A program made the position numbers and the translations under genes. Under the pieces are notes generated by a model. That model saw only the letters and a list, made by a program, of their open reading frames with translations, was not told where the DNA came from and did not search any database. Shown here in pieces: positions 1-64,000 of a DNA stretch of 64,000 bases. This DNA is from Sipunculus nudus (lineage: Eukaryota; Annelida; Sipuncula; Golfingiida; Sipunculidae). The stretch's first letter is position 1; every line of letters begins with the position of its first letter. The stretch spans positions 50,690,079-50,754,078 of the forward strand of contig CM049309.1 of assembly GCA_026874595.1 (NCBI GenBank), given 5' to 3'.

Positions 1-1173
1 TTGTGCCGTTTTCTTAGTTATACTAAATATCTATGTATAGTAAAGCACTCGCGCCACATTTGTTTACATGTGCCACGGTGTTGAGCTTAATAAGATTCTG
101 TATCCGTCCCCTGACAGGGTTGACTGTCCCCCGCCAACCCTTTTGAAGAAAATGGGTATATTCTGTTAGCAAATCTAGGGCGTTTTCGAGAGACTACGAT
201 GACGATACGCACAAAGAAATGTGAGTTGGATTGATCGGAAGTAGATGTATCAGTAACCCAGCGTAGAAAGCTGGTGTAATCCCGACGTCTTTGATGTCGT
301 CGCCTGGGGCTGGAAAAGAGCTGAGCTCACCAGAAGATTGTAACTCAGGCTCCAGCGTCCGCAAGGATTGCTTTTGACAAATATTCCTCATAAGAGAAAC
401 AGCTCCCGCTAAGTGTGAGAGGAATAAAATGGCGCTTCCTGTTGTAAAAGGAAACATCCGCTGACATTAATAAGGCCGGTAACATCGATCTTTTGAGCGT
501 ACTATTAGGAACATCAATTAAAACGGCTTCCCTTAGTGCGACTGTACTTGGGATTTTCATATGGTGATTTAAAAAATACTGTGCGTAAATTAAAATAAAT
601 TATTTTTTATATACGCGTGGGACTGACAGACATTTCTTTTCTCCAAGTGAATCATGATCAACCAGGTGTAAAACCTGTTGCAACGGCAAGGTACAGACAT
701 ACAGTTATAAAAAAAATATGACAGCTCCCGATTGGACCAATGCCCTCTGGATATAGAGCACAAACTTAATGAATCGAAGAAACGCCTCGCTTTGGCGCAC
801 AACATGAAATCAATAGTCCGTCAGATAAGAAAACTCCGTCTTCAGAACTAGCAGCGAAAACGATTCTGCACAGATACCCCCCGGGGCCCTGCTCTATCCT
901 TTTTATTTTTTAAACCACAAGAGTGAATCCGGAAAAAAATGCCGCAAAGGATTTCTGTGTACAGAACTGATAATTTGCTTTCAGGGGGCAACGCGGTACC
1001 ACCATTAAAAATAAAGACTACAGCATATTTCAATTTTTGGTTTAACATAAACCTTTATAGCCTCCAGGTATGTACGTGTAAAATACAATGATACAAGTCG
1101 TCTTAGGACAACATAGCTCGCCGGTATGGGGATTTAGTAAATTCGTGATGAGATTTTCCAGGAAAAAATAGGT

Positions 1174-1176
<3 letters not shown>

Positions 1177-1205
<29 letters not shown>
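1177..1205. repeat. (AT)n microsatellite
   Basis: About 14 uninterrupted AT units. Confidence 0.95.
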
Positions 1206-1210
<5 letters not shown>

Positions 1211-1623
1211 GATGTTAATTAGTAAACAAAATATGTACTTTAAGCATGAGGCTACTCATAAGCTTATAGAAGTCAAAATATTGTTTTGCTTGGGTTAATG
1301 TAGACATGCCCGGATAGCTTTATGGTCTGAAAAATAGCTTTCTAGCACTCCAGTTTCAATGTTGGTTGGATAAATGTTGGTAAACAGATGGTCTAGAAAT
1401 GACTTGTGATCTATTGTGGGGCAGTCTATACATTGTCTATATTCTTTCAAAATGTGAGGATTTCATGATGTGAATGTTTGATAATGTCTATGATAAAGTC
1501 ACCAACAACTATGACTTGATCTGTATTCATTATTTGTAGATTATATTTTTAAGTTGAGTTTGAAGTTCTTTAAAAGTGGCTTTTGAAGATGAATACAGAG
1601 CCACAACAGAAAGGTTCAGATGA

Positions 1624-2090
1624 GAGTAAACAAAAATTTTAACCTTGGCTAGCTTGGGATCTGTACAAAGTTTGTTTGTGAGGTGATAATTACTGGTCCA
1701 GAAATTCAAATATGGGGAAAGTTTTAATAGCTCTCCTGGATATTGTCAGTGTTAACCAGTGTACAATGTTTAATTTAAATATCTTCATAAGCAAATGGAG
1801 CAATGAGCCTAACAAACAAAAAAATTTAACCAGACTTGTTCATGAACAACCGGGACCTCTGACGTGACCCTTTCATCCCTAAATCATACGGGAGATGCCT
1901 AATCCCCTATGCAATACATATCTGAAATATAAAAGCAAGTGGTTGCCAAATTATAAAGAGTAAACAAAAATTTTAACCTGACTTGTTCATGAACAAGAGA
2001 GGTCTGTGAGCTTGCACTTATGTTTAATATGAATGCAATCGGGTTAATGGCTGTCGAGTTATAGACTTAACAAAGAAACTTTAACCTGGG
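1624..2090. repeat. Cluster of short direct repeats with a palindromic core
   Basis: The string AACAAAAATTTTAACC or close variants occurs at about 1630, 1815, 1962 and 2070. Two copies (1811-1860 and 1958-2010) continue into the palindromic CTTGTTCATGAACAA. The spacing is irregular, so this is a degraded interspersed family, not a simple tandem array. Confidence 0.6.
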
Positions 2091-2543
2091 GTGTCTTACT
2101 CTTGCGCGTAAACAAGTAAAAAGAGAGTGTTCTGTATTATTTCGGAACAGAATTTTTAATATTTCGTCGCTTTTCAACCTTTTTGTTTCATAAAATCTTT
2201 CAAAATTGAACTATATCAACACTAAGAAGAAAAAGTGATTATATTTTATTATGAAATTTAAAGCATTTTGATATTACTAGATATATAGGGTGTCTTCGTA
2301 AGAGAAATAGCCATTGAGTGATTTGCTAACAATATATAGGCCGCCACTAATGCAATATATATGATAAAGTTGGAAAAGAAGGGAGCGCTTTATAGTAATA
2401 TTAGGAAAAAACCCTGCAATAATGTTGCGTTGGCCTTCCTTTACCTTGTACCAAAAATTAATTACCTGTGCCATTGCCTCTAAAAAGTCTTGTAGAAAGA
2501 CATATGTAAAACATATGTATATATGTTTTATACGTGTACATAC

Positions 2544-2679
2544 CCTGAAATGTCCTGTTCCACATGTTACGTGTGATGGCTTTGCCGTCAGTTGCGTTGC
2601 CTCCCTCTGACAGTGTTTTGTTGAGGGCCAATGCGTACAAAATGACGGCATCGTGAAAAGCGCCCACAAAGCTGTTCAC
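2544..2679 (-). CDS. Natriuretic peptide receptor-like, exon 4
   Basis: A 136-base exon with acceptor TTATTCCGAAACAG and donor CAGG|GTATGT, phase 0 in and phase 1 out. It encodes VNSFVGAFHDAVILYALALN, a Gly-Gly turn, DGKAITRNMWNRTFQG. The FHDA-[VI]-LLY and MWNRTF-[EQ]-G motifs are diagnostic of natriuretic peptide receptors. Three sequons occur: NKT, NAT and NRT. The next exon, carrying the rest of the membrane-proximal domain, is not visible in the remaining 2543 bases and should lie off the left edge. Whether the full protein has a guanylate cyclase domain or a short NPR-C-like tail cannot be told from this window. Confidence 0.93.
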
Positions 2680-5409
2680 CTGTTTCGGAATAAAAAGATA
2701 AGGTGAAAACATAGTGAAAATAGTAAAAAATTACAAAACCCTTAGTTCTACGGCATTTACGTGCATTGTAACTAGAAAATAGGGGCATTGTAAATACAAG
2801 ATGTGCAAATTTGATTGAATTCCAACCGTTACCAAAATTGTCTAAATATAGATGGCATTCCTTATATATATAGTTTCAATCTTTAATATATTAAATGTGG
2901 TTGATAGGATATACGGACACGAAACTTGTTTTTGTCAATGTTTAACTGTCAACAAACAACGTTTACATAACTAGCGGGATACCCTTAATTCCTATACATG
3001 TCACTTACGACACCCGGGTTTTAGTTTGTACGCAAATGGCAGCCTCTAAACACGAGTGGTTTCGAAAGGTCAGGGTTTGATAAGGGCACGAAAAGACGCC
3101 ATGTACTCCAAGAACTGTCTCAAGAAGTCCATTAGACTCGCATGTTCCAAGAAGAAGCCGATGGAAAACGGTGGTGATGACCGCTCCCTCCTTTTCAAAT
3201 AAAAATTCATCAGCCCTGCTATTCTATACTTTTTATAACTTTTTTAGACTTTATACTTTTTTTAGAATTATATTTTTTTCAGATTTTTAAAATTATTAAT
3301 TATTTTTTATAATATATCATATTTCAGGTGTTGACACTTTTTTATTTTTCCCCCTAAAAACATCAAGTTCAAGATGGCGTATTTAGGCTTTTTACAAACG
3401 TTTTGTAACAGAGTTTGGTCATCTCAGCACTGATTAAGTTGAGTAATGTATAACAATATCATAAGAATTCGTAATTTTGCAACCTGATTTTTCCCTTTTA
3501 ATATAATTAAATCTATAGAGTGCATTTGCTTCATAAATAATATTTAACTGATGTCGTGGTGTTTGTCAAACAGACACAATAATGGTATGGAGTTCTGTGT
3601 TTTTATGTTTGGTTATGACAGATCAAACGACAATATAAAAAGTAAAAATTATTTCACGATTACACCAGTTGATATATTGTATCTATACAGGCCAGGCCTA
3701 GTTGTCTACAGGTTTTTCTACAGGTTTATCTACAGCCTTTATGCATTGACGGGGCTCCCACAGGGTTCCTTGAGAAATAAAGGAATGTTGTAGCAGGACT
3801 TGAGACAAATATATAGGAGTTTTTGGTGCACAATCGTGGTTTACATGAAGCATTATTATGATGGACTTTTCTCAATGCAGCGTCTAAGGATCTGTTCATC
3901 TGGTTAAGATACCTGAACTTTTATATGACTGCAACACTCATAAGCGCCGTTCTACAAAAGAGCTGCATGGTTTCAATAATTATTTATTTATATAACAAGA
4001 GGTATTCAGTTATTACAATGATTTTGAAAACAGGATTGTGCAGTTAAAACAATAAAGCAGAATATAGGGGATTACGATCTAAGTAATGGAATATAGGATA
4101 TTATATGAGGCATTGTTTTTCATATGAGAATATAGGAAATTATAGGAAATATTGGAGTAAGTGGCAGCCCTGCATTTATCTTCCTCAGCCAGACAGTTTT
4201 TATCTGACCTTTGGCAGAGTAAATTGCACAGAATGTATTTGTGAAGGCAGATGTCGCATTATCTTGGAGACATCTGTATCTTATTCCATTAAATAACATT
4301 TAACATAAACCTAGGTCAATCTAATTGTAACCTTCAACATAAATAGCTCAATATCTTTGTTTTCATATCGATAGTTCGACGGTACCTCCGCCTATTTAAA
4401 TTATAGCTTAAACATTTAGCGGCGCCATCCCTGATATGAAACCCAAGTCATGAAGTTATGATGTACGAGATTCATGTTATGAAAGTTTTTATTGTACAGA
4501 TGTATTTATATTTTTTTCACAAAATAGAAAAAATGTAATCTACATTTACGTCAAATGCAATGATTTCGCGTATTTTGATAAAATCCTGATCTCTTCTCCT
4601 GTAGGTTATGTCATGAATATATTTTGAAGCAGTCGATGTAACCATGTCACTTTGCTTTTCACGGCATACTCCACACGCAAGCCATGTAGAAACCTATCTT
4701 GATCCTAAACCGTATATTTTTGCGTCACACAGGTGGGAGTTGTGGGGTTTCAACGTGAACAGCAACCCAAGGAACGGGTCCCCACACAGAGTACTCAGTA
4801 CTATAAATACTAAATACTTAATCGCAAACGAGAAGATTTACAAGACGCTCCGACCTGCGATGGCTTGAGGGTGTTAGACTACTTTTTGCAAAAAAACCGT
4901 CCTTTTTATGCATTCATTCTCGTTTTCATTAACTATTCTTTAGTACAAAGAGAAAAAGAGAAAAAATTAGAACACCAGAGAGAGAAAAAGATGTACGTGA
5001 GATCTTTTTTTCTGATCCTCTTGGTTGTTGCCTTCTGGGCGCAGCTTCTTAATGGACTGTAGATTTACACTTGTTGCCAATAATCATATCAGCGCTAGGG
5101 GATCTTGGATTTCCTTTGCCGTGTGGACGCTAATGCTTAGCGACTAGTTCAGTTGGTCTGATGAATGGTGTTTCTGGAAAAATTGAAGGCTACATCACTG
5201 GATAGAACGCACTGCAGACAGAAGGCGACATACCGTGCGGACCGAGGTATCACCTGCCTTAGCGTCGGAAATAACCACTAGCGACTTGCCCAATCTCTAG
5301 TCAACAAACATCAACAGTAACAAGCCCCTAATGTAGCCTGGCAGTCTCCTAGTAACCAAAGGTTCCGAAATAATCATTTACACACCTACAACAATCTAAC
5401 ATATGAACA

Positions 5410-5427
5410 TGGTGGCAGAAGTGGGAT
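5410..5427 (+). mobile_element. LTR-retrotransposon primer-binding-site-like sequence
   Basis: TGGTGGCAGAAGTGGGAT resembles the tRNA-Leu-type primer-binding site (TGGTGTCAGAAGTGGGAT) of Gypsy-group elements. It is preceded by sequence ending in ACA, as an LTR end would. No gag, pol or second LTR is visible nearby, so at most this is a fragment: LTR end, primer site and start of leader. A chance match is possible. Confidence 0.35.
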
Positions 5428-7350
5428 AGCACAGATCCGAAATCAGTTCACGAGGACAGGGTTAAAACAACCAAAGAACGCTAGCTTTAGGGGCACCAGA
5501 AGCAACAATTAATTAAATGAAGGAGCCAACGTTGGGTTCCTGGACTTTTCTGTGGTAGGCATTTACTCGAATATTCTTAGGATCCCATAAATCGACTTAA
5601 TTTAATGAGATAATTCACTTAATATTAAAGCAGGACCTTGTGAAAGAGCAAAATAGATTCTTTGTCTTATTCTGATTCTTACTTTTAGTCTCCGATTACG
5701 AGTCAGGAGACCACCTACGGACTGGTTATGGTTATTAGGGGTGATTAATGGAAAAAAAAACATATACTGGTGCTTTATTTTAATAAACCGCGGGGCCTGA
5801 CGTCTAAGAAGATTGGTCTGGGCCCAAAATTCGTTCAACGAAACATTATCAGCAAGTGTGTTTCAATTGAAAGGTCATTTAAAACAATGATGTCGTTTAC
5901 AATAAAATATTATATTTTCATTATATTGTATCATATCAGGATTTAGAGTTATTGTATAGACTTCGCAAACAATTTTTGATATACCAATGGCTTACAGTCA
6001 GTGGACACACCAGGAACCCACACCCTTCTACTCATTTTAGTCACAGGTATGTTGAAAGACAATTAAGACTGGAATTAAGGTGATAAAGAAGCAGAGACTG
6101 GAGTTCTGTTGCCATAAAATGCTGTCCGACATTGTGTATATGGGTCAAATATTTAGTCAGCATGCGGAAAGATGATGAGACACGTTAAAAAATTAGTGAA
6201 ACCCTATACTGGTTTGGGGAATAAGGATGACAGGCCTTATAATATTCTAACTGCTCTTCCATAACCCCATGAACATATTTTTCATAACCTACTTGTACAT
6301 CTTCTAATGGCTTATTACAGAAACATGACTCTATTAACGCTAGGGTTGCACAGCTTGAAAGTGGATTGGATTCACATGACCTTTATTCTGTGCTAATTTT
6401 ACCAGGTCAAAACGAAAACGCTCGAGGCAAATTCCTGAGTATAATATGGCAGCACGACTCTTTCGGGTTGTTATGGGAATATCAATATACAGCTAGTTCT
6501 CCATATGACACTGGAAACAAATCGAAGTCGTGCAAGGTTTTTGTGCCCTGCACGCATTGTTATGAAGGAGACAAACATTGATTGTCGCACGAGCTTTTGT
6601 TATGCGTCGCATGCTTGGCTACCTCCCGTGTTTACCTAATTGCGTGTATTTTGACTGTGTCACCAGGACAAGTCGTGGCCCGAGGAGGTGCGTAATTTCG
6701 CGCTTTCGTTACCGCTTTCGATTCTCTTGTTTCAACGATGTCTTGTTTCATGACTAAATGATTACTTCACATCAGTCAAGAGGGCTTCAGGAGGCGTTAA
6801 ACCGGCAATCCGTAGGCAGTATCTTGCGCCCCGCAAACAAGCTTGAATCGAACTAACAATGTACGATGTTAACTGTATATGGCAGGGGGCGTATCCAAAA
6901 GTGGACGGCTACAATTTATAACGACATGTTGCCCGTGGGTTCTGACGCTAATTTGTCGAGCTTGGCTTAGATAGTCAGTTGAGGAGTATTTGTTATTTTA
7001 CATTTGTTTCCGATATAAAAATTATCAATTTATATTGCATACCTTTACACTTAAATAGCCAGACGCTATTACATGTTATTTTTAGGTGGATCTCAGAAAG
7101 GACGTCGAAACATGATATTTAATATAACATTTGTCAAAACTGAAGCATAAATATGAGAAAACAATATATCAAGCAAGGCTGAAACCAAATGTGGTGAGGT
7201 CTATAAGATACGTCTGGCATTTTGCTAATAACTACATTCATTGATAATATCTTAGCTATTTTGTAACACAAGAAGACAGACGGATGGACGGGAAGACTGA
7301 TAGACAAAAAGACAAGAGATAGGCAGACAGATTACATTGATCAATAAGTG

Positions 7351-7353
<3 letters not shown>

Positions 7354-7393
<40 letters not shown>
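7354..7393. repeat. (CT)n microsatellite
   Basis: Twenty uninterrupted CT units, on the plus strand. Confidence 0.95.
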
Positions 7394-7401
<8 letters not shown>

Positions 7402-9087
7402 CAATTTGAGCACAATATAGGGTGTGTCGTTATATTATAAAAGACACATATTTCGACAGTTCAAGTAATTTTACCATCCAGAAAGATGGGTCTTCAATGG
7501 CATACCCATAATCCTACAGATTTAACAATAAACTTCTCACTGCTACCAAGACCACACTATTTTACTGTTCCCTTTAATGTGAGTGATCTAAGGCTAGAAA
7601 TATATATGGCGGTGAACATGCCGGGCCAATGAGATGTCCGTTTTGACAAATGGTGCTATTTAACCGCATGTGTCAGATCGTTAAATGTCAAAATTATAAT
7701 TAATTAAGGAATATTAGCTCCTCAGCGGCTAGCTTGTCATGGAAATAAGCTTCAGTTGTCTTCTTTGTATGACCGTCTTACTTGTTGTTAATTAAATATT
7801 AGGAAACCGTCGGCTTGATCGCTTGGCAAGAATTGAAGCTTCCAATTCCGGAAAAAAAGAAGCCAAAATAATCCTTTTCATAGATATCTGTCCAATAAGA
7901 GCACGTCGTCAAGATGGCGGACTTGCAAAGGCTAAAGGTTTTTCTCATTAGGCATCTTGACTGCCAATAAGTCACACTGGAGATCATTATCAGCTCAGAG
8001 CAAGCGTGAAAGCAATGGCGATATAAACTGTTTTCGCACCCATCTTGTGCAACAGGCGAAATAGCATGTAACATTTTGGTCATATTAATTTTAAAAGTAC
8101 CCTTGCTTGTTAGTTTTTTTCATTATCTCAAAGGATTTCCAGACTCACGGGCTCTCACACAGCCTGGTCATTATTCTCCAGCTTGTGAGTGGCTGAACCG
8201 GAAGCAGACGGCTTTACATAATACAAAACACAAAACCAGAAACGGACACGGAGAAAATAATATACAGTCACCTGACGAGTTGGTCTGGCGGGTGTGTATT
8301 GAGGATGTCCCTAACCTGATCGAGGGCTTCATAGTTGTGTGCGTCCAGAATTAATAACGGCTCATATTGGTGGCAGCCGACTTAAACGCTGACTTCGTCT
8401 AGCTATCTCGAGTAATTGGAGTAATAAGCCTGGAAGAGCAGTTCATGAAATTCCCGTCACAGGAAACCAAGTGTGTCTAGCCTTTCATTTCCCGAACGAA
8501 GCCAGTTTTTCTCCTTAACGATCGGAAACTATATTCATTTCTATCCATTCCTGGGCCCAATTATTCCAGAAAACGTTACATACAAAAGTATGCCTTTTTT
8601 CCTCTTCAGGACGTAGGAATAAAGTATATTTCTTCTAGAATATATATCTTGAATATTTCAGTATATGTGTGATATTTATGTTAATATCTTTAGCCTCACA
8701 AGAACTGCAATATGTCACAATTTGAAGTATATGGCAACATATCGGTTCTTTTTTTCCGGTACATAAGATTTTTTTTTAGGTGCAAATAATCAACCACAAT
8801 TTCCTTCCACATGATGCAATAGATTTCCTGACAGAGCATGAGGAGAAATGTTTGATGGACCATCAAACCATTGGTAGAGGAAATATAATATCCATATATC
8901 ATATTTAAGTGTAAACCTAGATGGGGCTGATACCAGATCTGGTAGTGTCGAGTTCTTCAATCCAAGTTGCTTTCGTTCCGGATCTGCCCATACATTACCT
9001 ATGTATAAATTGTGCATTTGTATTTTATGGTATATTAAAGGGATATACCCTTATTTGTGACATTCGGGTTTTAGTCAAAATGGCTAA

Positions 9088-9103
9088 CCCCCCCCCCCCC
9101 CCC
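9088..9103. repeat. Poly-C tract followed by a short (AC)n
   Basis: Sixteen consecutive C, then CA-rich sequence to about 9118. The flanking sequence, from about 9040, looks like the end of a dispersed repeat. Confidence 0.9.
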
Positions 9104-9265
9104 ACCACACACACACATATTTGCGCGATTAAGGTTGATAAGGATACTGTGAACTAATTTCAGGTTTCCAAAGAGACTTTAAAATGGCCTGTACTATTTG
9201 TCTGTACTCTAATATTTTAGGTTCAACAGTTAAGACTTGTGTCCTGTCTGACCCTCTGGATGCTA

Positions 9266-9408
9266 AGAATCATGTTTTAGGCCAATAGCTCGCAGGATAT
9301 AGGTCACCTCGGCCTAATTTTAGGAGCTTTGCCCAGGACCTCACAGGGTGTAAAGTTTCTACAGAATGGACGACGGACAAAAGGATCGCTATAGCTCAGA
9401 TGACTTTT
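9266..9408 (+). repeat. Dispersed repeat fragment of molluscan type
   Basis: Contains GGCCAATAGCTCGCAGGA and then GGACGACGGACAAAAGGATC followed by GCTATAGCTCA. Strings of the kind GACGACGGAC ... ATAGCTCA are, from memory, common in molluscan genomes. This supports the organism guess but is not proof. Confidence 0.4.
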
Positions 9409-10348
9409 GGTAAAAAAAAGCCGAAGTACAAATCTATGTGAAAATTCCAGATGAGTACGATATCAGCGAGGATGAATAAATGGCCAACGCTGCAACACGA
9501 GGGACAGGGCTACCTAAATAACAACAGTGATGTATTATTCTCGAGGAAAAGTCGCTCTTGGCCTGACCCAGTTCATAAATTGCGATCTGTGATCTGAAGC
9601 AGCTCTTAAACTATGGACCGTGGTGTGAATAGAATTTTATATCCCAAACGAGGTCTGATGACCAAGATGAAGAGCTAATGCGTGGGATGAAAGCACCAGC
9701 TGATTAACCTGTTATAACTGATACGTGATACTGAAAATCCATCCTCATCAAATTACCTTCCATAATAATGTCACATTACACAGAATACGTTTTTTTTGTC
9801 CTTTAGAATGAAAATTAAGATAAGCAATTTAAGGTGACCGACGCATCGTTGGCTAGTGTTACATAATTACTCTTCTTGGCACCTGAGCACATTGATATTC
9901 AATAACTCTGTCCCCTTGCTACCTGTGTTGTTTGATTTGCTTTTGGTGTACGATTAAGCCATCTCTCGTGATAAACCATTTGAACGAGAATTCTTGATTC
10001 ACAAAAAAACCTGGCTAATCTAAAAAGAATGTCATACGGCGAATTGATGGGTATAGTAAAGTATCTCCTGTTTCATGTGAAAGATTAATTTGTTTTTATA
10101 ACAAACTAATCTACAGTTTTTTTAATTACATAAAGTCAGATAAATTAGTTTATAGATAGAGCTGAAACTATAAACTGCTTTCTTTTGTATTCAATCTCGC
10201 CCCGAAGCAGGGAAGTAAGAAATAGAGTAAAATTTGAATATGAAATGTTGAGCCTATTTTTCAATATTAAAACGAGATATTTCTTGGCGCCACAGGAGCC
10301 TTAGTATCCCCAGACAATTAATCCCCCCGCCACCCCCTTTATGAATAG

Positions 10349-10371
10349 CCCCCCCCCCCCCCCCCCCCCCC
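10349..10371. repeat. Poly-C tract
   Basis: Twenty-three consecutive C, with more C-rich sequence just upstream (10321-10338). Confidence 0.95.
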
Positions 10372-10460
10372 ATCTTCAGCAGCATATACTGACACTTGGC
10401 AAACGACTAAGGTTTTTTCCGTCTATCAACTTGAGAAACAATATCTTTCACCTAAAATGG

Positions 10461-11018
10461 GGACCAATACGGTAAATCACTCTTGAGAAAAGAGCATTAA
10501 TTTATTTTACGGAAACGGGAAGGTAATTTTCGCCACCTGTCTGGGTTACGAGAAAATTTTCCAAGATGAAAGACATGCCAAATTTAAGACCAATATCTTG
10601 AACCACTCCGGAGATATGAGCAATATTCACCCAAAGCACATGTAGAGATGGACGCCACGCCAAAATGATAGCAGATGGCGCCACCAGTCTTGAGTACAAG
10701 ATTGAGGAGTCCAAGATCTATAGATATGCACGATTTCAGGCCAATAGGGCAAATCGCTCCCCAGAAAAGGGCATTAATTTATTTTACAAGAACAGCAAGG
10801 TTAGTTGCGCCACCTGTCTGGTTTATAAGAAAACTTTCCAAGATTTGATGGACATGCCAAATTTCTGACCAATACCGTGAACCACTCCGGAGATATGAGC
10901 AAATATCACCGAAAGCAAACGTACGGATGGACGCCACACAATTACGATTGCAGATAGCGCCACCAGTCTTGAATACAAGATGGAAGTATCCAAGATCAAT
11001 GGATATGCACAATTTCAG
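10461..11018. repeat. Two-copy tandem repeat, unit about 279 bp
   Basis: Landmarks such as GACATGCCAAATTT (10572 and 10851), ACCACTCCGGAGATATGAGC (10602 and 10881) and CCACCAGTCTTGA (10681 and 10960) recur with a 279-base offset. The copies are clearly diverged. Each unit holds two GCCACC-[TA]-GTCT motifs. No coding frame is conserved. Confidence 0.85.
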
Positions 11019-11021
11019 CCC

Positions 11022-12000
11022 GATCTGTCCATTAGTTTTAGTCTTATAATGCTCACAGTACTGTCAAGTGGCAATGATGGGGTATTAGAGGGGGCGAAAA
11101 CAAGAAAAGGACAGAAGGTAGCGCCACCTGTCTTCCACAGAAGACAAAGCTATCCAACATCTTCGGTCAATTTGATTTTTGGACCAATCCATGCATCCGT
11201 TATTGAGATATTTATGATTTTGTGTGATTTTCACCATATATCGCAATATTCAAGGTCAAGGGCACACTCATAGGAAAGGTCATGCCCACAATTCAAATAT
11301 AATCATCCCATAACCTATGTCTATTTAGAGCATAATATGAAAGAAATCTGTCCATTAGTGTTTGACTTATAATGCTCACAGTACTGTAAAGTGGCAATAA
11401 TGGGGGTATTAAACGGCAGGAAAATAAGAAAAGGATAACAGGTGGAGCCACCAGTTTCCGGTACATGGCAACACTATCAAAGATCTTCGGTCAATTTGAT
11501 TTTTGGACCAATCCATGCATCCGTTATTGAGATATTTATGATTTTGTGTGATTTTCACCATATATCGCAATATTCAAGGTCAAGGGCACACTCATAGGAA
11601 AGGTCATGCCCACAATTCAAATATAATCATCCCATAACCTATGTCTATTTAGAGCATAATATGAAAGAAATCTGTCCATTAGTGTTTGACTTATAATGCT
11701 CACAGTACTGTAAAGTGGCAATAATGGGGGTATTAAACGGCAGGAAAATAAGAAAAGGATAACAGGTGGAGCCACCAGTTTCCGGTACATGGCAACACTA
11801 TCAAAGATCTTCGGTCAAGTTGATTTTTGGATCAATCCATGCAAGATTTCTTGAGATATTTAAGAATTTGTGTGATGTTTCCCAAAAATGGACTTATTCA
11901 AGGTCAAGATCACTCTCCTAGTAAAGGTCATGACCCCATTTTAAAAAGGCTTCGTCCTATCACCCATATCTATGCACATGTCAAGTTTGGTAAAGATCCA
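11022..12000. repeat. Three-unit tandem repeat, unit 324 bp, with a perfect internal duplication
   Basis: Units begin near 11022, 11346 and 11670. The stretch 11161-11484 appears identical, base for base, to 11485-11808. The left part of unit 1 (before 11161) and the right part of unit 3 (after 11808) are diverged. The GCCACC motif of the neighbouring 279-bp repeat recurs, suggesting a common origin. Confidence 0.9.
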
Positions 12001-12305
12001 TAAAATATTTTTTCAGTTATCGCATCCAAACGAAATCGACCGTGATTAAACCACAGTATCCCGACTTTGTCTTGGGATACAATAAATGATAGGGACAAGC
12101 ACATTCTTTTTTTATTTAAGGGGAACGTAGGAACACTACGTTTCACTGCATTTCAATGACGTTTATTCGGTACTCACAGGCCATCATGGTCAAAGAAAAA
12201 TGTAAAAACAAAACCGAAAAATTTATAAAAAAAAGTCCAGAGATCAACCCAGCGTGATCAAGCCTGATCTAGCAAGGAACAATTAGATAAATCGCCAAAT
12301 TAATA

Positions 12306-12723
12306 ATGGAAGTGGATAAAATATTCAGCAGCAGCAGAAAAAGTTTACGCTCGTCGAGCAGCCACAGGTCGCTGTGGTCAAGACCTCAGCCCTGTGCGCT
12401 CCTTGAGCACGTTCTCCGATCCAACAGACGCGATGCCACACCAAGCCAAGCAGAGAGCCGCGAGAGGTCGCCACCAAATATCCCGAGCCGGTGACCTTTT
12501 AGGAAGGCTACAGCATCTACAGCCGCAAAGACAGAAGCAACCCACATTCCCTCCACCGATCCAAGCAGCGGAGAGCCAGCCATGCCATTCGAGAGCCGAA
12601 CTCGATCATTGTGAACGACAGTGTTTCGAGACGCATCACCTTTATACTTTTCGGCCATTGGACCGTATAACCCGTTTCCCAGTTATGCAAGCAAGTTTTT
12701 TCGACATCGGCCGGATAAAATAA
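12306..12723. other. GC-richer island with overlapping open frames, unassigned
   Basis: A stretch noticeably richer in GC and CpG than its surroundings, open in several frames on both strands (plus 12394-12723, minus 12386-12658). None of the translations is recognisable and no frame stands out. It may be a fragment of a mobile element or a regulatory island. Confidence 0.2.
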
Positions 12724-13017
12724 TGTTTAGGGAGATATCGTGACGCGTATGCAGTGTTGAAGTTGAAATTCAAAATTTTGTCTAAAAATTCCAGTATTTA
12801 GAGACCGTGAATAAAACCTAATTATCTGTCAATTTAATTAGAAGTGGTTACGAGTAACATTATTTAGGTATCGCGTCATTTAAGAAATGCTCAAGTTTAA
12901 ATTGAAAAATAAAAAAAAATAATGAAAATTCAAGAAAGCGCTTTTTAAATTCTAAATACAGGCAAGAGGTCCCATAAGATATACATCGTCTACCAAACCT
13001 ATCAGGAGTGGATACGC

Positions 13018-13018
<1 letters not shown>

Positions 13019-13073
<55 letters not shown>
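13019..13073. repeat. (TA)n microsatellite
   Basis: About 27 uninterrupted TA units. Confidence 0.95.
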
Positions 13074-16000
13074 CTATACATTGTAGCAGTGTACAGGATA
13101 TAGCACATATCACATATTAGGTTCATAAATCGATTGATACCTTATCATTGTATCCAGTAGGAAGCAGGGGCCTGAAGGGGTGGATCAGTTTATTGTTATT
13201 TTCATGTTACAGTAAAGACATTTTGTGGGTTGACCCAGTTAGGTCCCCCAGATAGCAAAACAATCGATTTCAAGTGTTTTCTTTCTTATGCCATTTTCTG
13301 TTTGCGCTATATCTCCAATATGGCTTTTTTCGAAAGCTGAAATTTCAGGTAAATATTATTATTCCTAGGCACAGATTTTTACCTGATATTTATTATTGAC
13401 CTTGACCATATTCCCGAGGTCGTACACTCCGAATTCTATTCACCCATTATCGCTCCGTTGCGGGACCGGAAGAGGCGTACGGTGATTAGCGTTTGCGTAC
13501 ATGTAGCTTTCTTATTCCTAATGTTTGCTTGGAATGATGATACGCCCAATTACATTGTTACTCACGAGCAGTGGGCTTTCAACTCGAGTAGGATATTCTT
13601 AAATTCTAGTAAAAAATTTCTTTATGTGAAAAAAATCCGCTTGGTTCGTGTATTTGCATGACCAAGCACGTTACGCGGAATGTATAAATCGACCTGAAAA
13701 ATCATATCCAGATGGTAAGACATTCTCTTACGTTTTTAAATGTATAAAACTGAACACTTTTCCTACCGCACGTCTGAAGAAACGCAAAACGTCACAGTGA
13801 CTCCTGTGCTATAGATACAAGTAATTAATCATCAGGTGTGTTGCTCAATCTCATGTTTACTGGGCACAGATGGTCCCTCTCTGTTACTGTACGGATACTT
13901 AAAAACAGATCTTGTCGGTCACATTTGTGACTTGCTATCCAACCAGTCATGGGCAGAAAGAATTCGCTTATGGTACAATGATATTCAAATATTGCAGGTT
14001 TAAAAGGTGACATTATTTGAGTCGATTCCTGATTCACATTTTACATATTTATGGCTCAGGGCACGATTTATACAACAAGATTCCTGTATTTCAAAATAGT
14101 CATAACAATATAACACCTCTCCTTTTTAAGTTGGGTCGTCTTCAAAGTCGGATCGATGTAAATTGAAAACATCTACTTTTTTCAGTTTCAGGGGCTTTAG
14201 TTCTGTTATAACACAACAATTTCCGGTATTGTACATGACATGAGTATGCGAGAGTCGGTCCATTTGGTATTATGTAAACTGAATATTGAGTATACCTAAT
14301 AAAGTAGCCTCCTCGTCCCCATCACCGTGCTTTGGCATACCCCCTTTTTACCAAGCCCATTATTCGTCTTATTTTAGCCTCTGCCCGATTTGAGATGAAG
14401 TTTATGGAGCTTGATGAGTTAATTTTTATGTAAATATTTTAAATCAAAATTTTCTTTGATTCTCCGTTTGCAAAATCATCGACGAACTTTTTTTCTCATT
14501 CTCAGATTTGAACTCAGTTTCCAAATCGGCTGATTAAAAATGAAATTTACCTTGGATCACAGTTAATATCACAGGTGACAGATGAACACCTGATATTCAT
14601 TTTTGACTTTGATGTTCTTTTAAAAGTCCTACATTCAATTCCCTATTTTCGCTCAGTTGTTTGATTCGCGGGGAGAGGTTTCTAGTGATCACCTCTATAG
14701 CTGGCTATTTTATTTTGATACTGCCGAGCTTATCGTATGTCCTACTCCTGAGGTCAAACCCCACCTTCACCCGTGTGTTCAAATTACAAATGTTAGGAAG
14801 CGAATCATGAAAGTGTGCAAACTCAAACTGAGGCCGTGCTAAAGAAATTATAAAATAGGTCGCAACGGCCGCACACGAGAGGGCCTCTTTTGCTTCTAAT
14901 AATGCCCACACGGTAAGCACAGGGTATGTAACATTCTGCAATAACGTATCATGCTGTTAGGTTAAATTACAAATAAACGCTGTTCTAATTATGAGAGGAT
15001 CCACTCCGAGTTAATTAGTATGTATGCCTAATAACAATATCCATTTTAATATAGATATCACGATTTCTGTACGAGAACTACTTCTGCAAAGTAGTCTTTA
15101 ACTGCAAGGGAGAACAATTTAACACACGCACCTTAATCAGTAAAAACGTAAGGATCCGAAATTGTCATCTGGATTTTCTAATCAAACACATTTTTCTTAA
15201 GAAAATTAATATAAAATCTTGCGTGAAGGAAAAAACCCAAATTAATCCACAGTAAAAATAAAAACTTGGTGCTTGCCTTTGACTTAAATAAATGTTATAT
15301 AAGCACAAATGGCTTTGCAACGTTTACGTCAAACAAATTATGTATATAATGAAGACCATGTAAGTTCTTGTTATAAGTTACCATATCAAGCTGAGTTATA
15401 GTACAAATGCACCAAACATCACCCAATGCACAAGATTATAAGCATTTAATGAAAGAGGCCTATCTGAATAAATGTTTTCATTTCATTTTTTTATCGAAAT
15501 AAATCAATAAACTATTCAAAACTAAACAGTGAGAAAGAAGGCTGAAGTGGCGAACGTGTGACGTAATGTGCCAGTTAACATCCTTAGCCTAGATTTTAAT
15601 CCCAAATAGGCTTTATTACCCGATCTATCACGTGCGGACTGTATCAAATAAAACGATGTTACATATGGGTATATTTATTTCTGACAACCTGATTTATCTA
15701 ACAATCCAAATAAGAGAAATGAATGCAGCAATGCAGCAATGCCCCCAGCCAAAACATACAGCAGCGGAGAAAATTGGAAAATATGTTGTCTTTGTTAGTT
15801 CCCCTTCAAGGAATCAAACTTATTTAAAGCACTGCTGTTTTAACGTTTAACATATTTAGGCAGATACACACGATTTGCTAAAAGCATAAGCAAATGGTAC
15901 AGACAGGATGTACACAGATACTGGAAGGAAGACCCGTAAATTATTAAGAAAACATGTGGCAACCTGTCGTTTTATTGGGTTAGACAGACACTCTTGCAGA

Positions 16001-16189
16001 CGTTCACCAATATCATTGATAGAAATTCCGATGGCTATGGCATTATCTTGTCGATTCGTGGAAATAAGACTTGACCAGAGGTCAGCAAGCAGATATCAAT
16101 CTTGCCTGGCGTTGCTAAATGCAATGAGAGTATCGACGCTTCTCTGCCTGCAAACTCAATCCTCTACAAGTGGCACTTAACACCATTGC

Positions 16190-16201
16190 CGCGCATGCGC
16201 A
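16190..16201. promoter_or_regulatory. Perfect NRF1-type palindrome
   Basis: CGCGCATGCGCA matches YGCGCAYGCGCR at every position, in intron 3 about 1 kb downstream of exon 3. No exon was recognised beside it, so a promoter role is speculative. Confidence 0.3.
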
Positions 16202-16571
16202 GAAGCCAAACATCAATATAGCGCACAAAAGCATCCGCGGCAAGCCACCCATTAAACTGCCATCCCTCATTGAAGGGTTACTCTGTGTTTTGAAACGCGG
16301 TCACTAATTGAGGGTCATTAAGGTATGATTTTTGCCAATTTATGTTTTCATAATTTAATCAAAAATCCTATTGGGGGGCTTTGCTTTCGGTATCTTCACG
16401 CTGTATATCCTACGGATTTATCTGTTCAGCTCTAGTTCTATTTTCCATGGTATATGTGACATTTTTTCTACAGCCTGGTGCTTTTGTTGGACAACCCATC
16501 ATTTATTAAAACCCGACACTTCTTTTGTAGTCGCCACCAGAAGAATTCTGTTTCTTATATTTAGTGCGTAC

Positions 16572-16703
16572 TGACAAGGGGCGTAAGCAGGATTTAGGAA
16601 AAGGGATTGTCCAGACCGCAAAATTTTGTCTGAACCCTTAAAAAAAGGATGCTTCGGATGAAAAAGGGGGGTCCGGATCCCTCCACCCCTCCGGATCCGC
16701 TTA
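16572..16703. mobile_element. Fragment of a GGATCC-rich dispersed element
   Basis: Begins with GGGGCGTAAGCAGGATTT and ends in a C-rich near-palindrome (GGGTCCGGATCC ... CCGGATCCGC). Sequences of the kind GCGGATCC-AGGGGGG are typical ends of dispersed elements in many metazoans. The exact class was not determined. Confidence 0.4.
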
Positions 16704-17206
16704 TCTGAAAAGAAATGCTCCATTAATCAAGAATTTTTTTACTTCAATATAATTTGAATTTACTCATTATCTGGTTAAGGAATCAATATTATTATGAATG
16801 TATTTACCAGGAAAGAACACGTCTGATGCTGCTTTCATGGACTGTATAGATGCAACAGGAAATGGGGATCACATTTAACCAACCCCTCAAAAACGACATG
16901 CGATATCCGCTTTTAAAAAATTGCAGGTCAGGGTCTGCGAGCTCAGTGTTTGACAAGGACACGAAAGAACTACAGAAAAGTACCCGCAAAATCTATATGG
17001 TCGCCAGTATCATCTGAGTAGATGCCGGAGGAACGCTTTGAGGATCACCGCGGCCTCGACCGCAAATCAAAGTGGGATATCAGCTCGCTAGGCTTAGACG
17101 TTTATGGGTTTTCCACTTTCTGAATAGGGAATGCAAGAAAACGTAAATATCAATAAATACTACACGCACGTGAGTTATTATTACTCATAAATATTGTTTT
17201 GCCTAC

Positions 17207-17402
17207 CTCTTCCTCGCCGTAGGTAAAGTTTTTGTGTTCATCTTCCGCTCGGCGTTTGACTTCCTCGGAGAACTTCCTGTATTCGTCACTGTCAGGTTTT
17301 CGTAATGTGACCGTCATGACGGCCTCGTAGGCCTCCTTCGCCTTCCGGTTCCTCTCCGGAGTATCCCCCTCCCGGTACCATGGACGCTCACTTTCATTTT
17401 TA
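17207..17402 (-). CDS. Natriuretic peptide receptor-like, exon 3
   Basis: A 196-base internal exon with acceptor ATATATTTTCAG and donor GAAGAG|GTAGGC. The first base completes a serine codon with exon 2, then 65 codons follow in phase 0. It reads KNESERPWYREGDTPERN, then a charged helix including AKEAYEAVMTVTLRKPDSDE and ends in YGEEE. This matches the family segment of type W-x-R-G-D ... A-x-x-A-[YF] ... TV ... P-[ED]-[FY] ... F that follows FFNI[DE]LF. Two sequons are present, NES and NFT. The exon is clearly GC-richer than the surrounding intron. Confidence 0.92.
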
Positions 17403-18515
17403 CTGAAAATATATAACAATGTGTAGCCCAAATGATTTTCCAATATTCATACAGATAATCATAATCAGTGAATGGATATTATGAGTACGTTGACAAAATA
17501 AGCAGGTAATCAGATAAATTATGTTATATATTTTAGTTTTGCCTCTGTGCCTCCTATACAACAAAATACAATAACCCCGTTTATGGGACCAAGAACTTGG
17601 TTCTCTCATCTGGGTTCGTATCCGGTAAAGCCGTTGAAGATTTTGGGCAAGTGCTCGTCTCGAGAGGTGCTATTTAAGTCAATCATACATAATACTTGGG
17701 ATCAGTAGCAAGTGTTTTATGCTTATGACCTGTCGTTGTGGCCCTAAAACCGACACGTCTGAATCATTTCCATAGACCAGTCTCCATGGAGTAAATGCAG
17801 AGCTGGGGGCCGGTCCTCTGAGAGAGAACTTGAAACTACTTTGCTCGCTTTGCCTTTAATGCTAGAGGCTGCTGTTGCTAGGGGTTCTCCTTGGCGACAG
17901 TTCTTGGTAGGGCGTAAAAAAACTGAGTATTAGCCGACACACATAAGAGGCATATCACAGCATCCCCATAAGACGGTTATATATGCAGCCCGCGGTAACG
18001 AGCCAGCCTGGGCCTTTTTACAGCCTGCTTTGATGGGCGAATTTACTTGAAAGTACGCAAATATTGATGTTATAGTATTGACATGATTACACAGGGTTAT
18101 AAATGCGTCTTGTTCACATTCTACCATGTTTATATACACCAGGTGAAGATCAATGTTTTCCCATGTCATCGATGACACTTTGTTACCATGATTTTTGTGA
18201 CTGCAGATGGCTATGTTGCAGCCAATTTTCACAAAACCTCCTATATTCTGACAATTATTACGTGCTTAAAAAACTATCATAATGAAAATGTGTCTTTGTT
18301 TTCACTTCAGCCCCTTGAAGCAGGTCCATATAAATGGAAGCACCACAACACACAAATTTCACCTTAATAAATAACGTTTATCATAATAATACACTTATAC
18401 AAGGTCATGTATCATAATCATTTATGTATGACAAATGAACAATAAAAATGGTAAATATAGTACAAATGCAGTCATGAATACTTTACGGGTGGTCACAAAT
18501 GTTGATAAATCAACA

Positions 18516-18518
<3 letters not shown>

Positions 18519-18579
<61 letters not shown>
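18519..18579. repeat. (TA)n microsatellite
   Basis: About 30 TA units; the predicted YIYIYI peptide across it is an artefact. Confidence 0.95.
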
Positions 18580-18581
<2 letters not shown>

Positions 18582-18829
18582 TACTCTTACCATTTAATAG
18601 TTGCGTTTTGTGCCTGTGCTATGGAATATTTCAAATGCTATATTTAGTAAGACTCCATGAAGAAAGCGACATGGAGAGAATTAACGGTCGATCAACTTTA
18701 ATTACCTCCTCCACGATATATTTTTTATCCGTAATGTTTTGTTAGCATGTTGGCATGGAACTAAATTCAGGAAGGCTCCTGTGGAGAGGTGCGTGATGGA
18801 CAAGGGAAGTTCCCATTATTCAGGTACCG

Positions 18830-19123
18830 GTTTGATTAAAGGGATGGAGGTATGCGTTTCCAGAGATATATTCTTGTTGCCTCGGACAGGAGGGTATGTG
18901 TTCATCCCCGTTCGTATGTGTGTTTGTTCACAACATCACTCGGGCAATCATGAACGGAATCTCATTTCAGGGTATTTCGGGAGCGGGCCAATGAAATTTT
19001 AAGTGTGGATCCGACACATGATCCGGTTTCAGGAACGTCATCAAGTATTGTTCACAGATTTACAGTCTCTTATGCAGGAATGAACCTGGATATGGGCCGA
19101 ATAAGTGAAGGCAAGTATGGTTT
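18830..19123 (+). repeat. Dispersed repeat, copy 1
   Basis: Its 3' part (19020-19123) shares CAGGAACG, GAATGAACCTGG, GGGCCGA and TAAG-GAA blocks in the same order with 26080-26200. The 5' part, with the TTCCAGAGATATATTC region, has no second copy here. Confidence 0.5.
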
Positions 19124-19124
19124 T

Positions 19125-19126
<2 letters not shown>

Positions 19127-19178
<52 letters not shown>
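19127..19178. repeat. (AT)n microsatellite, target of the adjacent element
   Basis: About 26 AT units. A few further AT units follow the element at 19579-19589, consistent with insertion into a longer array. Confidence 0.95.
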
Positions 19179-19182
<4 letters not shown>

Positions 19183-19578
19183 ACGGGGTGACATAAAAGC
19201 GGACCGAACTGTCTCGCTAGTGAAGCTTGCTTTGCTAGCGATGCGGTTGGGACGCCGGACTTGTGCGCCACCGTTATAGGTTCGACTCCCGGATCGGCCT
19301 AGGATTTTCCCCTCAAAATTTTCTCTTTAAAACTTTGTGGCCCAGGGAATAAGCTCACCAAAGTGTGACTCTTGGGATAATTAGTCTTGTTCTGATAGCA
19401 GAACGCTCTTAAGAGGGGGTATGTTATGGGGTGACATAAAAGCTGACCGAACTGTCTCGCTAGTGAAGTTTGCTTTTCTAGCGAAGCGGTTGGTACGCCG
19501 GACTTGTGCGACACCGACCTGGGTTCGACTCCCGGATCGGCCCAGGATTTTTCCCCTCAACAATTTGGCTTCGTAACA
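19179..19578 (+). mobile_element. 400-bp element with two tRNA-like promoter units (TRIM-like or dimeric SINE)
   Basis: Two direct copies of about 145-157 bases begin at 19179 and 19422 with TGTTA-[CT]-GGGGTGACATAAA. Each holds a Pol III A-box-like sequence (TAGCGATGCGG at 19236, TAGCGAAGCGG at 19479) and a perfect B box GGTTCGACTCC (19279, 19522). A purine-rich AAGAGGGGG immediately precedes the second copy, as a polypurine tract precedes a 3' LTR. The element starts TTGTTACG and ends CGTAACAA, an 8-base inverted terminus, and sits inside an AT array. It is read either as a miniature LTR element whose LTRs carry tRNA-like promoters, or as a tRNA-SINE dimer. It is not a functional tRNA gene: the acceptor arms do not pair. 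Confidence 0.6.
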
Positions 19579-20265
19579 ATATATATATATTTGGGATACC
19601 ATGCGGAACCGGCAAAAATACCGACTCGTGTCGCAGGATACGCATTCTGCATATAGAATCACACCTTATTTATTTTGTCTATACCGATTTTTATCTGCAT
19701 TCCGCAGGCCGCGTTTCCGCATTCGCGCATATGGAAATGAGTTTCAGTTATGCAGAGTTTCTCTTGACATCAGGTTGACAGGAAGAAAGTGTATCAAAAT
19801 GGTCTCAACAAGAAAAACAGAATACAAACCAATATTTTTTATTTTGTTAAAACATTCTTTGATCTCAAAGAAATGACATGAAGGAAAAACATTTATATAA
19901 AAATACGACAATATTCCCAAACCCAACATGTGCATCCAAAAGACTAATGAGTTTCTAAATTTATTTTTTTCCACGTATGTCAATTCTTAACAAAGGGACT
20001 TTTACACTGTTCGGGCAGATGACATGCTAGGCCAACTATTGCCCCGGCTACAAAAGCTTGTAAAAGTAAATCCCTCAGTGGAGAAGAAAGGTTCTAGCTG
20101 GATTTATGGAATTTAATTTATAACCATAAGGCTTATACCAATTAGATGCTAGATGCTGATAGATGTAATTTTTCATCCCCGTTTTTTACATAATCTCCGT
20201 AATTAATCATAATATGTATGTGTGTGTGCGTATAATAACTGTATGTTGACGCTTAAATGCATGGG

Positions 20266-20271
<6 letters not shown>

Positions 20272-20315
<44 letters not shown>
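20272..20315. repeat. (AT)n microsatellite
   Basis: About 22 units. Confidence 0.95.
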
Positions 20316-20317
<2 letters not shown>

Positions 20318-23300
20318 CTAATTACCAAAAATATTGTCCAATACGGTAGCGTCAATCACATTATTTATGTTCAAATCAGGAGTATTATGTTAATTTATAC
20401 AGATAAATAAGGTGAGGGAAAAACACCATTGAAAATGGATTACTTGTATTTCATTGAATATTAATCGCTTATAGAGGCGGCCAACACCATTTGACCTGTC
20501 CAGACACCAATACAATGCTTAGAATATCATTACAATCGAAACCATTCCTCAGGTTCCAATTACAGCTCATCTGCCGTATGCAGAGTGTGAACCAAGGTTA
20601 CCAAAACACGGCTGTGGCCAGTTGTAACCACGGGCTTAAAAGCAACGGAAAAGGTCACCAAGAGGCTGTGCCACGCGAAAAGCAGGTCAGAACAAGGGAG
20701 TAAGATTGGTATTCAAGACAAATCCAGAGCGGCAGAAGAAAATCCAAAAGGAGACCGGGTCCTCTGGCTATTAAGGGAAATAGAAGAGCGGTCGAAACAT
20801 CTGGCGCGTCAGTGACATGACAGGGAGGCCTGTTTTATACTGACTGAACACGCGTGCTCCAGAAGACGTTAAGGGGAAAAAAATCCCCATCAAGTATGGG
20901 CGAATTATTCCAGGCAGGACATTCTAAAGATAACACATAGTCTTGGGTTTATAAATAAAATAATCATATTAAGCGATGGTTTGCTGATTGTGCGGATGTC
21001 GGGGCACCGCTTCACCTCCCCGTGTCATTAGAAAATTGACTTGATGAAAGCCAAATTATCTGCACAAGTTCTCTAGCACCACGCTGAACTCGCAGAAAAG
21101 AGGTTTTTCTCTTAAGCTGCTTAGACGGAAGAACGATCACAGAGTCAAGCTCCTCGCGTGTCCCTATGGATGACAGCAACTCTCGCGAAGCGGATGCGAC
21201 ACAACTTGAGGCTATCTCATTTTAGCCATGTAAATGGCGCGCCCCTGTTGGATTTGACGGGATGGCCTTCAAAAGCAGCTCAGAGTAATTAGTCACGTCT
21301 TACCCCCTTACTAAGGCCCACCTTGAGACATCCTGGTTTAAGTCTGCTATGACTTAGGTTCCCAAAAGAATGCCAGCCATAGACTTATGACTGAATTAAG
21401 AAAGCCTACAGACAGAAGCCCTCAGCACTGTTTTGTATCGTTAAGCTTCCGTCAGTTACTTTCAGGGATTCACGGTAGCCGGGTGACCTTTGAAATGGAC
21501 GATCATGTGGCCGTAATGTACACTTGAAGGAATTCAATATTTCATAGCTTTTTCATGACCTTTGGGGAACATTCATGACCCTTTTTCTCCACAAATTTCA
21601 TACAAAGCTGTTATATATGATACAGGTAATTAAGTTTATTGATTATTTGCACGATAATGTAAAAAGAGTACTAAATTAATTATTTTTATAGGACTGTTCT
21701 CAAATTCTAGTGGTCGATTGTATATACCCACATGAAACAGCTTATGTAAAAATCCCATGTATTTTGGGTGTGTGCGTGTGTACGTGTGTATGACACTCTA
21801 CGCATGTAAATTGTTTAAAAAAAAACCATTGTATACAAGGTTAAAACCAATATCTGAAAATAATATTAATAAAGTAACAGTGACAGTATTAATGTTCCTA
21901 AAACCAACCAATTCTAAGATATTATCCAAGAATCTCCAGCAAACGTAAAGTTATCAATTTCTATGTAAATAGATGCCTTTCAATTACCCTAGGGGTAAAG
22001 CCATTTTAGTTTTTTGTATATTAAAAGCTTGAAAATAAACCTTTCTCAAAGCTTATCTAATTTATCTTGATGACCTTCTAAACACACACGTATAACATTT
22101 GGCGAAAAATACTTAAATCAAGATATGGCAATTTTTATCATTTGGTCGGTGGGTTCAAATTGTAAATTCATCACTGGAAAGTTATGTTTCTGGTATGACT
22201 GAGGCATGCAATAACAAAAACCAATCCGAACCACCTACTTTAAGTCAACTACGTGCAGCTTGTAAGGTTAATTAATATCTTAGGAAGTCGACCCCCAGAC
22301 GACTGCTTCATGTTTCTGTTCAGTGTGTCGGGGGAAGCCAGCGGAAATTGGCTCCTATGCTGACTTCCGGCCTAGAAGCAGACGATAAGATATTCGTTCC
22401 GCATCACTGTCGTCTGCCAATACGTCACAAGGGACGAGGACGCTATAAACCCACTACCCTATAGAGTGGGAGTTTAATGTGCAGGGTTCTATCGGAAACA
22501 CCCAGTAAACGATTTTAAAGATCAAGGGTCTCCCTTGTGGTATCGAGGGGATTTTATGCGGCACATTTCAGGATTTATCATGGCCGCTCTGGTACCGTAA
22601 ACGCTCGAAAAAAAGACCTCTGGTGTTTGAATGATAGACTGCTCATTTGGCTGAGGTTACTCTAAAGGGGTCGAGATTAACCGGGTATTCGCCAGTTCGT
22701 CTGCCTGCACGATATTATTTCTTTAACAAAGATGATGTTTTTGAATTATTAATAATTGCAGCAACGTTCATCTAATCTTATTCTAAAAGGTTCGAGCGCA
22801 ATTGGACTTTGCTGCCCTGTGCAATCATATTTCTTATACAAACATACGTGACTTCTTTCTTTTGCGTAATATTTTAGGAATTATTTTCAGGTGTAGCTTC
22901 AGTTTGGTGGGGGAGTAAAACCTCAGAGCAGCTTATTCGACTAAAAATTAAAGTAAACAAGCAAATGAGTCATTTGCATGTATAATTTGCCATTGAATTC
23001 ATTGTGCAGAAATGAATGTTCGTCAGGAGATCACTGCTAAGGCAGAAACACATCCGCAAGCGCAGTGGCCACACGTGTGTCAGTTTCAACAAAATGAGTT
23101 CATATATGTTTATTAATCGATTTATATTAATATATGTATACAAATGAAAAATACAATGCTTTGTTATTCTAATCTGCAGGTTAAAACTATGATAGTAAGT
23201 TATCAAATTTAATAGTTTTGTGCAAAGGAACCATAAATCAAGGAAAAGAAAAATATATCTATTGAAAATAACGAAGAAGTTGGAACATTATCACAAATTA

Positions 23301-24220
23301 TCATTCCACTTATCATCACATACAGTTAAATAGTGAAAAGGCTCATAGCCTGCGAGTTATGAAATTTTATACTTATACCACTGTACACCTAACAGTAAGG
23401 TGCCTGACACTCAGTTTGATACTTTTTATAATAATGCTGTTTTATATAAGATGAGAACCCTTGTAGGCTATGAGTGTAAAATAAAATCAAGAAGGACTGC
23501 ACTGATATCGCTATTGATGAACTCTCACTCAAAAGAGAATCCAGAATTTCCGACAATACTCCAAGAGTTGTCTTTCAAATTAATATACCATAAAGTATGA
23601 ACCAAGCGAAAACATACATGGCTAAGAACCAGTTGTATTAAATATCGAGTCAAAGCTTGTCAGATCATCATACTGACACAATGTGAAAAAAAAAACAAAT
23701 AGTTTGCAACATGTGTGCGATGTGCGACGTATGTGATAAGAATTTAATCGGATTCATAATTTGGTTTTTAAGACAACTGTACTTTCGGAAAAAACTTCAA
23801 AAACGCCCCGACTCCCGTGCTTGCATCGTAGACATCAGTTTGGATTGTTTTACATTTCCATGGTCATATATCTTAATCTATATCTTAGGTATTTCTTAAT
23901 AATTGCCCCCGCTTAAAACATTAGCAAGCCGTTAAATTCATTTGCGTTTGTTTGTGTGTGCAATTCACAGGTTCAAATAAGTTTTTTATTCCCTCATGCT
24001 TTTGAATTATATCTGCTCCTCTTCGATGTATTAACACCGGGAGAAAAATAAGATTAAGAAATGCGGTGCTGAGGGAGACCGGCGGTACCATGAAGACCAT
24101 GAGTGCTGCAGATACTGCTGCATGGCTGTTTATCATGTTAAGAGCAATAGTGCTTAGCTTGCGGCACAGGCTGAGATATTTACATAAGACATAGCCCTCA
24201 CCTGTGAGATATCCCAGTCA

Positions 24221-24595
24221 TTGACATGTGGAACTGAGGCACATGCAAGTAATGTAGAAATGGCCGAGCTACATGTGGACCGGTGGCTAGTATTTCTCGT
24301 TAACGGGCAATTGATCCGGGCTGTGATGAGCACGTGCTGCCGGACTGGGGGTTTTGGGATATTGATGAGGAAGATTAAGAGTAGGAGTGACTTTTCTCCT
24401 CCCGTTCTTCTGCCAGGTAAATGGCCGTGTGGTCTTCAAGTCCAATGGTCTGTAGTGAATATCAATCACACGGCAGCGACGCCGGAATGTGACGTGCATC
24501 CGTCCCTCTTTGTCTTTCCTCAACCAGTCAATATAAATTGGATATGTTCAGCTCAAAGGACTGTTATTAAATTTATACCGAGCCGGACCATGTAG
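24221..24595 (+). other. Unassigned open frame, 124 codons
   Basis: A long frame in a slightly GC-rich segment, but no recognisable domain, no membrane segment and an overlapping 78-codon frame on the other strand. Probably not a gene. Confidence 0.1.
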
Positions 24596-26079
24596 CCAAT
24601 ATAACGTCACACCTACGTTAATCATATGTAGAGTGAGGACACATTATACCCTGCTTATCGGCCCCGTATTCTCAAGCTGCTTCGTTACGCCGTTAAAAAT
24701 AAAATTATTATTTTAAAGATATTATATCCAATCATTTTCTCAGAAAACAATATATATTTAGTAATGTATTCATGGATATATGAAGAAAATATCCGACAAA
24801 ATGGATATCACACCTGAATGTCACCTTTTCATGTCCATCATGACCATGCCATACTCACGCCGCTTAATATGTCCTAATTATTATCAGGATTGTAACTTCG
24901 CACGGAGACCAAGGCATGGATATCGAAAAGCTGTCATCCCCCATCAGTTAATATCTGACCTGTACGGTGTACTCTTTGTACACATTTGAAAATTTCATGA
25001 AACTAATTGGGAAAAAGTTAAGAGGAAAGTTGGGTAATCATGTAAAATTTCTAATGAACTTGTCCACAGATTTTGGCCATTGAAAGAAGATGCCCTGAAA
25101 ATGAATGACATTAATATGATACGTTTTAATGAAGTTAGTTTTGAGTTCACTCATGTCAGTTTTGAATTCACTCCAACTTGTTAACTGCGCTTCCTTGGAG
25201 AGTTCCCGTGTAATTAACGACCAAGCCAGTCCGATCCCGCTGCGGGTATACATGGTAGAAACCCGCTCCAAACGGCTTGAGTTGCTCAGACCCGTACATC
25301 AGTACATAATCCGTCATTGATGAAGTCATGATTACCAAACCCTACAAACAGCAGGGAACTGGCACCGGTGTAACTAGTTCAGATTATCCCCGTTGGCGAT
25401 AACCCCCCTGTTAAGATACTCAATCCCCCCTCCTCCCGATATACTTGAAAACACTTACCCCCGGGGTTTACTTATTCAGAATCAACTGTAATCAGTTACT
25501 TCTTTATGTTTTGCTTATTAAAATTCTGAAAATATCTTTGTTGTGAACTTCTTAATAAAGGTGAATTCTAATATAGTTGTGTTTTTATGTAAATATTCAA
25601 ACGTTTTTGTAAGGTATAAGAGTCAATATAAATTTAATTATTAATGATTCAAATTTATACAAATCTCTCATATCTCACTTGTTTCACTGGATTAATATAC
25701 CGTGAGTGGAAAGCATAGGGATTTATCATTAAGCTAAAAAAGAAGGGTAATGTGTACGGTGCGGGGGAATCTGTAATCGATTTTAGATTACCGGGGGGCA
25801 ACATGAAATGGGGGTAACCTGTAATCTTTACATCTGGATCTATTCTGCCTTTGGATCAGCGGTCAAGGTCATCGTGGTGTAAATCTTCCACTGCAATAAA
25901 CATCGGATTAAACTGGAGACAAATAACTAAACATATCCGCGCCTTCTACATGGCGGACTATTTATTTAAGCCCACCAGCTTCAATCTTACTTACAGTTTC
26001 TGTATAATTGTAAACCCTAATTGTTAATTGTTATATAAAAAATCAAGTGTTAATTGTTATAAAAAAATCGTAATATAAT

Positions 26080-26230
26080 CATCCGGATTCAGGAACGCCT
26101 CATGGAATATTCACAATTGTTCATCTCTTTTACCTGAATGAACCTGGGAATATAGGGCCGAGTAAGCGAAAGCAAACACGGTTTGGGGAGCATCCGAAAC
26201 AGGCTACCCCCACCCCTCATGGCGGAGGCT
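26080..26230 (+). repeat. Dispersed repeat, copy 2
   Basis: Shares ATCCGGATTCAGGAACG-like, TGAATGAACCTGG and AGGGCCGAGTAAGCGAAAGC blocks with 19020-19123, then continues into C-rich sequence not found in the other copy. Confidence 0.5.
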
Positions 26231-28160
26231 TGCATTCCTTAGAATGTATAACCTAGATACTAACTAAAATAATCAGAAACTGCTCCCGATGGACCGGCAT
26301 AGGATAAAAGATAAAATAGGTATAAAACGGGTAGAACTGTATGCATTGCAACCTTTTAGCTTTCACCGAAGATGTTAAATGCTAGTGTCAAAGATTACAC
26401 AGTTTCTATGTGATAACCATCATTATTTTGTTGAATACATGGAAACAAACATCAAATGGGCGTACAATGTAAATGTTTGGCTTTAAGAAGAACATTTGAT
26501 TGTCTTTGTAGGCTGCATAGTTGTAGGTTCAACATCAGAAAAAAGATTATTTAACAAAAGTAACTACTTTTTAGTATGTGCTTCTGCAAAACGATTTCTG
26601 TGACATTTAACATAATCAAGTCTAAATTATGTTTAAAAGATATGATAAAAGATAAGGTATTGCATTCCTCGTTAACATAAAAAAATGACTGGTGCGAGGT
26701 TGGGATTAAATTAAGGGCCGGCATACAAATAAAAATGATGGGAATGGAACGCTTTTGACCCGAAAGGCCTTATGTAACTATATAATGTGGCCGGATTCTG
26801 CAGGATTTCATCTTTTGCCGGGCGTGCTTTGATACCATAACAATCAGTCAACCAGTGTGTTTCATGATTTACAGACTCATTACTGATAAATAACACAGAC
26901 TCGTATTTATGGCTATCTCAGAGCACGTACTTGTTTCGGGATTAAAACTGTTCTAAGATTACACATAATTAGCGCATCCATCTGTGAGCAGTGTTTATGT
27001 AATCAAACCCCCAATATTTAATTCTCATCTCGGATGTTGCAGCTTACGGCGGAATAAAGAGCCTCATAGAACAGGAAGTTATCTTTCCTGACTGACTTGT
27101 ATTGGCTGGGCTTGCAAAAGTTCTTATGTAAGAAATCTATACATAATACTTCGGGATAATGCGTTTAAAAAGCATGTAGGAGAAACACAATCTAAGATAG
27201 CAATCTTTAATCAAACTGCCGGCAAAAACCAAGTCCCCGTCGTCTTTGAATGAAGAATGGTTGTTGCCCAATCCATTTATCGAGCGCTTTGAGACCTTTG
27301 CCATAAAGAACTGAATATAATTAGGTTCCCTCATGACGTCAGGGGTAGCTCTGTCGCATTGGTATACGGCAGAGAAAATTTCCTGTGAGGTTTGGGGTGG
27401 AACTCTTCAGGTCATAACCCTGGTTACTATATATTTCCCGATTGGTTTTGCTTGAGTGTAACCAAATCAAGAAATTCGATTGAAACAAAATAAGTGTTGA
27501 ATCTGGAATGGAAAAGGGGTTCCTGGGAATCAAAGTCTCCCCTCAAGATCTTCTAAAGCAGTTTATAATTTCTGTTGTTGGTTATTTGAAAACAATCCCC
27601 TTACATGATATTAAATATTATTCTAAATACCTTCCCGAGAGCAAGATCTTATGCTCAGTTGAGCTCCTAGCCTGCTATATCGTGAATTTTGAACAGGCAC
27701 GGAACTGATGGACCAATCAGAATGGCCTTTACAATACTACAAAGATTTCAAAACTTTTCAAGTTTTACAAGCCTTAATATGGTTGGTCAGATTCTCTATA
27801 ACGTCTCCCATCGTCAGACGATAGATCTAAAAATAGTTTCCGCCGCCGCGTAGACGGGATGTATACGAGCCACCTGATTGGTTCCATTATCTAATTGATA
27901 ATTCATGGAATAGCATGCTCGGGGGCTCGCTTATGCAAGGTACCTTGAGCTGCATGGCTCTCAGGAAGATGATTCTTAAACCTTTTCTTAGATCTTGAAA
28001 ATAACGTAATTATTTAGCATATATATTATCCACACTAAAGCGAGTACACCCCTCATATCACTACATGCAAGAATCATCATAATGCGTGCGTGGCCACCCC
28101 ATGTTTAATATCGACATCTTTATGCAATCTCACTATGTTTGTTAAGTCGCATGTTTTATA

Positions 28161-28223
28161 TATTCTGAAAGTGAACAACATTTGTTAAAGGCTCTTGGGG
28201 CGAGACTTGCAGTCTTCTAATCA
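28161..28223 (+). repeat. 63-bp direct repeat, left copy
   Basis: Matches 30061-30123 at exactly 1900 bases offset with 6 mismatches and no gaps; includes GGGCGAGACTTGCAG. The two copies flank the LINE remnant. Confidence 0.9.
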
Positions 28224-28239
28224 TATTTCATATTACTAA

Positions 28240-29880
28240 ACCGTTATTTTAACTATTTTTATGGGTTTAATGTCCTTGACATTTACCTGACAGATCTACC
28301 TTAAGTGCCCTTCACTCATTCACTGATGATATTTATACACGTATGGGCAGAGGAGATATGCAACTTGATATCTCGATATAAGTAAAGGTTTTGATACAAT
28401 TAATCACTCTTTACTTTTGAGTAAACTCAGCCAGTTAGGCTTCACTGTAGAGACAATAGCCTGGTTTGTTGCTTAATTTAAAGATCGTGTTCAACTAGTG
28501 GGATGCAACCGGTAAAACTGTAAAGGCTCATACGATTAATACGGGGGTGCCCCAAGGTACTGTACTCGGCCCTATTCTCTTCCTTTTATATATTTATGAC
28601 GTTTTACATTATAAGACCTGCAAAATGTATTGCATACGCTGATGACACAACTGTCTATTGCCATGGAAATACAGTATCTGAGGTGCAGCAAAACTTACAA
28701 AATGCGGCCCATGTAGCTTGTAATTGGTTCGAATTAAAAAGATTAACTATTAACATTAACAAATCTTCTGTCATGCTGCAAGGTACTAGAAGTCGCGTTA
28801 ATAATCATAGTCTCTGTATCATTGCAAATGGTATTTCATTACAGGAACCTTCTCAAACTAACCTCCTGATGTGACCATAGATGCTATAATCTATCATGGC
28901 GCCCACATGAAACAGCCTTATGCGAAAATTATCATCGAATCTAGCACTTTTACATGGACTTTGTAACGTATTATCAATCAATACATTAAAAACAGTCTAC
29001 AGTACCACAATTCAACCACACACGACTACCCGGTTAGTGTGTGGGGCAAAATGAAAACGTCAGTATGCCAAACAAAGGTGCCAAAAAAAGAAGCAAAATC
29101 GTGCTGCACGTATAGTTACCAGCTGTTACCAAGCGCAACCATACTGAAAGAGCTACAATGGCTTACAGTTTCTAAAAGATGTGAATATGTTATATCATAT
29201 CAATTCTGATGCATGGATATGTACACATCTACAATCCCAATAATTTTACGTTTTCCAATGATATTCCCAACTATGTTACTAGATCTGCAGCAAGAGGCCC
29301 CTATTTCAGTGCAAAAAACCGAGAAATGAGTTCTACAAAAATAGCTTTTCATACCGAGGTCCTTCTGTTTGGAACTCATTACCTGAAGAAATCGGGTCTT
29401 TACAATCATTATCAACTTTCAAACGAAAGGTAAAAGCTTTCCCTATATTTTCTTAGCTTTGTATAATTAAAGAGAAACTTTGAATAACATTATCTTTTTA
29501 CTTTTCAAATGATCCCGTTTTAAAATCGCGACGTGCAGAGTATATTCTGATTATACTGTGTTTTATTCTTTTAACATATCCTTTTAAGTCATCTGAAACA
29601 CATTTTTGACGTGATTGAATAATTCGGTTACTTGTGATTTGTACTTAGGAACGGGTTTTTGCATTATGATATATATGCCATAAGTATTGTCTGATATGTA
29701 ATAGATCATATTTATGTACTTGTATAATTTGTCCGTTCACCATAAGAATATTGTATGTTTTATCATTTTATGTATATTTTATCTTATTGATAGTGCCCCG
29801 TGTATATACAATTTCTTATAACTGAACTTGTTACCCAGTATAAATATTTTTGAATAAAATAAAATAAAAAAAATAATAGT
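28240..29880 (+). mobile_element. Degenerate non-LTR retrotransposon (LINE) reverse transcriptase, 5'-truncated
   Basis: Reading across frames, RT landmarks appear in order: FTDDIYTRMG (28315), ISKGFDTINHSL (28378), GVPQGT then LGPILF (about 28545-28580), the catalytic YADDTTVY motif (about 28633), and a C-terminal region with RSAARG and the degraded counterpart of S-x-WNSLP (29280-29435). Stops and frameshifts interrupt it, so it is inactive. An A-rich 3' end, with repeated AATAAA-like strings, lies at 29853-29878. The endonuclease domain is missing. The RT and tail resemble Jockey/CR1-like elements; the clade was not determined. Confidence 0.8.
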
Positions 29881-30060
29881 ATATTACTGGATTATGTGTA
29901 TTTCTTAACCAGCCTAAGTAACATCTTAATTTTAGTCTGCATCTTTATTTTAATTAAGATTTATTTTTTTATAGTCAGTCCTTTTTTATGCAATTGCTTT
30001 CCTGTAATAGCGTTTTACGCTTTACAAAATAAAATATTATTTTTTTTATTGTTATTATTT

Positions 30061-30123
30061 TATTCTGTAAGTGAACGACATTCGTTGAAGGCTCTTTGGG
30101 CGAGACTTGCAGCCTTCTAATCA
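30061..30123 (+). repeat. 63-bp direct repeat, right copy
   Basis: Partner of 28161-28223. It lies about 180 bases past the A-rich end of the LINE remnant, and is too long and diverged for an ordinary target-site duplication. Confidence 0.9.
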
Positions 30124-31564
30124 CTTATCGTCGAGGACACCGCAGAATCCGGCTTTACTTGTGTTAAACGACTGGTGTCGGGCATTTTTAAGTTTCACTA
30201 AATAAGAAGTAAGCCGCGAAAGTGTATGTATGTACTCTGCAGGGACAGCGAGGCATGCAACTTACAAACAGTAAACATTGACGAGTAGTGTTTAAAAAGT
30301 TAAAGCATTTTTTCTGTTTAAAATAAATTTGAACATAACTACAATGATGAAATGATTATAAATGATTAAGTTTTTTTAAATTTTTCTTTTATCTTTTTTA
30401 TTTAGAAATATAAACTTTCACTATAAAAACTCCGGGTACTTTTGTTGGAAATATGTACTTTCATAAACTCTCCGATAATAATGTCTTCAGTTATAATGCC
30501 AAGTGTTTACGTGAAAGCAATGGTCTCGCTAACCTACAATGAGAGCCAAAATTGATCAAACCGATCAAGTAATCCCGGGCAACATTCCAGAAGCGTGTTG
30601 GTGAATATTTGCAAAGTTAGGCTCTGCATTGCTTCATGAGCGCGGCACTTATACATCGTGATAAATTGAGAATACTGTTGTTTGCTTTGTCATCAAAGCA
30701 CTAAACCAAACACTGTCAGCGCACGTTCCGTAAAATTTGCCCCCGAACTAGAGATCACTCGCATCTCCTGCCGGCGAGGCGAACCGGCCACCCGTGCTGT
30801 AATTGTTCAATCGTGTCACACGCCAATCTTAATTTTATGAAGGTAATAAGAGACGCCCCTGATCGATTTTAAGTGGATACTAAGTATCACTTCCGTGGTA
30901 ATTTTTCTTCTCTAATCACCAACTGGATTATCATAAATGATCACAAGACTTCCATCGCATACTAATGTAACTAACACCGGGGAAACCTTAAAACCAACTT
31001 AATCAGAGCACCGGGTTTTCGATTGCTTCAGATGTTCGTAATCTACTTTTTATCAGATATATGTTTGGCACTGAGCACCAAGCACATCCTCTCAGCTGGC
31101 CCTAGATTAAAGTTTAATCTAACTAATTAACAGATTCCACCCGTCGACGGAACCAGGAACATTTTAATTCAAGGAAGGTTAAACCTATGGGCATAAAACC
31201 CCGTCACCTAAATCTACAACATATTTTTGAATTTCACTGTTAGGATTTCATTTAACGAACGTGCTTCCTATTTCTGCGGAGTCATTAGAATTCCAAGTCA
31301 CAAATACCATTACGGCAGCTTGGAATAGATAACAAGAGAGGTGTGTGCAGGTGAATTCAGTTTGAAATGTCAGAGTTAATGGCGGACCTGCATTTCCTTG
31401 TATTTTGCAGCTTATGTCTGGACGTGTTACTAGCGCTGGCGTATGTGTAAACACGCAAGGCGCCCACGACTGCTGAGGTAACAACCCCAGGGCTTGGTAA
31501 TATCAGTATCTTTTTAACATATTTATGTTTGTGCAATATTGATCAGAAAGATTACTGCTGTAGA

Positions 31565-32290
31565 AATAATGGCGATGGCGAAGATTATAATGATGATGAT
31601 AATGATGATGAAGAGGGTTGTTATTATGGTTACGATGGCGGAGGGTGTTCGAGATAATTAGGTATATCGTTCAGATATAAGCGGTAATTTTGCGAGTACG
31701 GTGGCGATGAGAATGTAGTGGCTATCAGCTATACCAGAAGTTGTTAATTGTATATCGGGACGTAAATGTAAAAAAATTTGGTCGGTGGATATGATACTTA
31801 AGATATTATTGATGTTAATACAGCAGCAACCTTAGGGATCTTTTTTCCAGTTCTTACTTTATATGGTGATAGTAAGTAAAATGATTAGTAGTTATGATCA
31901 GTATGCTCATGATGATGGTGATGAGGCTGGAGAGGAACTAGATAATGTTTGTGATGATGGTGATGCTCTAGAGTATATAGTTATCAATGAATTAAGGACT
32001 ATCGACATGATGAAGATGCGTAATATTGACGGTTTGGCGAAGCGAAGGTGATTAAAAACATACTGGTAAATAACCCTGGAGATATTTTGGCTTTTTTTTT
32101 TTTGCAATGATGACGATGAAGATGATGATGATAATAGTGATGCTGATAGAATTATCGGTGGTGTTAGGTACTAGAATGATAACGACAATTATGCCTGTTA
32201 AGATGGCTAGAGGTTTAATGAAATTTTCCAGTGACTAATCAGTTATTAACTTTTGTGACCTAATGATGATGAAAAAGATGATGATGACGT
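31565..32290. repeat. GAT/ATG-rich imperfect trinucleotide region
   Basis: Scattered (GAT)n runs at about 31590-31615, 31905-31930, 32105-32140 and 32265-32290, separated by less repetitive sequence. The open frame at 31863-32051 with Asp-rich peptide comes from these repeats. Confidence 0.7.
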
Positions 32291-32658
32291 TATTTAGAAA
32301 GGTGTACAGGGCTGAGGGACTCTGCAGAAACAGCACTAGACTTCTTTAACCTGCTGCTGTATGTTTCACATAATAAGTCATAACATGAAAGCTCAAGGGA
32401 TAATGTTTTTGCACATGTCGAGTTCGTATAATTCCCAGAGCATGCATCAGCCATGCATAATCAATACAACTCAAAGTTGGCCTAAAGATCGGACACGTCA
32501 TGTCAGTTACATATGACAATATTTGTTCAACCTTAAACCCGATAACAACCAGAATATGGGACGTTTGTTACCGACGTGTAAAGATTTATGCTTGTTGTTT
32601 TATCCAAGGATTGGCGTCGAAACTCCTGGCATGTCATTGAGATTCCGATGTTACTCAC

Positions 32659-32770
32659 CTGCTAAACAGGTCGATATTGAAGAAGACGTATTCCCCATTG
32701 ACGAAGTTCAAATCATGGGCCTTCAACATAATCTCTCGAACCGATTCTTTGGATGCGCACAACACAACAA
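32659..32770 (-). CDS. Natriuretic peptide receptor-like, exon 2
   Basis: A 112-base internal exon. It is preceded on the minus strand by the acceptor TTTCATTTCAG and followed by the donor AG|GTGAGT. It completes the split valine left by either first exon and continues VVLCASKESVREIMLKAHD, then EYVFFNIDLFS. This aligns with the segment of NPR-A, -B and -C that carries the conserved cysteine (Cys213 of NPR-A, in the motif C-[AS]-S) and ends in the FFNI[DE]LF motif. The cysteine is residue 259 in the spliced protein. It should pair with C207 of copy B and has no such partner in copy A. Phase 1 in, phase 2 out. Both first exons must use it, since no second copy is visible. Confidence 0.93.
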
Positions 32771-33776
32771 CTGAAATGAAAGACAAACAATGGGTTACTC
32801 GGGGTCACGCACGTATGTCGCCTTACGATTGATTTATTCCGATTGATTTTCTTATCTCTGGAGTGCAGGGAAGTATTTAACAACGATGTGTAGGCCATCA
32901 GTACGAGCTAGCTTTACGTGTGTAGGCCTCAGGCGACCTTTCTCACGTTTGGGACTGAATTAAGTGAAAACGTTCACCTTAATAGCTCATGCAAGTACTC
33001 AGATTTGGCAAGACGTATATGAACAGATTATGCAGTTCATAACATAACATATATAACAAAACAGATATAACATACATATCTTAATACAAAGAAACCAAGC
33101 ACAAAGTGCAAAATTTGACTAAATCCTAATCGTTCATTAAGATTTTGTCTATATGCAAATTAAGTATGTAAAGGTATGTATAAATATTGAAAATGGTAAC
33201 AGTGTAGCGCAAAGGATTTAAACGGACTTTGAGTAACGCCAAGCAAAGAAACTTTAGATCACACAAAACCGGGGTTCAGGAAACGTCGATTTATGAAACT
33301 AAACGTGGAAATGCCGAGGATTTTCCTGGCACGGCTTGTACCGGAATTTTCGACTTGCTTTCTGACAGAGGGTAAACACTGGAAGATGTAGTGGGTTTTA
33401 TTATGGTGGCCAGAATAAATATTACAGCCAAGAGAGCAAACACGCCGCCCTTGCCCTGCCACCGCGGGATGAAATAGTGCAGGTTTCACGATAAGAGAGG
33501 CTTTGTGCGGTCTTAAGATTAAGAACCATAGAGGGAAACAAAGACAGAGCCAACAACGCTATAGAAATCACGAATGCCATTTTAAAACAATACAATATAC
33601 GTAAACATGTGCTGGAGCTCGCTAACGCCGAATGCTAAATAGTCAAGGAAGAATCAAATGTGTTTCAAAGGCCTTGGTTAATACATTATTTCCCTTCAAT
33701 TATACCTTTAGCCTAAATCAAACAAACCATATAGACGTGCACATGCACCTAACGAATGTTCTTGTGAGATTCGGGT

Positions 33777-33779
<3 letters not shown>

Positions 33780-33872
<93 letters not shown>
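33780..33872. repeat. Compound (AT)n array
   Basis: About 90 bases of AT units, interrupted by CAT at about 33816 and AACT at 33831. Confidence 0.95.
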
Positions 33873-33875
<3 letters not shown>

Positions 33876-34700
33876 TCACCCGTCTTATACACATTTCCAT
33901 GGATAAAGCAACCAATGTTGTTTAATATGTTGTGGTAATATCGTGGTCTATTTCTACAGCTTATTATATTGACCCATGAAGCCAGCAATGTGTATTTACT
34001 ATAAATAGTATCCGTATGTATATAGCGTCGTGAACATAGACTGACTTTTTTCTAGTCTTGTGGTAAAGCAACACAGTTGATTTGCTGATAAGCTTCGTAT
34101 CTTTGTAACCGGTCAAACACAATCTACTATAAATACTGGATCTAAGATACACATAGTATAAAATACACACAAAATATTACCTGGTATGTAAGCTGGGCTA
34201 ACACGCCGGTTGAGATACGATATAGTGAAAATTAAACGGTTCCTTAAGATTAATTGTTACTTGATGTTGTTGTCGTTATGCTTACTTACAAATAAACGGC
34301 ACCGACACCTGTGCCGGTACCTCATATGTTACTATTATTAAATAAAAGGTCTTATATTGCTTCCTCGAGGACGTTTTGTATAATAAAAGCACTTGTCGAA
34401 ATGAGAACATCACACCGCTATGTCAACCATGGATTCATTTCAGGTAACTTATTGAGCATTATAATTAAATAAACGTATTTCATAGTGATGAATAACACTA
34501 AATTATTCATCTTCAGTTCTTTCAGCTTATTTATTTATGACATTTTGGAAATAAGTTTCACTGCATGGATGTCCACTTTGAAGAGCTGCATTCAGGGGCG
34601 TATACGACATGATAGAAAGAGGATGACAAGCACCCCGGCACATGTTAACATGAATGCTGGGCGTGCTAGGGGACTAAAGACATTACGCTCACATGCAGAA

Positions 34701-34780
34701 GTACACGGAAGAAACGAGAAGTATATGAAATAAAACAGATGTACACGGAAGAAACAAGAAGTATATGAAATAAAACAGAA
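34701..34780. repeat. 40-bp perfect-length tandem duplication
   Basis: 34701-34740 and 34741-34780 are adjacent copies beginning GTACACGGAAGAAAC with two mismatches. A third, shorter relic may follow (TTGCACGAAAAAAC). Confidence 0.9.
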
Positions 34781-34869
34781 TTGCACGAAAAAACTACATA
34801 TGCGAGAAGCATATCCCTGACACCACAGGCATTATCGGGCGCCTCTTTTCGGGCAGTATGCGTTTTTAG

Positions 34870-34935
34870 ACTATTTCCCAAAATGTGCTGGCCGAATAAA
34901 TAGGCGCGCCCCCTGCACCCCCTATAAATCTGGTG
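34870..34935. repeat. C-rich dispersed motif, copy 1
   Basis: Contains GCGCGCCCCCTGCACCCCCT, near-identical to GCGCACGCCCCCTGCACCCCCT-type sequence at 41020-41045. Flanks differ except for short blocks. Confidence 0.5.
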
Positions 34936-37900
34936 CCGTTTATATACCAACGCTTATTCAGTCAAAATTCGGTTTTGCTCACTGTACAAGTTCACAATCA
35001 GGATGCATTATTAGAGAGCCAGTATACATTCTTGCTATACTCATCAAGCGGAAATCCTCATTCAGATCATTACATTCGGTTTAAAAAGGATTGGAGCGGT
35101 TTGAAATTTCCAGAAATTACTCCCATACGAGCATTTAACCCAAAAAGAGTGAACCTTAGACAAACTGTTTGCCTCATAAAACCAAAGTATTACGCAAAGG
35201 AAATATGAAACAAGTGACTCTCATAACAACAAGCTGAAGCTTGTGAAAGAGCTCTTGACACATCTTATAGTAAAACCTTAATAAATCTAAATTTTCATTG
35301 CGTGTACCAATTTCCGTACAACGTGTACCATGAAGACGTGATGGAAACAAGTATTTATCTTTATAAGTACACCAAGTTTCCCGCCTAACAGGAATTAATT
35401 ATATGTGCCTTGTAAAACAGGGAAAACTACATAATGCAGGTTTGGAAACCCTGTACCGAGGGCCCGCCTCGAGGAACATGGGGCCGATGTTGCCCATTAA
35501 CATAGTGAGGTCGTATGTACCACAACCGTTTTAATAACAGCCTCAGGTGGTTACCGACTTATTGGTTCAATTTACAACTTTAAATGCTTTTATATTATTT
35601 ATTTGTATGCCATTTTTTAGAGATACATATTAACGACCTCGTTTTAACACACACATATAAAGACTAAAAGAAAAAATACAAGATTATACAGGAGAACAAA
35701 ATAATAACTTAATTCAGTACCAAGAGTTCAAGATTACTACACAATGGAATATTCGACCTGCGTGAGTGTCCTTTTTTATACAACGTACTGCCACAGTACT
35801 GCTCCCGCTAGAAGAATGGTATCAGTTAGAACAACCATCTGTTTTGGGAAGTTGTTATTTTCCAACAGAGGTTAATCGAGGCAGCTCAGTGACGCCCAAG
35901 CATCAGGCATGAAACATGCAAACTTTCTATTTTTTACCGCGTCAGGTTTACTACGGCAGTCGTGTTATCTTTTGCCAACATAGTTTTTAAACAAGAAGGA
36001 TGCTTAGTTGCGTGCCTCAGACCATAAAATCCAGATTTTCTTTGCTGGTCTGCTAGCTTCTGGGAGGTAAACTCCTAGGAAAAAGGGATTGTACAAAGTA
36101 TGGCGTGGAAAAAAAAAAACAGGTACGGGAACGTTATCTTCTGCAGACTGGTGATAATTCATCGATTCTTCTGTCGCCAGCCTGAAACTATGAGACTGGG
36201 CTAATCTCAGATAAACATCTCACCCCATACGGTGGCGCAAATGGATCGTCACTGTTCGAGATTTACCCCCGGGGGAAAGGACCAAGTTGATGTCGGAAAT
36301 CTCCCCCACGGGCGTGATGCTGAACAGCAGGCTACCGACTACATCTCTCGGCACTGTGCCATTCTTTTCTGCCTCAGCAGCTGGGGGTGAAAGTTATGAT
36401 GCCACAACGGGCTAATGGAAAACATCCAAAGAGAAAACAGATAATGCATATCCCAAAGATAGCATAAAACAGAGTTAGATGTATCAGAGGACCCACTGCC
36501 GAGCTTAAGAATATCCAGAAGAAAAGGTTAAACGGACGGTCTTTAACGTTTATGAACTCAAGTGACTGAAGGCAGAGTTTTTTTGTCCTTTCAGGCTTTT
36601 AAATGACTTTAAAATGAAAGTAAATTATAAGGTTGTGACCAAAATGTTTTGTATACCGCCAAAGAAGAAACTGCTCGTTGTAAAATTAAACTTGAAAACT
36701 TGACTATTGATAAAATAATTCCAGAACTTCAAAACTATTCCCTCGTGATTATTTACCAAGAGCTCGTGTAGAAAAAACCTGAGCCTTAGACTACACAGAA
36801 ACCCTGCAGCAAAAGTTGGACCGACAAAAAAAAAGAGTCCGATAGTCCGATAACTTTTTCTTTGACTTCGCGATGGATTGCGCAAGCGCAGCACTGACGT
36901 TTTCGAATATTTCTGTATTTATTGACTGAAATTGTAATGTGATATCTTCTTGTCAAATAACATGTATGATATATAACCCTGATCGGTTTACCATACGTTC
37001 TGCAATTGGCGGAAAGCGTTTCTTTTTTGTGGATTTCTTCTCGGCAATGGCAATTTGTATTCCTTCTAATGCCAGAAGTATAATATATTGCCTCTTCTTT
37101 CATTATTGGTTATTTATAGGTCCTTTTAACAAGCTAGAAATACCTGTGATATTGATCAGGTAAAAAACGATCGTGATGGCTTTCTTCAAAGTAATTCATC
37201 TTATGAGCAGGCCGTCCGTGACCCAACCCTCGCCCGTAAAGATTTGATTTTCCTTTGTCAAACAACGCTTGGAATCCTGTACATTTTTTCCCGGAGACAG
37301 GCAGATCTATTAATTATTTTGAGAGATGCCAACTGTACAAATGGTAGCAGTAAACCTGGTTTTATTGCAGCATTGAACAAGCTGCCCATGGCAACGTGCA
37401 ATAATTGTAAGGTTAAGAGGGATTTGCTGATAAGGCCACTGACAGTGACAAATCTAAAATGACGCTCTGTTTGCATGGCGTCGTTCACGATGCATCAAAC
37501 AATTGGACTTATTGCATTCCGTCCCAGGTTCATCTGTTTCGGGGCATTTTCTCAGTTCTCCCCTCAATATTGCCAGGTAGCCACCGTATAGATGAAGCCT
37601 ACCCCTGCCAGGCAAACAGGTCTACCAAGATTGATAGTTTAACTGTCACTTGGGGCGAAATATATATCCAGTAGCTGCCATCAACTTGGGACACCTAAAA
37701 TAGATTTCAAGTGAAATTGTTTGTTACGCCTTGTCTTGCAGTCAGTCAATACTAAAACTCATCCATCACTGATATTAACGAACTTGTAAGGAATTCTGAT
37801 GTTTCGTCTTGTCAAAATTTTCCTTTAATCAACTAGTTGTTTAGAAAACTAAATTTAACCGAAGAAGTTTTGACTTGAGGGATCGCAATGGTCAGGTTAA

Positions 37901-40159
37901 CATTCTGAGTTCATATATGCAGGGCAAATTATAAGCTAACAAGGTGGGCGAATTGGCACTGATCTGAAGTTACAGTCTTTCGGCTGAACAACTCCCAAAG
38001 CCATGGCCCTGTCTGGCAATTTCTAACCAGCCATACAATCAATTTAGCTCTTCCACGTGAATATGGCCTGCAGTAAGACAGCATGCAGGGCTCGCTCCTG
38101 CACTTACCAATATCTGCTAGTCTCTTTTTGAAGTTTGCAGAAAGTAGTTTCCCCGACAGAGCATTTTAAAGCAGCGGACTTTCATTTGCTCGAGTGTAAC
38201 ATAAGTTTTATAGAGTTCACACCCATTACTGTTTATTATTTGGGTCAAATGGGGTCGCGACTGCCTCCCACTAATGTCTTACTAAAATTTTCTATACGAC
38301 CCCACCGGTGGGTCCCATGGTGAAATCCTGCAACGGACAAAGCTGTGAAGTAGCTATTTTCTACCAAATTCCAGACCATGCTGATTACTACTTTTAATTA
38401 ATCACCCGGTCTGTGCTCAACGTGTCCATTTTCCAAAGAGGAAGGTCTGCAGTTACGGAGAACCCTTTAATTCAGGCGGAGCATTAATGTATATTTGAAC
38501 CTTCTAGGGATCGTGTCTGGAAGGCACTACTGATGTCTAAATGTTAGAAAGCGGGTACAAAGTGCAGAGCTTTCCTATAACTAAGCAAACATGACTTCCC
38601 ACTCAGTATTATCTGATACCCATGTCGAAATCGTACCTTTTATGCAAAGGCACATAAGCCACAATACTATGAGGCTGCGGGCGAATGGGAATATTGCGGG
38701 AGCAGACGGATTCAGTTATATATATCCGCGGGGTATTGATCAAAGCCCGAGAAACGCTGCAATCTGAGAGTTGTACAGAAAGATCAGGGAACCACACCCT
38801 ATGGTCAACGTGCGGCTTCGCATTCCACCGCTACACCAACACAATAAGAGCCGAACACAGCAAAACCCAAACCACTCCACAAGAGTCCATTTCCGCCGCG
38901 GCCAGTCAGAAAAGCGTGCTTATCCCTACAGGTTTGCCCAGATGCTTAATCAGCCGGACTCGGGCGCTTAGACGCCAATGTTATCTCCGGATAATGTCTT
39001 CTGCATGAGGAAGCAAAATTTCCTTCATCAAACGGCTCAATTATTGAAAGCCCTCAATGCATGTTGTAGCCTAATCCACCCATCCCCAATTAACTACGGA
39101 GGTTAATAGCAGATTTTATTGGTTGAATCTCGATCATTTCGGGGAAAACAGCCAATTTCTGAATTAACGCGGGAACAACAGTGGAAAACAAAAACTAATT
39201 GTAAACTCTATAAATGCAAATATCTAAATTTGGCTGGTTTATGCGTTCAGACTAATACGGCTGAGTGAAGGCCATTTGCTCTTGCTTACTCCTTCAGCGG
39301 CCATTTCCTTCCGGGCACGTGACTACGACAATCAGCTTTGGGAATACAAGTGGTTATAGAGCGGTCTGTTCTTGTCTGTGAGGGTTGAAACTCTTTGGAA
39401 AATGGTATACAGCCACCTTTACACATACAAGCAACAGGAAGTTCTTATCGATTGGATTTAATTGATTGCTTGGAAACCGAAGGGGAGCTCTGTGGTTGGG
39501 CGCGGCAGTGCTATGTCAGGACATCGGTTCCTGGCGCAGAGGAAGGCGTAATGGCTTATATGCTGGATATTTAGGCATGCCATGCTGGAGGACCTGCGTC
39601 ACTTTACTGTATAATCCTGAATTATTCCTCACTTAATCACGAAATACAGAAACCATTGTTATCAGCAGAAGCCATTTCATCCTTCATCCATTAACAATCT
39701 TTTGCATGAGCATGTCCGTAAGCCTTATTGTTTCACCATTAACATCATAATTCGTCAATTTGTTCTTCAAAATACCGCTTGGGGTTACCTGTAAATCAAA
39801 ATACGATGATCTATTAATTAAAAAACGAATTAATGTTTATATTAGAAATTAAATATAGAAATTAACTGACAACGTTTGTGCGATTCGGACGCCGAGGCTT
39901 TGATTTATCGGTTGTGTGTCAAGCAAAAGCATTTTTTTTGGCATTAGCGTATTAAAACAAATCGTCTGTATTCCCTTCCCTATTGTCCCTTTTATATTAT
40001 GTTTTGCTGAACGTAAGCTTATTGATATATCAATAATAACGCGTACATTTATCCCACAGTCAATTTATTTGCTAGTTAATGACAAGAATTCCTAAAGAAC
40101 TTTGTTTGTGACTGAAATGTCAATAAGATACTTTTTCATCAAAGAGTGCAGAAAAATGG

Positions 40160-40402
40160 GGACAGTAAATAAGTATTATATTAACTGATTATTATGACAC
40201 GGAGGCTGAATGGGTGCTTCAGAAGAGATGTTATTCCGCTGGGCTTCAACTTCCATTAAAACATAAATACTGTTTCTACAGGTTTTTATCCAAGAGAATA
40301 TGCCTCGTGGAGACATTAAATTAGTATTATATTGGCTGATTATTATAACAAGACAGAGAAATTAGAGATTCCGGTGAGGTTTTCTACCGCTGGGCCTCGT
40401 GC
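40160..40402. repeat. Imperfect direct repeat, two copies about 152 bases apart
   Basis: 40160-40248 and 40312-40402 share AGTATTATATT, CTGATTATTAT and CCGCTGGGC-[CT]-TC blocks in the same order with many substitutions between. Confidence 0.5.
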
Positions 40403-41019
40403 ACTCTTGGGACTAATTACATCAGGTTGAGAGCCGGTGCCCTTGGGGCCTCCCATCAATCTATTCATGTGAAGCACAGATTATTTTCTGATAGCCTGAT
40501 GTGCCTAAAACAACAGCCTCTGAAGTCATTTCTCCTGGACATGAAAACATCCTCTGCATGCAGGAAGAGCCTATAAAGGATTATACAGAGGAAAGATTCG
40601 CCTATTAAAACTCAAGCATATCACCTTTTAACATCCCCTTTGAGAATACCAGTCACGGCGAAAATTAATTTCATATGACTATATGCCATATATTCATTCT
40701 GAAAGTAATGAATCTGTCAATTCCAACACTATACCCCCATTTAGTATCGATTTTAAAGAGGGGGGGGGGGAATTCAGCTTAATAGCTTATCGTATACAAC
40801 AAATAGGGGAGGATATAGGATCTTAGAAAAGGGGGCGGGGCTCAACACCTTGCCGTGGGTAAAATTAGTGTAAATTGAATGATAGTTCACATTATACAAT
40901 ACTCGCGCACGCAGAAATGAAGAGATTAATATTGACGCACAAGACGCAAATCCGGCGCTGCATATCGGAATTAAGTGTATGTTAGACTATATCCCAGATG
41001 TCTGGTCGATCAAAGAGTG

Positions 41020-41070
41020 GGCGCACGCCCCCTGCACCCCCTCCCTCTATATTCGCCACTGGCAAGACTC
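41020..41070. repeat. C-rich dispersed motif, copy 2
   Basis: Second occurrence of the GCCCCCTGCACCCCCT motif seen at 34.9 kb, followed by TATATTCGCCACTGGC. Confidence 0.5.
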
Positions 41071-42033
41071 ACACCAGATGTACAGCTCTGGGTCAGGCAA
41101 GTAACATACAGAAATGAAACCCTATATTAGCAGAAATTCATGAAGCCTTTGTGATTTATGTTTATACTGCTCATGGGTTTTTATCAAAACTGAACATGAG
41201 CAGCCCATATGACCGGTGAATGTTAACGATACAACAAGAGCTGAGGCTTTATTGGGTCTAATTCAAAGACCCTGACAGCCAAAAGGGCACGGGCGTCCCA
41301 AAGGACTTTTGTCGATGGACCCTTCCCTATTTAGCTTGCCTAGCCATGGATCCAATTTCATTTTAACAGTCTATTCTTCTCTATATTCTGAGAGTTACTC
41401 TGTCTAGTTTATAGCCTATTTAGAAAAGCCAGATTCTGGAATTACGTTGCACCGCCTACCACTGTTGCACTGGAGGTTTTCAACGCCACGAGGAATTAAG
41501 CTGGCACCGGAAGTCTTAATAAATGGTGGTCCCTCGCTGTTTAACTGCTCAAGCAACGGCAATTGGACCACAAAACGGTATACAGGGTAATACAGGCGGA
41601 GGAAATATTGCATGGGCGCAGGGGAAGACATCATATATTGCTCATATTTTGATATATAAAACACATTTGTTGTTCAATATATTTACAAGTACACTAAATA
41701 CGGCCAACAGAAAATATTAACGATGAAATTATGTTCACACTTTCAGTGCTGACGGCTTAAATGTCCTCTTTCTATTGGAGGATTGATTGTCTTATGATAT
41801 CCTCGGGTCGTTCGGAACAGTTATAAGTAACAAGAGTATTGTCGTTCATTAAATTCAGTCCGGCATAAACTGGTACTTCAAAGATGTTGAAATGAAATAT
41901 AAATGGATACAATAGAGCAGTACAACATTTTCATCTGTGTATTTGGTATCATGTATCCTGCCGGCTGTGAACCGACTTTTTCTGTGTATACCCTTTCCAT
42001 CTATATACAATGTCGTGATCCAACCTGGCTATT

Positions 42034-42036
<3 letters not shown>

Positions 42037-42068
<32 letters not shown>
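42037..42068. repeat. (AT)n microsatellite
   Basis: About 16 units. Confidence 0.95.
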
Positions 42069-42071
<3 letters not shown>

Positions 42072-43784
42072 AATAAATACGCAAAATGCGTGCAGTTTGC
42101 ATGATCGCACCGTCAAGCATATACCACTATATGTATATGGTCCCCGCCAAGGTTTTCAAGGGAGGAGATCTTGTGTACACAATCAGGAACATTAGTTACA
42201 GGGGCGATAAGGAGTTTGGCAGTGGGGAATCTTCCAAAGATCGGTTCGGAGGCGGCCACTTAAACACAATGTACACGGTGAGACGATTCATTTTACACAA
42301 ATGAGGCCGGGCTTCAGGTCTGGCACCGTTAAGTGTTGGCGTGCTGGCACGAATTCGCGCATTACTTTATCGCCAAGGATCGTGTGTGGGCGAAACCTGT
42401 GTTGTAATTAATCCAACATCTCCAGCGATGTACTTTGAAACCGATCGTTTCGTATCAAATGACGTTATCACAATAACTATCGTACAAACGTAGTCACGTG
42501 TGTGAGTAAGAACCCCCAAATCGTCTTGATCCATGGCCCTCCCAGCTAATAAATGTTTTGTATCAAACAGGGAAAACGTAGCGAATCTTAGTATATGGTG
42601 CATTGAAAATGAGAGATACGATCAAGCTCTTCAGATGATATACAACACCCTCAATACTTAACGTATGGAATCTGGAGCACTCTTATCACAGCCTTACTGT
42701 TTGTATGATATATTTTTTTCATTAAGGGTAGGTATGTGTGCTGCTTGGAAAATGGACTTAAAAACATACCTCATTGTTTAAGTAGGGGTTACATGTCAAC
42801 CCCCACTGAATGCGGCGGTCACCATGATGCACTTAGTGACACCGATATGCCACATGTACACACAAACAGTAAATACTCGTCTAATTTACTCCATATATAT
42901 AAATATATATATAAATAAATATATGTAATATGGAAATGATTTGGTTGCCTTTCAAGATTTTATGAAGACACACACATATTATATATATATGAATATATGT
43001 ATGTGCGTGTTCGATAACTATGTCCTCGGCGCGTGACGTGTGAGTTGGTTCTTAAAGCGTTTAAGACGTCGAAACCATACATAACACGAGTAGAACAACC
43101 AAGACAGGACCAACCAAATCGAATGGTTAGCGAGAATATTGTATTGTTTTCAACAACTACGTCCTCGGCATTTTAGGTTTCCTGGTAGGAGTTCGTTTAA
43201 TTCAAAATTCGTTATGCTTCCCTATGTTAAGAACAGCCCCGCCGGACTGTACCCTAGCGCCAGGTTTATATATTATTCACAGGATATTATGAGCCATTCA
43301 GCGCGGGTCAGTACAAGACTGGCCAAACAGACTCAGGCTGACCAGAAATGAAATAGGGATACAAAGAATACGGGGGTGTTTCTAATTAAATGGACTGCGT
43401 TTGTGGTAATTGGGTTTCGATCAAGACCTTGAGAGTCTGCAATGAAAACAAATGAAGGGACCCCTTTGTTCAGAACTGCGTAATCCAAAAAGAATATATT
43501 GAGAATTGGCTGGATCAACACGGGTGCACTCCTTTAAAGAGGTTGTTCTTGCTAATGTTGATTGTGCTTTTAAACAGCGACAGCCAGATGTTTGTGATAC
43601 CCGCACACGCGAGATAGTCTTTACAACCTGTAGCGAATTTTTTTCGGATCTTGTTCAGATCCCTTAGGAAGAAATTCCAATCAATCGATTTGGCCGCTGG
43701 GCTATTTTGGGGATCGCCTCAGAAATTGTTCATTGCAGCAACAAAGGGTTAATTCGACTGCATTGCGCCTGCTTTTAGTTAAAT

Positions 43785-44397
43785 CAAGCTAAGCTGCCCC
43801 AAGGGATGGAACAAAAAGATATAAGAGACAAAACTAAGAAGGGCGCGGTGGCTCTTTCATCTAGTTGTCATGTGGTTTCTTATAAGAGAGGATATACCGC
43901 TCCAATACACGCACGTCTTCCAGAGACCGTGAAAAAGCCAGAAGCTCCACTGTTTAATCCGAAATAGATGTTAATTTGTGACGGGCTACATGACACAAAA
44001 CTTGAATTGTGAAAAGCACTTAGCGAAGAACTGGTCCCATGGGGCTGCTTAAACTGGAGACATTCAAGAAAGTCTCTGCAGCTGCTGGTCTCCCAAAAGG
44101 CTGCTGTTGTTCGGGGCAAGGGCCGCGTGCTGGTGGTCTGCGCAGTGCTGTACCCTGTAACACCTGCGCCACCGGAGCTCTGCTCCTGAAGACAGCCAGC
44201 ACAATGATTGAATTAGGAATATGGAGAAATGGCACGAGAACCAGGGCACTGATTGTTCCTATACATTCACGGTTTTTATTGTCTATACTCCGGTTCTGCC
44301 AAAGATCCACATCATAGAACGTCAGGCTCGTATTCAGTTCCTGAATCAGAGATTTCATAAAAACATCCACCTGCATTCTAAGTACTTTAATCTCCAT
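43785..44397 (-). pseudogene. Possible degenerate rhodopsin-family GPCR
   Basis: Three hydrophobic pieces lie in the right order on the minus strand but in different frames. First, a 25-residue hydrophobic segment with PNSIIVLAVFRSR, like TM1 with its conserved Asn (about 44170-44270). Second, GASGFFTVSGRRACIGAVYP (about 43885-43945), like the TM3 end and [DE]R[YC]-I-x-V-x-PL motif. Third, KSHRALLSFVSYIFLFHP after an in-frame stop (about 43790-43845), like ICL2-TM4. The spacing from TM1 to the TM3 motif is near that of a real receptor. A GC-rich middle part could be a scrambled TM2 to ECL1. No single frame spans it, so if real it is broken. The likeness is by eye and could be chance. Confidence 0.3.
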
Positions 44398-47289
44398 TTT
44401 GCTGCGATAAATTAATAATATTGAATTCAGAAGATGGGCGCGTGTTTTTTCTCATGTTAATACCCTTGAATTACTCAACTTGCACACTGGATAGTAATGA
44501 ATTTAAACAAATTTATGGTCTCCTGGGAACAGAAAGTGACTAAAATTTCACAAATTGTCAGTGAGCAATGAAATCAGTTCCATTAGAAATATATACAGTG
44601 GTCCGAAATCCCATTAGATGCATCGACATTCAGCAGTTCCCTGATAAATAATCACGTGGGAAAAAACCACAGTAAGTTTCATAAAGAATTTAATGGCATA
44701 ACAGATTTTACTTTTTTACCTGATCTTGTTTTACTAATGGTGTATTTGTCAGTTAATAATTATCGAGTATTCATTATTTCATTATTTATGGCTCTTCTCT
44801 CATTACCTTCACGCAGGGTTGAATTTTAGCGTAACAGAAAACAAAAGACTTGGTAATTTAAATAGTCTTTGTGTATTTGTTTTAGTATTCGTTATGATGT
44901 AATCAAAACGTATTAATTAATTCAACAGCATCATGCGACCTAACTTTATTGCACTGACGGTCGCCTCCTAATACCAAAGAGTTTAACTTCGAAAGATTTC
45001 CGAATAAATGCAGGTAACTGAAGTACAGTATTCCTGCAATCTTGTTTAAAAATATAAACCCTTATACAGCATGCTGAGGTTCGTAGCTAGTTGATGTTCG
45101 GCAGACTTTTCTATTATCGGAACTTCACGTGTTCTGTTAGCGCAGGGCGCCAGTACGGTGAAAGCTCAATGATGACCATACCGCCAGTCTCTACTCCTTC
45201 GTCTCCCAAGTTGCAATTACCGGCTCACCGCCCGATACCGGTTATCCCAGAAATGGTCTTAACAGCGATAAGGGTGAGCTATAAGGAGTGGATGCTATAT
45301 TTCACATGTGGCCGCTGCCAAGTAACGGTGGAGAAATTCCAGACAGCTTGTTTACCTCTCCCGTAAAGCCAAGCATTGTGAAATGTTTCCCCAAGTCGAG
45401 CCCTCCACCGATCTTGGAGCCCCGGCCAGGGTGAACCCTGCAAGCTTTAGAAGTAACGCCGTGCTCGACATGAGTTTATTCAACAGCAGAGCGTGCATGG
45501 CTTCATGTCATTTCTCAATGACAGACTCCGAAGGGAGGGCAATGTAAATAGAATATTAATTCATCAATCCGGTCCCAAGTGTTATCAGGTCAAGCTTTCT
45601 TACTTTTGTCAGCTTTCTAAGCTTGCAGAATGTCTCTTTTGTGGACACTATGTTATCACACAGAAGACAAGCCACTTGAGCGTGTCTCGACCCGCCAGGT
45701 TTTTGCCATCGTCTTTTCATGTAGAAAAAAATGCTTCTTTGAAACGTGGTTATAATATTTTCCTTATGACAGGCGTCCTATGAAAGACACACAAAGAATT
45801 ACTCTAGAAAAAGTGAAAAGTGCCTTCTGGACGTCTGTTTGAGTAGGGAGCATGGGCATACTTTTGAAACGGCACGTATAAGAAAAACTCGGGTCAATGA
45901 ACACACCCCGCTTCAAGTGTTGAGGTGACAAACACAATGACGGCAAAATAGCATGCACTCGATTGCATTCACTAAAGAATCCAGACTAAAACAACCTTGT
46001 ATAGAAGGTATATCATGAAACTATATATGAATGTATATAAACTGCAAGGACATTCAGCAAGCATGGTGTCTATTCATCGAGGGGACCACAGACGCTTTCA
46101 TATGGGAGGTACCTCTTTTAACGCCCGAAGAATTCCACTGAATAAAATCATCCACTTTTGACAGGAGATACACATATGCAAGACGAACCGGCATAACATG
46201 AAAAGTATACTGTACCCTCAGAGTCACATAAAATAAACTGATCCGGTGAGATTGTTAATCCATCCTTTCTATGTATCAACAGCACATGGACCATCAACAT
46301 AAATAAATTTTATAATGATGATTTAAAATGCCATCAGAACTATACGCCTGTAGCACAGCCACAACATTCTGGGAATGTTTGGATTACGTGAATCATTTAC
46401 TCTTTAATAAACGGGGATTCAAAAACGTTTTCCAATTTGTACACCTTTAATGGAAAATCCTGGTTGTCATAGCGACAAGGCGGAGAGCATAGACACCGCT
46501 GTGGTATTTTGATTACGTTGATAAGAAAAAAATTCATAGACTCGACATCTTATATGGTCTAGTATCCGCTGTCTGAAATAAAGCTGACAGAGTCAAACTC
46601 GCTGCACCGGATGAACTATATGAGAACTATATGCATTAATTACGCCGATATTGCCTTCTAAACACGCGAGTCCAGATCAGATCCGAAACCAGCTTACATT
46701 TTGTTTGGCATTTACATGTGTATATGTAAATGTATATGTATATGTACATATATATAAACATTTTCCCGGTGTAACTCAATGTCGTCTCTTTGTTTACAAG
46801 GTCTGTCAGGTAAAACTGATATATTAACAAACACGCGACACAGCACAAAACTCTGCTAATGAAAACTCACGTAGTCCTGTCATATTTTCAAATTAACAAT
46901 TTAAAACATTCCTGATACAATATAGAATAATTCGGTATAAGAATAAAAACCATGCTGAATCTTACAGAACAAACAGCAAATAATTAAAACATAATTACCC
47001 TGTATCACATCGTAAATATCATATCCGTTTTAATACAAGCAGGCACATGTCAATCATGTTCATACAATTATCACGGGTTAAATATATACCTATCAAAATA
47101 TACCTTATATAAATGAAGTCTTTGAATTTTAATCCGTTTGACGTGTCCTCAAATTATTTAAAAGAACCAAACAGCACTTGATACACGGTCTGAGACAGCA
47201 ATATAACATAAAATGGAAAACCTCGAGGTAATAAGATTGGATAGATGGGATGAAGGTATAGTATCGGCTTAGAACTCCGAATGTCATAC

Positions 47290-47396
47290 TTCTGTCGCCC
47301 TGGCTTGTTTGAACTGGAATTTCGAATAGTCTGATGGGGAGGCGTAGAGCGTCTGGGAAGAACCCGAGACAGCCTCATCAGATGAATCATATTGAT
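47290..47396 (-). other. Exon-like open segment, unassigned
   Basis: Between an acceptor-like GGTGTAG and a donor-like GAA|GTATGA lie 35 open codons rich in Ser, Tyr and acidic residues (QYDSSDEAVSGSS, then YASPSDYSKFQFKQARATE). The composition suggests a cytoplasmic tail, but there is no homology I can name, and the polypyrimidine tract is weak. Confidence 0.15.
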
Positions 47397-50300
47397 CTAC
47401 ACCGATAATGGAACACAGGCAAATACTGAGGGATGAACATAGAAAAGGATTCTGAAGAGTACCTACACGGTTAATATGTATGATCTGACGGTCCAAATGT
47501 GGGCGCAGGCCGGGGCCGATGGCCCGCGAGTCGATCGGTAAGTTGTCTTATCCACGGGCTGTGATAGTCAATAAAGCTGCAGGAATTAAAGTTAGTTCAC
47601 GCTTAGCAGGGTTTCAGATGTCCTGCGGTGGTCATTGTGTGGCCGCGACGTCCAACACACTCGCCCCCTCTTTCATACTATTGACCATAATGCGGCTAGT
47701 TATATCATGGTTTATTTTACACGCGCGTGAATACCGTTTACAGCGTTTGGTCTTCGCGTTTGTGTACCGTCTGTAAGACAAATACAAAGCTTTCTTGGTT
47801 ATTTTCAGCTCTTGAGCACGGTTTCCTGGATACACCCTCACAATTAATATTTTCTGTCATTACTGTGGGAATAAACATTAAATTAAACTTGATTCCTGTC
47901 ACTATTACAGTAATTACAGTCAATATTACGTAACATTAATTTGAAACTGTTCGAGGCTGGTTAGTGGTGTTCGCCTTCCACATGCGGCTCATGGGCATGA
48001 ACCTACCGCTTAATGACAAATGATGGAAGAAATGCTACGAGAAATTAAACTGCGCGTCAAACCTAAACGTGATATAATTGGTACTCTGGACTAACTGTCA
48101 TGATAGAAAGGGAGAGATAAAAACGTTTTGCTTAATAATGAATTTTGAAAATTTTAACATGATTACACCATCCTGCCACTTTCAGTGAAAGAGCCAAAGT
48201 TTGCAGTTCCAGAAACGCCATGAACATCAACGGAGTCCCACGGCCAATGTCAGAGACGTTAATCATTCCCAGAATATCAGGACAGTGGCAGTTGAGTGTA
48301 TCCTGTTGATGACTGTATGACAGAGTTACCCCAATACAAACCTTACACTGACAAATTTTGAATACTTCATCAAAACTTTCCAATCACAGCTTATTATTTT
48401 ACTAAGATTAACTTGTCGTCATATCAAGTGTACTAGTGTTCCGTGTCCCGTTTTTTCATCCCTTTAGTATGGAACTAGAATGGCTTTGTTTTAGCAACTG
48501 AAAAATCAGATATGTCTTTTGAGGCTCGTAAAAGAATTGGGTGGAATCAAATTTTGTATCGAATTCGAGAAAAAATATGCAATACTTTAACGGTGATTGA
48601 GTTAAAATATATTTCGGATAATTTGAACCTGAAGGTCACCTGCTTTCAAACCCGTCCGAAAATTTTGAATATTCCTAAATTTGCGTTTCAAATTTCAGGG
48701 AATAAATATTCAACGCTTCGGAAAAAAACGCTCTCACAGTTTTGACCACATACCACGTAAAAAACGTGACTGAAGACATCTCCCCATATGACTGTTCAAG
48801 ATCCATACTAATGAATGGAAATCAGGGAATCACACAGACGCTAATGAAATGACGTTTTTGCATAAATAAATAAATAAAAAGTCCATGTATTGTCTGTCTC
48901 CATCCCACAAAACAAGAAAAGCAGAACAATAAATTACGGATTAAGCTGATAAGGAGGACACAGCCTTACTGCATAAAGAGACTGAAAGGGAAATAACGTG
49001 ATCTCATCTTACCATTGTTGGGCAAAGAAATAAAATAACTAAAAAAGAGCCCGAAGAAAAAGTTTTTAAGTAGACAATGCACCGGTATGGTGTTACACAT
49101 TTCGTGACGACTTGAAGTATTGTATAACAATCTGCCACTTTGGAACCGAGTCAGTGTCATGCAGAACGGATGAAATCTGCCATTTGAGTTTGAATTTTCA
49201 GTTCGAAAGGAAATCAGCTTACATAGCCGCAAAAAGCTCATACAGGCACGGCATGCAGTGAGACAGGGGGCACCTGCTTGCCTCACACGGCAACAAAAAG
49301 GGCGGGCGCCATGACATTGATGTGAGGGAATTATTGGCTCCAGTTAGACAAAACGGCATTGCTTCGGATGTTCTTTCAATCTCGTCAACGCTGACGAGAA
49401 GGACCAACACTTGTCATTTTGCTAAACCTACCCTGCACCGAACGAGTGGTGGTCCTGTGATTAATCTGAGTTAAATGAACCGATGTCTCATCTGAGCTGA
49501 GCGGGAATTGCGGTACACACGTGTATGAGCCGTCATTACGGGCCATACGTTACGGTTGTGAATACTGCATGGATGAAAATAAATGTCCATCCATAATACA
49601 TAGTAGCTCGCGTGACGCTTCTGTGTAACGTATTTCCATCCTCTTGGTAACGCAGAATCCATGCCAAGGATTTAGGACCACGCGTATTGACTCAACTCAC
49701 CGCAAAAACTGTCAAGGACTGTCATTGGTGGAAAAGCTATAGGGATTTTATGGCTTCTCCACAGCCGGAAGAGTCATATACAATATTCTGTGTCGCATTG
49801 CCCGGAGAATAAAGTATAATCACACCGGCCTTTAGTAATATGCATCGGGAACTGTGAATATATGCATTATGTTATGAAGTTTATATACCCGAGTTGGTTC
49901 TAATAATAATAGATGAATCATTTCGATTCCCGAAAATGCCGCGATTGGATGTAATTGTTGAGGAAAATGGAAATGTGTGAACTGCATATAAACGTACATT
50001 TTTTTTTCTTGTTGCGGATTGATTCTACTCTTCAAAAATGGCTTGGGTTTTAATGTCTAAGCAATATCAACTTTCTTTAAATGAAGTGAATAAACACACT
50101 TTTACTGTTGAGTTGAACGGGTGATATTAGTTTTTTTTATCATACAGCGAGAGGTATAATATTCAGTGAAATATTTGGTACATAACATTTTCTCATTTAC
50201 CGAAGTGACAATTTAATACTTTTTTTCAGATTTGAAAGAATCACATATATGTGCCGGGTACATACAGCAGATGTTGCTGTAATCATATTAGCAAAATTGC

Positions 50301-50651
50301 ACAAAGGATGCTACATGAAATCCACATTGAAAAAGTTTACATAACCAGGGCACAGACTTGTTTTTGTGTGTGTGTTCTCAAAAACTATGTCATCGGCACG
50401 TGCATGTCACAGGATTAACCTTCATCATTTGGCCCTTTAATCTTACTTTGTGCCTGTGTAGTCGAGCTTTACTGTTGTACAAAACATTACCCGCAGATGA
50501 ACCAAACATCTCATATTCTATTGACCCCTTTTGCATCCAAGCGGTAAATAAAAAACGTGTGCGAGTAAAAAACATCATTAACAGCGCTGTCCTCCTTTCT
50601 TCATTCATGTAACCGGTGTGTGATGACAATGGGAAGTGTCGCGTTTCATCA

Positions 50652-51101
50652 CTAACCATCCATTGGCAACTCGTATTTGAAACGAGAGATTTTATGTTCG
50701 GGTCTCATCAGGTAAAGGAAGCCGGCTTTTAAGGGAACAATGTTGACAAACCCTAACAATGGTGTCCCCTCACTCCGGGCGGGAGGTCCCGTGCCATACA
50801 AAGCGCCTACAAGTCCGCAAACCAGCAGTGCCACCTGAAAATGTATTACAATTTGGCCTGTTGGAATTGTCCTCCCCGGAAGTAAAGCGGATTTGTTACC
50901 CTTATAACTGTAAATCGCCCTCATGTTATCGGGATTTCCACGTCCGGGCCGATATCCAATTGTAACTCGATCCGTGACACCTGCACGCTTGTAACGGTTG
51001 TGCACTGACTGGGGCCGTGGACAGACGTTTTTAATTGAACTGGCCTTCCGGCTGACACGTTTTGTTCTGGGGATAATTGTTCTCTGACCATTCGCCGTCA
51101 A
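50652..51101 (-). other. Unassigned open frame, 149 codons
   Basis: The longest open frame apart from the receptor exons. It has no ATG at its start (TTG) and includes a hydrophobic stretch VALLVCGLVGALYGTG, which follows an acceptor-like ATTTTCAG. Just upstream, an open segment TVYLERKEFKVLNNHTLRLE ends at a donor-like CTG|GTAAGA. The two could be exons of an unknown gene inside intron 1, but no family is recognised and GC richness alone lengthens frames here. Confidence 0.15.
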
Positions 51102-54100
51102 TCATCTTACCAGCTCCAGGCGTAATGTATGGTTGTTCAATACTTTGAACTCTTTTCGTTCCAGATACACGGTTTTATAAACAATTGACGTCTCGTATCT
51201 CTGAAGATCACATATGATACTTGATAAATATATTTTTATCTTAATGTGAAATTATGCTTAAAAAATTTGTTTTCAAGATACATGGCTAGTCGTGTTAATA
51301 AAAATGTCCAATGTTACTGTTATACCTAGACATTGACCTTTATATCATGTCATAATTTTCCTCGCTATTCCACTCCGATTTCGTGTGCTCATATCTTAAA
51401 TTGTAACCGGAATTTTTATTTGTTATACACCGTAAAAATGCTCAATAACACAAAAGCTATTTTGCAGGGATAATGGGAGAGTTCTGACAGGTTGTGCGAC
51501 AATTCTTCATGACATGATATCAGCCATGTTAAATTAAAGGCACGGTCTATGATAAACTGATAAGATATTGATGTACTTAATGTTATGTTTAAGTGATTAC
51601 CTGCATCAGTCAGACCTACACGTCCCCCTCTTCATCACGTACAGGTAAACACTATACAGGTAACAGTGCAGGACCGACCAGACTGTGTACAAACAGTCTT
51701 CTGTCCAAACATTCCCTTAACATACACGGTGGTGATTTGATCCCGTCCAGCTGATGAACTGGTCAGGGGGCTGTTGGCTTTGAGTATTCTATACCAAACG
51801 ACCTTAAATCTGTTGGGGAAAACACCTCTAACATAAATCATCTGGGGTTCGAGAAATCACACTTTTTTCCGTAGCCATGTGCCTGTTCAGACGGGAATCT
51901 TCAGTAGTTTTTGATTAAATAACTCTTTGGCAACACATGCGGATCGGCTTTCTGACCATAGCTGGATTATCATGCTGGTTGTGTCGAGAAACTGGTGCGT
52001 CCGTCAATGATATTGATAAGCTTGTTTTAACCAATATCGCAAATAAAATTCTATATACTGATTTAAAAAATCACCTTTTACTGAGCATTTTCCACTGCAA
52101 CCGATCGTTATAGAATTAAATATTCGGGTGACGCTTTTAAAAACGAGACTTTTTTTATAATCTTTTTTATTTTCTCGCGACTAGCGGATGTCGTCTCCCT
52201 GTTATATGACCTGGCACGCTGCGACTTCCTTTTCAAAATATTTTACAACGCTGTTCGGTATTGGAACAGCCGTAACAGGAGAGAGTGGGCGGTTCGTGGT
52301 TTGACATTCTAGGCTTATTCCGTAAACACCACCAGGACCTATATGATTCTGCGGTGATTACAAGTCAGCTGATCCCCTGTAACATTTGAGTTGTCTGCGT
52401 TTCCTTTATCTCATATCAACTCATCTATATTCTCCACATTCTTGCAAAAAGAAACCCAGTATAGCCGTATAGCGTATGGTTACATAATACCGTGCTTTGT
52501 ATAAGACATCTTTGCACGATTGTCTGTCTGTCTTGGGGATATATAGCGTTCATGATGACCACGTGCCTGCAAATAACTGTTGCTGAAGAATATGAACCCA
52601 TGCAGCCATGGGAAACGTAGACATGTAAAGTTGATACGCTGGGCAAAGATCCCTCATTGAATGCAATTAAGCCCAAACCCCTTAGGGAGATAAAACCTGC
52701 ACTTCAGTTTAACCCGTCGCCAATCGTGCAAGAATATTGGCTGAATAATGACCTGAATGAGCTCAGGTCGACATGATAAAAACAATCAAAACTTTAATCC
52801 TCAGAGGGGGAAAAATTTCATAAGGGAAGTTTCACAGCGTACCAGGTTCATATCAGTAAGACATCTGTAACCAGAAAACACAAGAAGAGCGCAAATGGTG
52901 GACCACGACCCCGTTTTTATTAGACTCAAAAATAATTACATTCAATTTTTTATATACCCTCGTAGAGCCAACCCTCCACAGAAAATTGAATTCTTCCTGA
53001 ATTTTGAGGTATAATGCAGAGACGAACAGACAAACATCAGTGGAATAAACAGGTATGTTGAGACAACATATGTTGAGACAACACGTTTGTATATACATAA
53101 ACAGTATATGTTGAATCTCGGGCTTTACCGTTAAAAGTGTACCTCCATTCACAATTAGTTTGCTTCAGACTGGCACTCCACTTAATTAGAAATTAATTGT
53201 TTATCTGAGAAATATAGAAATAAAACACGCTTAATACGAACAATCTGAGAAGTTTCGTACAGTTTATGTCTTTACTTCTGCATGCGAGAGTTAATTATGT
53301 ATAAAATCTACTATCACACCTGCGACACGTGTTTAACTAAGCCACCGTATATTGAACCCCATCCTCTTTCTAAGATCCTGAATCCGCCCCTGATTTCGGC
53401 AACGATGTGAAGGTGTTTATTGTCATTATTCCGCCCGCATCGCTAAATGTTCCATTTTTGAGTTAATAGGTCCAATTAAGCTATCCATTGATCAAAGAGC
53501 CACCATGCAACAGATCATTACGCTTTCATTATCCAACTAACTGACTGCTTATTTGTTCCACACCACACCCACAACAGTCGATGTGTTAAAGAAAATGAAA
53601 GCTTATATGCCGTAAAAACGTGACTTGAAGTTTATCAAGTATAGAAAATTATAAAATTGGTAAGAATCTGAAAATGGCACCCATTAAAATACACAATTAA
53701 ATTCCTCTCTGATTATATTTAATTGTGTTTCCAGTCTTAGTCATGAATATTTATTAGTTTGGTCATGTACAATTGACTGGTGTAGGTTCTCAAGGTACAT
53801 GAAATCTAAAAGCAGGTGTAACATAAACAGTTCACCTTTGATCTCTGGCAGACCATGACGTCAGGTTAATGCGCCTTTGGTTGTTCATAAGAACTCTGAA
53901 ATACATTTAAAGTACCATATATGTATTTTCCATCCTTGTATTCCGTTGCGTGTAACCTGAGCTGTGCTAACATAATTACAGAGCTATGAATTTCAGTTCT
54001 CAATAAAATATTCAAAGGTTCCATTAGGGAAATGTGGTTATTTCGCACTTCTTAAACTAATGAAAAACTGGAATTCGCCAAGCCGAGGTATATAACATAA

Positions 54101-55253
54101 TAATATAGACGAATCACTCAGGTGGGCAGTATGCTCTTGCATACAAGTAGGGGTCAGGAAGTCCGGTCAGTAAATGAAGGTATAGGGCCTATTGGGTTTT
54201 AAGGGTGCAGATGTACCCGAAATCGTCACATAGCAAAAATGCAACCCTGAATTTAAATACAAAGGGCCTCCAGGACTATGGACATTGGTGCAGAGGTAAC
54301 TTATGACATGCCACGAGCTTATAATTATACGGAGGAAAAAATCAATATATTGTTTTACGGTGTTTAGTTGTAACTGCAATAATAGTTGTTTCTATCTAAA
54401 ATAGACGCCGGCTTTATATAACTGCTGATATGGACGGTTTAATATATGTATATCTGAACAAAATAAATTAAACAGACACAAATTTAAGAAAATTATTTAA
54501 TAATAATTTTACTAGAGTATTAGCCGAGAAATTAATTGCCATCAGTGGCGATCGTTCGTTTTGTTTTATCCATCTCTTTGCTTTTTTATATTAATACCTT
54601 CACACGTATATACTACAAACAGTTTTCCGAACTTGCAATGGAAAGAGGCATAGAAGCTTATATGTGCTTGTCAAAATAAAACTTAAGTATTTTATTTAAT
54701 TATATTAATTTCCTGCGGGTATATATTCACGCAATCAGAATATATTGACAGGTGTGTTCGGAGTTTACTAAGATGTCTGCTGAGGTGCTGTTTCATTGTT
54801 CATGTTTGTATAGGGGGTCACATGACAGCACCGGGGAGCTCTCACTGTGAGACTAATTGAGGAGTAACATTAGCAGACAAAAGCCTAGAAGGTTAGACTC
54901 TACTTAAATTTGGCCCTGTGGATATAATCCCAGACACCGGGATGACTGGCTGACAACATATAGAATGAACAGCTACTGGGGTTGAATCTATACAATTTCA
55001 GTGGCCAGTGCAAGCTACTCATAACCTTAATGCCTGTAGCTAATTTGGCCGTTCAGGAGGCTGTTATTGCATGGAAACACAAGCTGAGCTGTACATACAC
55101 ACTTCCGAATGCTGTATTGAAATAAATAAATATTTCGATAATACGATGACCTTGCCGGTACTCGTTTCCTGACCATACAGATTTTTCTGTTATAAACCAC
55201 TAAACCCCCTGACCAGTGAAGGATTATCACCACAAGCTGCAAGTGTTTGCTAA

Positions 55254-55643
55254 TTAAACAAACCATGCCCGTTGGTCGAATTCCGACACTGGTGGGCTGG
55301 CCGGCTTTGTGTGCTGTTGGGCGATGTTTTGTACTCTTCTATAATGGCCGTTAAAGAGCTGTCCACTGTTTGTCGGTAAACAAGTACTTCTTGCTAGAAG
55401 TCTATTTCTGTTTATGATTATTGACTGTACTCCTAATGCTGACAGGGCCAAGATACTGGAACGTATATAATAACTACATATTCGTGTACACGGTAGTGTC
55501 ACAGCTGAATCCAGAGATGAACTGTTTTGTGAGTTCATCTGTGCCTGTTCCCAGGTGAAGAGAAAGTTGTGATCGAGCCAATATTTACGTTCAGTGTAAT
55601 CAGGTATAACAATATTGGTGTGTAGCCATTGTGAATAATCCAC
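55254..55643 (-). other. Unassigned open frame, 129 codons
   Basis: A frame starting at a GTG and open a few codons further upstream, with a Trp/Tyr-rich N-terminal part (VDYSQWLHTNI, YWLDHNFLFTWEQAQ) and a bland C-terminal part. No domain is recognised. It lies in intron 1, about 0.8 kb downstream of exon 1A. Confidence 0.12.
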
Positions 55644-55832
55644 ACCGGACAGCCATGTACGGCAATTAGTACTTTACACAGTTATAATGCGTCACGCTTA
55701 AATAGCAACTGTTCGCGTGGTAAAATTTGAATTTTTTTTTAAACCTTTTCCGCCCATAGTGTATGACTGTATACTTTGAAGTTTCACTTCAAAACATGTT
55801 ATTTATATTGCTGTTTATTATTATTATTAATA

Positions 55833-55833
55833 T

Positions 55834-55923
<90 letters not shown>
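55833..55923. repeat. Compound (AT)n-(AG)n microsatellite
   Basis: About 68 bases of AT units with interruptions, then about 11 AG units. It abuts the left edge of the receptor duplication and may mark its breakpoint. Confidence 0.95.
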
Positions 55924-56419
55924 CTCTAATTTACGAATTGTTTCTGAGACAAAATTTGTTCGGATAATTAAGGTTACGGATATGCGAAGTCGGACATTTA
56001 CTACTAACGTATTGGTATGTACGTTGGGAATATCATTATATATATCATATGTAAGGTGTGTTAAAATTACATAACCTAGTATTGCACATGACACGTAAAG
56101 GACAATAACATTTATGTGCTTAACCTAGCCATCATTAATTATAAATCCATCAAACATTTTGATATTACTGTAAATACGTCACATTTATGTTTATATTTGA
56201 GTTTGAAATTTTTGTCCAAGACTCTTCAAGTCAGTATTGCATTAAGCAATTAAGCGCATTGATGTGTCCCGTTTTCAGAGATTACAGAAGGCATTTTATA
56301 CACGTTTTTCATTCAGAAAAATTCTGCCCAGAGAGATAACATTTTTTTTTAAATACATATCTAATGCTACATGTGTACGTCCGAGTGGTAATAAAATAAT
56401 TTAGCCGATTCAAACTTAC

Positions 56420-57182
56420 CTCGTGTGTTTAATGAAGCTTCTTTTAATAAGGGTTCGAACTGTTCATATGAATTTGCATAACCGGTTTCGAAATGTTTGT
56501 ACCATATTTGTTTTCCATCTATCGTCTTAATAAGATGAAACAAGGACTCCATGATAAAATGGCCGTAGTTCCAGCTAGTTTTTCCTCTGGTAGATGCTTC
56601 ATAGATAAGACCGGGGGTATACCACTTAAAATGGTACAGCAGGTCCCTAATACAAATAGCCAATTTGTCATATGTACCACCTATCCTCGTCAACAATTTA
56701 TATATATCTTTGTTGCTAAAGGCTTTGACCAGAGCACCCGCGGTGATCATGGGCAGGTCCCAAAACTGAATAAGTCGCGCGATAGGAGCCACCGCGTAGT
56801 CACAAGCTGGGCCAAATAACACGTTGGCTTCTTTGTTTAAATACATATCAATGCCATATAAAGGTCCAAAAGTGTCTGAACATTGCGAATCTTTGAATGT
56901 AGCTTCTATAGTAAACTGTGGTATTATTTCTCTCAACCTACTGCTGTTTCGTGCTATCTTAATGGCTTGCTTCGTCTGACCTAAACTCCATGGAAACGAG
57001 CGCTCCGCTGGTAAAATCACTCCAAGTTTAATTACGTATTTTCCGTTTTTGATGGGCAATGGTCCAAAATCCTTCTGACACCAGACCATTCCATAACACA
57101 AGAACGTAAGGTATAGTCCGGCTTGCATGATGTTACATATCCGGTCCGACTGCCAGCGCGAAAGACTGTGAACGCACAGCAT
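56420..57182 (-). CDS. Natriuretic peptide receptor-like, alternative first coding exon A
   Basis: A tandem copy of exon B, offset exactly 2124 bases with no indel across the coding part. Same ATG, same phase-1 donor GAG|GTAAGT, and the same junction to the exon at 32770. Against copy B it differs at residues 29 (C/F), 105 (F/Y), 157 (N/D), 180 (D/G), 184 (H/Y), 195 (E/D), 196 (A/G), 198 (T/P), 202 (T/N), 207 (G/C), 220 (T/S), 221 (I/K), 225 (Q/T), 226 (I/V) and 239 (Y/F), copy A given first. Glycine at 207 removes the cysteine expected to form the second conserved ectodomain disulfide. The frame is intact and shows no decay. It is either an alternative first exon for a receptor with altered ligand binding, or the start of a separate partial duplicate. 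Confidence 0.88.
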
Positions 57183-57217
57183 TATGGCCAAACACGGGCT
57201 GTTCTCAACCACTGCAT
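57182..57217 (-). promoter_or_regulatory. Upstream ORF overlapping the exon 1A start
   Basis: An 11-codon frame with its own ATG, MQWLRTARVWP, ends in TAA whose last A is the A of the receptor ATG (TAATG overlap). The layout allows termination-reinitiation, if the transcript begins upstream of 57217. The overlap is seen directly; the function is inferred. Confidence 0.4.
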
Positions 57218-57785
57218 AAACACCTCTAACTCACCACCTAAACGTATAAGATTATCTTTCTCCAGCTTGCATAGGGGTAGAACAAGAAGCGGTAGGCTGG
57301 AATAGACTGTGGGCAGTGGAACCATCGTGGGCTGCCAGTAGTGTGGCAAGCCTGCTTACCTGGCTCCTATACTGCAATGTTTCCAGGGCTAGCGAACGCC
57401 AGCGTCATTATCAGTGCTAGCGACATCCTATGGACGCTGCCGGCTTCTCCCTGTGCGCTCGCCCTTAACCGTGTTCTTTTCAACCACGTACAAATCCCAA
57501 CGATGTAGTCAGCACACTATCTCAAAGTGATCGTTTCTCAGAGACGTCTGATCGCACCAACGCTCATACAACAACTGATCCGTTCGATTTCTCTTCTTGC
57601 CGCACATTTCGATAACTCTTAATGCGCAAGCGCGAGCAGATTCCGGCCAAGTGAAACCAACACGACTTTTGGTCCGAAGGGACCGTCTCCAATAACTCGA
57701 TATCATACTAATGTGGCGCACGGGGATTCCCGCAACAGATTAACACGTATGTGGTGGCATGCTGTCCCACACAACAGCTGTTAAT
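57218..57785 (-). promoter_or_regulatory. Duplicated 5' flank of exon 1A (probable promoter/5' UTR)
   Basis: About 570 bases that closely match the flank of exon 1B and end abruptly at the duplication breakpoint (ACAGCTGTTAAT). At 57623-57634 lies TGCGCAAGCGCG, one mismatch from the NRF1 consensus YGCGCAYGCGCR. An ETS-like CCGGAAT (minus strand) follows at about 57641-57647. No clear TATA box was seen. Promoter status is an inference from position, conservation between copies and these motifs. Confidence 0.35.
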
Positions 57786-57810
57786 TCTTAATTAGCTGTT
57801 TATATATATA

Positions 57811-58124
57811 TAGAACCCCGAATATACGAATGGTTTGGGGGATATAAAATTTGTTCGAATAATTGAGGTTACCGATATGCGAAGTCGGACACTTTTTCAA
57901 GAAGTATACTACTAATACGTTGAAATGTACGTTGGGAATATCATTATCAACGTTCCACAAGTATGGTAATATTGGCATGAACTGCGGTTATCTCATCAGC
58001 TAATTTTTAATCACCGTGAATCCATTTTCCTTTAAAAAGCAGCGAAGCATTTAATAGAAGTAAATTTCCGTTCTTAACTTTCAATTTCGGAAAAAAAGAG
58101 ATACGGAAATTCGAGGTTCTACTG
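57811..58124. mobile_element. MITE with TAGAACC inverted termini (pogo/Tc1-like)
   Basis: The left end reads TAGAACCCCGAATATACGAA. The right end, reverse-complemented, reads TAGAACCTCGAATTTCCGTA and is preceded by TACAG. These near-matching termini enclose about 300 bases with no coding capacity. Unit A of the duplication keeps only about 115 bases of it (from 55925), so the insertion predates the duplication. Assignment to the pogo/Tc1 group rests on the CAGTAGAACC-type end. Confidence 0.55.
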
Positions 58125-58129
58125 TAAAT

Positions 58130-58133
<4 letters not shown>

Positions 58134-58180
<47 letters not shown>
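58134..58180. repeat. (AT)n microsatellite within duplication unit B
   Basis: About 23 units just after the MITE right end. The corresponding point in unit A (about 56036-56046) has only a few AT units. Confidence 0.95.
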
Positions 58181-58182
<2 letters not shown>

Positions 58183-58543
58183 CATATGCAAAGGTATGTT
58201 AAAGTTATATGACCTAGTATTGCACATGACACGTATAGAACAAAATTTATGTGCTTGACCTAATCATTAATTATAAACCAATCAAACATTTAATATTTGT
58301 AAATAAGTCACATTTATGTTTTATATTTGAGTTTGAAATTTGTATTCAAGACCATACAACTCAGTATTCAATTAGGCAAATAAGCGCATTGTTGTCCCCT
58401 TTTTTCAGAGATAACAGAAGGCGGTTTATTCACGTTTTTCAGTCAAAACATTCTGCCCAGTAATAACATTTCTAAAATACATATATAATGCTACATGTGT
58501 ACGTCCAAGTGGTAATAAAATAATTGAGCTGATTCAAACTTAC

Positions 58544-59306
58544 CTCGTGTGTTTAATGAAGCTTCTTTTAATAAGGGTTCGAACTGTTCAAATGAGTTTG
58601 CATAACCGGTTTCGAAGTGTTTGTACCATACTGTTTTTCCATCTTTCGACTTAATAAGATGAAACAAGGACTCCATGATAAAATGGCAGTAGTTCCAGCT
58701 ATTTTTACCTCTTGGAGATCCATCATAGATAAGGCCGGGGGTATACCACTTAAAATAATACAGCAGGCCCCTAATACAAATAGCCAACTTGTCATATGTA
58801 CCACCTATCCTCGTCAACAATTTATATATATCTTTGTCGCTAAAAGCTTTGACCAGAGCACCCGCGGTGATCATGGGCAGGTCCCAAAACTGAATAAGTC
58901 GCGCGATAGGAGCCACCGCGTAGTCACAAGCAGGGCCAAATAACACGTTGGCTTCTTTGTTTAAATACATATCAATGCCGTATAAAGGTCCATAAGTGTC
59001 TGAACATTGCGAATCTTTGAATGTAGCTTCTATAGTAAACTGTGGTATTATTTCTCTCAACCTACTGCTGTTTCGTGCTATCTTAATGGCTTGCTTCGTC
59101 TGACCTAAACTCCATGGAAATGAGCGCTCCGCTGGTAAAATCACTCCGAGTTTAATTACGTATTTTCCGTTTTTGATCGGTAATGGTCCAAAATCCTTCT
59201 GACACCAGACCATTCCATAAAACAGGAACGTAAGGTATAGTCCGGCTTGCATAATGTTACATATCCGGTCCGACTGCCAGCGCGAAAGACTGTGAACGCA
59301 CAGCAT
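58544..59306 (-). CDS. Natriuretic peptide receptor-like, alternative first coding exon B
   Basis: Encodes residues 1-254 plus one base of the next codon: signal peptide and membrane-distal part of the ANF-receptor (periplasmic-binding-like) ligand domain. Family hallmarks are GPACDYAVAPIARL near 124-137 and FWDLPMITAGA near 140-150. C101 and C127 are 26 residues apart, as are Cys60 and Cys86 of human NPR-A. C207 aligns with NPR-A Cys164. NSS at 79-81 is a glycosylation sequon. The ATG at 59306 is the first in frame; a second at 59252 (residue 19) directly precedes the hydrophobic signal segment and may be the true start. The open frame extends upstream only through a GTG. The exon ends at a strong donor, GAG|GTAAGT, phase 1, and splices in phase to the exon at 32770. 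No upstream acceptor is evident, so it is a first coding exon. The ligand is unknown. Confidence 0.9.
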
Positions 59307-59341
59307 TATGGCCAAACACGGGCTGTTCTCAACCACTGCAT
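59306..59341 (-). promoter_or_regulatory. Upstream ORF overlapping the exon 1B start
   Basis: Identical in sequence and position to the upstream ORF of copy A, with the same TAATG stop-start overlap. It survived in both copies, although the 5' flank is not free of substitutions and has a one-base indel nearby. Confidence 0.4.
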
Positions 59342-59907
59342 AAACACCTCTAACTCACCACCTAAACGTACAAGATTATCTTTCTCCAGCGTGCATTGGA
59401 TAAAACAAGAAGTGGTAGTCTGGAACAGACTGTGCGAAGTGGAACCATCGTGGGCTGCCAGTAGTGTGGCGAGCCTGCTTACCTGGCTCCTATACTGCAA
59501 TGTTACCAGGGCTAGCCAACGCCAGCGTCGTTATCAGTACTAGCGACAACCTATGGACACCACCGGCTTATCCCTGTGCGCCGGCCTTTACCCGTGTTCT
59601 TTTCAACCACGTACAAATCCCAACGATGTAGTCAGCACACTATCTCAAAGTGATCGTTACTCAAAGACATCTGATCGCACCTACGCTCATAGAACAACTG
59701 ATTCGCTCGATCTCTCTTCTTGTCGCACATTTCGATAACTCTGAATGCGCAAGCGCGAGCAGATTCCGGCCAAGTGAAACCAACACGACTTTTAGCCTGA
59801 AGGGACCGTCTCCAATAACCCGATATCATACTAATGTGGCGCACAGGGATTCACGCAACAGATTAACACGTATGTGGTGGCATGCTGTCCCACACAACAG
59901 CTGTTAA
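59342..59907 (-). promoter_or_regulatory. Duplicated 5' flank of exon 1B (probable promoter/5' UTR)
   Basis: Counterpart of the flank of exon 1A, with the same NRF1-like site at 59746-59757 and the adjacent ETS-like site. The match to copy A stops at about 59907; DNA beyond it is single-copy, so this may be the ancestral promoter with further elements upstream. Confidence 0.35.
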
Positions 59908-60322
59908 TCGTGTGTTGAGTTAACATAAAAGATCAAAGTCGAACGCTCGGCCCCGCATGATGCCCACACCGTGTTTTAGGCGGGATAGAACACCGTGATC
60001 AATTACCAATTCGATACAGCTTTGTAGACTTTCGACCAACCAGTGGACCCGATCGAGCTAGCATGGCGATAAACAGCCCATATGGCTCGAGGCTATTTGC
60101 CAAAAGTGCTTGTCCATGCACGGAATTTCTTCAGCAGGGCACCAGACAGTGAAAGACCCGCTAAACAAGTGGCGACCATGAAAGGAGCCGATATTTCACT
60201 CAAGCGAGAGAGTGTATTAAACTGGTTAGCAGGCCTTTGGTCGTTCATTTCAACAATGAGATTAGCATACAGATCTCTTCATGTTCCCACTCATCCCCGC
60301 CCTTGTCGCAGCGACAGAGGCC

Positions 60323-60324
<2 letters not shown>

Positions 60325-60385
<61 letters not shown>

Positions 60386-60448
60386 ATATACACACACACA
60401 CACAGATGGAGGGGGGGGGGGGGGGGGAGAGGGAGGGAGAGAGAGAGG
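60325..60448. repeat. Compound array (TA)n-(CA)n-G17-(GA)n
   Basis: About 29 TA units, a short CA run, a run of 17 G (60411-60427) and GA-rich sequence. Likely prone to replication slippage and to assembly error. Confidence 0.95.
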
Positions 60449-60515
60449 TACGTACCGCGTGAGGTTACAGAAAAGATAATACAGCGGGAATGAAATATTG
60501 AGCTAAGGTGCGTTC

Positions 60516-60520
<5 letters not shown>

Positions 60521-60549
<29 letters not shown>
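60521..60549. repeat. (AC)n microsatellite
   Basis: About 14 AC units. Confidence 0.95.
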
Positions 60550-60551
<2 letters not shown>

Positions 60552-60873
60552 CACTACCACTCAATCTGCTAATATATTACCTATGCTGAGGAGGTTATGT
60601 TTTCAACCCTTTTTATTCTAAAAATAGTTGCTTGATTTCTTTGTTTGACTTATCGCTTTTTCTGTGGCTGTCTGTTAGTAGTTCTATGTAAAAAGGCACT
60701 AAGCCAATTTCGATAAACTGAGCAGCGCCAGGGAAGAGCAAATTACATTTTGGTGTGGATCTCGATGAAGGGGCTCAGCTGCATATATATAGTTTGAGTT
60801 GTTTTGCCTTGAGTGTCTTCTAGTTTATAGTGTGTCTTAAACTTGTGGCACACGTGGGACGGTTTAAGTCTAT

Positions 60874-60875
<2 letters not shown>

Positions 60876-60909
<34 letters not shown>
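60876..60909. repeat. (AAT)n microsatellite
   Basis: About 11 trinucleotide units followed by looser AAT-rich sequence to about 60970. Confidence 0.95.
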
Positions 60910-61466
60910 TCAAAATATTAACAATAAAAATAATAATGGAATAGTATTAATAAAGATAATTATTAAAATAAAATGCAGTTTCTGAAACTAGTTGTATATC
61001 TGATTTAATTAGTTATGTACAAAAAGAAATGCACTTCGCAGTGTGAAGTAATTACTTTCAATATCTAAATGAAAGAATTAAATCGTTTTGATATCGAAAA
61101 GGCCGGTTTTCCCAAAACACCTATCGCTCCTCTACGTAAGGTATCTGACTATTGTATATAATATAACTTATAAGACATATAATCAAGACGTTACATAAGG
61201 ACCACAGAGCTTTTGCTTAGTTTTAAGGAAGTTTCAAAGCACCGAACTATTTCAAAGAATTAAGAATAAATAATACTTTATTTTCTGTAGTGTCCTTATT
61301 TTTAATCTCATGTGTTAATAACTAGCACACCTTGTGTCTTTAATTGAAGCCTCGGTTGTACTCCAGTTTTAGAAAACAACCACCTCCTGGAAGCAGGCTA
61401 ATTTACCACATGGACGGATTAAGGACCGACCTAGCTCCATTTATTTAGGCCATTTTTGACCCAAGA

Positions 61467-61520
61467 TATATATATATATATACATATATACATAGATATA
61501 TATATATATACATATATACA
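61467..61520. repeat. Interrupted (AT)n array
   Basis: AT units interrupted by ACAT and AGAT, forming a loose higher-order repeat. Confidence 0.85.
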
Positions 61521-62404
61521 TACGAAAGTGCTTGCACACCATGCGATATAATTTTATATGTTTCGATAAAAATATATATGATCAGGGAAAAGCATGAAAA
61601 TTACATAATTGTTTTGGTAAACAGGTAAAAGAACTAAATAACGAGGGAAATCTGATCAAAATTGTATTATTAGTTTATCATCTTAACAGATGAAAATAAA
61701 AATAATTATTTTTATGCGGGGCGGGGGTGGGGGGGTTAAAATTGGCGCGGGCGGTCCCTGAGAACCATACCTTTTTGGCCTCAACACATCTTTTTGAAAG
61801 CATCTTCTCTTTTATTGTACCTATGTTTTAACGATTTTGTATTTTGTTTGTGTTTCAAGCTGCACACAAGGAATGAAAATGAGCGGAACTGACGGTTTAC
61901 TGGGTCCTTTATATTTCACTATTTTCACGATTAATAACATGAGATGGTGACACATTTCATACTCGTTAATGACATGTGACAGTTCTTGCCGATCCATGTC
62001 ACGCTCCAAAGTATTGTTTGACGCAATGAAAACGTTTCCTGCGTTTTTTTTTTTTTTTCACGATAAATGTCGATGACTTTCCTTTTATATGTGATGTTGA
62101 AGGTACGCATGCATTTTGTTTATTCACAGCCTTTTTTACTTGTTCTTTTCCCTGTATTGTTTTGTGCCCTTATTTTTATAGGTTTCCGGGGTTTTTTATT
62201 TCATTGCGTGAGAACGTATAAAACTTCATTTAAGAACCGCACATTAAAATGACAGATTCCTGACGTTACAAAGCCAACGGTCAAGTAACAGATTCCACAG
62301 AGCGAAGACGGTCTGCGTGCCGTGGCAGCGAATGGTAGGAAAACACATGGCAAATCTTTTTCATTTGTCGCAAGATCAATACTGCATTAGAAGACCATTT
62401 ATGG

Positions 62405-62710
62405 GTGGACCCGTGTAAAGACTGGCGTTATTACTGCGGAGTACCACACAATAAACAAGGGTGGGATAAATCAGCAGGAATGGCAATTTCTGATGTACGG
62501 TCCTTCAAGTTTACACCACATGCTTCACGTGGCAATTACATCTTGGGGGCTTTTATGACAATGCATGGGGCTTTAACGAAACCAGTTAGGCGCCGCAGTA
62601 TTGGTCATCGCCAATCTTTAGGGCTTCCACGAACCTGTAACCAGTGCCACGTTAACACCTCACGCAACTCTCTCTTAATAATCTCATGTTCCTACTCCAG
62701 GTATTTCTAA
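62405..62710 (+). other. Unassigned open frame, 101 codons
   Basis: Begins at a GTG and contains DPCKDWRYYCGVPHNKQGWD, an unusual Trp/Cys/Tyr-rich stretch. There is no family match by eye and no convincing splice context. Probably chance. Confidence 0.1.
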
Positions 62711-64000
62711 GGATAAATAGAGTCCTATATACTCAACAGCAAATTGAGTCAAGCTGCTTTGGAACAGGATATGTTTTAAGCAGGGTTGTGTGGTTTCTAA
62801 ATGTGGGAAAGCCCAGCTGTACTGTTGCATTCACTATGAATCAATAAACTGGTTGTAGAAAAAAAAAACTCCGGGACATATGATTGCGTATAAACTAATA
62901 GTATATTGACTAGACTGGGATATAAATACAACAAAATAATTATGCTTTAATGGTTGGCGTTACGTTTCCATGGCAATGTGAGGATACCAGCGTTGGTTAT
63001 GTTGATAACTTGCGTTGTTAGGCGTGTGCTGCATTTAAATTAAGTCTCACAATACACCGAAGAGTACCAGTCACTTACAACAGAGCTTGCCAACTAAGCG
63101 ATGCAAGCAAAGTTAAACAGGAAATTATATATGTTAAGTTGGTTAGAGGTTTTATGAATATGAAATTACATGGAAACAGAATGATTGACAGGAACCCCGC
63201 CCACCGGGCCACACGGTAATGGGTTCGCTGCAATCACACCTGCCCGTGTATGCCTCTTCAGGTGACGGCTGGTTCGGCCTCTTTAACAAGCAACAAGAGA
63301 CAGGGAAGACAGGTATTATTAGACATGCTAAATCCAGACATGGTGTCCACACCTTCAGACAAATCCCCAGGTTTACGTGTAATGACTGCTGTAAGATGCT
63401 GGCACCTGGTCTCTGCTATTAAGGTGTTATACCGGATTTGTTCACTGACCACAAGCACCTTCTCTTGATAACAAAAGAATTCAGAGTTTCTGTGCTGAGG
63501 GAGGCTGGCAGCCGGTACACCTACAGTGCATGACACGAAGACAAAATAAGTATGTGTTAGAAATACAAAAAGAAAATATCGTGTCCTCAGTCAAATGCGT
63601 GACACTTCATTGTCCGAGGTATTTGAAGATTCAGGCGAGTTTGGGTCTGATTTCTTGTAATTAAGTAATCAATGCGCGACCCATAATTAAATCATTATAA
63701 AAACCTATTATATGACGCATAAGGACAGAGGAATTTTCCCGAACACAATATAAAATCAGTTTTATTCTTCCCATCTTTAAGAAACTTTAAGATGAATCGC
63801 TGAGAGGGAAGATGGGTTGTTGATCTTCTTAACATCTGCACCAGTAATTCTCCTTTGCAAAATGCACCTGGGAAACCCTGAGTTCACTTGAATCTTATCG
63901 TTCATGTACAAAACCATATGACCGGAACTTTACTGAGTTTACCAATCAGATTATGTTCTTGAGTAATTGTTAACCGTCTGGTAATAGGTGTATATTTCCA

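Follow-up and report, generated by a model that had tools for sequence, protein, structure and literature searches.

The window analysed here, a 64,000-nucleotide stretch of the Sipunculus nudus contig CM049309.1 (C4; positions 50,690,079 to 50,754,078), contains two candidate first coding exons, 1B (58544..59306) and 1A (56420..57182), and three shared downstream exons, all on the minus strand. Exon 2 (32659..32770; start at C4:50722848) was localized by its splice sites and by tblastn, in which an NPR-A probe matched it with E 4.6e-4, and its match to PF01094 is partial (17.3 bits, under the 25.4 cut-off). Exon 3 (17207..17402), found by tblastn and read in the frame KNESERPWY, has a weak acceptor (3.4) and a donor scoring 9.0; exon 4 (2544..2679), also found by tblastn, has an acceptor of 7.9 and a donor of 7.3. 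All splice-site scores derive from approximate matrices. Pfam scans of the window missed exon 3, and exon 4 (2679) is outside the scan, which ended at 3110-3210. The further ligand-domain, kinase-homology and cyclase exons of the gene are located on C4 outside the window. With an NPR-A probe, tblastn identified colinear kinase-homology/guanylyl cyclase exons from C4:50659635 down to 50617179, more than the two cyclase exons found by the PF00211 search (C4:50618336 and 50619028). Judged by these matches, the gene is an NPR-type receptor guanylyl cyclase.

Tandem duplication of the first coding exon

Exons 1A and 1B are carried by a head-to-tail duplication with a unit of ~2.1 kb. Self-comparison revealed a single direct repeat, 58166-59908 against 56030-57785, with 92.4% identity over 1762 aligned columns, far above chance. 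In each copy, ATG1 (59306 in 1B, 57182 in 1A) opens a 254-codon ORF free of stops and indels, whose last base (58544 and 56420, respectively) is followed by a phase-1 donor (58543 and 56419). The duplicated unit also includes, on the same strand, the 5′ flanks (59307..59908 for 1B, 57183..57785 for 1A) and the starts of the following introns (58166..58543 and 56030..56419). Both donors are GAG/gtaagt (11.7 bits, 99.9th percentile of the same-strand GT sites of the window). Exon 2, whose first base is 32770, is preceded by ttgtttgtctttcatttcag, an acceptor that scores 8.3 bits and stands at the 98.6th percentile of the same-strand AG sites of the window. Joined in silico to exon 2, both copies remain open, so the two intact tandem copies with in-frame phase-1 junctions described in the initial annotation are confirmed at exact coordinates.

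Apart from the tandem arrangement itself, nothing suggests that collapsed or stacked haplotypes in the assembly created the second copy, and we consider this origin extremely improbable: across 1744 aligned bases the copies are 7.2% apart and show 9 gap runs, their intron parts diverge by 13.6%, and the unit is a clean head-to-tail repeat within a 97.5-Mb contig. The 5′ flanks differ at 40 of 605 aligned bases (6.6%) and the intron starts at 51 of 375; the lower divergence of the flanks (p 0.0004) fits a retained 5′ function, without proving promoter choice.

A partial copy of the gene on another contig (C3), with one exon 1, bears on the 5′ ends. This copy has lost ATG1 and retains Met19 and its ORF; thus, translation of the C4 exons may start at codon 19 (59252 in 1B, 57128 in 1A) rather than at codon 1. 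The start codon attributed to each copy is present as ATG1 in both, but it may not be the true one. The same annotation reported no evident acceptor before either exon, a statement that we revise: acceptor-like sites occur upstream of each copy, the best scoring 6.3 and 6.4 bits (~96th percentile), which is below the score of the exon 2 acceptor. Additionally, both 5′ flanks contain a donor-like site, CAG/gtaagc, at 59482 and 57359 (11.9 bits), with acceptor-like sites of 5-6 bits between it and Met19. These sites would allow the choice to be one of splicing and not of promoter, with a 5′ leader exon ending at CAG/gtaagc and joined to an acceptor before either coding exon. We regard this as quite unlikely, considering that the acceptors are weaker than that of exon 2, that the donor-to-acceptor spacing is just ~50-210 nt, and that the C3 copy has kept its ORF despite a GT to TT mutation of this donor.

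Differences between exons 1A and 1B

Both exons match PF01094 (ANF_receptor; E 1.2e-17 for 1A and 5.7e-18 for 1B) and the NPR1 and NPR3 structures in the PDB, in agreement with the natriuretic-peptide-receptor-like identity first assigned to them; the NPR1 score is 78.9 bits for 1A versus 85.1 bits for 1B. By eye, 1B has a signal-peptide-like start followed by the N-terminal part of the ANF-receptor domain. The two exons had been proposed to exchange membrane-distal ligand domains. In that form, the proposal does not agree with the location of their 15 amino-acid differences, 3 of which are within codons 1-175 and 12 within codons 176-254. Eleven of these 12 map to NPR-A residues 139-183, a part that we take to be the other lobe, not the membrane-distal one.

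One difference affects a family cysteine. Codon 207, equivalent to NPR-A Cys164, is Cys in 1B and Gly in 1A, and the equivalent of its partner, Cys213, is encoded by exon 2 (VVVLCAS). In the available part of the source, the disulfides of NPR-A are given as 60-86 and 164-213 (PMC4049422). Of 17 positions listed as NPR-A ligand contacts, 16 could be mapped, and 1A and 1B differ at 4 of these, compared with 9 of the 168 remaining positions (one-sided p 0.017); the list is docking-derived and taken from the accessible part of PMC9699598. This enrichment was dropped, as it is absent within codons 176 on (p 0.31).

Using the C3 copy as outgroup, we assigned 2 nonsynonymous (N) and 6 synonymous (S) changes to the 1A branch and 14 N and 7 S to the 1B branch, which thus carries 14 of the 16 placed nonsynonymous changes. 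Within codons 176-254, the 1B branch has 11 N and 3 S, so that 1B looks relaxed there. This pattern is what would be expected if just one of the two exons were used and the other were a recent duplicate heading for decay; conversely, the missing Cys164 equivalent and the lower NPR1 score would point to 1A as the unused copy. Set against both versions are the two 254-codon ORFs, intact despite indels in the intron part of the unit, and the pairwise comparison of codons 1-175, where 3 N and 10 S would be improbable if one copy evolved freely while the other was entirely fixed (p 0.003, the region having been chosen post hoc; the exon as a whole gives 0.055). Gene conversion as the sole cause of the similarity of codons 1-175 is unsupported, with a synonymous divergence of 0.094 there. 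Gly, Ala or Asn also occupies the Cys164-equivalent position in three of six older first exons described below. On balance, use of a single copy is possible, at somewhat less than an even chance.

The evidence on which copy is ancestral conflicts, and it was given no weight in judging the organization proposed below. The protein tree groups 1A with C3 (96/91), whereas 1A pairs with 1B in the site patterns of the intron and in those overall; at the 13 codons where 1A equals C3 against 1B, distant exons and NPRs match 1B in 6 and 1A in 5. The C3 copy was also considered as a second full receptor and rejected, since the ~74 kb below exon 6 of this copy yielded no transmembrane, kinase-homology or cyclase exon.

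Candidate upstream first exons and their downstream context

A search of the 1.43-Gb genome identified six more exon-1-like ORFs on the same strand as 1A and 1B, 76-285 kb upstream, at C4:50825387-50826092, C4:50833587-50834295, C4:50879799-50880498, C4:50947659-50948355, C4:50988725-50989412 and C4:51033765-51034500; eight is a lower bound for the number of first exons. All six have a Met start, 229-245 open codons, a phase-1 donor and no stops, and match ANF_receptor with E values of 1.6e-13 to 1.3e-24. The best PDB match was NPR3 for the three upstream exons compared, and NPR1 or NPR3 for the five compared among all eight first exons. The equivalents of NPR-A Cys60 and Cys86 are present in 8/8, and each of the eight joins exon 2 in silico in frame and without a stop, giving a continuous VVLCAS strand. 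Identity among the upstream exons, and between them and 1A/1B, is 21-38%, apart from a single pair that reaches 52%. Their synonymous sites are saturated or nearly so, their frames remain open, and pN is lower than pS in every pair (e.g., 0.29 vs 0.76). Closely related first exons adjoin each other along the contig, in agreement with tandem growth.

Exons 2-6 were searched genome-wide (E<=10), yielding 20 matches, of which 5 correspond to this gene, 5 to the C3 copy and 10 are weak matches on other contigs; none lies in C4:50754079-51084078. Seven of the weak matches, at six places, are within ~105 kb of a match to the cyclase domain PF00211 (E 0.002-5.5), a proximity suggesting ligand-domain exons of other receptor cyclases, some perhaps being chance matches. 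PF00211 itself gave 127 matches genome-wide (150 of 154 candidates scored); the five on C4 comprise the two of this gene and three at a locus ~0.6 Mb downstream, with none upstream of the gene. The other cyclase loci had 0-2 ligand-domain exons detected, and the C4 locus 0.6 Mb downstream had none. Of the ~270 kb from 50764079 to the furthest upstream exon, ~24 kb surrounding the six exons were read base by base, with one uninterrupted stretch of 11.65 kb spanning the two nearest ones, and contained no exon 2-6 homologue; the other ~246 kb were covered by search alone.

These results bear on whether the ORFs belong to a tandem cluster of separate genes, for instance short NPR-C-like genes lacking a cyclase, with exon 2 common to 1A and 1B only. 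The spacing of 40-76 kb in five of six intervals would give such genes room for their own exons, which could be short and as diverged as the first exons; the searches are insensitive to exons of this kind, and NPR-C-like genes have no cyclase to detect. Nevertheless, exon 2-6 homologues are absent from the stretch at E<=10, though weak matches were obtained elsewhere near PF00211. No cyclase exon was found in the stretch either, and the 7.5 kb that separate the nearest two of the upstream exons are empty of exon 2-6 homologues. We consider separate genes unlikely. Since none of the six upstream ORFs was found to have an exon 2-to-tail set of its own, within the sensitivity stated, the reading of all eight as alternative first exons is strengthened.

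A putative variable first-exon array

Based on this evidence, the locus is probably an array of the UGT1/protocadherin type, with at least eight variable first exons and one constant receptor cyclase. The two receptors with shared remaining exons proposed at the outset hold up insofar as alternative first exons are still the best reading, but as part of an array of at least eight and not as a simple pair; 1A and 1B are best read as its youngest pair, differing mainly at codons 176-254. Each first exon would have a promoter of its own. The pre-mRNA would start at the chosen first exon, whose donor would be joined to exon 2, and the first exons downstream of it, skipped because they lack a strong acceptor, would be removed as intron. 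The protein encoded by each first exon is predicted to begin with a hydrophobic, signal-peptide-like segment and to continue into the N-terminal part of the ANF-receptor domain, so that the products would differ in the N-terminal ligand-domain part, the supplier of much of the hormone site, and would have in common the C-terminal ligand-domain, transmembrane, kinase-homology and cyclase parts.

Several observations count against an array. The furthest first exon would splice across ~311 kb, the constraint on 1B alone is unclear (14 N and 7 S with the C3 outgroup), and the family cysteine is missing from 1A.

A bolder version, which we think rather improbable, is a combinatorial sensor in which at least eight promoters over ~0.3 Mb would be chosen cell by cell. 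As these receptors act as dimers, cells could then pair the products of one gene into numerous homo- and heterodimers that differ in their half-sites, and the Cys164-Cys213 bridge would be present or absent depending on the first exon chosen.

The vertebrate UGT1 cluster, as well as GCNT2 and UGT2A, likewise consists of tandem first exons and one constant exon set. The UGT1-type products are conjugating enzymes, whereas the product here would be a transmembrane receptor cyclase; here, moreover, the first exon encodes only part of a two-lobed domain, and the constant exons are many more. In protocadherins, the variable exons encode the whole ectodomain and the membrane span, a part that is constant in the Sipunculus gene. 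In the portions of the sources available, birth-and-death duplication and an N-terminal domain that binds the acceptor substrate are described for UGT1, GCNT2 and UGT2A (PMC1885805, PMC3325998), and clustered protocadherins are mentioned together with UGT1 as tandem clusters of variable exons (PMC1885805). With NPR-A, NPR-B and NPR-C, the gene shares the ligand domain, the Cys60 and Cys86 equivalents and the kinase-homology and cyclase exons. Among the literature matches listed (titles and abstract openings, few from subscription papers), none describes alternative first exons arranged in tandem for the NPR family.

If the array is true, one gene could yield several receptors with different ligand-binding halves, and the logic of UGT1 and protocadherin genes would extend to hormone-receptor cyclases. 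With its signalling half constant and a part that contacts the ligand exchanged, such a gene would amount to a natural experiment on receptor specificity, and would provide matched receptors for ligand finding; outside the vertebrates, most NPR-like receptors have no known ligand, according to the accessible part of PMC6878697. Promoter use of a related kind is seen in C. elegans gcy-28, also a receptor cyclase gene, whose isoform d is driven by its own 5′ promoter (PMC8816384, available text).

Tandem first exons of a receptor guanylyl cyclase gene

The window occupies positions 50690079-50754078 of contig C4. Comparison of the window with itself identified a head-to-tail duplication with a unit of ~2.1 kb, in which positions 58166-59908 align with 56030-57785 at 92.4% identity. 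Each unit holds a complete copy of the first coding exon of a natriuretic-peptide-receptor-like (NPR-type) gene on the minus strand: 1B (59306-58544) and 1A (57182-56420). Both copies have 254 open codons, align with the ANF-receptor domain over its N-terminal part and with the NPR1/NPR3 structures, and end with the same donor, GAG/gtaagt, which confirms the two intact tandem copies of the initial annotation. Its claim that both join exon 2 (32770-32659, minus strand) in frame also held for in-silico joins, with no stop at either junction. Exons 3 (17402-17207) and 4 (2679-2544) follow on the same strand. A dispersed repeat, matched at more than 30 further places in the genome, lies in the 3′ flank of 1B (57900-58126), and just its short tail is matched in the 1A flank (55925-55999). 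Two adjoining tandem arrays (10464-11945) lie in intron 3, one with 2 copies of a 279-nt unit and the other with 2.8 copies of a 324-nt unit.

Probing the DNA downstream of the window with an NPR-A sequence, we found colinear exons down to position 50617179 of the same contig (C4), covering the last part of the ligand domain and the kinase-homology and cyclase domains. Based on these colinear exons, the gene is, by its predicted product, a receptor guanylyl cyclase. A further cyclase-domain locus, perhaps a neighbouring paralogue, lies on the same strand ~0.6 Mb downstream (C4:50009955-50012360). Many of the small contigs among C61-C90 carry long cyclase ORFs (493, 804 or 834 aa) that lack introns and score equally, in contrast with the split cyclase exons of the large contigs; these ORFs could stem from an associated microbe or from redundancy among contigs.

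A probable upstream array of first exons

Exon 1B, used as a query against the genome (1.43 Gb, 153 contigs), matched ten places: 1B, 1A, one site on contig C3, a weak C4 match at 39.3 Mb (E 4.8e-4), and six ORFs upstream of the gene and on its strand, at C4:50.825, 50.834, 50.880, 50.948, 50.989 and 51.034 Mb. All six begin with Met and a hydrophobic stretch (judged by eye), run 229-245 codons to a phase-1 donor and contain an ANF_receptor domain. The putative array counts at least eight first exons, and these eight read into exon 2 in frame and stop-free. Fifteen alignment columns are invariant among them, including the equivalents of NPR-A Cys60 and Cys86. In every pair but 1A/1B, synonymous divergence is at or close to saturation (pS 0.70-0.87) and pN is lower (0.29-0.56); on this ground, the old upstream ORFs are taken to have been maintained by selection.

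A genome-wide search with exons 2-6, the later ligand-domain exons (E<=10), returned 20 matches: this gene and a partial gene duplicate on C3 account for five each, and the other ten are weak and fall on other contigs; none falls in the upstream C4 stretch. Seven of these weak matches, spread over six places, have a cyclase match no more than ~105 kb away and resemble exons of other receptor cyclases; the remaining three (a pair on C12 near 22.9 Mb and a single one on C16) have no such neighbour. The cyclase-domain search, with 150 of 154 candidates scored, gave 127 matches, five of them on C4 (two in this gene, three near 50.01 Mb) and none upstream of the gene. Since about two cyclase exons are detected per gene, six upstream cyclase genes should give about a dozen matches. 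Six NPR-C-like genes, having no cyclase, could have escaped more easily. Search sensitivity had limits: exon 3 of this gene went undetected in a Pfam scan, the cyclase search listed two of its exons although a closer probe detected others, and at many cyclase loci, the one near C4:50.01 Mb among them, the exon 2-6 search gave no ligand-domain match. Base-by-base reading of ~24 kb of the ~270 kb, around the six upstream exons and with an unbroken 11.65 kb that contains the two nearest ones, gave no homologue of exons 2-6 (the best match, E 0.55, is at chance level); nor did the 10 kb directly above the window. One constant exon set shared by all eight first exons is the simplest account.

Divergence and polarity of 1A and 1B

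Pairwise, 1A and 1B differ by 16 synonymous (S) and 16 nonsynonymous (N) changes (omega 0.25), distributed as 10 S and 3 N in codons 1-175 and 6 S and 13 N in codons 176-254 (Fisher p 0.03, the split having been picked after the data were seen). A model with one copy free and the other fully fixed gives p 0.055 for the whole exon, 0.003 for codons 1-175 and 0.006 when just the first two thirds (codons 1-170) are taken. Codon 207, equivalent to NPR-A Cys164, encodes Cys in 1B and Gly in 1A; the equivalent of its partner, Cys213, is encoded in the shared exon 2. A passage of PMC4049422 gives NPR-A Cys164 as bonded to Cys213 and lists no more than the two other bonds as shared by receptors of types A and B, a hint that Cys164-Cys213 is dispensable in NPR-B. 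Three of the six older exons have Cys at this position and three have Gly, Ala or Asn; thus, a missing cysteine is no mark of a dead exon.

The duplicate on C3 (at least C3:64051268-64079963) has one exon 1 and exons 2-6, and no transmembrane, kinase-homology or cyclase exon was found within ~74 kb after its exon 6; it may encode a soluble ectodomain or be a fragment in decay. A gap of ~4.5 kb (between C3:64069819 and 64074376) interrupts its 5′-flank homology, as after an insertion into, or a loss from, one of the loci. With this copy as outgroup, 2 N and 6 S changes fall on branch A, 14 N and 7 S on branch B, and 31 N and 17 S on branch C3, with three sites unpolarised. By this polarity, 1B changed faster than 1A both in codons 176-254 (14 vs 4 sites, p 0.031) and over the 5′ flank (17 vs 6, p 0.035), whereas neither codons 1-175 (7 vs 4, p 0.55) nor the intron sequence (23 vs 17, p 0.43) showed an excess; adaptation or relaxation of 1B may explain this. 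However, the protein tree opposes this polarity, placing 1B closer to the old state, and the distant exons, cysteine aside, split nearly evenly between 1A and 1B states.

Proposed first-exon choice

The sequence shows the exons, their frames and phases and, as far as the searches reach, one constant exon set. In the proposed arrangement, a promoter would precede each first exon, the donor of the chosen exon would join exon 2, and first exons in between would be skipped. The initial annotation saw no evident acceptor at 1A or 1B; acceptor-like sites are in fact present before both (best, 6.3 and 6.4 bits), although weaker than that of exon 2 (8.3 bits), which makes skipping plausible but not assured.

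UGT1, GCNT2 and the protocadherins are established variable-first-exon clusters according to PMC1885805; UGT1 is near in logic to the proposed S. nudus array. C. elegans gcy-28 has an isoform promoter, according to PMC8816384. Among receptor-cyclase papers, the main text lacks "exon", "splic" and "tandem" in PMC1435932 and "exon", "splice" and "isoform" in PMC5225109. None of the matches listed, a set mostly outside the subscription literature, describes by title and abstract opening a tandem of alternative first exons in an NPR-type receptor.

Between 1A and 1B, 40 of 605 positions differ in the 5′ flank, against 51 of 375 in the intron part (p 0.0004); this fits constraint on the 5′ flank, although base composition could contribute to the difference. 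A strong donor-like site, GCCAG/gtaagcag, is kept in both 5′ flanks (59482 and 57359) and mutated in the C3 copy; it may mark a 5′-UTR intron.
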